From positions 1-64,000 of the forward strand of contig JAFLKN010000041.1 in the NCBI GenBank assembly GCA_019163175.1: a DNA stretch of 64,000 bases. The letters are read 5' to 3'. The position numbers were made by a program, and so were the translations under genes. Below the pieces are notes generated by a model. The model made no database searches. It was not told where the DNA came from and saw only the letters and a program-made list of their open reading frames with translations. Source of the DNA: Prolixibacteraceae bacterium. Lineage in GTDB: Bacteria; Bacteroidota; Bacteroidia; Bacteroidales; Prolixibacteraceae. Numbering within the stretch: the stretch's first letter is position 1; the number at the start of each line of letters is the position of its first letter. This document shows positions 1 through 64,000 of the stretch, piece after piece.

Positions 1-262
1 TTACCCAAACCTGATGAAGTTTTCCGGCAGGATATTCAAGCTCACGTGAATTTTTCACTTTAGCATCTACAAAATCTTTTTCGTTGTACGCTGCAATAAA
101 AAGTGTTACCTCAGGTTCAAAATCAGAATTCGCAGGGAATTGCTTCTTGGAACTAAAAATCTGCTTCATTTTGACCAGAATAAAAAGCAAAATTCCATAG
201 CCCACATAGGCATAAAAAATGATGAAAAGTAATATCCAGAAGATGATTTGAATGATATCCAT
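1..262 (-). CDS. Glycosyltransferase family 2, N-terminal fragment (runs off window start)
   Basis: This gene begins with ATG at 262 and reads towards position 1 with no stop, so only its first 87 codons are in the window. The translation starts with one strongly hydrophobic segment (about residues 4-29), followed by a short basic linker and then a beta strand of the form EVTLFIAAYNEKDFV at about residues 50-64. That strand is the usual first motif of membrane-anchored, processive-type GT2 enzymes (BcsA/NodC relatives), and the downstream ELEYPAGKL fits the family pattern. It is divergent from the GT8 gene at 368. I infer a polysaccharide-building role from the neighbouring locus. The DxD and QxxRW motifs would lie outside the window, so activity cannot be judged. 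Confidence 0.75.
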   Translation of the reverse strand, partial: MDIIQIIFWILLFIIFYAYVGYGILLFILVKMKQIFSSKKQFPANSDFEPEVTLFIAAYNEKDFVDAKVKNSRELEYPAGKLHQVWV

Positions 263-367
263 GACTCAAAATTTTGGTGAAGTAAGATACATATTATTTT
301 AATTTCAGTGAAGTTTATTCAAAGAATCTGATTAAATTGCTGTGCTTTAATCAATAAAAATTACACA

Positions 368-1267
368 ATGGAAAAAGATTCTTCAATTGCAATAATTGTT
401 GCGTGTGACGATCACTATGTAGTCCTACTGGCCGCCTTATTAAAATCAATCGAGTATCACCACAAAACCAGCGAAAACATTGTCGTTTTTATTGTTGAAG
501 ATGGAATTTCATCCAAAAATCAAAAAAAGCTAACCGCTTCATTAAATGCTGAAAAGATACAATTGATCTGGATATCAATGGATGAAGCCATTCCGGAAGA
601 TATGCACATTCCGTTTGACCGTAGTTCGTACCCAAAAAATATCCATACCCGAATTTTTATCCCACATTTCATTCCTGAACGTTTTGATAAGATCATTTAC
701 CTCGATGTGGATATGATTCTGATGCGAGATATTTCTGATTTATGGAATGTCGATCTGGGCGAAAATATGCTCGCAGCAGTTATGGATCCGCGGTTACAGG
801 TTTTCAGTAATTCATGGGGAGGAATTTTGAATTACAAAGAGTTAGGTTTTGCTCCTGATACCAAGTATTTTAATACCGGTATTTTGGTCATCAACAACAA
901 AAAATGGCGGGAAGAAAACAGCGCATCAACCGTGGTGAAATGCATTGCAGACAATGAGAAATTTGCCAATTATCCCGATCAGTATGGAATTAATATTGTA
1001 ATGGCTAATCGTTGGGTAGTATTGGATCCACGTTGGAATTGGTTTGCTGACACCGCTTGTGAAGATCCATTCCTGATCCATTTTGTTGGAAGGAAACCAA
1101 TGTATCAGACCTACGATAATCGTGAAGAATTCAAAAAGATATTCTTTGAACACCTGAACAGAACCAAATGGAACAACTTCAAACCGATTGGTGAATCGAA
1201 ACGGTACATCAAGAAGATCAGCAATATTCTGAAGAAAATTCCCGATTTTCTTCGCCAAAAAAGCTAA
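368..1267 (+). CDS. Glycosyltransferase family 8 (LPS glucosyl/galactosyltransferase-like)
   Basis: The 299-residue product has the GT8 layout. An N-terminal nucleotide-sugar fold is followed by the metal-binding DVD triplet at residues 113-115 (context IIYLDVDMILM), then FNTG at about 168-171, a PDQ motif near residue 204 and a late IHFVGRKP segment resembling the HFxGxxKP motif of the family. GT8 enzymes such as RfaJ are retaining hexosyltransferases using UDP-glucose or UDP-galactose. No signal peptide or membrane segment is visible, so it should act on the cytoplasmic face of the inner membrane. It is the only plus-strand gene of the polysaccharide region and ends 3 bases from the stop of the convergent GT2 gene. 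The acceptor and exact donor are unknown. Confidence 0.85.
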   Translation: MEKDSSIAIIVACDDHYVVLLAALLKSIEYHHKTSENIVVFIVEDGISSKNQKKLTASLNAEKIQLIWISMDEAIPEDMHIPFDRSSYPKNIHTRIFIPHFIPERFDKIIYLDVDMILMRDISDLWNVDLGENMLAAVMDPRLQVFSNSWGGILNYKELGFAPDTKYFNTGILVINNKKWREENSASTVVKCIADNEKFANYPDQYGINIVMANRWVVLDPRWNWFADTACEDPFLIHFVGRKPMYQTYDNREEFKKIFFEHLNRTKWNNFKPIGESKRYIKKISNILKKIPDFLRQKS

Positions 1268-1270
1268 AGT

Positions 1271-2323
1271 TTAATTGAGTTGTAAAAAGTTAGCGATCCG
1301 ACTAAAAATATTCTTTTTGTACATCTGGTGATATACCAGGAAGCCGACCAAGGGATTCACTGCAGGAGCAATCTGAAGAGTTTTTCGTAAGCGGGTCGTA
1401 TATGCATTGTTTTCCCGAATGAGCTTTTCCTGAGCCTTGTATTTGCCAATTATCAGGCTTTTCACCTCTGTTGATTTATTTATAGCCTTATAATTTCGGT
1501 AATAGAAGTTCAAAAGCCAAAGCGCGTATTTTTTTTGAGCAAGTGCGTAAAATGCGTCCAGCTTGTTTTCTTTGAAGAATGCAATCCGTTCTTCCATGGC
1601 TTCAGCATAATCAAGCTTTTTAACACTAAAACTGCTCCGGATAATGCTGTTTGGTGATTGAAAATAATAATAGTATTTCCGGTCGATCAGGGCTATTTTT
1701 TTTGATCGGTAAAAAAGTTTGTAGGTTGTGAATTCATCTTCATGAATCTTCGATTTTGGAAACCTTAAATCCTTGAAAAGCTCTTTCTTGTAGAGTTTAT
1801 TCCAAGCTACAATAAAGTCTACGCAATATGGAGTATAGATGTATTCCAAAGCTTCCAGATTGGAGACTATTCTTAAATTTTCAGGTTCGTTCGATGGAAT
1901 TTTCTCATCGCCGGTTACCCGAATAAAACTGCATTGAGCAATATCAGCATTGTTCTTTTTAATCTGGTCGAGCAGATCTTTATACATGTCCGGATGAATA
2001 AAGTCATCGCTATCGACGAATCCAATCAACTCACCTTTTGCTATTTCGAGTCCGGCATTTCGTGCATCCGACAAACCTCCGTTTGGTTTATGAATGACTT
2101 TTATTCGCGAATCGGTTTTGGCCAAATCGTCACAAATCTGTCCGCAATTATCAGGCGAACCATCATCAACCAAAATGATTTCCAGATTTTGATAGGTTTG
2201 ACTGAGTATCGAATCAACACATCTTTTGAGGTAAGGTTCGACCTTATAAATTGGGACGATAACGCTGATTAATACCGCTGATTCTTCCATTGCTTGACCG
2301 GTTAAATGAATAGACTGATTCAT
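1271..2323 (-). CDS. Glycosyltransferase family 2 (EpsJ-like)
   Basis: This is a 350-residue GT2 enzyme. I place the start at 2323, not at the longer upstream ATG at 2368, because the ATG at 2323 overlaps the TGA of the preceding fucosyltransferase gene (ATGA), the usual sign of translational coupling. The motif SVIVPIYKVEPYL opens the fold, with DDGS at about residues 53-56 and DSDD, the metal site, at 104-107. A HEDE motif follows in the middle of the protein, typical of the EpsJ/WfgS-like GT2 group that transfers sugars during exopolysaccharide repeat-unit assembly. The C-terminal 120 residues are aromatic-rich and basic, suggesting membrane contact. This is the last gene of the long minus-strand operon. 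The sugar specificity cannot be read from sequence. Confidence 0.85.
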   Translation of the reverse strand: MNQSIHLTGQAMEESAVLISVIVPIYKVEPYLKRCVDSILSQTYQNLEIILVDDGSPDNCGQICDDLAKTDSRIKVIHKPNGGLSDARNAGLEIAKGELIGFVDSDDFIHPDMYKDLLDQIKKNNADIAQCSFIRVTGDEKIPSNEPENLRIVSNLEALEYIYTPYCVDFIVAWNKLYKKELFKDLRFPKSKIHEDEFTTYKLFYRSKKIALIDRKYYYYFQSPNSIIRSSFSVKKLDYAEAMEERIAFFKENKLDAFYALAQKKYALWLLNFYYRNYKAINKSTEVKSLIIGKYKAQEKLIRENNAYTTRLRKTLQIAPAVNPLVGFLVYHQMYKKNIFSRIANFLQLN

Positions 2324-3195
2324 TTCGAGATTTTTGTTTCGTAAAAATAGTTGATGCGTTTTCTCCACCAGATGAAATAACCTGCAATTCGGTAACCCAG
2401 CGGAGTTGTGTTTTTCATTCTTAGCCAGTTTTCAGGAATCAGATCTTTGGTGCTTTTATTGCGGAATGCAATTCCAAACCAGGGCTCGGGGCTGATCACT
2501 ATTTTCTTCGGATTTTTATTGAGCCATGCGCCCCACCAGCTGAATGAGCTGTTGCTGATAATGTTGTTGGTGCAGCAGGATTGTAAATACATATCTACAA
2601 TTGCCGATTCTCCTTCGCTGAAGAAAAAGTTGGCACCTCTAAATTTCTTTTTACACCACTGAATATCGTCGCTGGTAATCAGGAACTTTTTGTTCTTCCC
2701 AATGTGGTTAATCGCACTTTTAAAATAATTGTACGAACAGACGGCATAGTTGTCGGATGAAGCCAGATAATCACCTCGGCGGACATGAATACTAGTGATT
2801 TCGTCGTTGAACAAGTGTCCATATTTATTCTGAATATACTCTGAAGTTTTCGGATCTATCTCAAATAGATTCTGCACTACCTCCGGATTAAAATACTTTT
2901 CGCTTTGGTAAAACCCTTCCAGCATAATATTTTCAGCATAGACAATTGGGTTAAACGAAAACTCCTTCTCTTTATGCGAAATCAGGTTTTCGGGTATGTC
3001 CTGAGTAATGGTTACTTTCCGTAGAATATTGTTTTCAAATTGTTTCAAATATTGGCTTAACCATTTCTCATCGGGCGTGTAATAATTTCCGGCAATAACC
3101 TGGAAACTGCAATTATTTTCCTGCGCCAGACTTGCAGCTGCAGCGATCTGAAATAAATTATTTCCTATTCGACCATCTAATAATACATAAACCAT
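2320..3195 (-). CDS. GT11 alpha-1,2-fucosyltransferase family protein
   Basis: The 291-residue protein matches the GT11 pattern. A glycine/asparagine-rich N-terminus (DGRIGNNLFQIA, residues 7-18) and the donor-binding HVRRGDY motif at residues 137-143 are both present, and a late FSWWGAWL segment is the usual third conserved block. Family members such as FutC and WbiQ move L-fucose from GDP-fucose onto the 2-position of a galactose or related residue. This suggests that the polysaccharide made here carries a terminal or branching fucose, though some bacterial GT11 proteins use other acceptors. No fucose nucleotide synthesis genes (gmd, fcl) are in the window, so GDP-fucose must come from elsewhere. 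Its stop codon overlaps the start of the next GT2 gene. Confidence 0.88.
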   Translation of the reverse strand: MVYVLLDGRIGNNLFQIAAAASLAQENNCSFQVIAGNYYTPDEKWLSQYLKQFENNILRKVTITQDIPENLISHKEKEFSFNPIVYAENIMLEGFYQSEKYFNPEVVQNLFEIDPKTSEYIQNKYGHLFNDEITSIHVRRGDYLASSDNYAVCSYNYFKSAINHIGKNKKFLITSDDIQWCKKKFRGANFFFSEGESAIVDMYLQSCCTNNIISNSSFSWWGAWLNKNPKKIVISPEPWFGIAFRNKSTKDLIPENWLRMKNTTPLGYRIAGYFIWWRKRINYFYETKISK

Positions 3196-3224
3196 ATCAG
3201 TGTCTTTTTTTGAAAGTGCAATTT

Positions 3225-4706
3225 TTAGTTCTTCTTGATTTTACTAAAAACAAATTGTTTGATATTCAGCCGTTTGTCTAATTCGAACAATGAATATCCA
3301 AGCATGATCAGAAATAGTATTCCACCTGTAAAATAGGCATACGGGAACCCAAGCTTGTAAGCTAAGGTGAATGCAATGATGCAAAGAGCTAGTTCGATAC
3401 TCAGTATTTTTCTAAACTCAAAGCCTAATGTAATTTTATATTTATAGAAACACAACCAACTGACGAAGAAGAATATAATGATGTTTCCAATGGTGTAAGA
3501 GATTCCAAGTCCCTCAAGTCCTCCCAGATAATATCCGGTAATGTTAGAAACTAAAATAACGATACTGCTAATGAGTTCTTTCCAGAAGTAGAGTTTCGAA
3601 TCGCCTTTTGCCATAAAAATGAAACCCATGCACCATGCGCCTGCGCTAAAGAGCACTCCGAAAATTACCCACTGAATGTACGCAACGACCGGTAGAAAAT
3701 CTTTGGTGTATAAAATGTGAATGACAAAAGGTGTGGTGGAAAGTAATATAATCAAAATAGGCCCCAAAATCAGCAGGGCTAGTTCGGCCTGCTGATTCAG
3801 CACATCTTTTATTTTTTTCAGGTCGTCGCTAACTTTCGATAGTCGGGGAAAGTAATCGGTGACCATTGCGGTAAATACAAGGCCCACATATTTATTGGTT
3901 ATATTCCATCCGGCCTGAAAAAGTCCAACATCGGCAACTCCACCAGTTCTGCTAATAAATGCGTTAACCAAATAGGAGGCAAACATATTGGTAAAACCGC
4001 TCATAGTCATCAGGATACCCATTTTTGCCATGTCTTTTCCTTCAGCGAAGGATTCCATTAATGTCACTTTAATCTTTTCCAATTTAATTTTTCTTGAAAA
4101 AAACCAGGACAATACAAGTGCTATTACAGATGATACGATCAACGTCGGAACAATACCTTTTTCACCGAAAAAGTAATAGAGCGGAAGCGAAATAACCAGA
4201 CCAATAGCAGAACCCCACATGCTTGCCTTGGCCATCGGCTTTAATTTCTGCAAACCATGCAACAATGAAATTTGCCCGGAGCTTATTGCTCCCAAAAATA
4301 GTGTTCCAGAAAGCCAAATAAAAGCCAGGGTATAGTCGCTGTTACCGAATGTCCACCTACTTAGCCATGGAGATAAAACAATCATGGTAACTGTGCCCAA
4401 AAGACCGGTAAACCATATAAGTTTTCGAAAAACTGTTATTGTGCGCGAAACTTTGTAATGGTCGCCGGTTCCACTGGCTGCCGAAATATCGCGAACAGCA
4501 CTGACGTTGATACCCATTTGAGTTAGTGATCCAATCAAAGTAGATATGGATTGAAGCAGACTTAAAATCCCAACCCCCGCAGTACCCAGAAATACAGCAA
4601 CAAACTTGGCTCGGATAACCGAAATTAAAATATTAAAGACCTGTACGCCGCCAAAAAGCGAAGTGGCCTTAAACATCTGCCGATATGATGATTTGTGTTC
4701 AGTCAC
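3225..4706 (-). CDS. wzx: Wzx-type polysaccharide flippase (O-antigen translocase)
   Basis: The 493-residue product is hydrophobic throughout, with roughly 12-14 predicted membrane segments and short charged loops. It begins with a TSLFGGVQVFNILISVIRAK-like first helix and has an AVFLGTAGVGIL segment that is common in Wzx/MATE-fold polysaccharide transporters. Wzx proteins flip undecaprenyl-diphosphate-linked repeat units from the cytoplasmic to the periplasmic face. It lies between the acyltransferase (48 bases upstream) and the fucosyltransferase (29 bases downstream), inside the same operon as a Wzy-like polymerase and a copolymerase, which supports a Wzx/Wzy-dependent pathway. Assignment as Wzx and not a general MATE exporter rests on this context. 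Confidence 0.85.
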   Translation of the reverse strand: MTEHKSSYRQMFKATSLFGGVQVFNILISVIRAKFVAVFLGTAGVGILSLLQSISTLIGSLTQMGINVSAVRDISAASGTGDHYKVSRTITVFRKLIWFTGLLGTVTMIVLSPWLSRWTFGNSDYTLAFIWLSGTLFLGAISSGQISLLHGLQKLKPMAKASMWGSAIGLVISLPLYYFFGEKGIVPTLIVSSVIALVLSWFFSRKIKLEKIKVTLMESFAEGKDMAKMGILMTMSGFTNMFASYLVNAFISRTGGVADVGLFQAGWNITNKYVGLVFTAMVTDYFPRLSKVSDDLKKIKDVLNQQAELALLILGPILIILLSTTPFVIHILYTKDFLPVVAYIQWVIFGVLFSAGAWCMGFIFMAKGDSKLYFWKELISSIVILVSNITGYYLGGLEGLGISYTIGNIIIFFFVSWLCFYKYKITLGFEFRKILSIELALCIIAFTLAYKLGFPYAYFTGGILFLIMLGYSLFELDKRLNIKQFVFSKIKKN

Positions 4707-4754
4707 AATTGTTTAAGTTTTTGTATGCGGTTTTCTCGATATGTATTGGTTCAT

Positions 4755-5372
4755 TTATTTTATTCGTTCCCAGTCACCGGTTTCCGGGTTGTACTGTTTA
4801 ATAATCTTTGCAGGATTTCCGGCCGCAATCGAAAATGGAGCCACATTCTTTGTAACCACCGAACCTGCTGCAATTATACTGTGTTTCCCGATGGTTATAC
4901 CTGCCACGATTGTTGCATTAGCCCCCACCCAAACTTCATCTTCAATGACAATCTCAGACGCCGTTACTGGTTGATCTTTTATTGGGATATTGACGTTTTG
5001 GTAACCATGATTTAAACCTGACAAAACCACATTTTGTGCAAAGATTACATCGTTCCCTATTCTGACAGGACCAATAACTGTATTGCCCATACCAATTCTG
5101 CAATTGTTGCCCATCAAAACATCTCCAACTCCATTGTTTATGGTTACAAAATCTTCAATGGTACAACTTGATCCTGTTGAGAATTTATTCCAAGGAAAAA
5201 CATCAATCCGGGTGCGACGCCTGATAACAGTTCCTTTCCCTTTTTTGTGAATAAAAGGATTGACGAAATGCCTGATCCAGAAACGAGGACGCGGATTCCG
5301 TTTCGAAGTAATCATCCAAAGTGCCAATTCCTTGATTTTCGGATTTGATTTGAGTTTTTCTTTTATCGACAT
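4755..5372 (-). CDS. Hexapeptide-repeat O-acyltransferase (WcaF/LacA-like)
   Basis: The 205-residue protein has a short basic N-terminal region, then from about residue 68 to 190 a run of left-handed beta-helix hexapeptide repeats ([LIV]-G-x4), including IGMGNTVIG, IGNDVIFAQN and ITIGKHSIIAAGS. The NHGY motif places the probable catalytic histidine at residue 122. The C-terminal SIAAGNPAKIIK is the standard ending of the acetyl-CoA-dependent LacA/WcaF/NodL-type transferases. It most likely O-acetylates a sugar of the repeat unit in the cytoplasm. It follows a GT2 gene by 5 bases and precedes wzx. Serine acetyltransferase is less likely because the alpha-helical N-terminal domain of CysE is absent. 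Confidence 0.85.
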   Translation of the reverse strand: MSIKEKLKSNPKIKELALWMITSKRNPRPRFWIRHFVNPFIHKKGKGTVIRRRTRIDVFPWNKFSTGSSCTIEDFVTINNGVGDVLMGNNCRIGMGNTVIGPVRIGNDVIFAQNVVLSGLNHGYQNVNIPIKDQPVTASEIVIEDEVWVGANATIVAGITIGKHSIIAAGSVVTKNVAPFSIAAGNPAKIIKQYNPETGDWERIK

Positions 5373-5377
5373 TTTCG

Positions 5378-6208
5378 CTACTGGTTTTTATTGAAATAGA
5401 TGCTCACTCTTTTTAACTCCTTCACAATTCTGGAAGTAATTGCCTTAAAAAATGAACCGCTTTTGTCAACCGAACGTGTGACTGTCCAGGCCATTGCTTT
5501 GAGCTTGGTAACGCGTTTTAGCTTTCCGATTTTCGTCAGGGCATAAGCCATTTGACCATCTTCCATGCGCGAATCGCTTTTGATGAATCCGATCTTCAAA
5601 GCTTCCTCGCGCGGGAAGCAAAAATTGACGCCGCCAACAGCCAATTCCGGACGGTTGATTGTCCGAAGTGAATGGACAATGTCGCGGAAGAATTCGTAAA
5701 AAGCAAATCTCAGGCGCGAATCACCCTTGTTGGGTACAAATGAATACGTTCCGTAGGTTGCAAAACCTTTACCCGAAAGAATTGGCTTGAGCATGGTATC
5801 GATCCAGGTTGGCGGATAAATGGTATCGGCATCGCCCGTGATGATATATTTTCCATGCGAATTTTCCATAGCAGCCTGCCGGGCAAAGCCATAACCCTGT
5901 TTCAGTTCAAAGACCGGAGTAATGCCACATTTGCGCATGATCTCCGAAGTCTTATCCTTCGAATTATTATCAACGTAAACATATTCAATCAGATGAGCAC
6001 TTTTCATGGCACTCAGCGATGATAGATTACGAAGGATGTTTTGTTCTTCGTTCCAAGCAATTATGTTCACAGAAATCAGTGGTATGTCTGTTTTCTGTCT
6101 TTCGAAACCAGCTTTAATCCGTTCGAAAATTTCTTCAGGAATTTCCTCCATTTTCTTGTATTCAAAACTGTGAATTTTGATGTTGGCTGGTACAATTGGA
6201 CGAAGCAT
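5378..6208 (-). CDS. Glycosyltransferase family 2
   Basis: The 276-residue product has a GT-A fold signature: ISVNIIAWNEEQNILRNL at about residues 45-62, VDNNSKDKT at 79-87 and a GDADTIYPP metal-binding motif at 125-133. The tail has two helical stretches and a lysine-rich end but no clear membrane helix. The GGVNFCFPREEALKIGF stretch resembles the acceptor-side loop of polyprenyl-phosphate-linked GT2 enzymes. It sits between a GT4-like gene (18 bases upstream) and the acyltransferase (5 bases downstream) in the exopolysaccharide operon, so it probably adds one sugar of the repeat unit. The 40-residue N-terminal extension before the fold is unusual and its role is unknown. Confidence 0.82.
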   Translation of the reverse strand: MLRPIVPANIKIHSFEYKKMEEIPEEIFERIKAGFERQKTDIPLISVNIIAWNEEQNILRNLSSLSAMKSAHLIEYVYVDNNSKDKTSEIMRKCGITPVFELKQGYGFARQAAMENSHGKYIITGDADTIYPPTWIDTMLKPILSGKGFATYGTYSFVPNKGDSRLRFAFYEFFRDIVHSLRTINRPELAVGGVNFCFPREEALKIGFIKSDSRMEDGQMAYALTKIGKLKRVTKLKAMAWTVTRSVDKSGSFFKAITSRIVKELKRVSIYFNKNQ

Positions 6209-6226
6209 AGGTTTTATTTTTGATGT

Positions 6227-7438
6227 TTATTTCTTTACTTTTTCGGATGATTTCATAGCTATAAAAGAAGAAACTTCTTTGGAAAACAGTTCTGCTCTTG
6301 CTTTCCACGAGTTTGAGCGCGCAAATTCGATTCGTTGTTTTATCTTTTCTGAATTATCGCTTTTCAGCACCTCAATCAGCGAATTCAGGAATTCTTCTTT
6401 GCTTGAAGCAAAAGCAACGTGTTCCGAAAATTCAGGCAGATCGGCAAATCTGGTAATAACCACAGGCACCCCAACTGCCAGGTATTCATTGATTTTAAGC
6501 GGATAAACATTTTTATTGATTTCAGTACAGAGGTATGGAATGATTCCCACATCGCACTGATTCAGCCGTTCCGGAACTTCATTGGGTTTCACCGGTGGCA
6601 AAAACCTGACGTTTGAAAACAGTTCAAGCACACTTTTCACGGCTGTATTCCTGACATCTCCGATAAACTCGAATTCGCAATCGGGTAAATTACGAACCGA
6701 AAATTCAACGGTTTCAATATCAAATCGCTGGTCGATACTACCAATGTATCCGATTTTTCTCCGTTTCTCAGCAGGATTTACACTCGTTTTTGCTTTCTGG
6801 TTGAAAACTTCAAAATCGACTCCGTTTTTAACCGTGGCTACCTTCTGATTGTAAGATATTTTCTGTTCTTTCAGGTAGTCTGATGTGACTATTATTCCAT
6901 CGGTTATCTTCGAATACCTTTGGTCGGCCTTCCATGATTTTATTCCGCGCCGGTCAGTCGGATAGCCGTCATAACAGTAGTAAATATTCACTTTTTCAGG
7001 CAGCTTTCCTGAAAGTGATTCACCAAAGATTGGACTGTAGGCAAATATGTTTATTGGGTTTTCCCATTTTAATCTTCGTAATGCTTTTTTAATTGATCGC
7101 TTGTAGATGAAGGTGTTAATTTGAAGAGCTAAGCTATAAAGCATCAAATTCTGAATCGAGTTCATCGGCAAAAGCGGAGGAATGACCCATTGATTCACTT
7201 GCGCTTTTTCAGTCGTATCTTTGACTGACAACCGATTTTTAAATCCCAGCATCCTGGCAACTGGTGCATTTTGCTTTCCTCTTAAGGTGGAAATAACATC
7301 TTTCCATGTGAATGGATATTCAACAAAAAGCACCTTATTTTTTATCGCCAGAAGCGACATAAGTTGCACAACCGACTTGGTGTACGGGCCTTCCCAGGTG
7401 GAATACGAAATACAAACGATATGTTCGTTTTCAAGCAT
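6227..7438 (-). CDS. GT-B glycosyltransferase (group 1/GT4-like)
   Basis: I choose the ATG at 7438, giving 403 residues, because an earlier in-frame ATG at 7501 lies inside the preceding gene and translates to sequence unlike the family. The 7438 start is 5 bases after that gene's stop. The N-terminal half reads HIVCISYSTWEGPYTKS, a variation on the glycine-rich GT-B start. A YCYDGYPTDRRG segment and a VTSDYLKEQKISY stretch follow. The C-terminal half has GYIGSIDQRFDIE and a PLKINEYLAVGVPVV block, where the E corresponds to the second glutamate of the EX7E motif. Related proteins include TuaH-like enzymes that transfer sugars in teichuronic or exopolysaccharide synthesis. The donor sugar is not predictable. 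Confidence 0.8.
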   Translation of the reverse strand: MLENEHIVCISYSTWEGPYTKSVVQLMSLLAIKNKVLFVEYPFTWKDVISTLRGKQNAPVARMLGFKNRLSVKDTTEKAQVNQWVIPPLLPMNSIQNLMLYSLALQINTFIYKRSIKKALRRLKWENPINIFAYSPIFGESLSGKLPEKVNIYYCYDGYPTDRRGIKSWKADQRYSKITDGIIVTSDYLKEQKISYNQKVATVKNGVDFEVFNQKAKTSVNPAEKRRKIGYIGSIDQRFDIETVEFSVRNLPDCEFEFIGDVRNTAVKSVLELFSNVRFLPPVKPNEVPERLNQCDVGIIPYLCTEINKNVYPLKINEYLAVGVPVVITRFADLPEFSEHVAFASSKEEFLNSLIEVLKSDNSEKIKQRIEFARSNSWKARAELFSKEVSSFIAMKSSEKVKK

Positions 7439-7443
7439 ACAAT

Positions 7444-8583
7444 CTATTTTGCTGAAAATTCCTGATACAATTTCAAAACACTTTTGGCCATGTTTTCCCA
7501 CGAGAACAAGCTGGCCCGAACCAATCCTTTTTGACTCAATTCCTGATACAATTTCGGATTGTCCAGAATCTGGTTTATCGCACTGGTAATTTCTTCGGGT
7601 TTAAACGGATCGACAATAAACGCTGCATCAGCAGCAATTTCGGGCATCGACGAAGTATTTGACGTGATTACCGGTATGCCACAAGCCATTCCTTCCAAAA
7701 TCGGGATTCCAAAACTTTCCCGTAAAGAAGGATATAAAAACAGGGTGCTTAAATTTATAATTCCCGGCAAATCAGTATTGATAATGTAACCGGTTAGGTG
7801 AATATGCTCACGAATTTCGGGGCAACCCAGCTCTTTGAGTAATGCCATCAGCGCATTTTCATCGTAATCGGGCATAACCAGTTTGTAATCATTCGCAGAG
7901 GTTTTCCTGAAATCGGCGTAGGCTTTCAAAACTCCGCGGGTATTTTTTTTAGGATCGGTATTCCCCAGAAAAAACATAAATTTTTCAGGCAAATGATACT
8001 TTTCACTTATTCGTTTTAATTCGGTTTGATCAGTGATCGGCTTAAAATGCCGGCCAACTCCGTTGTAAACTGTGTGCAATTTGGTGCTGTCCAATCCAAA
8101 AAAGCGACTAATCCGGTCGCGTTCAAAATCAGAAACCGTAATCACCGTTTTACTTTTCCGAACCACCGGCGGAATATTCCAGCGACGGTATATATTCCCA
8201 AGTTTTTGGTACCAGGTGCCATCTTTCTTTAGCAAACTGATGCTTTCCATGTATATGATATCGTGCAAGGTGATCATCAACGGAATCGATGTATTTACCG
8301 GAGCTGTGTTGCTGGTACAATGCAGCAAATCGCACTGGTATTTTTTGGCAGCTTTAGGTAATGCTATTTGCTCCCAGGTTGGGTAAGGGCCGCCACCAAG
8401 TTCAACAATATGAAAATTGGGCGTTTCCTGAATGACTTGCCGGTCAACATCAGGCTTAACAAAGATGAAATATTCGTTTTTCGTATCAATTACCTGAAGG
8501 TTGCGAATCAACTCCAGAACCACCATGTCCATTCCATGTTTTTTCTTGCGAAATAGCCTTTGTGCCTCAATACCTATTCTCAT
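7444..8583 (-). CDS. Glycosyltransferase family 4 (mannosyltransferase-like)
   Basis: This 379-residue GT-B enzyme has the standard GT4 plan. The N-terminal domain starts MRIGIEAQRLF, with LHCTSNTAPV and TLHDIIY strands. A VITVSDFERDRI hinge comes next, and then a C-terminal nucleotide-binding domain with FFLGNTDPKKN, LTGYI and the EX7E motif ESFGIPILE (glutamates at residues 289 and 297). This arrangement is close to WbdA/MtfB-type mannosyltransferases, although the sugar is not certain. The enzyme is retaining and cytoplasmic. It lies 32 bases after the asparagine-synthetase-like gene and 5 bases before the next GT-B gene, in one operon. Confidence 0.87.
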   Translation of the reverse strand: MRIGIEAQRLFRKKKHGMDMVVLELIRNLQVIDTKNEYFIFVKPDVDRQVIQETPNFHIVELGGGPYPTWEQIALPKAAKKYQCDLLHCTSNTAPVNTSIPLMITLHDIIYMESISLLKKDGTWYQKLGNIYRRWNIPPVVRKSKTVITVSDFERDRISRFFGLDSTKLHTVYNGVGRHFKPITDQTELKRISEKYHLPEKFMFFLGNTDPKKNTRGVLKAYADFRKTSANDYKLVMPDYDENALMALLKELGCPEIREHIHLTGYIINTDLPGIINLSTLFLYPSLRESFGIPILEGMACGIPVITSNTSSMPEIAADAAFIVDPFKPEEITSAINQILDNPKLYQELSQKGLVRASLFSWENMAKSVLKLYQEFSAK

Positions 8584-8615
8584 TTTAAATCTTCCTCCAA
8601 ATGTGAATTAAAAAA

Positions 8616-10400
8616 CTAAATCAAATCGCTTAACGATTGTATATTCTTTTTGCCGGTTATGAAAATATCCCACCAAACAACAAGAGTCAGGAGATTTATA
8701 ATTTGATTCGCCTGAACCTGTTTGTACCAAAACCAATATCCGGGCGATTCAGCTATCTTTTCGTATTGCTGAAGGAAATGGTGAATCTTTTCCTTCCTGA
8801 ACATGACTTTTACAGCCTCCGATTTTTCGATCACTTCAAAGATTACTTTCCGCTGTTCGCCATTTCTCAGAAATATGGGTAGCGGAGCAAACCCTCCTTG
8901 TTTTTTGCGATCGGTAATCTCGGTTGGAAGTTTAGGTTTTAAATACCTTTTATGAAGGAATTTTGACTTCCCTTTTCCTTGTGACAATTCATCCAAAGTT
9001 CCGTTAAACTTATAGTCCACAGGAAGTTGCTTCAGGAACTGATACAATTCGGTACTCATGTAAGGAAACGAAATCGTATTCGAAAATAAATCAGCCATTT
9101 TCGAGGCTTTAAACAAAATAACCTCGTTAATAACTTGCTTAATATCAACAAAATAATTTCGACATCTGTAGAAATCATCAAAGTCAGAATAACTTTTTGG
9201 ACTGCTTTGCAAGTACTTGTATTCTGGAACTTTATAACCCATACTATTTAGCTTATTCAAACGGCTTTTAGTAAAACCGAAGGTGTCGCTTTGTTGTATA
9301 TGAAGAATTTTTCGATTGTGAAATTCGGACCTGAAAAAGATGTTGTCCTTTTCGAAAAGACTGTTATTTCCAGCTATGTCAAACCATTTCTGGAAAAGCT
9401 GAGTTCCGTTGTTCTTAAATTTCCAATGCAAGGCCAGTTCTTTTCCTGAAGTGCCAAAATGCTGATCATTCCCATCACCGCCAAGAATGACCTTGGGCAG
9501 TTCGTTGCTGTTCTTTACCAAACGCATGGCCGAATAATTTAGCATCAATCCACCTTCCTGAAAAGGATCTCCAAGAGCAGAAACAATTTGTGGCAAGTCC
9601 ATTATTTCAGAGCCATCAATTTCATATTCAAAGTGTTTGCTTTGATATTTCTCGGAGAGTATCTTGGCTAAAGGCAATTCGGTCCAGGGATTATCTTTAA
9701 AGCCAATGGAATAGGAAACAACGTCGCCACTATAGAGGTCGCGCAGAGCCGAAATATTTCCACCAGAGTCATAACCACCGCTCAGCAGTAAACCAACTTT
9801 ATCAGCATTTTTTATACGGTTAACTATTGCTTGTTTATGAAGTCTTTCATATTCCAGTGTGGCCTCATCGATGGTTAGTTTTAAAGTGCCAATCTGGCTG
9901 GTATAATCCATATAGTCAAAAAGGTCTGTTACAGACAATTTGTTATTTTCAAAGGTAAGCAGACTGCCACCCGGAAGTTTTTTCACTCCTTCGAGCGATG
10001 TTAAAGGCGATGGAATATAGCCGATGCTCAGAAAAGTGAAAAGAGATTCAAAGTCTGGTTTACATTGAAATCCAAGTAGCGAAATGAAATCGGTTAACTG
10101 TGATGTGAAAATATCGTTGGAGTAAAAAAATTGTTTCCCTGCACCATGCCGGTCCCTGAAAATAAAAACTTTCTGATTGTGAATGATAATCGCTAAAAAA
10201 TCGCCATCGATGCTTTTTAAAGTGTCATTTCCATTTTTGATAAAATCCGGCAAAATAGTTTCGGGTTTTTCATTAAATACAACTCCATTCAGAAACAAAT
10301 AAGAATGCTCGTTTTCGTATTTTGCAAATTGAGATAAACCTGTGAAATCTGCCGATAACAGTGACAGGAACCTTGATTGATACTGATTTGAACTTGCCAT
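8616..10400 (-). CDS. Asparagine synthetase-like protein without the glutaminase cysteine
   Basis: The 594-residue protein has the two-domain layout of glutamine-hydrolysing asparagine synthetases. Residues 1 to about 150 match the later part of the class II amidotransferase domain (DGDFLAIII at 65-73, FRDRHGAGKQFFY at 81-93). Residues 175-590 match the synthetase domain, with the PP-loop SGGYDS at 207-212 and a GGDGNDQHF loop. The N-terminus is MASSNQ, with no cysteine at position 2, which in AsnB is the glutaminase nucleophile. It therefore cannot use that catalytic mechanism and may depend on free ammonia or another amine. Such AsnB relatives occur in polysaccharide loci, where they may amidate a uronic acid. 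That role is inferred. It starts 2 bases after the upstream GT2 stop. Confidence 0.85.
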   Translation of the reverse strand: MASSNQYQSRFLSLLSADFTGLSQFAKYENEHSYLFLNGVVFNEKPETILPDFIKNGNDTLKSIDGDFLAIIIHNQKVFIFRDRHGAGKQFFYSNDIFTSQLTDFISLLGFQCKPDFESLFTFLSIGYIPSPLTSLEGVKKLPGGSLLTFENNKLSVTDLFDYMDYTSQIGTLKLTIDEATLEYERLHKQAIVNRIKNADKVGLLLSGGYDSGGNISALRDLYSGDVVSYSIGFKDNPWTELPLAKILSEKYQSKHFEYEIDGSEIMDLPQIVSALGDPFQEGGLMLNYSAMRLVKNSNELPKVILGGDGNDQHFGTSGKELALHWKFKNNGTQLFQKWFDIAGNNSLFEKDNIFFRSEFHNRKILHIQQSDTFGFTKSRLNKLNSMGYKVPEYKYLQSSPKSYSDFDDFYRCRNYFVDIKQVINEVILFKASKMADLFSNTISFPYMSTELYQFLKQLPVDYKFNGTLDELSQGKGKSKFLHKRYLKPKLPTEITDRKKQGGFAPLPIFLRNGEQRKVIFEVIEKSEAVKVMFRKEKIHHFLQQYEKIAESPGYWFWYKQVQANQIINLLTLVVWWDIFITGKKNIQSLSDLI

Positions 10401-10402
10401 GT

Positions 10403-11611
10403 TTATTTATTAATAGTGGTTGAGGTATGTTTCGTGTGAATAAACTTTTTATTAGCTCCTTTAATTTTAAGTAAAGAACCAAACATAAGAATCATGCCTT
10501 TTGGCAAACTGGCCAAGGCGCCTAACGTTTTTAAATTGTAAAATGAACGTGGAATAGAAAACAGAAATGAGAAAATACACAAAACGATAACAGACACCCA
10601 AGCGATGCTGTAAGTTAAGCTGTTGTTAGATATGAAATTAATGACCAGAAATATAGTTCCTAAAATAAGTATTGCTCCGAGCAACAAGATTCGCGGAGGT
10701 TGAATAAACTGAATGGCTTTATCGAAATAATCGACATTCCCCTTTGTAATCAGGTCTTTCAATGAATTTAAAAAGTCTTGTCTGAAATAATGCAACTGAG
10801 CCGATAACCAGCGTCGGCGCTGATTACTGAAAACTTCGGCTTTTTGAACCTTTTCATCATATACATAAGCGTCATCAAGGTATTCAATTAGGAGTCCTGC
10901 TTTTAACATTTTGAGTTCAATTTCTTTATCAAAACCTCCAACTGCCTTGACTGTAGCCATCAATTCTTTAAAGAAACTGTATCCGAAAGCCATTCCTGAA
11001 CCTATAATTGCAGAAGATAATCCAACTACACGATGTCCTTTTCTGAATATGTGGTTGTTAATTTCTTCACTTACCGAATCAAGTATAGCCAGTGATGTGT
11101 TCATGTTTTTAGCTGTACGGTGACCTTGCACAGCTATAATTCCCTTTTCAAAAGCTGCGTTAATCTTGGTCAGAAAATCATATGCCATAACATTGTCTGC
11201 ATCCAGAACAACTGCAATATCATAAGCATGTTTGAGTTGTTCCATTGCTTTATTCAGGGCTTTTGATTTGGTGCTTTTTTCGAACACAACTTCAATAACT
11301 TTGACTGGTAATTCTCCAAGCTTTAGTATAGTTTCAGGTAGAAATGAATCGGCAATGATAACGACATCAAACAATTCAGAAGGATAGCTTTGAGAAAGGG
11401 CTTCTTTGGCGACTTCGATAATAACTTCATCTTCCTTATAGCCGGGAATTAAAACTGCAATTCTTCTGAATTTAACTTTTTCGGAATAGGCAGCTTGTTT
11501 ATAAAACAGACCTGCAAACGAAAAAACAAAGATGTACAGGGTTGCTAACCCGAGTAAAATTAAAAACAGAAACTGAATAAAATTGATCAGCAAAATATAA
11601 TCGAAGTCCAT
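10403..11611 (-). CDS. Membrane GT2 glycosyltransferase with QxxRW motif (cellulose/hyaluronan synthase-like)
   Basis: The 402-residue protein has one N-terminal membrane helix (about 8-33), a cytoplasmic GT-A domain, and two or three C-terminal helices starting near residue 310. The catalytic domain shows IAVLIPGYKEDEV (51-63), DADN (137-140), a GGFDKEIE segment (225-232) and QRRRW (264-268), the QxxRW acceptor-site motif of processive GT2 enzymes such as BcsA, HasA and NodC. It lacks the PilZ domain and the larger membrane domain of BcsA. In a Wzx/Wzy locus such a protein may add a single residue to the lipid carrier and not polymerise. It is 17 bases after the rhamnosyltransferase-like gene. 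Confidence 0.85.
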   Translation of the reverse strand: MDFDYILLINFIQFLFLILLGLATLYIFVFSFAGLFYKQAAYSEKVKFRRIAVLIPGYKEDEVIIEVAKEALSQSYPSELFDVVIIADSFLPETILKLGELPVKVIEVVFEKSTKSKALNKAMEQLKHAYDIAVVLDADNVMAYDFLTKINAAFEKGIIAVQGHRTAKNMNTSLAILDSVSEEINNHIFRKGHRVVGLSSAIIGSGMAFGYSFFKELMATVKAVGGFDKEIELKMLKAGLLIEYLDDAYVYDEKVQKAEVFSNQRRRWLSAQLHYFRQDFLNSLKDLITKGNVDYFDKAIQFIQPPRILLLGAILILGTIFLVINFISNNSLTYSIAWVSVIVLCIFSFLFSIPRSFYNLKTLGALASLPKGMILMFGSLLKIKGANKKFIHTKHTSTTINK

Positions 11612-11628
11612 GAGTCAAAGATTAGTTG

Positions 11629-12567
11629 TTAGTTTAAAGTCGGATTTGAATGGATTTCTTTTGAAAACAGGTGCAAAAAATGCCATGTAACGGCTTTCGT
11701 ATACGCTTTGAAATGTTCTATTTTCCCGGTTAAAAGAAAAACGGTTACATTTTTTGGGATTGCTATAAATGTTTGGAATAATGAAGCGATAAAAAATTCA
11801 AATCCTTTTACATTGCGCCGAAGATAAAGTAATCTGGCCCTGTTCATATAGTAAGTTTTAAATGGCGACAACTTTCCTATTGACATAGATTCTTTATGCA
11901 GAACAGTAGAATTATGGATGTACCACAATTGATATCCAGCCCGTTTAATGCTTGAACACCAGTCAAGCTCTTCGTAATAAAGAAAATAACATTCGGGCAT
12001 TAAACCCACTTTTTTTATCACCGACATCGGAACCATCATTGCCGCTCCATGCACAAAATGAGTGAGCGTATCTGCATCAAACTGGCCTTTGTCAACAGCA
12101 CCATAACCAAATCCATAACTGCGCATGGTATAATTATTAATCGGGGCCTGTCCTGAGAATTGAATGGTATCAGGCTGGTTAAAGAACTTTATTTTAGGAC
12201 TTACAGCGCCAATTTCAGGATTTAATTCACATTTCTCGACCAGAGGTTCTAGGAAGCCCGGATCAACTTCAGTATCATTATTCAGAAACAATATATATTT
12301 TCCGGAAGCTTTTCGCACACAAAGATTATTTCCACCCGCAAACCCCAAATTATCAGGACTTTGAATGAAATTAATTTCTGGAAATGTTTCTTTTATAACG
12401 GATGGATTATCGCTTGGAGAGGCATTGTCAATGACAAATATTTCGATGTTCGGATAACTGATCATCCTAAGAGTTTCAAGTAACTTGCATGTTACAGCTG
12501 ATTGATTGTAATTGATGGTTACTATTGAAACCAGTGGAAATGAGTGATTATCAGCTTTCATAGTCAT
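11629..12567 (-). CDS. Glycosyltransferase family 2 (rhamnosyltransferase-like)
   Basis: The 312-residue enzyme carries SIVTINYNQS (14-23), the IDNASPSDN loop (46-54), NLGFAGGNN (73-81), the metal-binding LFLNNDTEVDP (93-103) and YYEELDWCSSIKRAGY in the acceptor half. These are the hallmarks of the WcaA/RfbN-like GT2 group often annotated as dTDP-rhamnosyltransferases. The C-terminal FFIASLFQTFIAIPKNVTVFLL stretch looks amphipathic or membrane-associated. Its ATG overlaps the TGA of the upstream polymerase gene (ATGA at 12564-12567), so the two are translationally coupled. The choice of rhamnose is a family-level guess. Confidence 0.84.
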   Translation of the reverse strand: MTMKADNHSFPLVSIVTINYNQSAVTCKLLETLRMISYPNIEIFVIDNASPSDNPSVIKETFPEINFIQSPDNLGFAGGNNLCVRKASGKYILFLNNDTEVDPGFLEPLVEKCELNPEIGAVSPKIKFFNQPDTIQFSGQAPINNYTMRSYGFGYGAVDKGQFDADTLTHFVHGAAMMVPMSVIKKVGLMPECYFLYYEELDWCSSIKRAGYQLWYIHNSTVLHKESMSIGKLSPFKTYYMNRARLLYLRRNVKGFEFFIASLFQTFIAIPKNVTVFLLTGKIEHFKAYTKAVTWHFLHLFSKEIHSNPTLN

Positions 12568-14039
12568 TGTATTTGGTTTATTTTAGCCGATTCAATTGCT
12601 TTAGTTGTTTCTTCATCGTGCTTAGGTGCCAGGAACATAAAAGCCATTCCTGAATAAAGTATCACACCTGTTGGCATTTGCCCAAGTACAGCGTTTCCGT
12701 ATGACGCGACCATAATGCCAAACATTCCTGAAGAGAGTGCTATTGTTGTGGTTTTAACACTCTCGTTTTTAAGCCGAAACATTACAATATATGAGGTCTT
12801 TCCCAGAATATAAAAGAGAATGGATAAATGCAGGATTAATCCTATAATTCCCAACTCCATCCAAATTAATACGTACCATGAATCAAAAGGAACAGATGCT
12901 AAAAAAGATCCCGGATTATATTTTTGCCCGGTTCCTCCTGTAGCACCCAAGCCTCCGCCAAAAGGACGGGTTGCCATATATACTTTTAACCTTCTTTGAT
13001 TTTCAAGCCTGGTTTGCAACGAAGGATCGTTAGGATCAAAGGCAGTTCTCATGCGGCGGATGGTATCATTCCCTTGTCCGATATAGGTGTATTTAAAAAA
13101 TACGAAAAAAGCAATTAAGACTGCGGCACCAATAAGCATTGCTTTCTTTTCTTTCCGAAGAATTATATAGAGTATAATGCCCATTACTGGAACAGCAATC
13201 GCCCCACGTGTACCAGAAATCATCATACCGTAAAGACCAAGTATGGAGACTGTAAAATAAAATAACCGACGCTTGAGCTGTTTTTCTCCCAACCCGAGAA
13301 TAGCAAAAACAACTCCGGCTTGTCCCTGCGCTGCGCCGAACTGCCCTGCATCAGAATAGAAAGAAAAAATACGTAGCTTTCCAAAAAGCATATGCTGAGC
13401 AGCCCCACCATTATCAAGCCAAAGCTGTTCAAAATAATCGACTCCAATAAATTTTTGCTGCAATCCTTTTAATGAACCGAGTAAAGAAAATATACCCCAA
13501 ATAAGGAAATACAACCGTAAATCTTTAGGCCTGTTGAAAATGATGAAGATTAATGGAATAGTGAGCAACATATAAAATGAAACTCCACGCATGGCAAAAA
13601 ACCAGGCAGCGCGACTTCCAGCTTCAGGATTAACCAATTGTAATATAGAATATCCGTACCATATTACGGCAACTAAAGTCAAATCATTTTTTGCATTACT
13701 CCACGGAATTGGTCGACTGAATGATTTGAAAAATAAGCCGAGATAAGTCAATACAAGAATAAAGTCGACTGTTAGACCCCATGGTATTGTGCCAATATAT
13801 CGGTATATACCAAGAGCAAAAAAATTAAGTGTGTAGAGTGTAATTATTCCAACCTGCGGCTTTAAGAAAATCATTGAAATGAAAAAGATCAGCACTGGAG
13901 TTAACATGATCGATAAGCCAGACATAATTCCCCATTTGGCAATCACAAATGCAACTAAAACAGTGCACAGCAAGAATAAGCCTATTATTTCAGGCTTTCT
14001 TAAATTATCTGCACCATTTTTTTGCTCGAAGACGTTCAT
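12564..14039 (-). CDS. O-antigen ligase/polymerase family membrane protein (Wzy-like)
   Basis: The 491-residue product has about 11-12 hydrophobic segments and a long periplasmic loop between roughly residues 300 and 375. In that loop the sequence around GNDTIRRMRTAFDPNDPSLQTRLENQRR is rich in charged residues, as in the Wzy_C/WaaL superfamily. SGTRGAIAVPVMGIILYI just before the loop is also typical. In a Wzx/Wzy pathway such a protein polymerises repeat units at the periplasmic face. It may instead ligate the chain to lipid A core or another acceptor, since the superfamily covers both. It lies 26 bases after the copolymerase gene, which favours polymerase. Confidence 0.8.
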   Translation of the reverse strand: MNVFEQKNGADNLRKPEIIGLFLLCTVLVAFVIAKWGIMSGLSIMLTPVLIFFISMIFLKPQVGIITLYTLNFFALGIYRYIGTIPWGLTVDFILVLTYLGLFFKSFSRPIPWSNAKNDLTLVAVIWYGYSILQLVNPEAGSRAAWFFAMRGVSFYMLLTIPLIFIIFNRPKDLRLYFLIWGIFSLLGSLKGLQQKFIGVDYFEQLWLDNGGAAQHMLFGKLRIFSFYSDAGQFGAAQGQAGVVFAILGLGEKQLKRRLFYFTVSILGLYGMMISGTRGAIAVPVMGIILYIILRKEKKAMLIGAAVLIAFFVFFKYTYIGQGNDTIRRMRTAFDPNDPSLQTRLENQRRLKVYMATRPFGGGLGATGGTGQKYNPGSFLASVPFDSWYVLIWMELGIIGLILHLSILFYILGKTSYIVMFRLKNESVKTTTIALSSGMFGIMVASYGNAVLGQMPTGVILYSGMAFMFLAPKHDEETTKAIESAKINQIQ

Positions 14040-14065
14040 TGTATTTGCAGTTTCAGAATTTAGGG

Positions 14066-16279
14066 TTAAGCAATTGATTTACTGCGTGATTGGTGTGTAA
14101 TTATGCTTTTTATTAATAGCCGGAATTTTGATCTTTTTCGAGGTAAATCGCCGAGAATTGTTTCCATTTCTTCAATCGCAACACCATTCAATAAAACTTT
14201 TGGTTTTATTGGTTTAGTTACCTCAAGTACTTCAGCGAGTATATTGGCATCAGCCTTAGACCAAGTTCTATTTGCCCGGCAAACCAAAAACGAATGGTCT
14301 GCGGTTTTAAAAAGATTTACCGGATAGGATGAATTAATAATCCCTGGGAATTCCACAAAAATAAAATCATAAATTTCCCATTTAGGACTAAAGTTTGGAG
14401 TTACCAATCCTTTAATATCTGAAATTTGATAAAAATTATTTGAGATGATAAATTGCGCATGGTCAAATGAAACATCGGTTAATTCGATCGATTGGTGAGG
14501 GTACAGAAATAAAACCTTATGCCCAATATTACTTAATTGTTCAGAAACACGCTTAAGAAGAAAACTTTTCCCTTCTTGTTCCCGGGTACTGAATGCGATT
14601 ATAATAGAAGGTTTTTCTCCTTTTTTTGTGGTTAACGAATGAAGCAACAATCTTCTGGCCAGAACTTCTGAGCTTTTTTTCTCTACATAGTCTAAGTCAA
14701 TCTTTTGTTTCTTTTTTATAACAGCGGGAAATATACTTTCAACCTCAAGTCCGGTTTCCTCTTCTGTTTTTGGAGCAATACGCATTGATGAGTCAAGAAA
14801 ATCGAAAACCAGGATAGAAAAAATAGTGATTAAAAAACCAACAAGAGCCGCTGCAAGAATCATGATTTTACTTTTATCAGCTTGCGGATTTGAAGGGTAA
14901 AATGGTGCATCTAAAATCGTTCCACCAGATGAAGCTTCGGCACTTTGCTGTTTAAGCTTAGCTAAACCTAAATTTTTAACCAAAGAAATATACTCATCCT
15001 CAAAAACGTTAATCTTTCGTTCTAAACGTCTCATTGTTGCACCCATTGGTGCATATTGAGAGTATATCTTAATAAAATCGGCGCGTAGTCTTTCTAAGGT
15101 CGATAACTGTGCCATTGTGCCCTCATAATCAATTACATTAGATAGCCAATCGTTGATAATACTATTGGTCGGAATCCCGGTAATGCTGTTGTTTAGACCA
15201 TATAAAGAGTCAACAACTAATTTCATTTGTAATTTCAGGTCTATCGATTTTTGAAATAAACTCTGATTTTGGGCTCTCTCTGATGCGCTTAACTCTTCTT
15301 CATTACTTAAAGAACCGACAGCTATTTCCTGATTTACTTTTGCCAGCTGATTCCTTAAGGTCAGTAGTTGAGTACTTGTTATTCTTCGTTTATCTTCAGG
15401 AGTCATTTTGCGTTCCAATAATTCAATAATTGCTTTTGAAGAAGCATTTTGCTTAAGAACTTCCTGAAAGCCAGCTTCGAATTGTTCCTTTCTTGCAGCG
15501 ATAAACTTACTTTGTTCGTTGTAGTTGATGATTTGGTTTACCTGATTAAACGAGAGCAATTCATTTTCAGAAATTCGCAATTTCTCCGCAGCTTTCGCTA
15601 CCTCACTTTCAAAATAAGCAACTGCATTATCCGATTGGCTTGCTTTCTGCGAGAGATAAGATTTTCTGTATACTTCAATTAAAAAGCTCAGTGTATTTTG
15701 ACAAATTCCGGGATCATTCGCTTCGTAGGTTAATTCTAAATTGTCGCTGCTTTGTAGGCGTCTGACTCTTAGTTTTCCAAGTATTGTGCTTGCACCATAA
15801 TATGGATGAGTTTTACCTACCAGATTTGTGATATAATTGTTTGCTGAACTCTTCTTGTATTGATTGAGTTTTATGTAAGTCTCATCGAAGTTTCCTGCTA
15901 TTTTTAGGTTCTTAATTTCATCAGGAATACTCTTTATCAATTCACTATAATTTTCAGGCAAGATAACTTGCGGATCGTTTTCTTCGAGTATCAAATGGCT
16001 TGTAAAAAGTCGCAGCCCAACTTCTTCAAGAGTTTCTCTCGATTTAATAATCCCCATTAAATTATCAAATGCTGTATTTATTGTATTGAAAGTCAGGCTT
16101 GTAAGGTCGATTGAGTTGCCTGAGGCAAGGCTCGTGTATACTATGGCCTGTGACGAATAGGTTCTTGGTACATCTTTGGTGAGGAAAAATACTGCGGTTC
16201 CCAATATAATCGGTACGGCAACAATTAGATACAGGTGTTTTAAAAAAAGTCGGATAAAGTATAGTAAGTTAAATCTCAT
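14066..16279 (-). CDS. Wzc-like polysaccharide copolymerase with degenerate kinase domain
   Basis: The 737-residue protein has the PCP-2a layout. A first membrane helix lies at about 16-33, a long periplasmic coiled-coil region at 200-445, a proline-containing second helix near 456-492 (PFYPSNPQADK just before it), and a cytoplasmic P-loop domain follows. The P-loop domain keeps a Walker A-like REQEGKS (566-572). At the Walker A' site it has VLFLYPHQ (589-596) with no aspartate, and the Walker B site reads FIFVEFP (639-645), with glutamate in place of the usual D. The C-terminus has no tyrosine cluster. It should still control chain length and export, but autophosphorylation of the Wzc kind is unlikely. 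It lies 117 bases after the TolC-like gene. Confidence 0.85.
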   Translation of the reverse strand: MRFNLLYFIRLFLKHLYLIVAVPIILGTAVFFLTKDVPRTYSSQAIVYTSLASGNSIDLTSLTFNTINTAFDNLMGIIKSRETLEEVGLRLFTSHLILEENDPQVILPENYSELIKSIPDEIKNLKIAGNFDETYIKLNQYKKSSANNYITNLVGKTHPYYGASTILGKLRVRRLQSSDNLELTYEANDPGICQNTLSFLIEVYRKSYLSQKASQSDNAVAYFESEVAKAAEKLRISENELLSFNQVNQIINYNEQSKFIAARKEQFEAGFQEVLKQNASSKAIIELLERKMTPEDKRRITSTQLLTLRNQLAKVNQEIAVGSLSNEEELSASERAQNQSLFQKSIDLKLQMKLVVDSLYGLNNSITGIPTNSIINDWLSNVIDYEGTMAQLSTLERLRADFIKIYSQYAPMGATMRRLERKINVFEDEYISLVKNLGLAKLKQQSAEASSGGTILDAPFYPSNPQADKSKIMILAAALVGFLITIFSILVFDFLDSSMRIAPKTEEETGLEVESIFPAVIKKKQKIDLDYVEKKSSEVLARRLLLHSLTTKKGEKPSIIIAFSTREQEGKSFLLKRVSEQLSNIGHKVLFLYPHQSIELTDVSFDHAQFIISNNFYQISDIKGLVTPNFSPKWEIYDFIFVEFPGIINSSYPVNLFKTADHSFLVCRANRTWSKADANILAEVLEVTKPIKPKVLLNGVAIEEMETILGDLPRKRSKFRLLIKSIITHQSRSKSIA

Positions 16280-16396
16280 CTTCGAATGTATTTAGTTTAT
16301 CTAAAATTTAGTCAATTGAAAACTTAAAATTTCTAACTGTGAAAAGCGATTTTATACTATATGTTTAGCTTTTTAAAGGTTGCCTTGAATAAAATA

Positions 16397-17158
16397 TTAG
16401 AGTTTTAACTGAAATCCAACTAATTCTTCCAATAGCCAGATTGCACTACTTAGGGCGCTTTTAGCATCTGTTAATTCGAGTTTTGCTTTTGAATTAGCCA
16501 TTTTTATAGTTGTAACTTCCTGAACAGAGATTCTACTGTTTAGAAAATCCTTTTCTGCATTTTGTAGGTTTATTTCGTGCGATTCAAAATCGTCAAGAAG
16601 TATCTTGTATTTTTGATAGGCATTTGTGAGGTTTAAATATTTGGTGTTAACTTCTTCGCGTATACTCTTGACAAGAATAAGACGTTGCATTTCAGTTTTT
16701 TGCAATTCAATTTCGGCTTTCCGCAAGTCTTGGTGATCAAACAAAGTAGTAATAGGAATTTTTAGAGAGAATCCGACTGAATAATGTGAATCGGCTTTGG
16801 AGTTTGTACTTAGTTGACCGAGTCCAAGGTTTTCACTTAGAATTAAATTATCGCCATAATTATAACTAGCATTTCCGGAAATAATATTTTTTGACCAATT
16901 TTTTCGTGCATTGTTGATCTCCATATCTTTAATGCGCAAATCAAGTGATTGCATCTTCAGCATTGGAGCGTGAAATAGTGCAGAATCAATCAATGATTCT
17001 AAGCTAGGTAATTTGGACAGAAAGCTATCAATTTCATTTTTTTGAGAATTATCGCTTTTATCAGGAATTACATTCGATTGGGCAAAAACTCCCACTGTAG
17101 TTCCTAATGTGCTCAGAATAAAATAAGTAAGGAACAATAGGGTATTGAAATTTTTCAT
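16397..17158 (-). CDS. Half-length TolC-family outer membrane protein
   Basis: The 253-residue product starts with a signal peptide (hydrophobic from about residue 6 to 24, cleavage likely after VFAQ). The mature part looks like one half of a TolC protomer: LESLIDSALFHAPMLKMQSL (helix start), a strand pair around GNASYNYGDNL and HYSVGFSLKIPI, then long helices to the end. Complete TolC proteins have two such halves and about 430-490 residues, so this one is about half the usual size. The open reading frame is intact with its own signal peptide, so it does not look like debris. It may form an oligomer of single-repeat subunits and serve as the outer membrane exit for the polysaccharide, since no Wza-like gene is present. 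That role is inferred. Confidence 0.75.
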   Translation of the reverse strand: MKNFNTLLFLTYFILSTLGTTVGVFAQSNVIPDKSDNSQKNEIDSFLSKLPSLESLIDSALFHAPMLKMQSLDLRIKDMEINNARKNWSKNIISGNASYNYGDNLILSENLGLGQLSTNSKADSHYSVGFSLKIPITTLFDHQDLRKAEIELQKTEMQRLILVKSIREEVNTKYLNLTNAYQKYKILLDDFESHEINLQNAEKDFLNSRISVQEVTTIKMANSKAKLELTDAKSALSSAIWLLEELVGFQLKL

Positions 17159-17242
17159 AATTATTTTGCCTAAACTGCTGAATTACTCTATTGAATTTTG
17201 TTTACCCATTGCAAATGCCACCGATTAATCTGAAGTTATTTG

Positions 17243-18448
17243 TCAAACATTTTCTTTCTGAAAAACGGCGGGTATTGTTCGCAATATGATCCAGATATCT
17301 TTCCAAAATGAAAATCTACTTTTTGCGATTTCCGAATATTTATTATCCAATCCTTTTCGTTCTTCAGGCGACATTTTACTTGATTTTCCGCGAGCCTCAA
17401 CCTGCCAAAGCCCTGTAATTCCGGCAGGTCCATGAAATCTATCAGTCCAATCGTCAGTTGTTAAAAGTTCTGCTTCGTACATGGGAAGAGGTCGGTTGCC
17501 AACGATTGACATATCGCCTTTAATTACATTTATCAATTGAGGTAATTCGTCGATACTCAATTTGCGGATTATATGTCCAACTTTTGTAATACGAGGATCG
17601 TTCTCGAATTTAACAAAGGCAGTTTCCTGCTTTTCTTTTTTTGTTTTAAGGTGTTCTGCTTCAGATACTGTATTTTCATCACCAATTAAAGTTGAACTTT
17701 CATTCTGAAACGGATGTGAAATTGGCTTTTGAGCTTGGTTTTCTTTTTTTGATTGTGTAGGATGAGCTTCTTTCAGATATTGATTCAGATGCGAAAGCTC
17801 CTGTAAACGCTTATCAGCATTGGTGTACATCGAACGTAATTTATAAAAATCAAAAACCTTATAGCCCGATCCAACTCTTTTTGAAATGTAGTAAACTTTT
17901 CCTTTTGATTCGAACCGTATGGCAATTACAAAAAGAATAAGCAATGGTGAAATGAGTAATAAACCAACGGATGCAGAGACAATATCGAAGGTTCTTTTAA
18001 AGAATGGTGTTTTGTAAGGAGTAGGTAGAACTCTGTTTACTGAAGCACTATCTGCAAGTGGTTTTATTTTTTTTAAAATAAGTATTCTACTTATAATAGT
18101 TTCCGCTTTAGTCGGTTTGATGTAAACATCATCAATTTTTTTCTGAAGTGCTTTTGTAACAGTTTCCTGATTCTTTTCATCGTCGAGAATAATAAACGGA
18201 ATTTTTTTTTCAGGATCAAACTGTTCAATCCAAAAATCAAAAACTCCAAACCCATTACCTCCCGGCAACTTTCTTTCGCAAATAACCCCATCAGGCATTC
18301 CGTTGGTTGTTATCCATTGGCTGGCCGAAAATGGATTGTCAGTTGTACATATCTCAACCGTATAATTTTCAAATATTACAGGAGATATAAACTCCGGATC
18401 AGCACCTATATGTAGAAGTCTAAGTTTAGCCTGATTGATGGTTTCCAT
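17243..18448 (-). CDS. Phosphoglycosyl transferase (WcaJ-like) fused to a degenerate receiver domain
   Basis: The 401-residue protein has two parts. Residues about 8-125 follow the receiver fold pattern, but the phosphoacceptor region reads GVICERKLPGGNGF, with Glu/Arg where Asp would be. The acidic pair is missing, while the KP of the final loop is retained (111-112). Residues 145-401 are a bacterial sugar transferase (PF02397-like): FFKRTFDIVSASVGLLLISPL with one reentrant membrane helix, YKLRSM (202-207), DPRITKVG (284-291), LSIDELPQLINVIKGDMSIVGNRP (298-320) and GPAGITGLWQV (340-350). It should load the first sugar-1-phosphate onto undecaprenyl phosphate. An extra 60-residue polar, low-complexity stretch (about 217-276) interrupts the catalytic domain. 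It follows the receiver gene by 11 bases. Confidence 0.85.
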   Translation of the reverse strand: METINQAKLRLLHIGADPEFISPVIFENYTVEICTTDNPFSASQWITTNGMPDGVICERKLPGGNGFGVFDFWIEQFDPEKKIPFIILDDEKNQETVTKALQKKIDDVYIKPTKAETIISRILILKKIKPLADSASVNRVLPTPYKTPFFKRTFDIVSASVGLLLISPLLILFVIAIRFESKGKVYYISKRVGSGYKVFDFYKLRSMYTNADKRLQELSHLNQYLKEAHPTQSKKENQAQKPISHPFQNESSTLIGDENTVSEAEHLKTKKEKQETAFVKFENDPRITKVGHIIRKLSIDELPQLINVIKGDMSIVGNRPLPMYEAELLTTDDWTDRFHGPAGITGLWQVEARGKSSKMSPEERKGLDNKYSEIAKSRFSFWKDIWIILRTIPAVFQKENV

Positions 18449-18459
18449 AAAACAATGGT

Positions 18460-18825
18460 TTAGCGAAGTAAGATTTTCTCAATGCGAATTAGCAATTCTT
18501 CAGGATTAAATGGTTTTACAATATAATCTTCGGCTCCGAGTTTTAAGCATTGAACTCTATCGGCACTGCTATCTTTGCTGCTTAACACAACAATCGGGAT
18601 ATTTTTAAAATAGCCACTTTCTTTCAAACGCTGTATCAATTCAACACCATCCATATTTGGCATTTGCAAGTCGGTAATAATTATGTCGGGAATATTGCCC
18701 TGCTGAAGCCAGGTAAGCGCTTCAATACCATCTTCTTTTGTTTCAACAACGTACTGACTGCTTAAAAACTGAATGAGAAGGTTAGTGATGGATGACTTGT
18801 CATCGACAATTAGTATTTTTTTCAT
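18460..18825 (-). CDS. Single-domain response regulator (CheY-like)
   Basis: The 121-residue protein is one intact receiver domain and nothing else. The acidic pair is D8-D9 (ILIVDDK), the phosphoacceptor is D52 (IIITDLQMP), the switch residue is S82 or S83 (VVLSSKD), and the conserved lysine is K104 (YIVKPF). No output domain follows. It is the first gene of the exopolysaccharide operon, so it likely acts by binding a partner protein, perhaps a kinase, an HPt protein or the receiver-fused phosphoglycosyl transferase just downstream. The divergent operon encodes a hybrid kinase with an HPt domain, a natural candidate phosphodonor. This partnership is an inference from position. Confidence 0.9.
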   Translation of the reverse strand: MKKILIVDDKSSITNLLIQFLSSQYVVETKEDGIEALTWLQQGNIPDIIITDLQMPNMDGVELIQRLKESGYFKNIPIVVLSSKDSSADRVQCLKLGAEDYIVKPFNPEELLIRIEKILLR

Positions 18826-18959
18826 AATGTCAACTCTTAATTGATTTTGTATTACAGTTGACCAAATTTATATAAAAAAAGTAATTATTTATTGTAATGT
18901 CAAGTAATCTGGAGATTCTGTTGAAAAAAGATTTTTTGAAGGGATGGGATTTGATATAA

Positions 18960-18997
18960 AAAGAAAAAAGGATAGATTCTCTAATCCATCCTTTTCC
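18960..18997 (-). terminator. Candidate leader attenuator upstream of the exopolysaccharide operon
   Basis: On the minus strand, upstream of the receiver gene, a hairpin with a 7-bp outer stem (AAAGGAT/ATCCTTT), one mismatch and a 4-bp inner stem (GATT/AATC around a 4-base loop) is followed by a T-rich tract (TTTTTTCTTTTT). It lies about 135 bases before the first start codon and about 60 bases after the candidate transcription start. That position fits a conditional terminator in the 5' leader, not the end of a gene. The hairpin could also stop RNA coming from the opposite direction, but the plus-strand T-run is only four bases. Confidence 0.55.
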
Positions 18998-19065
18998 TAA
19001 ACCTAACTAAACTAACTAAACCAATAAAACTAATCAAACCTAACTTATGAAATGTGATAACGTTA

Positions 19066-19073
19066 CAAAGATA
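19066..19073 (-). promoter_or_regulatory. Candidate -7 element for the exopolysaccharide operon
   Basis: On the minus strand the octamer is TATCTTTG, a full match to the Bacteroidota -7 consensus TAnnTTTG. The expected upstream TTG is only partly matched (TTC at the right spacing). It would start transcription near 19,058 and give a leader of about 230 bases before the receiver start codon, containing the hairpin at 18,960-18,997. Confidence 0.45.
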
Positions 19074-19420
19074 TGGTATACGCCAGAGAAAAGTGTTAAT
19101 TGAATCTTAAATAATATGCTCTATAACATTAAATGTTTGTACCAGACAAAATGTTGAAATGTATTTTATTTTTCGATATCAATTAACCAGATTTTGCAAT
19201 CTTTTTTGTTTTACCTGTGTATGGAATTTAAAAGTTGAAAATGATGGAAGTTGAAGTTTGTTATTGGACTCAAGATCGATAATTGAATAAGATCGTTTTA
19301 ATCTTTGCAAAAATTATAAGATTAAATGAACCTTTACTTCCAGAATACTTGGTATGTTTTATCTATTATTGTCTATATTTAGAAAATTAAAATTTGCATT
19401 TGGAAAAAATTTGTCTGGAT

Positions 19421-20563
19421 ATGAAAACGGAACAGTCAATTTTTGAAGAGAATAATGGATGGAGCACCAGAAATGAGGCCGGTTTGGGAGAAAGTGCTCA
19501 ATTGGTTTTTTTATTTGGCCAAACTAAATTATTGAAAGATATAAACCCATTTGAGCAGGTTCGAAATACCTATCCAAATGCGGAGATTGTTGGATGTTCA
19601 ACCTCAGGTGAAATTTGTGGGGTAGACGTTCTAAATGAAAATATTGTTTGTACAGCCATCAATTTTGAGAAAACCACAATCAAAGTTTTTAGCGAGAGAA
19701 TTGAGTCAATGGAACAAAGCTTTCATATCGGAAAAAATCTTGCCGGTAAGTTTAATAAAGATAAGCTTGTGCATGTTATGATTTTTTCTGAAGGTTTGAA
19801 TATCAACGGAAGTGACCTTGTTCGTGGATTAAATTCATCTTTTAATAACTCAATTCCAATTACTGGTGGGTTGGCTGCCGACCAGGCTTTTTTTAAAGAA
19901 ACTGTTGTTGTGCATAACCAGGTAGGTCAATCTAATTTGGTTGTAGCCATTGGTTTTTATGGTGATTATCTGAGAACTGGATATGGATCTATGGGTGGAT
20001 GGGATTCTTTTGGGTTAGATCGTTTAGTTACCAAATCCAAATCTAATGTCTTATATGAGTTGGACGGTCAGCCTGCACTTGATCTTTATAAGAAATATCT
20101 TGGCGAGTTTGCTGCAAAATTACCATCGTCTGCATTGCTGTTCCCGCTAAATTTAAAAATAACTAATTCTGAAACCCCATTAGTGCGAACGGTATTATCG
20201 GTTAATGAGGCTGATGGGAGTATGGTTTTTGCTGGTGATATACCTGAAGGAGAGTACGTACGTTTAATGAAAGCCAATTTTGATAAATTAATTGATGGTG
20301 CGTCTGGAGCCGCTGAGATGTCACTATTTAATGACATTAATACAGAACCTGATTTAGCTATACTAATAAGCTGTGTAGGTCGAAAACTAGTTTTAAAACA
20401 ACGTGTGGAAGAGGAATTGGATGTTGTAAAAGATGTTATTGGATCGAAAACTATTATGACAGGCTTTTATTCGTATGGAGAAATTTGTCCTATTCAGTCG
20501 AATGATAACTGTTGCGAATTACACAATCAAACCATGACTATTACGGTTTTCAAGGAGATATAA
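19421..20563 (+). CDS. FIST domain sensor protein
   Basis: I take the ATG at 19,421 (380 residues) over a TTG 27 bases earlier. The N-terminal half has the FIST N pattern: QLVFLFGQTKLL, NAEIVGCSTSGEI (the conserved GCSTxGEI block) and a SITGGLAAD-like PITGGLAAD segment. The C-terminal half is FIST C, ending with GFYSYGEICPI. FIST proteins are thought to bind small ligands such as amino acids, and they occur next to signalling proteins. No membrane helix or signal peptide is visible, so this is a cytoplasmic sensor. The kinase gene starts 12 bases after its stop, so the two form an operon and the FIST protein probably modulates that kinase. Confidence 0.87.
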   Translation: MKTEQSIFEENNGWSTRNEAGLGESAQLVFLFGQTKLLKDINPFEQVRNTYPNAEIVGCSTSGEICGVDVLNENIVCTAINFEKTTIKVFSERIESMEQSFHIGKNLAGKFNKDKLVHVMIFSEGLNINGSDLVRGLNSSFNNSIPITGGLAADQAFFKETVVVHNQVGQSNLVVAIGFYGDYLRTGYGSMGGWDSFGLDRLVTKSKSNVLYELDGQPALDLYKKYLGEFAAKLPSSALLFPLNLKITNSETPLVRTVLSVNEADGSMVFAGDIPEGEYVRLMKANFDKLIDGASGAAEMSLFNDINTEPDLAILISCVGRKLVLKQRVEEELDVVKDVIGSKTIMTGFYSYGEICPIQSNDNCCELHNQTMTITVFKEI

Positions 20564-20575
20564 ATTGAATATTTT

Positions 20576-23263
20576 ATGGAATCCATAAATAAGCTTTTGT
20601 TGCGGCAAATCAAAAAACATTTCGGCTCAATTGAAAATATCCCTGAGAGTTATCAAGAGTTTCTTGCTGATATCAGTGATTCCTATAATAATAGGGAAGC
20701 CGAGGCTCGCCTGTATCAGAATGCATTGGACATAAGCTCGCAGGAACTGAGAGATGCTTTTCTGAAACAAAAGCAGGATACAGAAATTCAAAAAGAAACA
20801 ATCAAGAAAGTAAAAGAGGCTATTTATGCGCTTAATCCTTTAGGACAGGATATAGAGCATGAATCTGGTGAAAATGACACAACTTTTCTTTTCAACTCCC
20901 TGATTCAATTGATAGCTGAGCACAAGAGAATGGAATTGTCGCTAAAGGAAAGCGAATTTTACCTGCGCGAAATATTAGATTCTCAGGAGGTAGGTGTTAT
21001 TATTATTGATTCTGAATCTCATCAAATTTTGTTTGTAAATAAAAAGGGAGCAAATCTGTATGGGGGAACCAAAGAGGAAATTATAGGAAAACTTTGTCAT
21101 GGCATCATTTGCCCAACATTAATTAACGATTGTAAACTACATGATTCTAGTTTTCCAGTAAGTGCTACTGAAAAAATTCTGGTTACTTTAAATGGTGAGC
21201 ATATTCCAATTCTGAAATCCGTCGTTCATACGACTTTTAATAAACGAAAATGTTACGTTGAGTCATTTGTTGATATCAGAGACTGGAAAAAAGCAGAAGA
21301 GGAACTTATTAATGCCAAAGACATAGCAGAAGAAGCGAATAAAGCAAAATCAGAATTTCTGGCAAATATGAGTCACGAAATCAGAACACCGTTGAATGGT
21401 GTAATTGGGTTTTCAGATTTATTAATGAAGACAAATCTGTCCGAAAATCAGATGCATTATATGCAAACTGTTTATTATTCAGCTAATTCTTTACTCGATC
21501 TTATCAATGATATCCTTGACTTTTCCAAAATAGAATCTGGCAAGTTCGAGCTAAATGATGAGAAGACTGATCTCATTGAGTTATCTGAGCAAATTATCGA
21601 CATCATAAAATATAAGGTTCACGAAAAGGGGCTGGAGCTCCTGTTAAATATCCCGGCCGATATTCCGCGTTTTATTGAGGTTGATCCGGTCAGGCTTCGT
21701 CAGGTTTTGGTTAATCTACTTGGAAACGCTCTTAAATTTACCGATCGGGGAGAAGTTGAATTTAAAATACTGCTCAAATCTTACGATTTAGTTTCAGGTG
21801 AAGCCGAGCTCGAATTTTCGGTTAAGGATACAGGTATCGGAATTGCAAAAGATAAGCAACAAAAAATATTCGAATCATTTTCACAAGCCGATTCTACAAC
21901 CACACGTCAGTATGGCGGTACGGGGCTCGGTTTGACTATTTCAGGAAAACTGGTTGAAATGATGGGAGGGCAACTTCAGCTTGAAAGCGAACTAGGCATA
22001 GGGAGTCGATTTTTTTATACTATAAAAGTTAAAGCCGAGCACGGATTGCCGGGAAAATCCAAATCGATAGAGAACATTCATAAGGCGCTGGTGGTCGATA
22101 ACAATAAAACAAATCGGACTATTTTGCAACAAATGCTTTTTAGTCAAAATATTGATGTCGATTTTGCTACTTGTGCCGAGGGTGCAATTCGGAAATTAGA
22201 ATCCGAAACTGTATATGATGTATTGATTATCGATTTTGATATGCCCGGAATGAACGGATTTGATTTGATTAGGTCAATCAGGGAAAAGGGTGAATTAGCA
22301 TTAGTTAAAAAACCGATTATTTTACTTCATAATTCTCCTGATGATGAACTAATTAATGCAGAAGGACATAAATTGGGAGTGAAATTTTCAATGATTAAGC
22401 CTGTTAAGATGACTCAGCTTTTCAATGCTCTTTCCCGAATTAATAGTGAAGAACCGACAAAAAGTGCCATTGATAATCAACGTGCCAGTGATGATGCGGA
22501 TGATCTTCTCCTACATGCTAAGTTTAAAATATTGGTGGCTGAAGATAACAAAACCAATATGAAGTTAGCACAAGCTATCCTGCATCAGTTAATGCCTGGC
22601 TTTAAATTTATTAAGGCGCATGATGGGAACGAAGCATTGGCATTATATAAGGAATACAATCCTGACTTAATATTTATGGATATAAGTATGCCTGAAATGA
22701 ACGGATACGATTGTGCCCGTGAGATTAGGCAGGTTGAAATGTCAACAGGCAAACATGTTCCAATAATCGCTTTAACGGCAGGAACTGTGAAGGGTGAGGA
22801 AGTCAGATGTAAAGATGCCGGAATGGATGATTATGTCTCGAAACCTGTTGTCGCGGATACTATTCGAAATATACTATCTGTATGGCTGTTAGGATTAACT
22901 CCGAATTTGTCCGGAAAGCCTGATAAATTCAATACCAGGCATTTTGATAAAGCGGAGCTTCTAAAAAGATTAAATGGTGATGAAGAACTTTGTAATGAAT
23001 TGATTACATTGTCTTTTGAAACTTATCCCGACCTGTTTAATGATCTTAAAGTTGCATTTGAGAATGAACAAAGTATGGATGTCAGACTTATTGCTCATTC
23101 CATAAAGGGTTCGGCATTAAGCATTTGCTACAATCAGCTTGCTGATCAGGCCTCTAAACTCGAATTACTTCCAATAACAGAAAGAAATACTGCAAGCGAA
23201 CTTCTTTCTCAGATGGAAAACGAATACAAATTGCTGAAAAGACTCTTGATTTCAGCGCCATAA
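20576..23263 (+). CDS. Hybrid histidine kinase with PAS, HisKA, HATPase, two receivers and HPt
   Basis: The 895-residue protein has a helical N-terminus (about 1-125), a PAS domain (about 126-235), HisKA with the H-box FLANMSHEIRTP (His 267), and HATPase_c with N-box LLGNALKF and G-boxes DTGIGI and GGTGLGL. A receiver at about 503-620 (Asp 553) follows, then a second at 650-770 (Asp 702), and a C-terminal HPt domain at about 790-890 (AHSIKGSA, His 841). The first receiver is imperfect: it has DN in place of the acidic pair and H where T/S is expected in ILLHNS. The second has an intact set. No membrane helices are seen, so it is cytosolic and likely reads the FIST protein or another internal cue. 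No DNA-binding partner is adjacent. Confidence 0.9.
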   Translation: MESINKLLLRQIKKHFGSIENIPESYQEFLADISDSYNNREAEARLYQNALDISSQELRDAFLKQKQDTEIQKETIKKVKEAIYALNPLGQDIEHESGENDTTFLFNSLIQLIAEHKRMELSLKESEFYLREILDSQEVGVIIIDSESHQILFVNKKGANLYGGTKEEIIGKLCHGIICPTLINDCKLHDSSFPVSATEKILVTLNGEHIPILKSVVHTTFNKRKCYVESFVDIRDWKKAEEELINAKDIAEEANKAKSEFLANMSHEIRTPLNGVIGFSDLLMKTNLSENQMHYMQTVYYSANSLLDLINDILDFSKIESGKFELNDEKTDLIELSEQIIDIIKYKVHEKGLELLLNIPADIPRFIEVDPVRLRQVLVNLLGNALKFTDRGEVEFKILLKSYDLVSGEAELEFSVKDTGIGIAKDKQQKIFESFSQADSTTTRQYGGTGLGLTISGKLVEMMGGQLQLESELGIGSRFFYTIKVKAEHGLPGKSKSIENIHKALVVDNNKTNRTILQQMLFSQNIDVDFATCAEGAIRKLESETVYDVLIIDFDMPGMNGFDLIRSIREKGELALVKKPIILLHNSPDDELINAEGHKLGVKFSMIKPVKMTQLFNALSRINSEEPTKSAIDNQRASDDADDLLLHAKFKILVAEDNKTNMKLAQAILHQLMPGFKFIKAHDGNEALALYKEYNPDLIFMDISMPEMNGYDCAREIRQVEMSTGKHVPIIALTAGTVKGEEVRCKDAGMDDYVSKPVVADTIRNILSVWLLGLTPNLSGKPDKFNTRHFDKAELLKRLNGDEELCNELITLSFETYPDLFNDLKVAFENEQSMDVRLIAHSIKGSALSICYNQLADQASKLELLPITERNTASELLSQMENEYKLLKRLLISAP

Positions 23264-23420
23264 CTGTTCCAAATAAGCTGCTTTTTACCCTGAACTGGCT
23301 TCGTAAAATTACACAAAACTTTCTCAAAGTCTTCTTTTTATATTTTGTAAGTATCTCATATTTATATTTTTAGATTAGTTTTATTTTCATTTCAGGTTTC
23401 CTCGTGATTTGCATCTTTTA

Positions 23421-23448
23421 TTGGGAATACAATTAATGTGTACTTTTG
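23421..23448 (+). promoter_or_regulatory. Candidate promoter of the GH3 gene
   Basis: TTG at 23,421-23,423 and TACTTTTG at 23,441-23,448 match the Bacteroidota -33/-7 pattern with 17 bases between them. The start codon at 23,485 lies 36 bases after the -7 box. Confidence 0.55.
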
Positions 23449-23484
23449 AAAGTATTCATAAATTGTTATTTAACATTTTCAATC

Positions 23485-25776
23485 ATGACAAGAAAATTGT
23501 TGCTGTTGATTGTATTGGGCTATGCCCTTTTTTCATGTAAACCTGAGTCTGTCTCAAATTCTAATAGCCAACTAAATCCTGAAATTGAAACTAAGATTTC
23601 AGACTTGCTCTCTCAAATGACCTTAGATGAAAAAATGGGCCAACTAAATCAGTACACCAGTCAGTGGGAAATGACAGGCCCTGCGCCACAGGGAGCTAGT
23701 CAGCAGCATTTATTGGACCAGATAAAGAGCGGTTTGGTTGGTTCGATGCTAAATGTTACCGGAGCTGAGGCAACACGGAAAACGCAAACATTGGCACTTG
23801 AAAATAGCAGGCTCAAAATTCCAATGATTTTTGGTTACGACGTTATTCATGGTTACCAAACCATGTTCCCCATTCCATTAGCCGAAGCCTCAAGCTGGGA
23901 GCCAGAATTGGCTCGAAGATCTTCTCGGGTTGCAGCCATCGAATCAGCAGCGGCAGGGCTGCACTGGACATTTGCGCCAATGGTTGATGTATCGCGCGAT
24001 GCCCGTTGGGGAAGGGTTATGGAGGGTTCGGGTGAAGATCCGTATCTCGGTTCTTTATTTGCTGCTGCACGTGTAAAAGGATTTCAGGGTGATGATTTGA
24101 GTGCCAATAATACCATTGCTGCTTGCGTAAAGCATTTCGCTGCTTACGGTTTTATCGAAGCCGGTCGCGATTACAATACTGTGGATATTAGCGAAAATAC
24201 GCTCCGGAATGTTATACTTCCTCCTTTTAAAGCAGCTGCTGATGCCGGTGCAGTTACTTTTATGAATGCTTTCAATGAAATAGGCGGAACTCCTTCAACC
24301 ATAAATACTCATTTGCTTCGCGATATTCTGAAAGGAGAATGGGGGTTTAACGGATTCGTAGTTTCAGATTGGAATTCGATTGGAGAGTTATTGATTCATG
24401 GAGTTGCTGCCGATACAAAAGATGCTGCGAAGCTTGCAATTAAAGCTGGTTCTGATATGGATATGGAAGGATACTGCTTTGTTCCAAACCTTAAAACATT
24501 AGTTGAAGAAAAGGCAGTTGACCTTAGTCTAATTGACGATGCCGTTCGGCGTGTATTGAGAGTGAAATTTCAGTTGGGTTTGTTTGACGATCCGTATAAA
24601 TATTGTGACGAAAACAAAGAAAAGACTTTGATTTTGACCCCAGAAAATCTTCAGATTGCCCGCGAGGCTGCCCGGAAAAGTATTGTTTTGCTCAAAAACG
24701 AAGGTAGGTTATTGCCACTTAGGAAGGAAGGACAAAAAATTGCTTTGATTGGTGAACTAGCAGCTGACAAAGATGTACCACTTGGGAGCTGGAGAGCAAA
24801 AGCTATTACAAGTTCAGCTATTTCGCTGCTTGAAGGAATGCAACATGCAATGGCATCACCAACTGATTTAATATTCGCTAAAGGACCAGTCTTTATTTCA
24901 GGCCAAAGTAAATTTAATTTGCCGCTTGAATTTAATACTACTGATCGGACGGGTATTGCTGAGGCTGTTAAAGTTGCCAGAAATGCTGATGTGGTCGTTT
25001 TGGCTTTAGGCGAAAATTGTTTTCAGACTGGGGAAGGTCGCAGCCAAACTGATATCAAATTAAAAGGACTTCAGCAGGAATTGTTGGAAGCTATTTGTGC
25101 AGTAAATAAAAATGTGGTCGTAGTGCTGATGAATGGAAGACCACTTGACCTTAGTTGGATGGCTGAAAATGTACCCTCTATTGTTGAAGCCTGGCATTTA
25201 GGTTCTGAATCAGGTAACGGAATTGCGGATGTTTTGTTTGGAGATTATAATCCAGCAGGGAAATTGCCGGTTTCATTTCCCCGAAACGTTGGACAATTGC
25301 CGCTCTATTATAACCATAAAAGTACCGGACGTCCAAATAATGGCGACAATAATGTGTTTTCTTCGCACTTTACTGATGCTTCCAACGATGCTTTGTTTCC
25401 ATTTGGTTATGGGTTGAGCTATACAACGTTTGCTTATTCTGATCTCAAACTAAGTTCATCTGAAATTTCAAAAGGTGAAAAGGTTCAGGTTTCGGTAACC
25501 GTAAAAAATACAGGTTTGGTTGCAGGTCAGGAAGTGGTTCAGCTCTATATTCGTGATTTGGTTGGAAGTACTACTCGTCCGGTTAAAGAATTGAAAGCTT
25601 TTGAAAAGATTTCACTGGAAGCAGGTGGATCGCAAGTGGTGAATTTTGAATTAACAGAAAACGATCTTGCTTTTTGGGGGGCCGACAATCAGTTTAGAGC
25701 CGAATCCGGAGACTTTAACCTGTGGGTTGGACCCAATTCTGTTGAAGGATTGAAGACATCTTTTAAACTTAAATAG
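23485..25776 (+). CDS. bglX: Glycoside hydrolase family 3 beta-glucosidase, lipoprotein (BglX-like)
   Basis: I start at the ATG at 23,485 (763 residues), because it opens a good lipoprotein signal peptide (MTRKLLLLIVLGYALFSC, lipobox cysteine 18). The TTG 39 bases earlier adds an unlikely N-terminus. The GH3 N-terminal barrel has the KHFAAYG block and the nucleophile region GFVVSDWNS (Asp about 295). The GH3 C-terminal sandwich follows (LALGENCFQTGEGRSQTDI) and then a fibronectin III-like domain (EVVQLYIRDLVGSTTRPVKELK). This BglX-like layout hydrolyses terminal beta-D-glucosyl, and sometimes xylosyl, residues of oligosaccharides. It should be anchored to the inner or outer membrane. It stands alone, with its own promoter and terminator. 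Confidence 0.9.
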   Translation: MTRKLLLLIVLGYALFSCKPESVSNSNSQLNPEIETKISDLLSQMTLDEKMGQLNQYTSQWEMTGPAPQGASQQHLLDQIKSGLVGSMLNVTGAEATRKTQTLALENSRLKIPMIFGYDVIHGYQTMFPIPLAEASSWEPELARRSSRVAAIESAAAGLHWTFAPMVDVSRDARWGRVMEGSGEDPYLGSLFAAARVKGFQGDDLSANNTIAACVKHFAAYGFIEAGRDYNTVDISENTLRNVILPPFKAAADAGAVTFMNAFNEIGGTPSTINTHLLRDILKGEWGFNGFVVSDWNSIGELLIHGVAADTKDAAKLAIKAGSDMDMEGYCFVPNLKTLVEEKAVDLSLIDDAVRRVLRVKFQLGLFDDPYKYCDENKEKTLILTPENLQIAREAARKSIVLLKNEGRLLPLRKEGQKIALIGELAADKDVPLGSWRAKAITSSAISLLEGMQHAMASPTDLIFAKGPVFISGQSKFNLPLEFNTTDRTGIAEAVKVARNADVVVLALGENCFQTGEGRSQTDIKLKGLQQELLEAICAVNKNVVVVLMNGRPLDLSWMAENVPSIVEAWHLGSESGNGIADVLFGDYNPAGKLPVSFPRNVGQLPLYYNHKSTGRPNNGDNNVFSSHFTDASNDALFPFGYGLSYTTFAYSDLKLSSSEISKGEKVQVSVTVKNTGLVAGQEVVQLYIRDLVGSTTRPVKELKAFEKISLEAGGSQVVNFELTENDLAFWGADNQFRAESGDFNLWVGPNSVEGLKTSFKLK

Positions 25777-25795
25777 TAAATTTTATATGTGATAG

Positions 25796-25833
25796 AAAGG
25801 AGGTAGTTCTGAGAATTACCTCCTTTGTTTTTA
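25796..25833 (+). terminator. Intrinsic terminator after the GH3 gene
   Basis: A 10-bp stem (AAAGGAGGTA with TACCTCCTTT, 25,796-25,805 and 25,817-25,826) is followed by TGTTTTTAT, 20 bases after the bglX stop. The remaining 260 bases up to the next kinase gene contain no gene or promoter that I can support. Confidence 0.75.
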
Positions 25834-26099
25834 TATAAACACAAAGACATTAATCAAACAATCAACCTTTTTATGTCAACAAATTGTTGCTTTGGTATGT
25901 TTCACTCCCAAAAAATACGTTTTTCAGTAAAGAATTAAGTGTAAATTTTAAAATTGATGAATAAATTCGATTCTTTTTTTTAGTTTTATACCAATGCTTT
26001 ACACATAAGAAGTTATTTTTTTCTTATTTATATTGCGATTCGTGGAAGCAGCCAAAACGATGACTCATTTCTTGCAATATTTAATCAAATTGCCAGAGT

Positions 26100-28721
26100 A
26101 TGCAGAATGAACATAAATACCTTATGTCGAAGATAGAGAAGCTTGAAAATGGAAATTCTGTACTGACCCAAGGGACAGAAGATATTCTACTTTTAGGATT
26201 GGCCGCTGAAATCATATACCAAACTGAAGACTCTGTACTATTAGTTGATCAGATATTGGAGCGAATTTCGATATTGAAAGATATTCCATTTTGTGGTTGT
26301 CTGGAACTGGGTGTTGATGGGTTGCTGGTTGAAGGACTATATGCTTCGTTTGGCGAATTGAAAAAAAATGAAGTTCACTTTGCATTTTCTGAAGTAAGTT
26401 CCCGCATTCTACAAACTGAGAGATACCTGATTATAGACGAACCTGAATTTGAGTCATATGGCTTCTCATTGACACTATCCAATCAATCTTTTCGCCCAAG
26501 CTCTGCATTAATTATTCCTTGCTTTTGTAAAGGCATTTATAATAGATACTTTGTTTTTCTTGATGATTGCAAAACGGGTGGCAGATTCCCTCAAATGCTG
26601 TCGCTTATGCAGCAAATTGTGCAACTTGCCGCTGAAAGACTTGTAAATATATTTATGTACGGAGAGTTGAACCGCTTAAATGGTGAACTCGATAGACGTG
26701 TAAAAGAACGGACTGAGGAACTTACACAAACAAATAAAAATCTCAACCGAGAAATTAATGAACGTAAAGTAATTGAAAAGGCCTTGCGGGCAAATGAACG
26801 TAAACTTAGGTCAGTCTATAATGCTGCTATTGATGTTTCGTTTATTACTTTCGATTTGTCAGATAAATTTATCATCCGGAGTTTTAGTCCAGGCGCCGAG
26901 AAAATGTTCGGATTTTTGCCTAAAGAGGTGATTGGTAAACCCATTGAAAGGTTCCATTTATTAAATCAGGCCGACTTTTTCCCAACATTAAAACAAGATT
27001 TCGAACTGATGGGATGGAGTCGTCATGATGAAATTACAATGCTTCGTAATTCCGGAGAATCATTTACAGCCATGTTAACTGTTTATCCTTTGTATGATGA
27101 AGACTTGAAACTCATTGATGCATTGGCGGTTTGTATTGATATTTCTGAATTAAAACAAACACAGAATCAACTGATACATGCCCGCGAAAAAGCAGAAGAA
27201 AATGAATTTAAGTTTAGGAATTTATTTGAACAAGCGTCTGATGGTATTTTTATTACAAACAGCGAAGGCGATTTTCTTGAATTGAACGAAAGCGGCTGTG
27301 AAATGCTTGGCTATACACGAGACGAACTACTTAAACTGAACCTGTCTGATGTTATTTTACGGGAAAGTCTGAAAAATAATCCGATTAAAAGAGATGAAAT
27401 GGCTGGCGGAAAAGTTGCCATTGCTCAAAGAATTCTGATTCGAAAAGACAGGTCAAGATTTCAGGCTGAAATTAGTGGTAAAATGATTTCGGATGGGCGA
27501 ATGCAGGGAATGGTTCGCGATATTACCGATCGTAAAAAGTTTGAAGTTGAGCTAATTGCTGCAAAGGAGAGGGCGGAAGAAAATGACAGGTTGAAAACCT
27601 CCTTCCTTCAGAATATGAGTCATGAAATTAGGACTCCAATGAATGCTATTTTGGGTTTTGCCGATTTATTGCCTGAATATTTTGGTGACAAAGAAGCTTT
27701 AAACAAATTTGCTAATATAATTAAGCAGAGAGGAACCGATCTGTTGGAAATTATCAACGATATTCTCGATATCGCCCGAATTGAGTCAGGCCAGATCATG
27801 CATAATCCTGAGTATTGCAAAATGGATGGAGTTTTTACTGAAATGGAAAACTCGTTTAGCAAATATCAAAAGCGTATAAAAAAGAATCATGTGGAGTTTT
27901 ACCTTAATATTCCCGAGAATGTAAGGGCTCTTGAGATCGTTATCGATAAGGTGAAATTGAAACAAATATTGCTGAATCTGGTAGCAAATGCGTTTAAATT
28001 TACGTCTTCAGGCAAGGTTGAAGTAGGTTGTACATATAGTGATTATCAGGAGCTTTTGTTCTATGTTTCGGATACTGGTATTGGTATTTCGGAAGAGAAA
28101 CATGCTGAAATATTTAACCGCTTTACTCAAGCCACACATGACACCTCTCAACTATATGGCGGTACCGGACTTGGCCTTTCTATTGTTAAGGGTTTGCTTG
28201 ATTTGATCGGTGGAAGAATTTGGCTCGATTCAAAAATTGGAAAAGGCACAACTTTTTATTTTAGTTTACCCTTTATCTCCACTTCTAATTTTGTTGAAAC
28301 CGCATTGCCAGGAAAATTGGAATCTGATCCAGAGATTGTGGATGGTGTGATATTGGTTGTTGAAGATGACGAATTTAATACCCGCTATTTAAAAGAAATT
28401 TTACGCGATTCAGGTTACACTTTTGTACATTGTATGTATGGTGAAAAAGCCATTGAAATTTGTAATACTCAACAAATTCATTTAGTTCTGATGGATATCC
28501 GACTTCCTGATATAACTGGTTATGAGGCTATAAGAGAGATAAGAAAAACAAATCAGTCGATAAAAATTATTGTGCAAACGGCTTATGCTACTCCTGAAGA
28601 TAAAGAAAAAGCTTTTGATGTAGGATGCGACGATTATTTGAGTAAACCCATCAAGAGCGATTTGTTGCTTTCAAGAATTCATTTCTATTTAAAGCACTTT
28701 AAACATCAGGTACAGAACTAA
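26100..28721 (+). CDS. Hybrid histidine kinase with two PAS domains and one receiver
   Basis: The 873-residue protein starts with a region of about 190 residues resembling a GAF-like sensor fold (contains CGCLELGVDGLLVEGLYASF), then a coiled coil (about 187-235). Two PAS domains (about 236-355 and 370-480) lead into HisKA with FLQNMSHEIRTPMNAIL (His 508), HATPase_c (N-box NLVANAFKF, DTGIGI, GGTGLGLS) and a C-terminal receiver (DGVILVVEDDEFN, phosphoacceptor Asp 799). No membrane helix or HPt domain is seen. No response regulator gene is adjacent, and the following SDR gene is convergent, so its partner is unknown. Confidence 0.88.
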   Translation: MQNEHKYLMSKIEKLENGNSVLTQGTEDILLLGLAAEIIYQTEDSVLLVDQILERISILKDIPFCGCLELGVDGLLVEGLYASFGELKKNEVHFAFSEVSSRILQTERYLIIDEPEFESYGFSLTLSNQSFRPSSALIIPCFCKGIYNRYFVFLDDCKTGGRFPQMLSLMQQIVQLAAERLVNIFMYGELNRLNGELDRRVKERTEELTQTNKNLNREINERKVIEKALRANERKLRSVYNAAIDVSFITFDLSDKFIIRSFSPGAEKMFGFLPKEVIGKPIERFHLLNQADFFPTLKQDFELMGWSRHDEITMLRNSGESFTAMLTVYPLYDEDLKLIDALAVCIDISELKQTQNQLIHAREKAEENEFKFRNLFEQASDGIFITNSEGDFLELNESGCEMLGYTRDELLKLNLSDVILRESLKNNPIKRDEMAGGKVAIAQRILIRKDRSRFQAEISGKMISDGRMQGMVRDITDRKKFEVELIAAKERAEENDRLKTSFLQNMSHEIRTPMNAILGFADLLPEYFGDKEALNKFANIIKQRGTDLLEIINDILDIARIESGQIMHNPEYCKMDGVFTEMENSFSKYQKRIKKNHVEFYLNIPENVRALEIVIDKVKLKQILLNLVANAFKFTSSGKVEVGCTYSDYQELLFYVSDTGIGISEEKHAEIFNRFTQATHDTSQLYGGTGLGLSIVKGLLDLIGGRIWLDSKIGKGTTFYFSLPFISTSNFVETALPGKLESDPEIVDGVILVVEDDEFNTRYLKEILRDSGYTFVHCMYGEKAIEICNTQQIHLVLMDIRLPDITGYEAIREIRKTNQSIKIIVQTAYATPEDKEKAFDVGCDDYLSKPIKSDLLLSRIHFYLKHFKHQVQN

Positions 28722-28745
28722 TTTTATCTGCATTGGGTATCCAAT

Positions 28746-29516
28746 CTAAAGTCTTTGTACTGTCATTCCGCCATCAACCAAAACGACCTGCCCGGTTGAA
28801 TAGGGCATATTTCCTGAAGCCATTGCTGCTGCCACTTTTCCGATATCTTGCGGTGTTCCCCAACGCTGCTGAATAGCCAAACCTTGTTGAAATAAACGGT
28901 CGTATTTTTCCTGAACTGTGGAAGTCATATATGTTTTGATTACTCCCGGCTGAATTTCATAAACCGGGATATCGAACTCGCCAAGCCGGCTAGCCCAAAG
29001 TTTGGTGGCCATTGCAATTCCGGCTTTTGAAATGCAGTATTCGCCACGGTTAACCGATGCTACTGTTGCTGAAACTGATGAAACATTAATGATGCAGAAG
29101 AATTCCTCCAGCTGTTGTTTCTTTGATTCAATCATTCGGTTGGCAGCTAGCTGTGTCAAAAAATACGGCCCTTGCAGATTGACATTCAATACGTATTCAA
29201 AACTTTCTTCTGTGGCTTCCAAAATGTCTTTCCGCTCGGGTGGGGCAATTCCTGCGTTATTTACCAATATATTGATTTTCCCAAACCGGTCGAGAATTTC
29301 TTCGACCATTCGCCGTCGGTCTTCATTTTTAGAAACATCGCCTCGAACGTAAGTTACTTGCGCACCAAGCTTACTCAATTCTTCAAGTACCGATTTTACA
29401 GCGGCTTCGTCACGAACTCCATTTACAGCCAGATCAAATCCGGCTTTGGCCAGTTCTGTGGCTATCCCGAGTCCAATTCCCCGGGTTCCACCGGTTATAA
29501 ATGCTATTCTCGACAT
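28746..29516 (-). CDS. SDR-family NAD(P)-dependent dehydrogenase
   Basis: The 256-residue protein is a classical short-chain dehydrogenase. TGGTRGIGLGIA (8-19) is the cofactor loop, NNAGIAPP the structural motif, and the catalytic set is Ser in NVSSVSA, Tyr in EYCISK and Lys four residues later. The family ending VVLVDGGMTVQ is present. It is annotated in relatives as a 3-ketoacyl-ACP reductase, but the operon points to a sugar-derived substrate such as a keto-deoxyuronate or gluconate (KduD-like). That assignment is inferred. It is the last gene of the carbohydrate operon. The 17-base sequence upstream of its start is identical to one upstream of the neighbouring oxidoreductase gene. Confidence 0.85.
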   Translation of the reverse strand: MSRIAFITGGTRGIGLGIATELAKAGFDLAVNGVRDEAAVKSVLEELSKLGAQVTYVRGDVSKNEDRRRMVEEILDRFGKINILVNNAGIAPPERKDILEATEESFEYVLNVNLQGPYFLTQLAANRMIESKKQQLEEFFCIINVSSVSATVASVNRGEYCISKAGIAMATKLWASRLGEFDIPVYEIQPGVIKTYMTSTVQEKYDRLFQQGLAIQQRWGTPQDIGKVAAAMASGNMPYSTGQVVLVDGGMTVQRL

Positions 29517-29643
29517 CTTTTCTGTTTTTTAGTTTCAAGTTCTGGTACTTATTGCGAGTTTCGGGATTCGGGTTACGGGTTTAATTCCCGCAACTAGCAC
29601 CCCGCAACATTATTTACTGAAGACTGCGACTGACCACTATTAA

Positions 29644-30801
29644 CTAGAGTTTCGGTACGTCCACCCATGCGCGTTTTGCCCAGCTTTCAAGTCCTTTTTC
29701 TGCCAGTTGAACACCTTTTGCGCCTTCAAGAAGATTCCAGCGGAAAGGTTCATCTTTCACCACATGTTTCAGGAACAGTTCCCATTCGGCTTTAAATGCA
29801 TTGTCAAACACTTCCTGTTCTGGTACTTTGGACCAACCTTCGTAGAAATTGATTGGATTTGCAATGTCAGGATTCCATACTGGTTTGGGGGTGTTTCCGT
29901 AATGTTGGATCCAGCATTCGCGCAATCCGGCAACAGCCGAACCTTTTGTACCATCAACATGCAAAGTGAGCAAATCATCGCGCCGCACTCGGGTCACCCA
30001 CGACGAGTTGAAATGGGCAATCACTCCACCTTCCAGCTCAAAAGTAGCATAAGCTGCGTCGTCGGCAGTACATTGATATACTTTGCCTTGTTCATCAACA
30101 CGTTCTGGAATATGAGTTGCTCCAATGCACGAAACCGCTTTTACGTTTCCGAAGAGGTTATCAAGCACATATCGCCAATGGCAAAGCATATCCACTATGA
30201 TACCACCATCGTCTTCTTTACGGTAATTCCAGCTTGGTCGCTGTGCCGGAACGTTGAATCCTTCAAATACCCAATAGCCGAATTCGCCACGTACTGAGAG
30301 TATTTTTCCGAAGAAATCATTCTCCATCAGCCGCTTCAGCTTCATCAATCCGGGTAGCCATAATTTATCCTGCACTACACCATGCTTTACGCCGGCTTTT
30401 TCGCAAACCTCGTACAGTTCGAGTGCCGAAGCTGTTGAGACTGCAACTGGCTTTTCGCAATACACATGTTTGCCAGCCTTTGCGGCCATTTTTACGGCAT
30501 CAGCCCGTCTTCCGGTGGTCTGTGCATCAAAGTATATCTGGTAATACGGATCTTGCATTACTTCTTCCAGATTGGTCGTCATTTTTTCTACACCAGACAT
30601 TTTGCAAAGTTTCCGAAGTTTTACTTCATCGCGGCCAACTAGGATGGGATCGGGCATAATGAATTCTGAAGGGCCAACCTGAACGCCACCTTGTTTAATA
30701 ATTTCAACGATGGAACGCATCAGATGCTGGTTGGTTCCCATACGGCCGGTAACGCCGTTCATGATGATTCCAACTTTGTGGATAGTTAAATTTGTGCTCA
30801 T
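29644..30801 (-). CDS. Gfo/Idh/MocA-family oxidoreductase
   Basis: I take the ATG at 30,801 (385 residues). The upstream in-frame ATG at 30,846 lies in a low-complexity spacer and adds MNLKFEILKLETKKI, which the family lacks. The Rossmann domain carries GVTGRMG, and EKPVAVS (the EKP motif of the family) lies in the middle. The C-terminal beta domain has the family's GGIIVDMLCHWRYVLDNLFG-like substrate region. These enzymes oxidise or reduce sugars and inositols with NAD(P). It lies between the isomerase/epimerase gene and the SDR gene, so it probably acts on a keto sugar made in the same pathway. The exact substrate is not decidable here. Confidence 0.88.
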   Translation of the reverse strand: MSTNLTIHKVGIIMNGVTGRMGTNQHLMRSIVEIIKQGGVQVGPSEFIMPDPILVGRDEVKLRKLCKMSGVEKMTTNLEEVMQDPYYQIYFDAQTTGRRADAVKMAAKAGKHVYCEKPVAVSTASALELYEVCEKAGVKHGVVQDKLWLPGLMKLKRLMENDFFGKILSVRGEFGYWVFEGFNVPAQRPSWNYRKEDDGGIIVDMLCHWRYVLDNLFGNVKAVSCIGATHIPERVDEQGKVYQCTADDAAYATFELEGGVIAHFNSSWVTRVRRDDLLTLHVDGTKGSAVAGLRECWIQHYGNTPKPVWNPDIANPINFYEGWSKVPEQEVFDNAFKAEWELFLKHVVKDEPFRWNLLEGAKGVQLAEKGLESWAKRAWVDVPKL

Positions 30802-30861
30802 TATTTTTTTAGTTTCAAGTTTTAAAATTTCAAATTTCAAGTTCATTATAGCGACTGAGAA

Positions 30862-31692
30862 CTAGGTTCTGGTCATGTAAGCCTCTTTAATCTTCTCCAG
30901 GTATTCATTCTGGTCTGTTGCCCAATATTTATCTGAAAAAATTTCCACTTCATTGTATCCTGAAAAGCCTGCCGCTTCAACCCAACCGCGTATTTCAGGA
31001 ACATTGATACAACCATCGCCCATCAGTCCCCGGTCGTTTAAAAAATCCGTGGTCGGCACGTTCCAATCGCAAACATGGAAAGCAAAAAGGTGATTATTGG
31101 TCGCACAGCGTTTAATTTCGGACTGCAAGGTTTCGTCCCACCAAAGGTGATACACATCAACGGCAATGCCTACCCATTCGGAGTTAATCATTTCAGCCAT
31201 GTTGTTGGCTTGTTTCAGCGTGTTAATAGCCGAACGATCGCCGGCATACATGGGGTGCAACGGTTCAATAGAAAGTTTTACGCCTGCCCTTTTTGCTGCC
31301 GGAATTAATCTGATAATCCCTTCTGCAATTTGCTCACGCGATTTTTCGAGTGACTGATGGCCATCGGCTCCGCAAACCAGCACTATGGATGGTGCACCAA
31401 TTGCTGCGGCTTGCTCAATAGCCCATAAATTATCATGAATGGCAGCCTCACGCTTTTCTTTTTCTACCGAGGGGAAAAATCCGCCACGGGCAACAGAAAC
31501 AACTGTCATTCCGTAATCATCCAACAACGTTTTTACTTCTGTCAGATTTTGATTTTCAAGCACATTCCGCCAAACGGTAATTCCATGGATCCCGGCTGCC
31601 GAATAATTTTTCACACACTGTTCAATATTCCACGGTTTTGTGGTAAGGGTGTGCACGCAGAGTTTTGAAAAGTCTTTGATTTGGGATGCCAT
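30862..31692 (-). CDS. Sugar phosphate isomerase/epimerase (xylose isomerase-like TIM barrel)
   Basis: The 276-residue protein fits the AP endonuclease family 2/xylose isomerase-like barrel. Metal-site blocks include IEPLHPM (Glu), WVGIAVDVYHLWWD (Asp/His), FAFHVCDWN (His), LMGDGCINVPE and a terminal NEVEIFSD (Glu). No signal peptide is visible, so it is cytoplasmic. Family members act as hydroxypyruvate isomerases, tagatose or inosose epimerases and related enzymes. It sits two bases after the GH88-type gene, with the oxidoreductase gene downstream, so the operon likely converts an imported uronate or rare sugar. Sequence alone does not tell isomerase from dehydratase. Confidence 0.85.
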   Translation of the reverse strand: MASQIKDFSKLCVHTLTTKPWNIEQCVKNYSAAGIHGITVWRNVLENQNLTEVKTLLDDYGMTVVSVARGGFFPSVEKEKREAAIHDNLWAIEQAAAIGAPSIVLVCGADGHQSLEKSREQIAEGIIRLIPAAKRAGVKLSIEPLHPMYAGDRSAINTLKQANNMAEMINSEWVGIAVDVYHLWWDETLQSEIKRCATNNHLFAFHVCDWNVPTTDFLNDRGLMGDGCINVPEIRGWVEAAGFSGYNEVEIFSDKYWATDQNEYLEKIKEAYMTRT

Positions 31693-31694
31693 AC

Positions 31695-33074
31695 TTAGTT
31701 GATGCCGTTAAAGAATTTGTAATACGTTTCGTTCTTTATAATTTTTGAAACCAACAAAGCAGCTTCGCGCATGTGGTAATCGCCCCACATGCTCGATTCA
31801 TTACATGGTATTTTATAACCTTCCGGGATGTTGTCCCAGCCGTTTGGCCGATGGTAAACCGAATGCAATAAAATACCTTGATGATCAGAATCTGTTGACA
31901 AATAAGGTTCTTCAAGTAATCTCGATAAAACATTCAGTCCAGCCTGGTAATATTTTTTTCCTTTTTCGGCATATCCATTTGTTTGTAGAAAATTTCCTAG
32001 TCGAAGCAGCCCTTGCGCACCAATGGCTGCGGCAGAACTATCAACTGGCTCAAAATCATTGTACGGATCCGCGGGTCGATTCAGGTAATCGCCTAAATGA
32101 ACGAGTCCCGGAGCTCCGGAATCCCAATAGGGAATGCCATCAGTTGGTGTATTTTCAATGTAAAAATCGCAGGTTGCTTTTGCCCCTTTCAACAAAATAT
32201 CGATCAGATCTTCTTTGCTGATAATTCCTTTAAATTCACTTTCCGGAAGGGTTTCAATGAACTCCAGTTCTTCGGCGAAACCAAGCATTGCCCACGCCAG
32301 ACCACGAGTCCAGGTTGAAAAGCCGGTATAACCTTGTTGTGAGTTTGGACATCTGAAGTTCCCATCGTTCGGGTTGAATACAGATTCGTGTGCTGTACGC
32401 CCCCAAACATCGTAGCTATCGCGCCCTTCACCATAAAAGACTGAATATTTGGCTGTCGAAATTAAATGGTCTACTGCTCTATGAAAAAGAGAAATCCGAA
32501 TGTCATTTTCGCCGGGAAGATAATGCCCCAGTCTGTGTGAAACCATTAAAGCACGGCAGGAGCGGATGGTATCTACAAACAATGAGTGGGGGCCATTAAA
32601 TGAGTAGATGAAACCGCCATCTTTGGTTTTGCTCCAGCGGTTAGCCTGCACTGCGCCCGAAGCCTTGATGGCCAGTTCGTAAACATGCTTTTCCCATTTG
32701 TTTTGCACAATTTTGCCTTCGCGCATCAACCTGTGAAGGTTTCCATAGGTGCTGATATTATTAAACCCGTGATCGTGTACCCCGACATGACTCACATGTG
32801 GTGCCATTTTATTCACTGTATTTTCGCGACCAATATTCAGAAAATTTTCATTTCCGCTTGCATCAAACTGCAAAATGGCCGAGCCATATTGAAATCCTTG
32901 CGTCCATTCTGTCCAGCCACGGGTTGAATATTTGCCATTTATCGTAAAAACCGGTGCTCCTTTCGAAATGTCATATTCCGATTCAATTTTCAATATTTTT
33001 TCTCCTGAAAGTCTCCAGAAAAGCTCCAGTTTCTCTGTTAAATCTTCAGGCTTAATGTTGTATTCTATTTTCAT
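31695..33074 (-). CDS. GH88-type unsaturated uronyl hydrolase
   Basis: The 459-residue protein matches the (alpha/alpha)6 barrel of unsaturated glucuronyl hydrolases. The GVHDHGFN motif has Asp 101 and LFVDTIRSCRALM has Asp 168, which line up with the two catalytic aspartates of GH88 (Asp88 and Asp149 in Bacillus UGL). A TWTRGLAWAMLGF block is the usual RGxxWxxxG pattern. These enzymes hydrate the 4,5-double bond left by polysaccharide lyases and release the unsaturated uronate. I see no signal peptide, so it is likely cytoplasmic and works on imported disaccharides. It follows the MFS gene and precedes the isomerase gene. GH105 is the main alternative, and no lyase is present here. Confidence 0.82.
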   Translation of the reverse strand: MKIEYNIKPEDLTEKLELFWRLSGEKILKIESEYDISKGAPVFTINGKYSTRGWTEWTQGFQYGSAILQFDASGNENFLNIGRENTVNKMAPHVSHVGVHDHGFNNISTYGNLHRLMREGKIVQNKWEKHVYELAIKASGAVQANRWSKTKDGGFIYSFNGPHSLFVDTIRSCRALMVSHRLGHYLPGENDIRISLFHRAVDHLISTAKYSVFYGEGRDSYDVWGRTAHESVFNPNDGNFRCPNSQQGYTGFSTWTRGLAWAMLGFAEELEFIETLPESEFKGIISKEDLIDILLKGAKATCDFYIENTPTDGIPYWDSGAPGLVHLGDYLNRPADPYNDFEPVDSSAAAIGAQGLLRLGNFLQTNGYAEKGKKYYQAGLNVLSRLLEEPYLSTDSDHQGILLHSVYHRPNGWDNIPEGYKIPCNESSMWGDYHMREAALLVSKIIKNETYYKFFNGIN

Positions 33075-33139
33075 GTTAAGTAGTTTTAATAACGGTTACT
33101 CGTTTCTAATAGCTGGCAGCTTATAATTAACTTTGAACT

Positions 33140-34348
33140 TTATTGAGCCTGCTTTGTCTTTGGCAAAAACGAAACGATTAATGCACCTAGCGTGGCCAAT
33201 CCGATTAAGACAAGGAATCCGGTGGTATAGCTTTTCGCGGCATCGTACAAGCCACCAACCAACATCGGAAATAGTGCTTCAGCTATTCCATCGGCAACCA
33301 GAATAATACCCATTGTGCGTCCCAAAGCCCTTACTCCAAACAAGTCGGCAGCCATTAAAGGGATGATCATATAATCGCCACCAAGTCCGATTCCAAATAT
33401 CACCGCGAAAATATAGATTCTTCCCGGAAAATCGGGTAGCAACAACAGTGGAATAGCCGAAGCTACAATCAGGTAAATCAGAATCATTACATATTTGCGA
33501 TTAATTAAGTCAGCCAGAAATCCCATCAAAACACGCCCGGCCAAACTTGAAAACAGAACAAACGACATTACCTGTGCTGCATCCGATTGTGTAAAATTCA
33601 GATCGCGAAGGTAAAGTTTCATGTGTTGCATAATTCCACCCACGGCTCCAATTGAACACATACTGCCCAAAGCTAGAAGATAGAAATTTGGATTTCGGAG
33701 GATGGTTTTTATTGGAACCATAGGTTCGACTTTCTCTTTGTTCTGTTGTACTTTCTTCGAATCTTTTATGAAGAAGGCCATCGGAAAAGCAATCAAAATG
33801 ATCAAAATTCCAAGCGAAATGAGCGCCAGGTGCCAGCCTAGATTTTTTTCAAGCCCAGCTGAAATAAGTGGTACTAATGCTCCGCCTGTACCGATGCCTA
33901 GATAAGCAATTCCCATCGCCTTCCCCCGATTTTTGTCGAACCATCTGGAAATTAATACCTGACAGGGTAGGGGACCGCCAAAAACATAGCCAAGTGCATT
34001 GAACACATAAAAAAGATAAAACATTGGGAGCGAATCGGCAAAGCTGAGTCCGATTAGGGCTGTTCCGGTCAGAAAGGCACCGGTCATCATCAATGAACGT
34101 GGCCCGTAACGGTCAATTAACCAGCCAGCTAAAAAGCCAAACAATGGAGCAACCACTAGTTTGCCCACTGCATTTCCTGAAGTTACCACCGCCCTTGACC
34201 AACCATATTCTTTGGTCATGAAATCGTAGAAGAATGGCAATCCGTACAAGGCAAAACCGACTATGGCAAACAAGGCCATAAAGGCAGTGATAAGAATATA
34301 AGTTTGTGAACTTCTGGGTGTACTTTCAGGAAGATCAACTTGTTTCAT
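33140..34348 (-). CDS. Major facilitator superfamily transporter (OFA/MCT-like)
   Basis: The 402-residue protein has about 12 hydrophobic segments in two halves of six, with a charged cytoplasmic loop near the middle (KDSKKVQQNKEKVEP). Motif A-like sequences are GWLIDRYGPR and GFLADLINRK. YGWSRAVVTSG near the N-terminus is common in oxalate/formate and monocarboxylate (OFA/MCT) transporters. It starts the five-gene operon, so I infer uptake of uronate-containing oligosaccharides or a monocarboxylate-type sugar acid. The direction and substrate are not provable from sequence. Confidence 0.85.
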   Translation of the reverse strand: MKQVDLPESTPRSSQTYILITAFMALFAIVGFALYGLPFFYDFMTKEYGWSRAVVTSGNAVGKLVVAPLFGFLAGWLIDRYGPRSLMMTGAFLTGTALIGLSFADSLPMFYLFYVFNALGYVFGGPLPCQVLISRWFDKNRGKAMGIAYLGIGTGGALVPLISAGLEKNLGWHLALISLGILIILIAFPMAFFIKDSKKVQQNKEKVEPMVPIKTILRNPNFYLLALGSMCSIGAVGGIMQHMKLYLRDLNFTQSDAAQVMSFVLFSSLAGRVLMGFLADLINRKYVMILIYLIVASAIPLLLLPDFPGRIYIFAVIFGIGLGGDYMIIPLMAADLFGVRALGRTMGIILVADGIAEALFPMLVGGLYDAAKSYTTGFLVLIGLATLGALIVSFLPKTKQAQ

Positions 34349-34462
34349 TGGTCAAGGGTTTAGCGTTTGTTAGTAGAGACTTTAAAATTAACAAAACTCG
34401 TGAAACAGCCATGCAACCGATTGTATTTCTGAAAAATCTTTACCGGCAGATTCTAAAAAATG

Positions 34463-34499
34463 AAAAGCCATCTCTGGAAGTAATCCTGAAATGGCTTTT
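34463..34499 (-). terminator. Terminator downstream of the ABC-F gene
   Basis: A 9-bp perfect outer stem (AAAAGCCAT/ATGGCTTTT) with a 19-base interior is followed on the minus strand by a T-rich stretch (CATTTTTT). It lies about 60 bases after the stop of the ABC-F gene at 34,562 and before the MFS operon. Confidence 0.65.
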
Positions 34500-34561
34500 A
34501 TATGTTTGCGCAACTTGTCCGATTACATTAAATCAGGATTAAGTGCCTGTGAAAAATTCGA

Positions 34562-36178
<1,617 letters not shown>

Positions 36179-36212
36179 CTAAATATTTTTTATTCTTGAT
36201 TTTACAGGGGCG

Positions 36213-36238
36213 CAAAGTTAGTATTATCTGCGCGTCAA
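36213..36238 (-). promoter_or_regulatory. Candidate promoter of the YbiT-like gene
   Basis: On the minus strand TTG (complement of 36,236-36,238) and TAACTTTG (complement of 36,213-36,220) are separated by 15 bases, matching the Bacteroidota -33/-7 pattern. It lies about 38 bases before the start codon at 36,175. Confidence 0.6.
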
Positions 36239-36299
36239 TAGAATATTTTGGGTTAATAAATCTTTAAAGATCAGACAGCTGCCAGCAAATGAAAATCAT

Positions 36300-37067
36300 T
36301 TAGGCTTCAGCACTCAAACCTCTTTGTCTAATAACTTCGTAGATAAGCAATCCTGAAGCTACCGAAACGTTGAGTGATTCAATTTTTCCGAGAATCGGGA
36401 TTTTAACCTGCTCGTCGGCCAATGCCAGCAAACGCTGATCAATTCCGGTATCTTCGGAACCCATGATAAAAGCGATTGGCCCTGTCAGTGGTACATCGGT
36501 ATATACAGTAGTTGCCTTTTCAGTAGCTGCTACCAGTTTAAGTCCCGATTCTTTCAGGAATGAAACCGTTTCTTTCAGACTTCTGGAGCGACAAACAGGG
36601 ACCAAATGCAGTGCTCCGGCTGAAGTTTTTACAGCGTCGGCATTGATTCGGGCAGAACCTTTATCGGGAATAACAATGGCATTTACCCCGGCACATTCGG
36701 CTGAACGCACTATAGCTCCAAAGTTACGCACGTCGGTAACCTGGTCGAGTACCAGCACAAAAGGAGTTTTACCTTCCTCATATAGGGTTGGGATGATATC
36801 TTCAATTCGTTGCAATGCCACCGGCGACACAAAAGCCAGTACGCCTTGATGGTTCTTGCGCGAAATACGGTTGATTTTTTCAATTGGTACATACTGAAAT
36901 GCAATCTGACGAATGCGAATCAGATCAAAGAGTTCTTTGAATAACTCGCCGACCAAGCCTTTTTTTATCAGTACTTTGTCTATTTCTTTTCCGGCCTGAA
37001 TGGCTTCAATAACAGCGCGTATTCCAAATACCAGATCATCGGCGGGTTTATCTTCTCTTTTAAACAT
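36300..37067 (-). CDS. rlmB: 23S rRNA (guanosine-2'-O)-methyltransferase
   Basis: The 255-residue protein is a SpoU/TrmH-family (SPOUT) enzyme. An N-terminal substrate-binding domain starts with VFGIRAVIEAI. The three SPOUT motifs follow: DQVTDVRNFGAIVRSAE (108-124) with the conserved Asn and Arg, IMGSEDTGID, and IPILGKIESLNVSVASGLLIYE, which supplies the AdoMet-binding knot. RlmB methylates the 2'-OH of G2251 of 23S rRNA in the peptidyl transferase centre using AdoMet. It lies between two ABC-F genes on the same strand, with gaps of more than 85 bases, so it may be transcribed separately. TrmH (tRNA) is a weaker alternative, because the N-terminal domain favours RlmB. Confidence 0.92.
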   Translation of the reverse strand: MFKREDKPADDLVFGIRAVIEAIQAGKEIDKVLIKKGLVGELFKELFDLIRIRQIAFQYVPIEKINRISRKNHQGVLAFVSPVALQRIEDIIPTLYEEGKTPFVLVLDQVTDVRNFGAIVRSAECAGVNAIVIPDKGSARINADAVKTSAGALHLVPVCRSRSLKETVSFLKESGLKLVAATEKATTVYTDVPLTGPIAFIMGSEDTGIDQRLLALADEQVKIPILGKIESLNVSVASGLLIYEVIRQRGLSAEA

Positions 37068-37154
37068 TTGTTATTTATTATTTATGAAATATCATTTAAC
37101 GGTTCGTGTTGCGGGTTATTTCTCGAAACATGTATCCCGGAACTCGCAACTCTT

Positions 37155-39098
37155 TTACCAAGTCTTTTTCGCTGCCAGTTCTTCCAGTTGCTCGTGTAAA
37201 ATTTCCCATTCGTACATTTTATTCTCCAGATCCTTTTTTAGTCGTTCGTATTTTTTGAAAATTTCAGGATCGGTACCATCAGCATGTTCGAGCGTTTTGT
37301 CCATTTCCTCGATCTTCGATTCCAGATTTGTAATCTCTTGCTCGGTTTTTTCTATGCTTTTCTCTATTTTGCTGATGTTTTTGTTGATTTCTTTGCGCTC
37401 TTCAAAACTAACTTTTTCGGCTTCTTCAACTTTTTGTACTTTAACTTCTTGATTCAAAGGTAAGTCCTTTTTCTCCAATTCTTTCATCGATTCTATTTTC
37501 TTCCGACGAAGAAATTCGTAAATGCCGCCCAAATGCTGTTTTACTTTTTTATCCTTGAATTCGTAGACGCAATTCACTAAACCATCCAGAAATTCGCGGT
37601 CGTGCGATACGATAATAACTGTTCCATCGTAGTCAACCAAAGCCTGTTTCAGAATTTCTTTCGAACGCATGTCGAGGTGGTTGGTGGGCTCATCCAGTAC
37701 CAGCAGATTCACTGGTTCGAGCATCAGCTTTACCATAGCCAGTCGCGAGCGTTCTCCTCCTGAAAGTACACGAACTTTCTTCTCCACGTCGTCGCCCGAA
37801 AACATAAATCCACCCAGAATATTGCGGATTTTGGTACGAATTTCACCAACGGCAATGCGGTCGATGGTATCAAAAACAGTCAACTCCGGATCGAGAAGAT
37901 TGGCCTGATTTTGTGCATAATAGCCAATTTTTACATTGTGACCCAGTTTCATTTCGCCCTGATATTCCAATTCATTCATGATGATTCGGGCCAGAGTTGT
38001 TTTTCCTTCGCCGTTTTTGCCAACGAAGGCCACCTTCTCGCCACGCTCAATGGTCAGATCAATTTCCTTCAGCACATTTAGTTTGCCATAGTTTTTTGTC
38101 AATTCTCTTACTTCGGCAACCACTGTTCCGGAGCGCAATGCCGGCGGAAATTTAATTCGAAGGGTTGAGTTATCTTCATCATCAACTTCCAGACGTTCCA
38201 GTCGGTCGAGTGCTTTTACGCGCGACTGCACCTGTACAGCTTTGGTCGCCTGGTAGCGAAACCGGGCAATAAACTCTTCAGTGTCAGCAATCATTTTTTG
38301 CTGATTGACGTAAGCAGCCATCTGGGTTTCCTTCAACTCTTTGCGAAGGATTAAATATTTTGAATAATTTGATTTGAAATCGTAGGTGCGACCAAGTGTA
38401 ATTTCGATAGTGCGGTTTGTTATGGCATCCAGAAAAGCCCGGTCGTGCGAAACCAAAACCACAGCTCCGTTGTACGTTCTCAGAAAATCTTCGAGCCACT
38501 GAATTGATTCAATATCAAGGTGGTTAGTCGGTTCATCGAGCAGAAAAACATCAGGCCGTTTCAACAGAATTTTTGCCAACTCAATACGCATACGCCAGCC
38601 TCCGCTAAACTCAGATGTTTGTCGTGTAAAATCAGAACGTTTAAATCCCAATCCGATGAGTGTTCGTTCTACCTCGGCTTCAAAATTGTTTCCACCCAAC
38701 ATGTGGAACCGTTCGTTAAATTCGGTAACATGATCGAGTAATCGATGATATTCTGCTGATTCGTAGTCGGTGCGGGTTGCTATTTCGTGGTTAATTTCTT
38801 CAATTCGTTTTTCCAGATTTAAAATTTCTTCGAACGAAGTTACTGCCTCCTCAAAAACAGTTCGTCCATCGAAAACTTCCATGTGCTGTGGAAGGTAACC
38901 CAGACGAACATCCGATGGCACAGATACAACTCCTTCATTAGGAACTTGATGCCCTGCCAGAATTTTTAGGAGTGTTGATTTTCCTGCTCCGTTTTTGCCA
39001 ACGAGGCCAATTCTGTCTTTAGGGCTCACCAATAGCGAAATGCCCTTAAAAAGTTCGAATCCGCCAAAACTGACAACCAATTGATCAACCGAAATCAT
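37155..39098 (-). CDS. ABC-F family ATPase with two full nucleotide sites (Uup-like)
   Basis: The 647-residue protein has two ATPase domains, each with a complete set. Walker A is GKNGAGKS in domain 1 and GKNGEGKT in domain 2. Signatures are FSGGW and LSGGE, and Walker B is LLDEPTNHLD and VLDEPTNHLD. The linker between the domains is basic (KAVQVQSRVKALDRL). The C-terminal 100 residues form a charged coiled coil (KKDLPLNQEVKVQ to the end), as in Uup. ABC-F proteins bind the ribosome or help resolve stalled translation or branched DNA. It has a promoter-like box upstream and no operon partner. Confidence 0.9.
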   Translation of the reverse strand: MISVDQLVVSFGGFELFKGISLLVSPKDRIGLVGKNGAGKSTLLKILAGHQVPNEGVVSVPSDVRLGYLPQHMEVFDGRTVFEEAVTSFEEILNLEKRIEEINHEIATRTDYESAEYHRLLDHVTEFNERFHMLGGNNFEAEVERTLIGLGFKRSDFTRQTSEFSGGWRMRIELAKILLKRPDVFLLDEPTNHLDIESIQWLEDFLRTYNGAVVLVSHDRAFLDAITNRTIEITLGRTYDFKSNYSKYLILRKELKETQMAAYVNQQKMIADTEEFIARFRYQATKAVQVQSRVKALDRLERLEVDDEDNSTLRIKFPPALRSGTVVAEVRELTKNYGKLNVLKEIDLTIERGEKVAFVGKNGEGKTTLARIIMNELEYQGEMKLGHNVKIGYYAQNQANLLDPELTVFDTIDRIAVGEIRTKIRNILGGFMFSGDDVEKKVRVLSGGERSRLAMVKLMLEPVNLLVLDEPTNHLDMRSKEILKQALVDYDGTVIIVSHDREFLDGLVNCVYEFKDKKVKQHLGGIYEFLRRKKIESMKELEKKDLPLNQEVKVQKVEEAEKVSFEERKEINKNISKIEKSIEKTEQEITNLESKIEEMDKTLEHADGTDPEIFKKYERLKKDLENKMYEWEILHEQLEELAAKKTW

Positions 39099-39118
39099 AA
39101 ATCGTAAAATTGAGGGTG

Positions 39119-39126
39119 CAAAGATA
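39119..39126 (-). promoter_or_regulatory. Candidate -7 element of the Uup-like gene
   Basis: The minus-strand octamer TATCTTTG fits TAnnTTTG, 21 bases before the start codon at 39,098 and followed by GCACCC, a sequence often seen at the transcription start of Bacteroidota genes. A clear TTG at -33 is missing. Confidence 0.5.
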
Positions 39127-39232
39127 GAAGAAACATCGGGATACAGGGTTTCATGTTCCAGATTTCAGGTTACAAGTTTGGATGGAAATAATTTACATCG
39201 TGTCTTTGTGTCTTTGTGTTTGCATCAGTTTC

Positions 39233-41419
39233 CTATTTGATCGAAACCTCCACTTTAAACTGCGGAACTTTCAATTCTTCAGGTAGGTTTTTCAGGTCGG
39301 CTGTTGAAACTTGCACGGACTCTGCCGGTATTCCCTGATTCTGTGTGAGAAATTCAGCGATGATCTGGTTGCGCTTAGCCAGAATTTCCTGAAACCGGGT
39401 TTCAACACGTCCCGATTCCAGTCGTTTCACACAGGCCATTTCAATTCCTAACGAATCAAGCTCCGGAACCGTATTTCGGATGAATGAAAGCAGTTTGGGA
39501 TCATCATTTTTTACTTCTGCAATCGAAGTTTTTACTGTATCTGGAGTCGTTAATTGTGCAGATGCAAATTCTTCTTTTGTTAGCAGGATGGCAATCTGCT
39601 TTTTCTCTTTCTCAACATCTGTAGTTTGCGTCAGAGTCAGTATCAATTCAGGTTTCTTTTTCAGAATAGTTGCCAGATTAATTAATTTATCTCGTTGTTG
39701 CTGATCGAGAGAATCCTGTGCAAAGGTAAACGCCAGTTTTTCCAGTGCTTCGGGGTTTGTTCCGGCAAGCGACGAAAGTGCTTTGAATGGCGAAACCGCA
39801 GTTTTAATCATCAGGTTGGCAAAGGTTTTCCAAATAATTTTTCCAAGTTTAAATTTGGGTTCCGATGGATTTCCTTCCACAGGAATGTCGAAAGCAATCA
39901 CATCTTTGGCGTCTTTCATTAGGTACAAGGCTAGTCGCACCGGAACTTTCATCGCAGTAGTATCTTTGGTTCGTTTGCCAAATTCAAGCTCTTCTACTTT
40001 TACAACGTTTGTGTTTGTCAGTTTAGTAGCCGACATTTTCAGTCCAAGATTGTAGTTAAACCAACCCTGAGTGATTGGCGATGCAATGTAATATTCCGTG
40101 TAAGGTGAGAAACTCATCATATCCATTCGTTTTACCTTGGCGTTCATTTCAATGTTCATGAAATCAACCATACTCCAAACTGTTTTTCCTGAAAGCTCAC
40201 CTCTGTTATTCAGTTTGGTATTGAATTCAACCGGAATTTGGGCGGCGCTTTCAGTCAGTCCGGTCATGGTCATATTCAGATCATTTAGTTCGTAGCTGAA
40301 GGGGCGGTTCAAGGTATTGTCAGCAATAGAAATCAGTCCATTATTTACCCGAATGGCATCGATACTGTAAGTGACCGGAACTTCATCAGTAGCAGCAGGT
40401 GTTGCAGATGCCATGCTAATGGAATCGTTGTGGAAATAGGGTAGCAGCAGTCGTTCCAGATTGGTCATATCCTTATCTACAACCACCTGTAGGTCCGGTT
40501 GATCAACTTCAATTTTGCCGAAGCCAAAATGAAAGGTTTTCAGGTTAATATCGTTTATGCTGGTTGATAGTTTTGGTGCCGAAAAAATCTTTTCAGATCG
40601 ACCATCGAGTATTGCTAAGTCATTTATTGAGCCAGTACCTGAAACCGAAATGTTGATCACTTCATTCATGTCGCCAACAATTTTTAAGTCAGAAGTCAAG
40701 AATCCGTTCAGCGACTTAATGTCAAAATAATCGGTCAGGTAACCCGTAATTGGGAGAATTTCAATGTCCTGAGTTTTTAGGTTGATCTGGTATTTTTCAT
40801 TCAGGTTGTCAACGGTTGCCTGTACGTTTACGTGTCCTTTTTGCCCCATTGTGAAATCAATTCCTACATCCGATTTTTCATTGTTCCATGAAATCAGAGG
40901 CAGGTTTAGATTTAAATCTTTCATCTCCACTTGATTTTTCTTCTGAAGATCATTGTAGGTCACTTTGCCACCAACTAACTGAATATTGCGGATAGTAAAT
41001 TTTAAGGATTCATTTTGGGTTGTGTCTTTTACTGCCAGGCTATCTTCTTTCGGGATAAGGCTATCGAAATTAAATTTTTCGCCGTTCTGAATAACCTGAA
41101 TTTGAGGATTGACCAGCCGGATTTCGGATACCGAATATTCGTTGGAAATTAGTGTCCATGGATTTAGATTGATGTAAAATTCGCTGAAAGAGGCAAACTG
41201 TTCGGTTTGATTGTCTTCGTAGAGTACAAAACCTTTCGCCTGTAAGGCAACCTTGGCATAGTTAAAATGCAATTCGCTGATTTCCATTTTACGGCCGATC
41301 AGCTTTTCGCTATTTTTTACCAAATAATTCTTGGTAATTGTTGAAAGAAAAAACAAAATTGCAGCGATCAGGAACAGGAAAATTCCTAAACCGATGTATC
41401 TTTTTTTTATTCGTGCCAT
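39233..41419 (-). CDS. AsmA-like/DUF748 family membrane-anchored protein
   Basis: The 728-residue protein begins with one N-terminal membrane helix (about 9-28) and is otherwise exported. Its beta-rich body has the pattern of DUF748/AsmA-like proteins, for example LRLVNPQIQVI-type strands, IRNIQLVGGKVTYNDL, and the terminal region RVETRFQEILAKRNQIIAEFL (about 670-690). AsmA-family proteins span the periplasm as elongated grooves and help move phospholipids to the outer membrane, so an envelope role is a reasonable guess. It has no operon partner, and the propeller gene upstream has its own terminator. The function is not established here. Confidence 0.75.
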   Translation of the reverse strand: MARIKKRYIGLGIFLFLIAAILFFLSTITKNYLVKNSEKLIGRKMEISELHFNYAKVALQAKGFVLYEDNQTEQFASFSEFYINLNPWTLISNEYSVSEIRLVNPQIQVIQNGEKFNFDSLIPKEDSLAVKDTTQNESLKFTIRNIQLVGGKVTYNDLQKKNQVEMKDLNLNLPLISWNNEKSDVGIDFTMGQKGHVNVQATVDNLNEKYQINLKTQDIEILPITGYLTDYFDIKSLNGFLTSDLKIVGDMNEVINISVSGTGSINDLAILDGRSEKIFSAPKLSTSINDINLKTFHFGFGKIEVDQPDLQVVVDKDMTNLERLLLPYFHNDSISMASATPAATDEVPVTYSIDAIRVNNGLISIADNTLNRPFSYELNDLNMTMTGLTESAAQIPVEFNTKLNNRGELSGKTVWSMVDFMNIEMNAKVKRMDMMSFSPYTEYYIASPITQGWFNYNLGLKMSATKLTNTNVVKVEELEFGKRTKDTTAMKVPVRLALYLMKDAKDVIAFDIPVEGNPSEPKFKLGKIIWKTFANLMIKTAVSPFKALSSLAGTNPEALEKLAFTFAQDSLDQQQRDKLINLATILKKKPELILTLTQTTDVEKEKKQIAILLTKEEFASAQLTTPDTVKTSIAEVKNDDPKLLSFIRNTVPELDSLGIEMACVKRLESGRVETRFQEILAKRNQIIAEFLTQNQGIPAESVQVSTADLKNLPEELKVPQFKVEVSIK

Positions 41420-41437
41420 TGGTTTTTATGTTTGCTG

Positions 41438-41445
41438 CAAAGATA
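41438..41445 (-). promoter_or_regulatory. Candidate -7 element of the DUF748-like gene
   Basis: The minus-strand octamer TATCTTTG lies 18 bases before the start codon at 41,419, with GCAGCA directly after it, as at other genes of this window. No good -33 TTG is visible. Confidence 0.5.
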
Positions 41446-41470
41446 AATAAACTTTTTGATCGTATTTCGG

Positions 41471-41512
41471 AAAAGAAAAAGCCGTTTCAAATTGATGGTA
41501 TGAAACGGCTTT
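41471..41512 (-). terminator. Terminator after the TolB-propeller gene
   Basis: A 12-bp perfect stem (AAAGCCGTTTCA/TGAAACGGCTTT, 41,478-41,489 and 41,501-41,512) is followed on the minus strand by TTCTTTTCC, 25 bases after the stop of the gene at 41,538. This is the expected shape and distance for an intrinsic terminator. Confidence 0.82.
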
Positions 41513-41537
41513 GTATTCAGAAATATAGTTCGTCGGC

Positions 41538-43061
41538 TTACAAAATTCCGGAGTTGCTTACAAAGGCAATACTTTTGCTGTCGGGCGACCAGGATGGAAC
41601 GTTGATGGTTCCCTGACCTCCGTATAAGTATGCAATTACTTTCGGCGCACCTCCTGTAACAGGCATCAAACGGAGCATTACCCTTTTGTGTGAAGGATGC
41701 GAGTTGAATTCAATATCTGCTTCAAAGCTTATGAAGGCAATCCATTTACCATCCGGAGAAATGTGCGGAAACCAGTTGTTGCATTGATCGAAAGTGAGTT
41801 GTTCTTTTTCAGTCCCATCAGGTTTCATGCGCCACAGTTGCATCGTGCCCGACTGACTTCCATTGTAATAAATGTATCTGCCATCGGGTGAATATTCGCA
41901 GCCGTCAACATGTTCCTTGGGTTTGTTGTTGGTCAAGGCAACTTCGTTCCCACCTTTTATTGAATTCTTATAAATGTTGTAGATGCTGCTCCCGTTGCGT
42001 TGTGCTACATAAACAACTTCCCTGTTGTTGGGCGCCCAACCATGTAGGTAGGACGGTGTATCTTCGGTTACCAAATGTGGAGTTCCACCTTCAATTGGTA
42101 ATACATAAACGGTCGATCCGCCGCCATTCAAGCCTTCGCGATGACTGCTAATTCCCAATAGTTTTCCATCGAAAGAAATAACATGGTCGTTGTTGTTACG
42201 GTTGACATTACCGGTATTCAGTTTTTCCAGTTCGCCGCCATTAACCGGTATTTTATAAAGCAAACCGTCCATATTGAAAAGCAATTTTTTACCATCGGGC
42301 ATCCAGTTTGGCGCTTCAAACCGATTGTCTTTTTCAAAAATTACTTTGCGTTTGCCGTCAAATACATTCATCGTTTCCATACGATAACCCTGCCGAATCG
42401 GATTATTTGAGGCATTGGATGCTGGTAACGGCTGATCAATCCTGACATTCCAGATTTTAGCAGTTTCTACCACATTCGGATTGTGAGAACAGATAAACAA
42501 TCCTGCAAGTACTTCTTTCGGAAGAGCTTCCATAACCTGACTACCTATTACTTGTAGTGGTTCGCCGGGGTGAGCAGTTCTCAGAATAATAGTCTGACCT
42601 GAACGTTCTATTTGCAGGATGGTGTAGTTGGGTTTAGGGGCAAAAATTTCATCTTCCGGATCGCGCATAAATGCACCCCGGAGCACTCGCCATTGCAGAA
42701 CGGTCAATCCATCGCCATGCAAAACTGCCGATGAATGGACAGCATTGGCATCTTCCGAAGCACGAACCATCCAGCCTATTTTACGATGCAGATCCGTTCC
42801 TGCACCTTCGAAGGCAAAATTGGCAGTCAGAATAAAGTCACCTTTCAGCTTGTTATAGAGGTAATTAAATTCGTCTCGCTCGGACCAGATGTTATATCCG
42901 GCACCGTTAATGGTATAGGTTTGAGTACTTTCGTCGTAGGTGGCAGAACCGGCAAGTTTTGGGGAACCAATATCCTTGCTGAATTGAAAGATACCAATGG
43001 GTTTCTGGGCAAATGAATTGATGGTAAGCATACAGAAAAGTAAGATGAATGATTGTTTCAT
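41538..43061 (-). CDS. Secreted TolB-like beta-propeller protein with N-terminal DUF1349-like domain
   Basis: The 507-residue protein has a signal peptide (MKQSFILLFCMLTINSFAQ). Residues about 25-205 resemble a DUF1349-like beta-sandwich (LKGDFILTANFAFEGAGT, GWMVRASEDANAV, AGLFICSHNP). Residues about 230-507 are TolB/PD40 propeller blades, with repeated WMPDGKKLLF, WAPNNREVVYV, YSPDGRYIYYNG, ISPDGKWIAFIS and WSPDSKSIAFVS. The C-terminus ends just after the last blade strand, so the final blade may close with the first. A periplasmic or outer-surface binding role is likely. Relatives are often called biopolymer transporter TolR or TolB-like, which says little about function. The upstream -7 box has one mismatch (TATCTTCG). 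Confidence 0.75.
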   Translation of the reverse strand: MKQSFILLFCMLTINSFAQKPIGIFQFSKDIGSPKLAGSATYDESTQTYTINGAGYNIWSERDEFNYLYNKLKGDFILTANFAFEGAGTDLHRKIGWMVRASEDANAVHSSAVLHGDGLTVLQWRVLRGAFMRDPEDEIFAPKPNYTILQIERSGQTIILRTAHPGEPLQVIGSQVMEALPKEVLAGLFICSHNPNVVETAKIWNVRIDQPLPASNASNNPIRQGYRMETMNVFDGKRKVIFEKDNRFEAPNWMPDGKKLLFNMDGLLYKIPVNGGELEKLNTGNVNRNNNDHVISFDGKLLGISSHREGLNGGGSTVYVLPIEGGTPHLVTEDTPSYLHGWAPNNREVVYVAQRNGSSIYNIYKNSIKGGNEVALTNNKPKEHVDGCEYSPDGRYIYYNGSQSGTMQLWRMKPDGTEKEQLTFDQCNNWFPHISPDGKWIAFISFEADIEFNSHPSHKRVMLRLMPVTGGAPKVIAYLYGGQGTINVPSWSPDSKSIAFVSNSGIL

Positions 43062-43208
43062 GATTTGCAGATTAGGTTTTGCGCTTAGGTTATTCTGTTT
43101 CGAAGATAAATATTTCGGATTAGAAAAGTGAGTCTTTCTGTTTTTATTACGCTAAGTGTGGTAATGGAAAAAGCCCATATTTTGTCTATGTTATTTTTTC
43201 GCCTCCTG

Positions 43209-43234
43209 TTGTTTGTCCGATTTGATTACTTTTG
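43209..43234 (+). promoter_or_regulatory. Candidate promoter of rlmD-like gene
   Basis: TTG (43,209-43,211) and TACTTTTG (43,227-43,234), with 15 bases between, match the Bacteroidota -33/-7 pattern. The ATG at 43,253 follows by 18 bases, implying a very short leader. The -7 box also overlaps a TTG that would be a false upstream start codon. Confidence 0.65.
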
Positions 43235-43252
43235 CCTCAAAATTTGAAAATC

Positions 43253-44671
43253 ATGGGAAGAGGCCGGAAAGTTAAGCCGTTTTTGGAGGGTGTTTTAATT
43301 ACTGATATTGGTGCTGAAGGTAAAGCAATCGGACGTGTAGATGATGTGGTAGTGTTTACCACGCATGTTATCCCGGGCGATGTGGTTGACTTGCAGGTGA
43401 CAAAAAAACGCACCAAATACATGGAGGCCATCGTAAAGCGGGTAGTCACCGAATCGCCTGATCGTGTTCCGGCTTTTTGCGAACATTTTGAGGTTTGTGG
43501 TGGTTGTAAATGGCAATTTCTTCCATACGATAAACAGCTTTTTTACAAACAGAAACAAGTTGCAGATCAGCTTCGGCGTATAGGGCGTATTGAATTGCCA
43601 GAAATTACACCGATTCTGGGTTCAGCAAAAACTACTTTTTACCGCAATAAACTCGAATTCGGTTTCTCCAACAAACGTTGGCTAACCTACGATGAAATTG
43701 GTACAGAAGGCGATGATATGAATAAAAATGCGCTCGGGTTCCATGTTCCGGGCATGTTCGATAAAATTATCAACATCAACAAATGCTGGTTGCAGGGTGA
43801 GCCATCAAACGAAATCCGCAATTTCATTAAGAATTATGCCGACGAAAACGGTCTCGAATTCTTCGACCGACGAATTCAGTCAGGCTTGCTGCGGAATATT
43901 ATAATTCGTAGTTCAACTACCGGTGATTTAATGCTGATTGTTTGCTTTTTCTCAGAACAGAAAGAAAACCGCGAAAAGTTATTGGACGCCATTGCTGCTC
44001 AATTTCCGCAAATTACTTCGCTGATGTACGTCATTAATGGTAAAGGAAACGATACAATTACAGATCAGGAAATATTGGTTTACAAAGGGAATGATCATAT
44101 TTTCGAGGAAATGGAAGGGCTGAAATTCAAAATCGGACCCAAAAGTTTTTACCAGACCAACTCCGAACAGGCTTACGAACTGTACAGAGTTGCCCGCGAA
44201 TTTGCCGACCTGAAAGGCAATGAAGTGGTTTATGATTTATACACCGGAACCGGAACCATCGCCAACTTTATTGCCCGAAATGTGCAGAAGGTGGTTGGTA
44301 TCGAATATGTTCCGGAAGCCATTCTGGATGCGCATGTAAATTCAGACTTGAACGAAATAGGAAACACCAGCTTCTTTGCGGGTGATATGAAGAAAATTCT
44401 GACCAGTGATTTTATTGCCCAAAACGGACGTCCGGATGTGATTATTACTGATCCGCCACGAGCAGGAATGGACGAAGACGTGGTGAAAACCATTTTGGAA
44501 GCTGCTCCTGAAAAAGTGGTTTATGTAAGTTGCAATCCGGCTACTCAAGCCCGCGATCTGGCGTTGATGGATGAAATGTACAAAGTAACCCGCATTCAAC
44601 CTGTTGATATGTTCCCGCACACCCACCATGTAGAGAATGTGGTGCTATTGGAGAGGAGAGGTTTAAATTGA
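43253..44671 (+). CDS. rlmD: 23S rRNA (uracil-5-)-methyltransferase (RumA/RlmD-like)
   Basis: I use the ATG at 43,253 (472 residues), because the TTG at 43,232 lies within the promoter box. An N-terminal TRAM domain (about 8-65) is followed by a probable iron-sulfur site, with Cys 76, 82 and 85 (CEHFEVCGGC) and a fourth in NKCWL. The AdoMet methyltransferase domain has DLYTGTGTIANFIA, DPPRAGMDEDVV and YVSCNPATQARDL, where the Cys is the catalytic nucleophile. This is the plan of RlmD, which makes m5U in 23S rRNA. TrmA-type tRNA targeting cannot be fully excluded, as family members vary in target. It is single-gene. Confidence 0.88.
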   Translation: MGRGRKVKPFLEGVLITDIGAEGKAIGRVDDVVVFTTHVIPGDVVDLQVTKKRTKYMEAIVKRVVTESPDRVPAFCEHFEVCGGCKWQFLPYDKQLFYKQKQVADQLRRIGRIELPEITPILGSAKTTFYRNKLEFGFSNKRWLTYDEIGTEGDDMNKNALGFHVPGMFDKIININKCWLQGEPSNEIRNFIKNYADENGLEFFDRRIQSGLLRNIIIRSSTTGDLMLIVCFFSEQKENREKLLDAIAAQFPQITSLMYVINGKGNDTITDQEILVYKGNDHIFEEMEGLKFKIGPKSFYQTNSEQAYELYRVAREFADLKGNEVVYDLYTGTGTIANFIARNVQKVVGIEYVPEAILDAHVNSDLNEIGNTSFFAGDMKKILTSDFIAQNGRPDVIITDPPRAGMDEDVVKTILEAAPEKVVYVSCNPATQARDLALMDEMYKVTRIQPVDMFPHTHHVENVVLLERRGLN

Positions 44672-44674
44672 ACT

Positions 44675-44708
44675 CATTTCTGATAGTATCACGATACTAT
44701 CAGAAATG
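44675..44708 (+). repeat. Perfect 16-bp inverted repeat downstream of rlmD
   Basis: CATTTCTGATAGTATC (44,675-44,690) is repeated as its exact reverse complement at 44,693-44,708 with only two bases between. It lies 3 bases after the rlmD stop. There is no T-tract after it on either strand, so it is an incomplete intrinsic terminator; an RNA-processing or protein-binding site is possible. Confidence 0.85.
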
Positions 44709-44781
44709 AAATGTTTCGCCTGAAACACTAGTAATCTGGTAAATTTGAATTAGCTGCTTGGGAATTAACAGGTTTCAGATT

Positions 44782-45213
44782 CTATTTTACTTTCTCCAGC
44801 GCTTTTTGTACAATCTCCAGATCACTTATACCTCGGAATCCGCTAAATCCAACGGCCAGTTTGGTTCCGTCAGGAAGGGTGATGGGTTGTCCACCTTCGT
44901 AGCCAACCAAATCGGGCATACTGATTCCAAACGTATGGTAATCAATTTGGTCAGAAAATACCATTCGTTCATATTCGTTGGTTTTATATCCGGTTATCCA
45001 TGCCTGATTTGCTTTTGTCCATGCTATTTTAAACGAATCGCGACCCCGGAGCTTATCTGTTCCAAATATTTTTCCATAAATGCGACCATCTTCGCTAATA
45101 ATACATACTGATGCTACTCCTTTTGATTTGGCATAATCATCAGGAATAGCCATGTAAACGGGGACAAGCGTCTCGATGTTGGCTAATAATTCTTCGATCT
45201 GTACGTGTGACAT
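44782..45213 (-). CDS. GlcG/HbpS-like (DUF336) protein
   Basis: I start at the ATG at 45,213 (143 residues). An ATG 39 bases earlier is possible but adds non-family residues. The protein has the DUF336/GlcG-type alpha/beta fold pattern: a helical N-terminus (IEELLANIETLVPVYM), SVCIISEDGRIYGKIF, a central AWTKANQAWITGYKT helix, and a late PDLVGYEGGQPI with LAVGFSGFRGISDLEIV. In this family, proteins such as HbpS bind heme, and others occur in glycolate or diol operons. It is cytoplasmic and divergent from the GH78 gene. The relation to heme is inferred from family only. Confidence 0.7.
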   Translation of the reverse strand: MSHVQIEELLANIETLVPVYMAIPDDYAKSKGVASVCIISEDGRIYGKIFGTDKLRGRDSFKIAWTKANQAWITGYKTNEYERMVFSDQIDYHTFGISMPDLVGYEGGQPITLPDGTKLAVGFSGFRGISDLEIVQKALEKVK

Positions 45214-45280
45214 ATTGAAACTTTTAAATTTTGACTCTCTTAAATGATGCACTAAAGTTAAGCAATAATCAGTGTTTAGT

Positions 45281-45288
45281 TATCTTTG
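45281..45288 (+). promoter_or_regulatory. Candidate -7 element of the GH78 gene
   Basis: TATCTTTG fits TAnnTTTG and lies 25 bases before the ATG at 45,314. No -33 TTG is evident. Confidence 0.5.
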
Positions 45289-45313
45289 GAATATCAAACT
45301 AAATCAATATTTC

Positions 45314-47995
45314 ATGAGACGATTCAAATTTGCTGGCCTTTTGCTACTTGTATTATTTGGTATTCAAACTCAGGCTCAACCCAGCCAAACTGTTTATTTG
45401 CAGTGCGAATACCTGTTAAATCCAATTGGAATAGATGTTCCATCTCCACGTTTATGTTGGCAAATGCAAGACAGTCGCGAAGGTGCACTGCAAACTGCTT
45501 ATCAGTTGATTGTTGGAACCGATTCGGTTCAGGTAGCTGCAGGAAAAGGAAATTGCTTGGATTCCGGAAAAATCTCGGAGTCAGCAATGCTCGTTTCTTA
45601 TCAGGGAAAAGCTTTGCTGCCATTCACTAAATATTATTGGACGGTGACTTTATGGGACAAGGATCAACAGAAATTGGCTCCTGCAAAAATCGCAAGTTTC
45701 GAAACCGGAATGATGCAAATCAGCAACTGGAAAGGTACCTGGATTTCTGATTCAAAAGACATTGCCCTGAAACCGGCTCCGTATTTTCGCAAACAGTTTC
45801 AACCTTCAGGAAGAGTGAAAAGTGCTCGTGTTTACCTTGCTGCTGCGGGTTTGTACGAACTTTCCATCAATGGACAGCGCGTTGGCGATCATCGGCTCGA
45901 TCCGATGTATACCCGTTTCGACAGACGTACTTTGTATGTGACTTACGATGTGACTTCGCTGGTAAATGCCAAAGATGTGGTGTTGGGCGTGTTGCTCGGA
46001 AACGGCTGGTATAACCATCAATCTACAGCTGTATGGTATTTCGATCAGGCACCATGGCGCGATCGTCCAAAATTTTGTCTCGATTTGCGAATCACTTATC
46101 AGGATGGCCGCGAAGAAGTTATTTCATCGGGAACCGATTGGAAAACCTCGTTAAGTCCGATCATTTTCAACAGCATTTATACAGCCGAACACCACGATGC
46201 ACGTCTCAGTCAGCCCGGTTGGGATAAGGCTGGATTCGACGATTCGAAATGGAAGAATACCATTCCGGTGAATGCTCCTTCGCAAAATATTGTTGCTCAG
46301 CAACTGCAACCGATTCGTTTTGTGGAAGAAATTAGTCCGGTGAGCGTGAATAAAATGACTGAACTGAAGTCGGTCTACAATTTGGGACGTAATATTGCCG
46401 GAATCAGCCGCATCAGTGTAAAAGGTGAACGCGGAACGACGATTCGCTTAAAACACGCCGAAATGATTTTTAAAGATGGAAATGTAAACATGTCGAACAT
46501 CGATGTTCATTACCGCCCAACAGACGACACCGATCCATTCCAGACTGATATTTATATTTTGAGCGGCGAAGGTATTGAGACTTTCTGGCCGCATTTCAAC
46601 TACAAAGGGTTTCAGTATGTAGAAGTTACCAGCGATCGTCCGGTTGAAATCCAGAGCCTGACCGGAATTTTTATGCACAGCGATGTTCCTCCGGTTGGTC
46701 AGGTGAGCAGTTCGAACGAAACATTGAATAAAATCTGGAAAGCAACTAATGTTTCCTATTTATCGAATCTGCAGGGTTATCCGACCGATTGCCCTCAGCG
46801 TGAAAAGAATGGATGGACGGGCGATGCGCACATTGCCAGTGAAACCGGCTTGTATAACTATGACGGAATTACCATATACGAAAAATGGCTGGCCGATCAC
46901 CGCGACGAGCAACAACCCAATGGAGTTTTACCGAACATCATTCCAACGAGTGGTTGCGGTTACACCTGGGCAAACGGGCCGGATTGGACCAGCACCATTG
47001 CCATCATTCCATGGAATATTTACCTGTTCTATGGCGATCCGAAATTATTGGACGATTGCTATGAAAATATCCGGAGATACGTTGACCATATTGCCGAAAT
47101 CAGTCCAAATGGGTTAACTGACTGGGGATTGGGCGACTGGGTTCCGGTAAAATCGAAAGCTCCGAAAGAACTGACTTCATCGATTTATTACTTTGTGGAC
47201 GCAACGATACTTGCCAAAGCAGCCAAAATATTGGGTCATGAAACCGATTTTCAGAAATACTCAGAATTGTCTGCCAAAATTGCTGTAGCCATAAACGCAA
47301 AATATCTGAATTCTGAAACCGGAATTTATGGTACGGGTTTACAAACTGAACTGAGTGCGCCGCTTTTCTGGGGAATTGTTCCTGAAAACCTGAAGGCCAA
47401 AGTGGCTGAGAATCTTTCCAAACGTGTGATTGCTGATGGTAAACATCTGGATGTTGGTTTGCTTGGAACGAAGACTATCCTGAATGCTCTGAGCGAAAAC
47501 GGATATGCTGATTTGGCTTATGAAGTTGCGGCTCAGGAAACATTTCCATCGTGGGGCTGGTGGATTGTGAACGGGGCAACCTCGCTTTACGAAAACTGGC
47601 CGATTGATGCCACCCGTGATATTTCACTGAATCACATCATGTTTGGCGAAATCGGAGCGTGGTATTACAAAGCGTTGGGCGGAATGAAACCTGATCAGGA
47701 AAAACCGGGCTTTAAAAATGTATTGCTTGAGCCTCATTTTGTAAAAGGCTTGAATTCGTTTCAGGCCAGTCATACCGGACCTTTTGGCGAGATTAAGTCA
47801 TCATGGATACGCAAAGGAAAGACTGTGGTTTACCAGGTGACAATTCCGGCAAACAGTACAGCAGGCTTGAAACTTTCAGGAAATAAGATCAGTCAGAATG
47901 GAAAGGTGATTTCTGTAAATTCCGGAGGAAAAATGGATCAGATCATCACTGTGAATCTGGAATCTGGTATGTACGAATTTAGTATTTCTCAGTAG
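45314..47995 (+). CDS. Glycoside hydrolase family 78 alpha-L-rhamnosidase
   Basis: I start at the ATG at 45,314 (893 residues), since it opens a signal peptide (MRRFKFAGLLLLVLFGIQTQAQ). The N-terminal beta domains include PVYLQCEYLLN-like and YYWTVTLWD strands typical of bacterial GH78 enzymes. The (alpha/alpha)6 barrel follows, with QGYPTDCPQREKNGWTGDA (Asp 504 is in the catalytic acid region), and later the TSLYENWPIDATRDISLNH block, which contains the usual Glu. It releases terminal alpha-L-rhamnose from polysaccharides such as rhamnogalacturonan or from glycosides. It is periplasmic or surface-exposed and stands alone between a promoter and a terminator. Confidence 0.9.
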   Translation: MRRFKFAGLLLLVLFGIQTQAQPSQTVYLQCEYLLNPIGIDVPSPRLCWQMQDSREGALQTAYQLIVGTDSVQVAAGKGNCLDSGKISESAMLVSYQGKALLPFTKYYWTVTLWDKDQQKLAPAKIASFETGMMQISNWKGTWISDSKDIALKPAPYFRKQFQPSGRVKSARVYLAAAGLYELSINGQRVGDHRLDPMYTRFDRRTLYVTYDVTSLVNAKDVVLGVLLGNGWYNHQSTAVWYFDQAPWRDRPKFCLDLRITYQDGREEVISSGTDWKTSLSPIIFNSIYTAEHHDARLSQPGWDKAGFDDSKWKNTIPVNAPSQNIVAQQLQPIRFVEEISPVSVNKMTELKSVYNLGRNIAGISRISVKGERGTTIRLKHAEMIFKDGNVNMSNIDVHYRPTDDTDPFQTDIYILSGEGIETFWPHFNYKGFQYVEVTSDRPVEIQSLTGIFMHSDVPPVGQVSSSNETLNKIWKATNVSYLSNLQGYPTDCPQREKNGWTGDAHIASETGLYNYDGITIYEKWLADHRDEQQPNGVLPNIIPTSGCGYTWANGPDWTSTIAIIPWNIYLFYGDPKLLDDCYENIRRYVDHIAEISPNGLTDWGLGDWVPVKSKAPKELTSSIYYFVDATILAKAAKILGHETDFQKYSELSAKIAVAINAKYLNSETGIYGTGLQTELSAPLFWGIVPENLKAKVAENLSKRVIADGKHLDVGLLGTKTILNALSENGYADLAYEVAAQETFPSWGWWIVNGATSLYENWPIDATRDISLNHIMFGEIGAWYYKALGGMKPDQEKPGFKNVLLEPHFVKGLNSFQASHTGPFGEIKSSWIRKGKTVVYQVTIPANSTAGLKLSGNKISQNGKVISVNSGGKMDQIITVNLESGMYEFSISQ

Positions 47996-48019
47996 TTTAG
48001 TAAGAAATTATATTAGTGA

Positions 48020-48060
48020 AAAGCCTTGTAAGCATTTTGTTTACAAGGCTTTCGTGTTTT
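48020..48060 (+). terminator. Terminator after the GH78 gene
   Basis: A 12-bp stem (AAAGCCTTGTAA/TTACAAGGCTTT, 48,020-48,031 and 48,041-48,052) is followed by CGTGTTTTGTT, about 25 bases after the GH78 stop. Confidence 0.75.
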
Positions 48061-48202
48061 GTTAGGTTCAAATCGATGGCGATTAGAAGGAACTTATCTG
48101 TTTGGAACGATTAATATGTCTTCTGAATTGAACAAATAAAAGACTGGTTTGTCTTTTATTGAATGTTTGTTTAAAAACAATATTCCTAAAATCCTGAAAA
48201 TA

Positions 48203-48664
48203 ATGGAGATGATTGCCATAGACAGAGATTTTACAGTTGTTAGAAACTCAGCTGTTCATGGGAAAGGTGTATTTGCAAAGAAAACCATCCCTAAGGGAAC
48301 CCGCATTTTTGAATATGGCGGGGAACGGGTGTTGAAATCCAATCTGGCTAAAGATCTTGTTGATGGCCTGACCAGCCTTGTTTATGTCATGAACCTGAAT
48401 GAAACGTATGCAGTTGATGGCGAACGTGGAGGAAACGATGCCCGTTTTATTAATCACAGTTGTGATCCGAACTGTGAGGTGCTTTACTTTAATAATACCC
48501 CGTATATCTACGCCATGAAAGAGATTCAGGAAGGAGAGGAGCTCAATTTTGATTATAAATACGGAAGCGAAGGTGATGTAGAAGTTACTGATGAACAAAA
48601 ACGTGAATGGTTTCCCTGTAACTGTGGGGCTGAGAATTGTCGGGGAACCTTGCTAAGCAACTAA
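48203..48664 (+). CDS. SET-domain protein with post-SET-like cysteines
   Basis: I take the ATG at 48,203 (153 residues). An ATG at 48,149 is possible but adds an unlikely N-terminus. The product is nearly all SET domain: VHGKGVFAKKTIPKGTRIFEYGGE, the AdoMet-binding RFINHSCDPNCEV, then GEELNFDYKYG and a C-terminal CNCGAENCRG resembling the zinc-binding post-SET CxCx4C of eukaryotic lysine methyltransferases. Bacterial SET proteins exist in several phyla, and the target may be an internal protein. No signal peptide is seen. The next gene starts 38 bases later and encodes an exported protein, so co-transcription is possible. Confidence 0.82.
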   Translation: MEMIAIDRDFTVVRNSAVHGKGVFAKKTIPKGTRIFEYGGERVLKSNLAKDLVDGLTSLVYVMNLNETYAVDGERGGNDARFINHSCDPNCEVLYFNNTPYIYAMKEIQEGEELNFDYKYGSEGDVEVTDEQKREWFPCNCGAENCRGTLLSN

Positions 48665-48702
48665 ATAGGTGATTAATACATAACAAACTAAAACGGACTA
48701 AC

Positions 48703-49227
48703 ATGGAAAAATCAGAGAAAAAATTAAGTGTTTCTGCACGAATGGTGTTGTCAACAGCGGCTATTCTGGCTATTCAGGCTATGCCTTTCGACAGCTATGC
48801 ACAGGCTGGTGTGCAAGACAAAGTGGTACAGCGCACAGCTGGGAGCAACCCGCATATATTTATTAAGATCAGGGATATTGGTGCAAAAGTGGCGATTGTG
48901 GGATTTGAGAATGGAACACCGGTTTATAAAAATAACAAAGGCGAATTTTACACAGTAAATGGAAAAACCGGAGACCTGAACTACATTAAACCAGAAGAGT
49001 TTGCTAAATTCTCTTGTTGTATTAAACTGAGGTATCCGCCAGATCAAACAGCTTCAAAAGGTATTTCCAGTGGTAAACATTTATCGCACATTAAAATTGA
49101 AGCCGAAATTAAAGATATAAGTCTTGTTGGAGTTGATAGCAAAGGGAATACGATTCAGAAAAACAGCCGTGGTGAAACTTTTACTCTCGATCCGGTTACC
49201 GGAGATATGATTTTTGTAAAAATGTAA
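48703..49227 (+). CDS. Exported protein with two internal repeats, function unknown
   Basis: I do not recognise this 174-residue protein. Its N-terminus is basic, then hydrophobic (about 12-33, ending SYAQA), which looks like a signal peptide. The mature part contains two related units of about 35 residues: 63-96 (VAIVGFENGTPVY to TGDLNYIK) and 139-173 (ISLVGVDSKGNTIQ to TGDMIFVK). Each ends in a turn-rich G-E-x(T/Y)-x-T-x-x-x-x-TGD pattern. This suggests a small beta-rich duplicated domain. A cysteine pair (CC, 105-106) lies between them. It sits between the SET gene and the cupin gene (10 bases before the latter), so these two exported proteins may work together. Confidence 0.6.
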   Translation: MEKSEKKLSVSARMVLSTAAILAIQAMPFDSYAQAGVQDKVVQRTAGSNPHIFIKIRDIGAKVAIVGFENGTPVYKNNKGEFYTVNGKTGDLNYIKPEEFAKFSCCIKLRYPPDQTASKGISSGKHLSHIKIEAEIKDISLVGVDSKGNTIQKNSRGETFTLDPVTGDMIFVKM

Positions 49228-49237
49228 AAATTATCCC

Positions 49238-49852
49238 ATGGAAAGAAGAGATTTTGTTTTGAAATCCAGCATTTTAGCTGCCTTTGGTGGATTGTCTCAA
49301 AGCACAATTGGTTCACCTCAAGTTTCAACTAACTCTGATCCGATACTTCCATTTTTATTACCATCCATGCCTCCATTAGATCACAAGGGAGGTATGGACA
49401 TTCGGGTATGGGTGCGTTCATCCATGACCAATGGATTGTATTCAAGTGTTGAAACTGCTGTCGCACCAAAGTTGATGGGGCCATCACCTCATTACCATAA
49501 AGAACTCGATGAGTTAATGTATGTGATTGATGGTACAGCCAGCATTCTCATTGGTGATGAGGTTGTCGAGGTTCAGGCTGGTGGTTGGCATATGCGGCCA
49601 CGCATGCTGAAACATACTTTCTGGAATGCGTCAGATCAGCCTTTACGTTTTTTTGATATGTATTTCAACCAACCTTTTGAGGAATATTTGGAGCAAATTT
49701 TTCATGAGCTTACCGCTGAAAAAGGATTTCCGGAAGGTTCTGAAGCGAAGAAAAATAAAATGAAAATGCTTCGTGAAAAGTTTGGACTTTTTTCTCCACC
49801 AAATGCTTCTGCTGAAAAGCAGGAAATCATGAAAAAATACGGTTTAAAATAG
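49238..49852 (+). CDS. Cupin-domain protein with a Tat-like signal
   Basis: The 204-residue protein begins MERRDFVLKSSILAAFGG, a twin-arginine-like motif followed by a weakly hydrophobic stretch, which suggests Tat export. The cupin core carries motif 1 (GPSPHYHKELDELMYVIDG, with metal ligands His, His, Glu) and motif 2 (PRMLKHTFWN, with the third His). It should bind one metal ion, and could be a dioxygenase, an isomerase or a sugar-binding protein. The final 50 residues are lysine- and glutamate-rich and outside the cupin fold. The gene follows the repeat-protein gene by 10 bases and converges on topB. Confidence 0.78.
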   Translation: MERRDFVLKSSILAAFGGLSQSTIGSPQVSTNSDPILPFLLPSMPPLDHKGGMDIRVWVRSSMTNGLYSSVETAVAPKLMGPSPHYHKELDELMYVIDGTASILIGDEVVEVQAGGWHMRPRMLKHTFWNASDQPLRFFDMYFNQPFEEYLEQIFHELTAEKGFPEGSEAKKNKMKMLREKFGLFSPPNASAEKQEIMKKYGLK

Positions 49853-49865
49853 ATTTTTATCAAAA

Positions 49866-52217
49866 CTATTTTTCCTGAAATTTCACCAGATAACCGGAAT
49901 CAAACCGAAAGATTCCGGTTATTTTTTTGTTCCCTTCAGCATTCGTAAATGGCCGGGTTTGCCCTTTTAAAACCAACTGAGAAACATGGCTTTCTGTCAG
50001 TTTTTTACCCTGAATTTCAAACGGAATACGCAGTTTGCAGCCTCCCCTGAAATTGGTGCAACCCCATGCTGCATTTCCTTTCACAATTTCACCAATTTTG
50101 CACGACGGGCAAACCAGCTTTTCTGGTTCGGCCTCTGAAAATGCTATTTTGAAGTCATCAGTCAGTTCCAGAAAGCCATCAACAGCAACTTCATCTTGTT
50201 TGAATCCTTTGATCAGAGCGGTTTTTCCTTTTTCAGCCAGCCGTTTGATTTGCGCATCGGTGAGTTTTTTACTCATGAACTCAAAAGGAATAATAAACCG
50301 GCAACCGTCTTTCCAATCGGAGCATCCCCAGGCATTTTTGCCTTTTTTCAGGATTCCATTTTTACAGGCCGGGCACGAGGTTTCGGTAGGTTCGGCTGGA
50401 GCAGCTTTTTCTTTTTTCGCCGGAATGACGGGTTCTTCAGGTGCAAAAGTAAACTCTTTTCGGGGCGAGCGTTTCACCTGATCGACCACCTCGGTAACCA
50501 TCTGCTTCATCTCGTCCATAAAAAGCGTCACATCGTATTGGCCCAGTTCGATCATCCGGAGTTTCTTTTCCCATTGTCCGGTCAGTTCAGCCGATTTTAG
50601 CAGTTCATTTTCAATGCTGTCAATCAGGTCGATTCCGGTGGGCGTGGCAACCAGTTTTTTGCCATCTTTTTTAATGTATTTTCTCCGGAAAAGTGTTTCG
50701 ATGATATTGGCCCGGGTTGACGGCCGTCCAATGCCGTTATCTTTCATCAGTTCGCGAAGTTCTTCGTCATCCACGCTTTTTCCGGCGGTTTCCATGGCAC
50801 GTAATAGAGTTGCTTCAGTATGGTATTTAGGTGGTTGAGTCGATTTTTCGAGCAATCCTGGTTCGTGCGGACCATGTTCACCGGTCACGAAAATCGGGAG
50901 CAGGTTTTCGTCGCTTTGCACTGGATTTTTCTCATTCATGTACACGATACGCCAGCCGGGCTCCAGGATTTGTTTCCCGGTGGCCTTGAAATCGTGCGAT
51001 CCAACCTTGGCTTCAACGGTAGTGTTTGCAACTTTACAATCAGCATAAAATACTGAAATAAACCTTTTGGCAACCATGTCGAAAACCTGTTTTTCGGTAG
51101 CCGTCAGATCAACGCGGTGTTGTCCGGTTGGAATGATGGCGTGGTGATCGGTAATCTTTGCATTGTCGAAAACCTTGTTCGATTTCCGGATTTTATCCTG
51201 AAGTAATGGCGCTGTCAGGGTTTCATAACCTTTCAGGTTTTTCAGGATGCCCGGAACTTTGGGATAAATATCTTCCGAAAGATAAGTGGTGTCCACACGC
51301 GGATAGGTGGTCAGTTTCTTTTCGTATAACGATTGAATAGTTTTCAGTGTCTCTTCGGCACCCATGTTGAATTTCCGGTTGCAATCCACCTGTAAAGAGG
51401 TCAAATCGAACAGGCGGAGTGGCTGCTCAATGCTGTTCTTTGTTTCGATCTTTCCGATAAAAAGCTCGAAGCGACTGATTTCTTCGAGTACTTGCGCTGC
51501 ATCTTCGCGTTTCAAGAACCGTCCGGAAGCAGCCGAAAAGGTGGCTTCTCGGTAAATGGTTTTTATCTCGAAATAGGGTTCAGGCTTAAATGCGTCAATT
51601 TCTTTTTGCCGGTTGACGATAATGGCGAGGGTAGGGGTTTGCACACGTCCGATGGACAAAACCTGTCTGTTCTGTCCGTATTTAAGGGTGTACAGGCGCG
51701 TGGCATTCATTCCCAGCAGCCAGTCGCCAATCGCACGGGCGCTTCCGGCGGCATAAAGGTTATCAAATTTTTTACCGTCCTGTAATTTCTGAAAACCCTC
51801 ACGAATCGCTTCTTCAGTCAGCGACGAAATCCACAAACGTTTCACCGGTGCGGTGCATTTGGCTTTCGACATCACCCAACGCTGAATCAGTTCCCCTTCC
51901 TGGCCGGCATCGCCACAGTTTATGACCTCTTCGGCACCCTGCATCAGTTTTTCGATGGTGGCAAACTGCTTTTTTACACCGTCATCTTCAATCAGTTTAA
52001 TGCCAAACTTCGATGGAATCATCGGCAGCAGATGGATGTTCCACGTTTTCCATTGTTCTTTATAATCGTTTGGCTCTTTTAGGGTGCACAAGTGGCCGAA
52101 TGTCCAGGTTACCTGATAGCCATTTCCCTCAAAATAGCCATCGCGACGGACGTTCGCTCCAATAATTTGGGCAAGTTCTTTAGCTACGCTGGGCTTTTCA
52201 GCAATACAAACTTTCAT
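49866..52217 (-). CDS. topB: DNA topoisomerase III
   Basis: The 783-residue protein is a type IA topoisomerase. A TOPRIM domain starts MKVCIAEKPSVAKELA, with CGDAGQEGEL (101-110) giving the metal-binding acidic residues. The active-site region is TTYPRVDTTYLS (Tyr 305). The C-terminal 180 residues have two zinc-ribbon-like repeats (CPACKNGILKKG and CPSCKIGEIVKG) and a repeated KLT-containing linker. Topoisomerase III cuts one strand and helps decatenate replication or recombination intermediates. It is separated by 88 bases from cvfB, which is transcribed in the same direction. Plasmid-borne topoisomerase III copies also exist, but nothing around this gene suggests a mobile element. Confidence 0.93.
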   Translation of the reverse strand: MKVCIAEKPSVAKELAQIIGANVRRDGYFEGNGYQVTWTFGHLCTLKEPNDYKEQWKTWNIHLLPMIPSKFGIKLIEDDGVKKQFATIEKLMQGAEEVINCGDAGQEGELIQRWVMSKAKCTAPVKRLWISSLTEEAIREGFQKLQDGKKFDNLYAAGSARAIGDWLLGMNATRLYTLKYGQNRQVLSIGRVQTPTLAIIVNRQKEIDAFKPEPYFEIKTIYREATFSAASGRFLKREDAAQVLEEISRFELFIGKIETKNSIEQPLRLFDLTSLQVDCNRKFNMGAEETLKTIQSLYEKKLTTYPRVDTTYLSEDIYPKVPGILKNLKGYETLTAPLLQDKIRKSNKVFDNAKITDHHAIIPTGQHRVDLTATEKQVFDMVAKRFISVFYADCKVANTTVEAKVGSHDFKATGKQILEPGWRIVYMNEKNPVQSDENLLPIFVTGEHGPHEPGLLEKSTQPPKYHTEATLLRAMETAGKSVDDEELRELMKDNGIGRPSTRANIIETLFRRKYIKKDGKKLVATPTGIDLIDSIENELLKSAELTGQWEKKLRMIELGQYDVTLFMDEMKQMVTEVVDQVKRSPRKEFTFAPEEPVIPAKKEKAAPAEPTETSCPACKNGILKKGKNAWGCSDWKDGCRFIIPFEFMSKKLTDAQIKRLAEKGKTALIKGFKQDEVAVDGFLELTDDFKIAFSEAEPEKLVCPSCKIGEIVKGNAAWGCTNFRGGCKLRIPFEIQGKKLTESHVSQLVLKGQTRPFTNAEGNKKITGIFRFDSGYLVKFQEK

Positions 52218-52305
52218 GAAATCTGTTCAAAGGTTGAACCACATAGACACATAGGACACCTAGTTTTTTTTTCGCGTTTTGCGTCTTAGCTTTCAAATAA
52301 TTCTT

Positions 52306-53145
52306 TTATTCGGAAACAAGCAACCTGATTCCGTTTTCTTCCAGTGCGATCATTCGTTTTTTGTAGAGCGCACCAATAGCCGCTTTGAAGTTTTTCTTGC
52401 TGAATTTGAATGTTTTATAAATCTCTTCAGGAGTGCTTTTGTCGGTTAATGGAAGGTATCCTTTGGCTTTTTCTAACTCTGAAATAATTTTATCGGCAAA
52501 CGAACTGATTTTTTCGTACCCGGCTTTTTGCAGACAAAGGTCAATTTTACCGTCGGTACGGATTTTTTTGATGTATCCCTGCACTTTATCGCCCGGATTA
52601 AGTGGCTGAAAAACTTCGTTTTTGAAGATCACTCCGAGATGACTGTTGTCGATAATGGCGTTGTAGCCCAAATCGGTTTCATTTACAATGATGAGGTCAA
52701 CTTCCTCGTCATTGTCATAGTCAACCGGGATATTATCGAGGTAATGTTCAATTTTTGATGAGGCGGCAATACGTTTGGTGTTGGTATCTACATACACATA
52801 AACCAGGTATTTCCGGCCTTGTTCCATAGGCTGGCGCTGCTCGCGAAAAGGCACAAACAGGTCTTTAGGCAATCCCCAGTTGAGGAATGCGCCAACCGGA
52901 GTTACCGAAACCACTTCGAGTAAGGCAAATTCTTCGACCATGGCCAGCGGTTTCTCTGTTGTTGCCACTAGTCGGTCTTCCGAATCAAGGTAGATAAACG
53001 CTTCCAGATGATCTCCCGGCATCGTTCCTTCCGGAACATAGCGTTTCGGCATCAGGATTTCGCCCAGATCCCCACCGTCGAGGTAAATACCAAAATCAAC
53101 TTCTTTAACTACTTCTAAATGATTTATTTTTCCTATTTCAGTCAT
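52306..53145 (-). CDS. cvfB: S1 RNA-binding domain protein CvfB/YitL-like
   Basis: The 279-residue protein has three consecutive beta-barrel modules of the S1 type. One is at the N-terminus (GIYLDGGDLGEILMPKRYV), one in the middle (SVTPVGAFLNWGLPKDLFVPF), and one near residues 150-215 (NAIIDNSHLGVIFKNEVF, GKIDLCLQ). A C-terminal winged-helix-like domain follows (FKFSKKNFKAAIGALYKKRMIAL). This is the CvfB/YitL plan. Such proteins bind RNA and influence virulence or stress gene expression in Gram-positive bacteria, and the function in Bacteroidota is not established. The upstream spacer contains a repeat-like GC-rich patch. Confidence 0.87.
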   Translation of the reverse strand: MTEIGKINHLEVVKEVDFGIYLDGGDLGEILMPKRYVPEGTMPGDHLEAFIYLDSEDRLVATTEKPLAMVEEFALLEVVSVTPVGAFLNWGLPKDLFVPFREQRQPMEQGRKYLVYVYVDTNTKRIAASSKIEHYLDNIPVDYDNDEEVDLIIVNETDLGYNAIIDNSHLGVIFKNEVFQPLNPGDKVQGYIKKIRTDGKIDLCLQKAGYEKISSFADKIISELEKAKGYLPLTDKSTPEEIYKTFKFSKKNFKAAIGALYKKRMIALEENGIRLLVSE

Positions 53146-53179
53146 AATGTGTTTCGAGTTTCAGGTTTCAAAATTCCAA

Positions 53180-53258
53180 GTTGCCTTCGACTGCTTCGCG
53201 CTCAGGCAACGATGTTCTATTCAGCGGTGGCTGAGACTTCGGCGTGAGCTCAGTCGAA
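53180..53258. repeat. REP-like palindromic GC-rich patch between cvfB and lutA
   Basis: This spacer contains an inverted pair GTTGCCT/AGGCAAC (53,180-53,186 and 53,204-53,210) and a second pair TTCGACTG/CAGTCGAA (53,186-53,193 and 53,251-53,258). It is GC-rich compared with neighbouring spacers, as in extragenic palindromic repeats that occur in many copies. Only one copy is in the window. Confidence 0.5.
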
Positions 53259-53270
53259 CGCTTGTCGAAT

Positions 53271-53996
53271 CTATTCCCAACCCGAGGCCAAAATATCGGC
53301 AATGTGGATTGGTTTGATGGGTAAATTATTTTTCTGGATATATCCTTCCAGATTCAGAATACACGACGATTCGGTTGAAATGATGTATTCTGCTCCGGTT
53401 TTCAGGGCATTCTCCACTTTCTGTTCGGTCATAGCCGATGAAATGGCGGTGAATTTAGCCGAGAAGGTTCCACCAAATCCGCAGCAGGTTTCGGTATCTT
53501 CTATTTCAACCAATTCCAATCCTTTTACTTTGGAGAGTAAAAGTCGAGGTTCCTTGCGGATTCCGTATTCGCGCAATGCGGTGCAGGCATCGTGGTAACA
53601 AACCTTGTGTGGAAATTCCGCGCCAAAATCGGTAAAATTTAAATGATTGACCAGGTAATCCGTCAGCTCAAACATATTTCTGTTCAATCGCTGGTAATCT
53701 TCAAATCCGGCTTGTCCGTTTTTAAACAGGTCGGGATAATAGTTTTTAATGAAGCCGGTGCACGAAGCCGACGGACTTACAATGTGCCTGTCATTTGGAA
53801 AATCACAAATAAATTTCTTCGCCAGTGTTTTGGTTTCGTCCCAGTAGCCACTGTTGAAAGCGGGTTGCCCGCAGCAGGTCTGCTCCGGATTGTAGTTCAC
53901 ATCCAGTCCGGCTTTCCGGAGTAATTTTACGGTATTAAATGCTGTATCAGGATATATCTGATCGATGAAACAGGGTATAAAAAGATCGACGGTCAT
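53271..53996 (-). CDS. lutA: LutA/YkgE-like (Fe-S)-binding protein
   Basis: The 241-residue protein has two CCG-type motifs: CCGQPAFNSG (from Cys 41) and CCGFGGTFS (about residue 170). It also has a YHDACTALREYG motif and a terminal HIADILA. This is the layout of LutA/YkgE/LldE-type proteins in L-lactate oxidation and of GlcF-type subunits. It is usually encoded with lutB and lutC, but no partner is adjacent here. It starts before the tRNA-Trp terminator and runs towards cvfB. It may work with partners elsewhere, or with a different oxidase. Confidence 0.85.
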   Translation of the reverse strand: MTVDLFIPCFIDQIYPDTAFNTVKLLRKAGLDVNYNPEQTCCGQPAFNSGYWDETKTLAKKFICDFPNDRHIVSPSASCTGFIKNYYPDLFKNGQAGFEDYQRLNRNMFELTDYLVNHLNFTDFGAEFPHKVCYHDACTALREYGIRKEPRLLLSKVKGLELVEIEDTETCCGFGGTFSAKFTAISSAMTEQKVENALKTGAEYIISTESSCILNLEGYIQKNNLPIKPIHIADILASGWE

Positions 53997-54046
53997 TACT
54001 ATTTGAATTTGGGTTCAAGTTACCAAAGACTTTCCTTAAAACAAAA

Positions 54047-54070
54047 AAAGCTGCCCGAAAGAGCAGCTTT
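54047..54070 (-). terminator. Terminator of tRNA-Trp
   Basis: An 8-bp stem AAAGCTGC/GCAGCTTT (54,047-54,054 and 54,063-54,070) with an 8-base loop follows the tRNA by one base on the minus strand. The T-tract comes from the A-run at 54,043-54,049. Confidence 0.85.
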
Positions 54071-54071
54071 G

Positions 54072-54144
54072 CACGGGAGGAGCGACTCGAACGCCCGACA
54101 CCTGGTTTTGGAGACCAGTGCTCTACCAACTGAGCTACACCCGT
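54072..54144 (-). tRNA. tRNA-Trp (anticodon CCA)
   Basis: The 73-base minus-strand gene folds as a cloverleaf. The D stem is GCTC/GAGC, the anticodon stem is CTGGT/ACCAG with loop CTCCAAA (anticodon CCA, tryptophan), and the T stem is GGGCG/CGCTC around TTCGAGT. The acceptor stem is ACGGGTG/CTCCCGT, which leaves a T-T mismatch at the sixth pair, and the discriminator is G. The CCA end is not encoded (bases after the discriminator read CAA). A promoter is present just upstream and a terminator just after. In many Bacteroidota this tRNA lies next to secE/nusG, but not here. Confidence 0.95.
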
Positions 54145-54160
54145 ATCCGTTTTGCGAGTG

Positions 54161-54186
54161 CAAATATAATAATTAGTTTTTCACAA
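54161..54186 (-). promoter_or_regulatory. Promoter of tRNA-Trp
   Basis: On the minus strand TTG (complement of 54,184-54,186) and TATATTTG (complement of 54,161-54,168) are separated by 15 bases. They match the Bacteroidota -33/-7 pattern and start 17 bases before the tRNA 5' end. Confidence 0.75.
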
Positions 54187-54333
54187 CCTAGAGAAAATAA
54201 CTGTCGAGGGTTAAAAAATCTGTCAGATTTCGGGCTTTTCCACGACAAAAAATTGCTGACTTTTTCAAAATCAACCAAATAAAGTGACTTATATTTTCAG
54301 AATATTTACATGTAAACAAGCGCAAAAAAAATA

Positions 54334-54365
54334 AAATGCCATCAGGATAGATCCAAATGGCATTT
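54334..54365 (-). terminator. Terminator after the lipoprotein gene
   Basis: A 9-bp stem AAATGCCAT/ATGGCATTT (54,334-54,342 and 54,357-54,365) is followed on the minus strand by an A/T-rich, T-dominated tract, 39 bases after the stop of the lipoprotein gene at 54,405. Confidence 0.7.
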
Positions 54366-54404
54366 ATAAAATGAGTTTCGGCAGATCTCAGGATAATTGT
54401 GAAA

Positions 54405-55232
54405 CTATCTGATTTTAATCTCTTTGGTTTTATCACCTATGGTAAGTGTAGCTTTATTGTCGCATTCTCCATTGCCATAGTCAATGGTCCAACTCCGGTT
54501 GTTGCTTGTTGAAATTGAAACTATCCCACTAACCAGGTGATGACAGGCAACTTTAAAAACCAAAGGTTTTTCAGCAGTAATTACTTTGCTCACTTTAACT
54601 CCCGAGATACGCGTAAATTCAATGGTTCCCCAGCTTACAACCTGATTATCGGCTGGATTCGCTAAAGTGTTTCTCTGATACTGGCGCGTCATATTTGCAA
54701 CTCTGGTAGCTTTCCCTTCTCCATCGGGAAAGGAAATGGTGATGTTCTCCTTGATTACAGCTGTACGGATGTTGTTTTCCTGATCTTTGCTAATGGTTTT
54801 AGCAACACTACCTTCAATCTTTTTACCGTCAACTACGTAATTTTCGAAAGATTTATCCCTGACTGATGGGAAGGTAGTAAAAGAGGCAGAAGTCACAATG
54901 ATTTTTCCGGAACGAACTTTTCCATCTTTTCCGGTACAGGCAGTTCCAAAATCGATGGTCATAACCTGAGGTGTTGCTGTTTTATTGACCGTAATTACCG
55001 GACAATCACTCAGGTAAATCAGACTCTCAAGGCTTGCCGATTTGAGTAATGTAAATTTCAAATCTAGGGCTTCGTCAACCATCATGTCGATGTCGGCAAG
55101 GGTTTCTTCGGCCTGTGTTTCCTGCAGACTTAGCTGAATTTCGTCAAAAACAGGCGCAACATCTTCTTTCTGACATGAATTGAATACAAAAAACATTAGG
55201 CTTAAAGCGAAAAACATTTTTAATTGTTTCAT
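54405..55232 (-). CDS. Lipoprotein of unknown function, divergent from an ECF sigma gene
   Basis: The 275-residue product has a lipoprotein signal (hydrophobic residues 6-18, lipobox FNSC, Cys 20). I do not recognise the mature part. It is rich in beta strands of alternating polarity (VITVNKTATPQVMTIDFG, GKIIVTSASFT, GTIEFTRISGVKVSKVI), with a short helical, acidic stretch at about 35-55. It has no close family that I can name. It is transcribed away from the sigma operon, and both starts are preceded by the same 12-bp element at nearly the same distance, so it may be a target of that sigma factor. It has its own terminator. Confidence 0.65.
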   Translation of the reverse strand: MKQLKMFFALSLMFFVFNSCQKEDVAPVFDEIQLSLQETQAEETLADIDMMVDEALDLKFTLLKSASLESLIYLSDCPVITVNKTATPQVMTIDFGTACTGKDGKVRSGKIIVTSASFTTFPSVRDKSFENYVVDGKKIEGSVAKTISKDQENNIRTAVIKENITISFPDGEGKATRVANMTRQYQRNTLANPADNQVVSWGTIEFTRISGVKVSKVITAEKPLVFKVACHHLVSGIVSISTSNNRSWTIDYGNGECDNKATLTIGDKTKEIKIR

Positions 55233-55286
55233 AAGGCAAAATATTTAGAAATTAAATTGATTACCCTTAAGAAGCGGTTTATGACT

Positions 55287-55298
55287 GAAAGTTAAATC
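55287..55298 (-). promoter_or_regulatory. Divergent 12-bp element before the lipoprotein gene
   Basis: On the minus strand GATTTAACTTTC begins 66 bases and ends 54 bases before the ATG at 55,232. The same 12 bases occur on the plus strand ahead of the sigma gene (55,359-55,370). It contains AACTTT, which resembles the -35 region of ECF-type promoters, so it may be recognised by the divergent sigma factor. Confidence 0.5.
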
Positions 55299-55358
55299 TG
55301 GATTCGATTTTTTTTGAAAAAAGTGAAAAATACATTTTCTGAAAATAATCTGGTTGCG

Positions 55359-55370
55359 GATTTAACTTTC
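55359..55370 (+). promoter_or_regulatory. Divergent 12-bp element before the ECF sigma gene
   Basis: GATTTAACTTTC on the plus strand ends 51 bases before the ATG at 55,422. It is the exact match, in inverted orientation, of the element before the lipoprotein gene. It also sits between a TTG (55,354) and a TACTTTTA (55,374-55,381), so it might instead be an operator within a housekeeping promoter. Confidence 0.5.
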
Positions 55371-55421
55371 GGCTACTTTTAACATCCAAAGCGTAAACCA
55401 GTCAATTCCTGAATTTATTTA

Positions 55422-55970
55422 ATGAACGAAACGTCTGACGCATATTTGTTTTCACTCATCAAAAATCCGGCTTCGAAAGATAAAGGCTTTTTGCAACTGA
55501 TGGATACTTACAAAAGGCCTCTCTACTGGCATATCCGGCGGTTGGTGGTATCGCACGAGGATGCGGAAGATATTTTGCAGGAGACATTTATTAATGTGTA
55601 CCGCTTTGCCGATTCGTTTAAGGGCGAAAGCAAAGTATTTACCTGGTTGTATCGCATTGCAACCAACGAATGCACCAAACATTTCAGGAAAAATAAGAAC
55701 TGGCTGAAAAATGCGGAGTTGATTACTGACAAAATGATTGGTGACCTAACCGGAACCGATTCGGATAACAGCGAAGCCATGCTGGTAAAATTTCAACAGG
55801 CTATACTGAAACTTCCGGAGAAACAGCGGATGGTTTTTAATCTGCGTTATTACGACGAACTAAGCTACGAAGAAATCAGCCAGATTCTGGATTCCTCGGT
55901 GAATACGCTGAAAACGAATTATCATTATGCCTCTGAAAAAATCAGGCAATATTTGATTGAACAAGCTTAA
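55422..55970 (+). CDS. RNA polymerase ECF-type sigma factor
   Basis: The 182-residue protein has sigma region 2 (ETSDAYLFSLIKNPASKD to TWLYRIATNECTKHF, with the DAEDILQETF helix) and region 4 (LPEKQRMVFNLRYYDELSYEEISQIL with SVNTLKTNYHYA as the recognition helix). No other domain is present. It initiates transcription from alternative promoters and is usually held by an anti-sigma factor. The next gene, 2 bases later, encodes a single-span protein that may be that anti-sigma. A divergent promoter element suggests self-regulation. Confidence 0.92.
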   Translation: MNETSDAYLFSLIKNPASKDKGFLQLMDTYKRPLYWHIRRLVVSHEDAEDILQETFINVYRFADSFKGESKVFTWLYRIATNECTKHFRKNKNWLKNAELITDKMIGDLTGTDSDNSEAMLVKFQQAILKLPEKQRMVFNLRYYDELSYEEISQILDSSVNTLKTNYHYASEKIRQYLIEQA

Positions 55971-55972
55971 CA

Positions 55973-56467
55973 ATGAACAAAGACACCAACGATATGAAGC
56001 AATTGGATGAATTTCCAGAGATTGGTAAAAAATTACCTTACCGTGAGCCTGTCAATTTTTTTGAAGGGCTTTCGGAAAAAACACTTCAGCAGGCAAAACT
56101 CAAGGAGCAAAATCGCAGAAGAAATTTGATTCTCTGGCGCACTTTGGCGGTGGCTGCATCAATTTCTGCCTTAGCCTTACTTGGCTACTTTATGTATGAG
56201 CCGGAATTGGTTGTATCTCCCCTGATAGTTCAGGAAAAGCAACCGGTTGAACGACCAATAATTAAAGAAAGGGAAATTGCGCAACAACCAGAAATCGGAA
56301 AGGAAATCAAGAAAGAGGTAACTGAAAAAGTGCCGGAAAAAACTGTTGCTGAAAGAAACGACACCGAGGAGATAGGCGATGTTTTGGCCGACTTGTCAGA
56401 CGAAGAATTGCAGCAGTTAGCAGCAATGTACAAAGCTGATCCTTTTATGAGCGAATCAGAACAATAA
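55973..56467 (+). CDS. Probable anti-sigma factor with one membrane helix
   Basis: The 164-residue protein has an N-terminal cytoplasmic part of about 50 residues, one membrane helix (about 53-75), and a long charged, proline- and lysine-rich periplasmic part ending in DLSDEELQQLAAMYK. I see no zinc-binding HxxxCxxC motif, so it is not of the ZAS type. Its place directly after the sigma gene, with 2 bases between, makes anti-sigma the most likely role. The Spy-like gene follows 19 bases later. A simple membrane adaptor is possible instead. Confidence 0.6.
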   Translation: MNKDTNDMKQLDEFPEIGKKLPYREPVNFFEGLSEKTLQQAKLKEQNRRRNLILWRTLAVAASISALALLGYFMYEPELVVSPLIVQEKQPVERPIIKEREIAQQPEIGKEIKKEVTEKVPEKTVAERNDTEEIGDVLADLSDEELQQLAAMYKADPFMSESEQ

Positions 56468-56486
56468 TCTGTTAATATCAATCGAA

Positions 56487-56942
56487 ATGAAAACGATAGT
56501 ATCAAGCTTACTTTTAGTTATTACGCTGTGCATTAGTTTTAGTGCTGAATCGCAGAATCCCGACAGGTTCCCAAGACTACGCGAACGGATTGCTCAGGCC
56601 AAATTGCGTGAAGTCAGGCTTCAGTTAAAACTCGATCAGGCTACTTTTGATCAGTTTCGTCCGATTTATCTCAAATATGAGCATGAAGTTTCGGGGATTG
56701 ATTTTCGGAATCTGGCCCGGATGATGAAAGTGGATGCTGATAGTTTGTCGGCAGATGAAGCAGATCATTTGATTGTTAGTCAGCTGGAAACTTCGAAGAA
56801 ATTGATTCAGATACGTGAAAAATACTACAAAGAATTCAGGACAGTAATTACTCCGCAGCAGATCATTAAACTTTACCAGACGGAGGCCGAATTGCGTAAA
56901 AAAGTATTGCAGGAAATGAAAAAACGAATGATGAGCCGGTAA
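56487..56942 (+). CDS. Spy/CpxP-like periplasmic protein
   Basis: The 151-residue protein has a signal peptide (about residues 1-22). The mature part is nearly all helical and very charged: RERIAQAKLREVRLQLKLDQATFDQFRPIYLKY, then ITPQQIIKLYQTEAELRKKVLQ at the end, which recalls the LTxxQ repeats of Spy/CpxP-type chaperones. It shares an operon with the sigma and putative anti-sigma genes, so it may sense envelope protein damage and feed back on the sigma. That function is inferred. The spacing to the esterase gene (18 bases) leaves open whether that is in the same transcript. Confidence 0.75.
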   Translation: MKTIVSSLLLVITLCISFSAESQNPDRFPRLRERIAQAKLREVRLQLKLDQATFDQFRPIYLKYEHEVSGIDFRNLARMMKVDADSLSADEADHLIVSQLETSKKLIQIREKYYKEFRTVITPQQIIKLYQTEAELRKKVLQEMKKRMMSR

Positions 56943-56960
56943 AAACTTATTTGAATTGCT

Positions 56961-58796
56961 ATGAAACGAGCATGTCTTCTGTTCATTGTCTTGATAACTT
57001 GCATTTTGGCGCTAAAATCACAGATTGTTAACACCCAATTTGGACAAATTCAAGGTAGCTTAAACGGGACTATCTACCAATTTCTGGGCATTCCCTTTGC
57101 AAAACCTCCTGTTAACCTGTTAAGATGGAAAGCACCGCAAAATCCGGCATCATGGTCTGGTGTATTATCCACAACAAACTTTGCACCTGTCTGTCCTCAG
57201 AAAAATTTTAAACAGGGAGCGACCGATTTTACGTTGGAGGGTAATGAAGACTGTCTTTACCTGAATGTATGGACACCGCAATTGGGAGCTGGCAACAGAG
57301 CGGTAATGGTATTTGTTCATGGCGGGGGAAATCAGCAGGGTAGTGCAAGTGAAGTGAATGGCGGTACACAAATGTACTTTGGTAAAAATATGGCTCAGCG
57401 GGGAAATGTTGTAGTTGTTACGATTCAATATCGTCTGGGGCCGTTGGGTTTTTTGGTGCATCCGGGCCTGGAGTCTGAGAATGCCAGCAAAGTTTCGGGC
57501 AACTATGCTGTTCTCGATCAGATTTTAGCGCTTACCTGGGTCAAAAATAACATTGCCAATTTTGGAGGCGATCCTTCCAAAGTAATGATATTTGGTGAAA
57601 GTGCAGGTGGTGTAAATGTTGGAAATTTGCTTAACACACCATTGGCTGCGGGTTTGTTTCATAGCGCATGTATTCAGAGTGCTGCGCCGGTAATAAATGC
57701 ATATATTGATTCAAAAGACAAGGGAATTTCGTATGTTGAAAGTTATACGAAAGCAGGCACCGATATTGAGAAAATAGCCTATATGCGCACATTAACGAGC
57801 GATGAATTGGTGAAAGATGAAGTTTCGCCTGTAAGCGGAGGTGCAGTTGGTATGAATTGGCAACCAGTTGTTGATCATGTTGTTTTTAATGATTTTCCGA
57901 ATCGAAATTTTCAAAGCGGAAACTACAATAAAGTTCCTCTGCTTATCGGGTCAAATTCTGAAGAAATGAGTCTTTCTGTTCCGCAAACGGTATTGCCGTT
58001 CATGGTCACAGCTCTTATAAATTCTAAAGTTCCGGCTGCTTTACAGGCTCAGGCATTACAGCTTTATCCACCTGGAACAACCGGTGAACAGGCACGGCAA
58101 TCGTATATTGGCTTGTTGACTGACGGACAATTTACCTCACCTACGCGGCGAACTGCGCAATGCGTAAGTCAGAATCAAACCAAACCTGTTTGGCGGTATT
58201 TCTTTACACACAAACACTCTATACCCCAATTGGCAACATTAGGTTCATACCATGGCATGGAGTTGTTTTATGTATTTAATACCTGGGAAAATGCTACACT
58301 AGGTTCTGGTATTTTCTTTAAAGCGCAGGACGATTCCGTACAAAATGTGATGTTGGACTATTGGGTAAACTTTGCAAATACCGGCAATCCGAATGGTGCC
58401 GGACTCGTAAGTTGGCCTGAATACCAGGCTTCAACTGATGACTATCTGGAGATTAAAGCCACTCCGGTTGGTCGTCAAGGATTGAGAACTGTTCAATCTG
58501 ATTTGTGGGACAAAGTAATTGGTTTTGAAAGTTGTAAAAGCTTGGTTGGAGTCAATGAAATCACTGGAAATGATACGTTTCGGGCTTATCCAAATCCAAC
58601 AAGCGGAGTAGTTACGATAAATCAGGAAGTCGATAATGATCAGTTAATTGTAAGTATTTATGATTTTACCGGAAAGAAATTATTTACGGGAAAGAATCTT
58701 CGGACAATCGATCTTTCCCGCTACCCGGCAGGAATTTATCTAATGAAAATCGTTAAAGATGAACAAGTTTGGCAGACTAAACTTATTAAACAATGA
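56961..58796 (+). CDS. Type B carboxylesterase with a type IX secretion C-terminal domain
   Basis: The 611-residue protein has a signal peptide (MKRACLLFIVLITCILALKS). The alpha/beta hydrolase core has FLGIPFAKPP, GNEDCLYLNVWTP, the oxyanion HGGGN (about 120-124), and the nucleophile motif FGESAGG (Ser 214). The acid may be in GSNSEEMS, and the His is in SYHGMELFYVF. The last 75 residues are the T9SS sorting domain: YPNPTSGVVTINQ, VSIYDFTGKKLF, IDLSRYPAGIYLMKIV. Such a protein is exported to the cell surface or released. The substrate could be a sugar-linked ester such as feruloyl or acetyl esters, but this is not provable. It lies next to the sigma operon. Confidence 0.88.
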   Translation: MKRACLLFIVLITCILALKSQIVNTQFGQIQGSLNGTIYQFLGIPFAKPPVNLLRWKAPQNPASWSGVLSTTNFAPVCPQKNFKQGATDFTLEGNEDCLYLNVWTPQLGAGNRAVMVFVHGGGNQQGSASEVNGGTQMYFGKNMAQRGNVVVVTIQYRLGPLGFLVHPGLESENASKVSGNYAVLDQILALTWVKNNIANFGGDPSKVMIFGESAGGVNVGNLLNTPLAAGLFHSACIQSAAPVINAYIDSKDKGISYVESYTKAGTDIEKIAYMRTLTSDELVKDEVSPVSGGAVGMNWQPVVDHVVFNDFPNRNFQSGNYNKVPLLIGSNSEEMSLSVPQTVLPFMVTALINSKVPAALQAQALQLYPPGTTGEQARQSYIGLLTDGQFTSPTRRTAQCVSQNQTKPVWRYFFTHKHSIPQLATLGSYHGMELFYVFNTWENATLGSGIFFKAQDDSVQNVMLDYWVNFANTGNPNGAGLVSWPEYQASTDDYLEIKATPVGRQGLRTVQSDLWDKVIGFESCKSLVGVNEITGNDTFRAYPNPTSGVVTINQEVDNDQLIVSIYDFTGKKLFTGKNLRTIDLSRYPAGIYLMKIVKDEQVWQTKLIKQ

Positions 58797-58938
58797 TGCT
58801 GCACTTTTAAATCGGGAAATGCCAATCGCTGGATCATTGGACTTGATTTAGAGAATTTGCGATTAGTGCTAAATCGGGGATTTGAACTCCACAATCTATT
58901 TTTTACCTTCACCATCCAATTAACCCAATTTCCCAATT

Positions 58939-60132
58939 ATGTCCAAACCCAATTCGTTCGGCCTCGAAAAAAACATGATCATCATTTTTGGTGTCACACT
59001 GATAGCCGTTATGGGGATTGCCAGTATTACTCCAGCTTTCCCCGGAATCATTAAATATTTCGGAATTTCGACCCAACAAGTAGGTTGGCTGATTGCTGCA
59101 TTTACACTGCCAGGTATATTTTTAACTCCGGTAAGCGGAATTCTGGCGGATCGTTTTGGTCGCAAACTGGTACTGGTTCCTTCGCTTTTTATCTTCGGAA
59201 TTGCCGGTTTTCTCTGTTCTTTTATGCGAGATTTTCATTCTTTGCTGGCTCTTTTATTTGTTGAAGGTATTGGCGCTGCCGGACTTTCGAGTATCAATAT
59301 TACCCTGATTGGGGATTTGTACACAGGCGAAAAGCGGACCGCGCTGATGGGCTACAATGCAAGTATTTTGAGTATAGGAACGGCAGCTTATCCGGCCTTG
59401 GGCGGGTTTATAGCAGCTTTCGGATGGCAGTATATTTTTTACCTTCCATTGCTTGCGTTACCACTTGGTATATTCGTCATGTTTGGATTGAATAATCCGG
59501 AACCGAAAGATCATCAGGGAATTGGTGAGTATTTTCGGCGCATCTGGAAAAACATTAATCAGCGAAGTGTTTGGGGACTTTTTCTGGTCAATATGTTGGT
59601 GTTTGTTTTGCTTTACGGTTCTTATCTGACCTATTTCCCGATTTTACTTTCTGAGCGGTTACAGGCTTCTTCAGTTCATATCGGGCTGATGATGTCCATC
59701 ATGTCGTTGGTTACAGCCGCCACCTCTTCGCAACTTGGACGAATCAACAAACGCTTTCAATCTAAAACAATTCTATTGTTTGGAGCCAGTTTCTATTTTT
59801 TATCTATGCTTTCGTTGCTGATTAGCCAGAGCTGGATACAGGTTGTTGTTTCGGTGATTGTCTTCGGATTTGGACATGGCTTGTTGATTCCTTCCATACA
59901 GAATTTGCTGGTTGGCTTTGCCTCAATCAAAGAGCGGGCTGCATTTATGTCGGTCAATAGCATGGTTCTGCGTATTGGTCAAACCATTGGCCCATTGCTG
60001 ATAGGCGTATTTTATGCAATCGGAAGCCTGCAAGCTTCTTTAATTGCCGGAGCAGTTGTGGCACTGGTAATGTTTGGCGTGATCGCGGGAATGGTGAGGG
60101 TTTCAAATCCAAACGGCAAGGTTATATCCTAA
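58939..60132 (+). CDS. MFS drug or metabolite exporter
   Basis: The 397-residue protein has 12 predicted membrane segments. Motif A occurs as GILADRFGRK in loop 2-3, with RINKRFQSK in the matching second-half loop. A GIGAAGLSSINITLIGD stretch and GFGHGLLIPSIQNLL fit drug-exporter (DHA1-like) MFS proteins. No periplasmic adaptor or regulator is adjacent. It is likely an inner-membrane antiporter for toxic compounds or metabolites. The next gene, 11 bases later, encodes a helix-hairpin-helix protein, which gives no functional hint. Confidence 0.85.
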   Translation: MSKPNSFGLEKNMIIIFGVTLIAVMGIASITPAFPGIIKYFGISTQQVGWLIAAFTLPGIFLTPVSGILADRFGRKLVLVPSLFIFGIAGFLCSFMRDFHSLLALLFVEGIGAAGLSSINITLIGDLYTGEKRTALMGYNASILSIGTAAYPALGGFIAAFGWQYIFYLPLLALPLGIFVMFGLNNPEPKDHQGIGEYFRRIWKNINQRSVWGLFLVNMLVFVLLYGSYLTYFPILLSERLQASSVHIGLMMSIMSLVTAATSSQLGRINKRFQSKTILLFGASFYFLSMLSLLISQSWIQVVVSVIVFGFGHGLLIPSIQNLLVGFASIKERAAFMSVNSMVLRIGQTIGPLLIGVFYAIGSLQASLIAGAVVALVMFGVIAGMVRVSNPNGKVIS

Positions 60133-60143
60133 AAACTGATGAG

Positions 60144-60632
60144 ATGAAGAATAATCCGACGATAAAGCTTGATTTATTACCCGTTGAACGAAAGTTTTTA
60201 CGGTCGCATAAAGTCAGAATCAGAGATTTAGTCAACTATCCGATTGAAGAATTGCAGTTGTTACTTGATGTTTCGGTAATACGGGCGATGGAGATTCGTG
60301 CTTTGGTTGAATTTCAAAGTGTTCCCTCAATCGGGATAAAGTTTGGACGCGACCTGATTTCTCTGGGATATTATTCTTTGGACGAACTGAAAGAGAAAGA
60401 TGGTGCAAAATTATTGGATGAGCTGGAGCTCTCGACCGGGACCTGGATCGATCCGTGTGTTGAAGATCAGTGTCGGTTAGTGGTTCATTACGCCAACGAA
60501 AGGGATGATCAATTAAACTGGTGGGATTTTACTGAAGAACGTAAACAGTTCCGGATTAAGCATGGTTATCCGGCAAATCGGCCAAAGAAGGCTTGGTTTG
60601 AGTTGGAGAAATATCAGAAAAAGAGTAAGTAA
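60144..60632 (+). CDS. Helix-hairpin-helix (Cdd1/pathogenicity locus-like) protein
   Basis: The 162-residue protein has a helical N-terminus and, from about residue 57, an HhH segment with the glycine-rich hairpin VPSIGIKFGRDLISLGYYSLDEL. The following TGTWIDPCVEDQCRLVVHYA fits the Cdd1 (PF11731-like) family, which is found near unrelated genes in many bacteria. HhH motifs bind DNA non-specifically, but no catalytic domain is present. The conserved DPCVEDQC cysteines may have a structural role. The function is unknown. It ends the transcript, before a strong bidirectional terminator. Confidence 0.75.
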   Translation: MKNNPTIKLDLLPVERKFLRSHKVRIRDLVNYPIEELQLLLDVSVIRAMEIRALVEFQSVPSIGIKFGRDLISLGYYSLDELKEKDGAKLLDELELSTGTWIDPCVEDQCRLVVHYANERDDQLNWWDFTEERKQFRIKHGYPANRPKKAWFELEKYQKKSK

Positions 60633-60670
60633 ATTACGTCTATAGCCGAAATGAAATCGGACTTAACAAA

Positions 60671-60704
60671 AAAAGCAAATACCTCATGTGAAGTATTTGC
60701 TTTT
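60671..60704. terminator. Bidirectional terminator between the HhH gene and speA
   Basis: A 12-bp stem AAAAGCAAATAC/GTATTTGCTTTT (60,671-60,682 and 60,693-60,704) with T- and A-rich flanks lies between two convergent genes, 38 bases after one stop and 21 bases after the other. It probably serves both. Confidence 0.85.
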
Positions 60705-60725
60705 CAGTATAGAACTTGTGAAATA

Positions 60726-62618
60726 TTATTCCAGATAAGTGTATCCGTAAAGGCCCGAGCGGTAGTTTGATAAAAATTCTTTTCCTTCTTCCGCAGTGAT
60801 AATTCCGGATTTTACAGACGAAGTTACCCAGGTTTCAACAGTGCGAACCAGCTTTTTAGCATTGTACTGAACGTAGTCCAATACTTCGGCAACGGTTTCG
60901 CCATCTATAATCTGGTCGATGCTGTATCCTTTGTTGTCGACCGAAATGTGAACGGCGTTGGTATCGCCAAACAGGTTGTGCAAATCGCCCAAAATTTCCT
61001 GGTAAGCTCCAACCAAAAATACACCCATGTAATAAGGCTCTTTTGCTTTAAGTGCGTGTACAGGCAGGTAATACGAGAAGTTTCGTGTCGAAATAAAGTT
61101 GTCGATTTTTCCGTCCGAGTCGCATGTAATGTCCTGAATAGTTGCCGAACGCTCTGGTTTTTCATCGAGCCGCTGAATCGGAATAATTGGGAAAATCTGA
61201 TCGATTGCCCAAGAATCGGGTAGCGACTGAAACAATGAAAAGTTACAGAAATATTTGTCTGAGAGTAATTTTGGCAAGTACAATAATTCTTCAGGGATGT
61301 GTTTTAATTCGCCTGTCATCTGGTGAATTTCTTTGGTGATTGACCAGAATAAACGTTCAATCTGTGCACGTGTTTTCAGGTCGAGATGGCCTAAACTGAA
61401 CAAATCGAGCGCTTCTTCACGAATCTGCTGTGCGTCGTGCCATGTTTCGAGCATTTTCGACTGGTTGAGCTGTTCCCACAACGAAAACAATTCGCGAACC
61501 AATTCGTGGTCGTCTTCTTTCGATTCTTCTTCTTCGCCCATTGTAGGCAGAGTGGAAGTTTCAAGCACTTCAAAAATCAAAACTGAATGGTGAGCCGTTA
61601 AAGACCGACCTGATTCGGTTATGATATTCGGGTGCGGAATGTTATTTTTATCGCTCACGTCAACCATGGTTGCAATGGCATCGTTCACGTATTCCTGAAT
61701 GCTGTAATTTACACTACTTTCACTACTCGATGAGCGGGTTCCATCGTAATCAACGCCCAATCCGCCGCCGATATCCACAAATTCAACGTTAAAACCTTTG
61801 AGGTAAAGCTGAACATAGAATTGTGATGCTTCACGCATCGCCAGCTTGATGCGACGTATTTTGGTAACCTGACTTCCGATGTGAAAATGGACCAGTTTCA
61901 GGCAATCCTGCATGTCTTTTTTCTCTAATATATCGAGTGCTTCGAGCAGTTCACTTGAGGTCAAACCGAACTTGCTGGCGTCGCCTCCCGAGTCTTCCCA
62001 TTTGCCGCTTCCGGAGCTGGCAAGTTTAATGCGAATACCCAGATTTGGCTTAACTTTCAACCGATTGGCAGTCTTGATGATTAATTTCAGTTCATTCAGT
62101 TTTTCGACCACCAGATAAATGCGTCGTCCCATTTTCTGAGCCAGCAAAGCCAATTCGATGTAATCTTCGTCTTTGTAGCCGTTGCAAATAATTAGTGAGT
62201 CGTTGTCGGTGTTGATGGCAATTACAGCATGCAATTCTGGTTTTGAACCAGCCTCTAGTCCGATATTGAATTTTTTGCCATGACCCACTATTTCTTCCAC
62301 CACCGGGCGCATTTGATTCACCTTGATGGGATATATAATAAAGTTTTGAGCTTTGTAATCGTACTCTTCGGCAGCAACTTTAAAGCAGCTTGCCATTTTT
62401 TCAATACGGTTATCCAGAATGTCGGGGAAACGCAGCAGCATGGGTGCTGAAACATCCCGAAGTTGAAGTTCTTCAACCAATTCGTGCAGGTCGATCTGTA
62501 TTCCGTTTTTCTTTGGAGTAACGGTTACATGACCTTTTTCGTTGATGGAAAAAAAGTTGATCCCCCAACCATTGATGTTGTAGAGTTCAGCCGAGTCTTC
62601 AATACGCCATTTTCTCAT
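60726..62618 (-). CDS. speA: Biosynthetic arginine decarboxylase
   Basis: The 630-residue protein has the SpeA layout. The PLP-binding barrel carries YPIKVNQ (Lys 99 is the likely PLP lysine). A glycine-rich FVDIGGGLGVDYDG loop holds the phosphate. Other blocks are HFHIGSQ and, in the C-terminal beta domain, a DSWAIDQIFPIIPI region. It decarboxylates L-arginine to agmatine, the first step of polyamine synthesis in many Bacteroidota. It is encoded alone, with a terminator shared with the convergent HhH gene. The genes that convert agmatine onward are not in the window. Confidence 0.93.
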   Translation of the reverse strand: MRKWRIEDSAELYNINGWGINFFSINEKGHVTVTPKKNGIQIDLHELVEELQLRDVSAPMLLRFPDILDNRIEKMASCFKVAAEEYDYKAQNFIIYPIKVNQMRPVVEEIVGHGKKFNIGLEAGSKPELHAVIAINTDNDSLIICNGYKDEDYIELALLAQKMGRRIYLVVEKLNELKLIIKTANRLKVKPNLGIRIKLASSGSGKWEDSGGDASKFGLTSSELLEALDILEKKDMQDCLKLVHFHIGSQVTKIRRIKLAMREASQFYVQLYLKGFNVEFVDIGGGLGVDYDGTRSSSSESSVNYSIQEYVNDAIATMVDVSDKNNIPHPNIITESGRSLTAHHSVLIFEVLETSTLPTMGEEEESKEDDHELVRELFSLWEQLNQSKMLETWHDAQQIREEALDLFSLGHLDLKTRAQIERLFWSITKEIHQMTGELKHIPEELLYLPKLLSDKYFCNFSLFQSLPDSWAIDQIFPIIPIQRLDEKPERSATIQDITCDSDGKIDNFISTRNFSYYLPVHALKAKEPYYMGVFLVGAYQEILGDLHNLFGDTNAVHISVDNKGYSIDQIIDGETVAEVLDYVQYNAKKLVRTVETWVTSSVKSGIITAEEGKEFLSNYRSGLYGYTYLE

Positions 62619-62938
62619 TAAGGAAAAGTTAATTGTTTGTTTATACTCATTTTTACTGCCTGAATCCAGACAAATTACTCGCTTTTCTTGCTTGAAAAAC
62701 CAAGATCGAAATAGATCAGGAACAGGTCAGTTTTAGGTACGAATTTCAGTCTTAAAAAATAAAACATAAAATACTGCTATAAACCGCGCCAGTCCTATTT
62801 TATCAATGATTTTTCAGGCGGGGTAAATGTAATAAAATATTGAAAGTGATTTCGTTTTTTTTGAATGGTTGAAACACGTCAGCAAATAGAGTTGTATTAA
62901 CACTTTTGCCTTTTTACTTTTGCTTTTTGACTTGACTT
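62619..62938. other. AT-rich spacer between speA and the ABC exporter gene
   Basis: This 320-base stretch contains no ORF with support. It holds the 5' flank of speA on one side and the 3' flank of the ABC gene on the other. I see no clear terminator hairpin and no -33/-7 pair. Confidence 0.5.
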
Positions 62939-64000
62939 TTAAAACATCTGCATACTATGCAAGCGCTTGTAACGGCCATCCAGTTCAATCAATTCGTCAT
63001 GAGTTCCACGTTCAATAATTTCCCCTTCATGGAAAACGCAGATCAAATCGGCATTGCGAACAGTTGATAAACGGTGTGCTATCACAACTGAAGTACGGTT
63101 TTTCATCAGGTTTTCCAAGGCATCCTGAACCAGTCGTTCCGATTCGGTGTCGAGGGCGGAAGTAGCTTCGTCGAGAATCAAAATTGGTGGGTTTTTCAGG
63201 ATTGCACGGGCAATGCTTAGTCGCTGCCGCTGTCCACCTGAAAGTTTACTTCCACGATCACCAATCACCGTGTCGTAGCCATGTTCGGTTTCAATGATAA
63301 AGTCGTGCGCATTGGCCACCTTGGCTGCTGCAATAACTTCGGGCATGGATGTATTTTCAACGCCGAATGCTATGTTGTTGAAAATGCTATCGTTAAACAG
63401 TATGGCTTCCTGATTTACATTGCCCATCAAATCGCGCAAATCGTGAAGTTTCAGATCGCGAAGATCAACACCATCGATCAGAATTTGGCCGTCGTTCACA
63501 TCATAAAATCGGGGTAGCAGATCAACAAAAGTTGTTTTTCCGCTTCCGGATTGACCCACCAAAGCAATGGTTTTTCCTTTTTCAATTTTGAGCGATACGT
63601 TGTTTAATACAACTTTCTCGTCGTAGGCAAAGGTCACATTGCGGTATTCAATTGAATCTTTCAAAGTGCTTACTGGCTTTGCAGCCGGAGTTTGCGGAAT
63701 AGTGACATCGGCCATTAGTATTTTATCGATCCGATCCATAGAAGCCAATCCTTTTTGAATGCTGTAAAGAGCCGTTGTAAAAGCTTTCGCCGGGTTAATG
63801 ATTTGGTAGAAAATGCCCAGATAGATAATAAATTCAGGACCTGAAAGTTCGCTGTTTTTATCCAAAATTAACGAACCGCCATACCACACCACGATGATTA
63901 TCACAATAGTTCCAAGTAATTCGCTCAAAGGGTGAGCCAATTCCCGGCGACGCATTAGGCGGTTCATGATTGATTTGTAATCGTGAAGCTCCGAATTGAA
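62939..64000 (-). CDS. MsbA-like ABC exporter, 3' part (runs off window end)
   Basis: The frame stays open to base 64,000, so the N-terminal part of the gene is missing; 353 codons are in the window. The first 100 residues are the last two helices of the transmembrane domain (LSELLGTIVIIIVVWYGGSLI). The nucleotide-binding domain has Walker A LVGQSGSGKTT, signature LSGGQRQRLS, Walker B LILDEATSALD and H-loop VIAHRLSTV. This half-transporter plan fits MsbA and other lipid or peptide exporters that work as homodimers. MsbA is likely in a Gram-negative bacterium, but other exporter types cannot be excluded without the missing part. Confidence 0.85.
   Translation of the reverse strand, partial: FNSELHDYKSIMNRLMRRRELAHPLSELLGTIVIIIVVWYGGSLILDKNSELSGPEFIIYLGIFYQIINPAKAFTTALYSIQKGLASMDRIDKILMADVTIPQTPAAKPVSTLKDSIEYRNVTFAYDEKVVLNNVSLKIEKGKTIALVGQSGSGKTTFVDLLPRFYDVNDGQILIDGVDLRDLKLHDLRDLMGNVNQEAILFNDSIFNNIAFGVENTSMPEVIAAAKVANAHDFIIETEHGYDTVIGDRGSKLSGGQRQRLSIARAILKNPPILILDEATSALDTESERLVQDALENLMKNRTSVVIAHRLSTVRNADLICVFHEGEIIERGTHDELIELDGRYKRLHSMQMF

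Follow-up and report, generated by a model that had tools for sequence, protein, structure and literature searches.

Two operons diverge in the window, the stretch of 64,000 nucleotides that was analysed here, and the question arises whether a signal perceived by the products of one operon reaches an enzyme encoded by the other. On the minus strand, the gene of a single-domain response regulator (SDRR, 121 residues, 18460..18825) is located 11 nt upstream of the gene of a small monotopic phosphoglycosyl transferase (PGT) that bears a receiver domain (401 residues, 17243..18448). The same-strand run continues after 84 nt with an OEP-family gene (16397..17158) and after a further 117 nt with a gene for a Wzz-like polysaccharide co-polymerase (14066..16279), whose Pfam Wzz match of 9.5e-05 is below its cut-off. 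Across an intergenic region of 568 nt (18826..19393), the plus strand encodes a FIST protein (389 residues, 19394..20563; the ATG at 19421 may be the true start) and, after a gap of 12 nt, a hybrid histidine kinase (HHK, 895 residues, 20576..23263). A sequence-only reading had proposed a phosphorelay from this kinase through its HPt domain to the free receiver and on to the transferase. All four genes were found where it had placed them, and its interpretation as a whole is partly supported by our results.

The free receiver and the transferase

The SDRR matched Response_reg in Pfam (5.8e-31) and contained D8, D9, D52, S82 and K104, which bears out the description of a bare receiver with an intact D52. 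The PGT matched Bac_transf (1.2e-52; catalytic domain at residues 151-397, 17258..17998). Proteins were assigned to the small monotopic PGTs when Bac_transf was combined with a DX12P re-entrant helix and a DE dyad and a large N-terminal membrane bundle was absent, the motif rule being taken from PMC12802240. The window PGT belongs to this PglC-like type, with the motif at D155/P168 and the dyad at 300-301, and in the structural model the portion following the N-terminal domain had PglC as its best match (E 2e-13, TMt 0.82). An insert at about residues 222-283 of the catalytic domain (17600..17785) was poorly ordered. The N-terminus was modelled as a (beta-alpha)5 receiver with five strands and five helices (residues 9-137, 18038..18424), and its Pfam Response_reg match at 25-122 (5.2e-07) reached 30.3 bits at a cut-off of 30.2. 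The phosphoacceptor position is occupied by Glu58 (codon 18275-18277), confirming that this receiver-like domain is without its Asp. By its residues and its model the domain is a pseudo-receiver, defined in PMC12632262 as a receiver fold without the residues needed for phosphotransfer. When SDRR and PGT were modelled as one linked chain (pTM 0.50), two well-folded receivers were obtained, and PleD was the top fold match; the matches had rmsd values of 13-22 A, i.e. a different arrangement.

In the survey of relatives, an SDRR was encoded directly upstream of 150 of the 163 distinct receiver-PGTs, and 66 of 67 were paired in the genome samples of the phylum and class. For a control, receiver-less PGTs from the searches of the own genome and of relatives were inspected, and none of the 15 had an adjacent SDRR, which argues against a chance pairing. 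The complete phosphorylation site was present in 143 of the 150 SDRRs versus none of the 163 PGT receivers, only two of which retained both Asp and Lys. Glu was the commonest residue at their phosphoacceptor position (98/163), with Asp in 30/163; the rule that it is always Glu, taken from the first 15 sequences, was rejected by these counts. Nine receiver-PGT paralogues without an SDRR were found in the window's genus.

Since the SDRR stands beside nearly every receiver-PGT examined in Bacteroidota and the PGT carries a worn-out copy of a receiver, polysaccharide synthesis is probably switched directly at its first step. The predicted control of the PGT by the SDRR is well supported by the genomics; the adjacency, the division into intact and degenerate receivers and the published EpsW precedent (PMC12802240) all favour the earlier claim that the free receiver acts on the transferase. 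We consider it rather likely that SDRR and receiver-PGT work as a conserved unit, the output module that starts polysaccharide synthesis, with the donor kinase side and the action of SDRR~P on the PGT included. Receiver-less PGTs with an adjacent SDRR also exist (L205, L213, L215 and L216). They led us to reject the pseudo-receiver as a requirement for the pairing, and they leave docking on the degenerate receiver short of proof.

The FIST protein and the hybrid kinase

The FIST protein has a NosP-like architecture, with Pfam matches to FIST and FIST_C, and its gene lies beside a histidine kinase gene as in the NosP-kinase pairs. NosP controls its neighbouring kinase, according to PMC12570481. 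By analogy, the FIST protein probably sets the activity of the HHK, and its ligand may be NO or heme; no heme-ligand rule was found in the accessible portions of the NosP literature. In the HHK, Pfam detected PAS, HisKA, HATPase_c, two Response_reg stretches and Hpt at 808-881 (5.1e-08; 22997..23218, plus strand). The kinase His (H267), an Asp in each receiver (553 and 702) and H841 of the HPt are phosphorylatable, so that the protein has all the parts of a hybrid kinase-HPt phosphorelay. The description of a FIST protein next to a hybrid kinase ending in an HPt with His841 therefore stands, with the correction that two receivers precede the HPt.

The linkage of this operon to the SDRR-PGT pair was restricted. 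A FIST gene of any kind was found in 89 of 395 genomes of the phylum, yet it lay within 10 kb of the pair in 20 of 28 Flavobacteriaceae-titled loci; in named loci of other taxa it did so in 1 of 33, the link being absent from the remaining 32. Among the sample genomes with both FIST and pair, the window's own excluded, the two were within 20 kb in 4 of 25, all from one family, and in 0 of 20 outside that family. On these counts FIST as a universal partner was rejected. The linked FIST proteins belong to more than one FIST lineage.

The window layout, FIST-HHK(HPt) divergent from SDRR-PGT-OEP-Wzz, recurred in a genome of another class (L205), where the HPt of the kinase scored 24.7 bits at a cut-off of 24.6. 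FIST and an HPt-bearing hybrid kinase were divergent from SDRR-PGT in L077 and L123 as well, and in three genomes of one genus (L213, L215 and L216) a hybrid kinase-HPt, the SDRR and a receiver-less PGT were encoded in one same-strand run. The hybrid kinase next to FIST in L119 gave no HPt match. Within the window's genus, SDRR-PGT was mostly kept and the adjacent kinase varied by species: a REC-HK in L033-L035, relatives of a second hybrid kinase of the window in L037/L038, and another hybrid in L045, which has no FIST nearby and an HPt match only below the cut-off. The second hybrid kinase (26100..28721, plus strand) contains PAS, HisKA, HATPase and REC and had no HPt match in Pfam. Its relatives stand near paralogous receiver-PGTs, which makes it an alternative donor.

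A lineage-restricted input from FIST and HPt to the SDRR is plausible. As donor, the operon gains from its recurrence near the pair and from the one-run loci, and loses by the lineage restriction of FIST and the variable kinase in the window's genus. The sequence-only reading had asked whether the four genes stay together: SDRR and PGT mostly did, but the FIST side was near them mostly in Flavobacteriaceae.

Possible routes from the kinase to the transferase

In the preferred reading, the HHK would autophosphorylate, and the phosphate would be passed via its receivers to His841 of the HPt and then to Asp52 of the SDRR. SDRR~P would bind the PGT, most simply through the phosphorylation-dead receiver, and the bound form would alter how fast the first sugar phosphate is transferred to undecaprenyl phosphate. 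Judging from EpsW, activation is more likely than inhibition. A model that shares everything but the docking site, and which we find rather unlikely, has SDRR~P acting on the catalytic domain or the insert of the PGT, with the degenerate receiver used only for dimerisation or as a spacer. The receiver-less PGTs beside an SDRR would fit such a contact, and EpsW was modelled touching both the DUF and the catalytic domain of EpsZ (PMC12802240). Linkage, i.e. an SDRR directly upstream of a receiver-PGT or within 3 kb upstream of a receiver-less PGT, also tracked a long catalytic core (135/142 versus 24/44 with a short core), in related sequences for which the Fisher test overstates independence. 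However, the pseudo-receiver is retained in many diverged PGTs, of which 150/163 are beside an SDRR, and 24 short-core receiver-PGTs still have one. Least probable is a different target of the SDRR in the operon, e.g. the Wzz-like protein, with its place beside the PGT reflecting operon order only: one gene separated SDRR and PGT in five receiver-less loci (a DUF4842 protein in all three tested), but in those same 150 receiver-PGT loci the PGT is the direct neighbour.

The phosphate may also come from elsewhere. If another kinase, such as 26100-28721, phosphorylated the SDRR, the switch on the PGT would be kept and the FIST-HHK operon would be an unrelated neighbour. The exchange of kinases within the genus and the near-absence of the FIST link outside Flavobacteriaceae agree with this, but the 26100 kinase is without an HPt match, the genome yielded five HPt matches, that of the HHK among them, and the divergent arrangement recurs in L205, L077 and L123; we regard another donor as doubtful. 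Transcriptional control appears improbable; here the FIST-kinase signal would reach a DNA-binding regulator encoded at an unlinked site, the operon would be driven by that regulator, and the SDRR would serve as a sink for phosphate or in feedback. Among the relatives checked with Pfam, LytTR (L057, L208) or NtrC-type (L123) regulators were indeed encoded close to FIST-kinase genes. Against it, 17243-23263 contains no DNA-binding regulator, and the constant neighbour of the SDRR is the PGT, neither a kinase nor a DNA-binding protein. The sequence-only reading had noted the lack of a DNA-binding output gene and had suggested a switch that works after translation and not by transcription. Both points agree with the gene content of 17243-23263, but in some relatives DNA-binding regulators are encoded nearby.

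Comparison with known systems

In Myxococcus xanthus, the SDRR EpsW activates the large PGT EpsZ post-translationally, with EpsW~P stimulating EpsZ (PMC12802240). In both systems a phosphorylatable SDRR accompanies the PGT with which exopolysaccharide synthesis starts; the site in the window SDRR is intact, and the control is predicted here. EpsZ has a membrane bundle and a DUF, whereas the small PglC-like PGT of the window consists of pseudo-receiver and Bac_transf only. EpsW receives its phosphate from the Dif kinase DifE; the candidate donor here is the HPt hybrid kinase beside the FIST protein. The small PGT, the pseudo-receiver and the putative HPt relay and FIST input would be new compared with EpsW/EpsZ. 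If true, the control of a PGT by an SDRR, of which one case was found, would hold for another class of PGT and another phylum too. Receiver domains on small monotopic PGTs were noted earlier by sequence analysis (O'Toole 2021, PNAS, as cited in PMC12802240), and no earlier report of the SDRR-PGT pairing in Bacteroidota was found among the titles and opening abstract lines that were listed for open-licence papers. The about 150 neighbouring pairs of a receiver and a pseudo-receiver enzyme offer a test set with a defined enzyme readout for the idea in the 2025 pseudo-receiver review (PMC12632262).

With NosP-NahK/NosK the locus shares a stand-alone FIST protein encoded beside a histidine kinase, but the outputs described for it in PMC12570481 and PMC8846402 are c-di-GMP-type regulators, and the nearest output here is a polysaccharide initiation enzyme. 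None of the four genes encodes a c-di-GMP-type response regulator by Pfam. If true, FIST-kinase sensing is tied to a carbohydrate output.

In PleD, a receiver, a pseudo-receiver and a GGDEF enzyme act together. The locus likewise combines these three kinds of part, with a true receiver in the SDRR, but a single PleD chain carries both receivers and GGDEF, whereas here one receiver is encoded by a gene of its own and a PGT serves as output. The SDRR and the PGT may be arranged as a two-piece version of PleD. We tentatively propose that the phosphorylated free receiver heterodimerises with a permanently 'on-like' (Glu) pseudo-receiver of the membrane enzyme and thereby controls entry into polysaccharide synthesis at its first committed step, in a module that is constant across much of Bacteroidota and takes up exchangeable sensor kinases, NO/heme-type FIST modules among them. 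If true, this two-piece PleD would explain the control of a whole class of bacterial pseudo-receivers.

The window locus and the modelled transferase

In the window, the gene of the single-domain response regulator (SDRR; 18460-18825, minus strand) lies on the same strand 11 nt before that of the 401-residue phosphoglycosyl transferase (PGT; 17243-18448), which is followed downstream by an OEP-family gene, a Wzz-like protein and more polysaccharide genes. Divergent from this pair are a FIST gene (19394-20563, plus strand) and, after 12 nt, the gene of a hybrid kinase (20576-23263) of 895 residues that contains two receivers and ends in an HPt. Glu58 occupies the phosphate-acceptor position of the PGT receiver, and Gly15 and Ala16, read by eye, that of the acidic pair. 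The gene content, divergent layout and residue states of the sequence-only reading were borne out, and a residue check on the window proteins found its named residues correct.

The window PGT was modelled with 38 aligned sequences (mean pLDDT 81, pTM 0.57). The model predicts a complete receiver of five strands and five helices at residues 9-137 and a PGT domain; it places the phosphosite at the end of strand 3 and predicts a short helix 1 with less certainty. The top Foldseek match was PglC (8e37, E 2e-13, TM by target 0.82). Many receivers were also matched, among them the constitutively active PhoB double mutant D10A/D53E (2jb9, E 2.6e-6), whose substitutions are of the same kind as those in the window PGT receiver. 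The PGT insert is predicted to be poorly ordered, with pLDDT below 50 at 228-250. In the alignment of relatives the insert (about residues 222-283) shows a CxxC...C pattern, which is present somewhere in 67 of 163 receiver-PGTs (PGTs with an N-terminal degenerate receiver) and could be a metal site; the insert of the window PGT has no cysteine.

Pairing of the SDRR with the transferase

The survey drew on the window, 19 stretches from relatives, 80 named-genome loci (the best 80 of at least 542 confirmed) and two even samples, by phylum and by class, of 395 genomes each, which overlap in part. From the samples we took the listed hits to about E 1e-22 that covered the receiver part or whose frames were about as long as a receiver-PGT, leaving out some weaker or larger frames (e.g. 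in genomes G311, G393 and G610); the counts cover receiver-PGTs close enough for the profile to recognise. Dropping repeats with identical last 140 residues reduced 171 frames to 163. To count as linked, an SDRR had to be no longer than 190 residues, be encoded on the strand of the PGT and lie -80 to +400 nt upstream of it.

A linked SDRR was found for 150 of the 163 distinct receiver-PGTs: 1/1 in the window, 9/18 in relatives, 66/67 in the samples and 74/77 in the named genomes (best 80 of at least 542 loci). As a control, none of 15 receiver-less PGTs (10 large and 5 bare, one with less than 450 nt of upstream sequence) had such an SDRR in the own-genome and relatives searches. The whole phosphorylation site (at least one acid of the acidic pair, Asp, Ser/Thr and Lys) was kept in 143 of the 150 linked SDRRs versus 0 of 163 PGT receivers, 25 of which are gapped at an acidic-pair column, in some cases because the sequence is truncated. 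Asp and Lys together were kept in only two PGT receivers, and the phosphosite residue was Glu in 98, Asp in 30 and another residue or a gap in 35.

Nine of the 13 receiver-PGTs without a linked SDRR are paralogues within the window's genus (loci L036, L040, L041, L042, L044 and L047-L050). The others are L079, where the transferase is split over two frames, L094 at a contig edge, the first of two copies in L129, and L133/L207 from genome G383. In L207 (6935-12359) the SDRR is absent, and the transferase frame, which has no usual start codon at its upstream end, is immediately preceded on its strand by kinase-FIST-kinase genes. The catalytic DE dyad was found in 153 of 163 receiver-PGTs. It reads DR or DK in L036, L037, L038 and the first copy of L129, probably dead transferases, of which L037 and L038 retain the SDRR; it deviates too in L148 and L153.

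The receiver-less PGTs were followed in 20 further stretches, whose PGTs have no recognised receiver, plus L205 and L206. The SDRR was directly upstream in four (L205, and L213, L215 and L216 of one genus) and one gene upstream in five (L206, L210, L212, L218, L228). The intervening gene encoded a DUF4842/DUF4114 protein of about 675 residues in all three tested by Pfam (DUF4842), at 1797-3821 in L206, 3587-5623 in L212 and 6221-8242 in L228; L210 and L218 have a like gene, judged by position. When linkage meant the same strand within 3 kb upstream for receiver-less PGTs and a direct neighbour for receiver-PGTs, an SDRR was linked to 9/12 receiver-less PGTs with a long catalytic core and 0/11 with a short one, and to 126/130 and 24/33 receiver-PGTs, respectively, p-values being indicative only since the sequences share descent. 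Because linkage tracks core length, the SDRR may dock at the catalytic core or the insert.

FIST and kinase neighbours

FIST is uncommon (89 of 395 phylum-sample genomes). Upstream sequence reached at least 7 kb in 61 named loci (from the best 80 of at least 542). Of these, 20/28 whose record titles place them in Flavobacteriaceae had a FIST gene within 10 kb, versus 1/33 others, the Ferruginibacter locus L116; for a kinase the counts were 22/28 versus 6/33. For the window and the 11 relatives that have this much flank, FIST was near in two (window, L043) and a kinase in ten. Besides the window's, 25 sample genomes hold both FIST and a receiver-PGT. The two lie within 20 kb in four (G124, G344, G364, G383), all among the five such genomes of family f23, taken for Flavobacteriaceae, and in 0/20 outside it, as read by hand from tables in which contig breaks may conceal some. 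Of the four genes of the sequence-only reading, SDRR and PGT stay together (150/163; named loci the best 80 of at least 542), and a FIST gene is near mostly in Flavobacteriaceae (20/28 versus 1/33 other loci).

The window layout recurs in L205, from another class, with FIST and an HPt-bearing hybrid kinase divergent from SDRR-PGT-OEP-Wzz; its PGT is receiver-less and its HPt match just above the cut-off. FIST and an HPt-bearing hybrid kinase are also divergent from SDRR-PGT in L123 and L077, and no HPt match was found in the L119 hybrid kinase. In L213, L215 and L216, hybrid kinase-HPt, SDRR and PGT form a single same-strand run. The hybrid kinases near SDRR-PGT in L123, L119 and L045 have matches to HNOBA, a heme-NO-associated domain, which provide another hint of NO-type input.

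Within the window's genus several kinds of kinase adjoin SDRR-PGT, while this pair persists at the loci concerned: a REC-HK in L033-L035, a relative of the window 26100 kinase in L037 and L038, in L045 a hybrid whose HPt match falls short of the cut-off, and FIST with two kinases in L043. Relatives of this second window hybrid kinase (26100-28721) occur in L036, L037, L038, L041, L042, L044 and L048, divergent from paralogous receiver-PGTs or their SDRR at 0.2 to about 4 kb.

In a tree of 46 FISTs (the linked ones and 18 chosen unlinked), linked FISTs grouped in a strongly supported clade (0.999) that included a single unlinked one, a second clade mixed both, and the window and L205 FISTs stood on separate, weakly placed branches. 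Since the linked FISTs are spread over several branches, the association of FIST-kinase modules with SDRR-PGT probably arose on more than one occasion.

The proposed signalling route and known systems

The sequence-only reading proposed that phosphate may pass from kinase to HPt to SDRR, which could act on the degenerate receiver of the PGT and switch polysaccharide initiation after translation. Its receiver-to-transferase core is supported, FIST-HPt is plausible as a phosphate donor that is not general, and the degenerate receiver is one candidate docking site. The most likely route would run from the kinase via HPt to the SDRR, whose phosphorylated form would bind the PGT and set the activity of that enzyme; here we infer the phosphotransfer, the binding, the sign of the effect and the input signal. 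Rival readings overlap with this explanation. When SDRR and PGT were modelled as one chain through the stop codon, the two receiver folds were supported and a contact between them was not; PleD was the best fold match, a likeness by architecture only.

For NosP, NO-dependent control of the adjacent kinase by the FIST protein is described (PMC12570481, PMC8846402, PMC11237717). EpsW/EpsZ, in which an SDRR acts on an initiating PGT, was the only published case found (PMC12802240); the Discussion of that paper also mentions, with reference to a 2021 PNAS survey, receiver domains attached to small PGTs. In conclusion, the SDRR/receiver-PGT system would be a variation on the known control of a PGT by an SDRR, as in EpsW/EpsZ.
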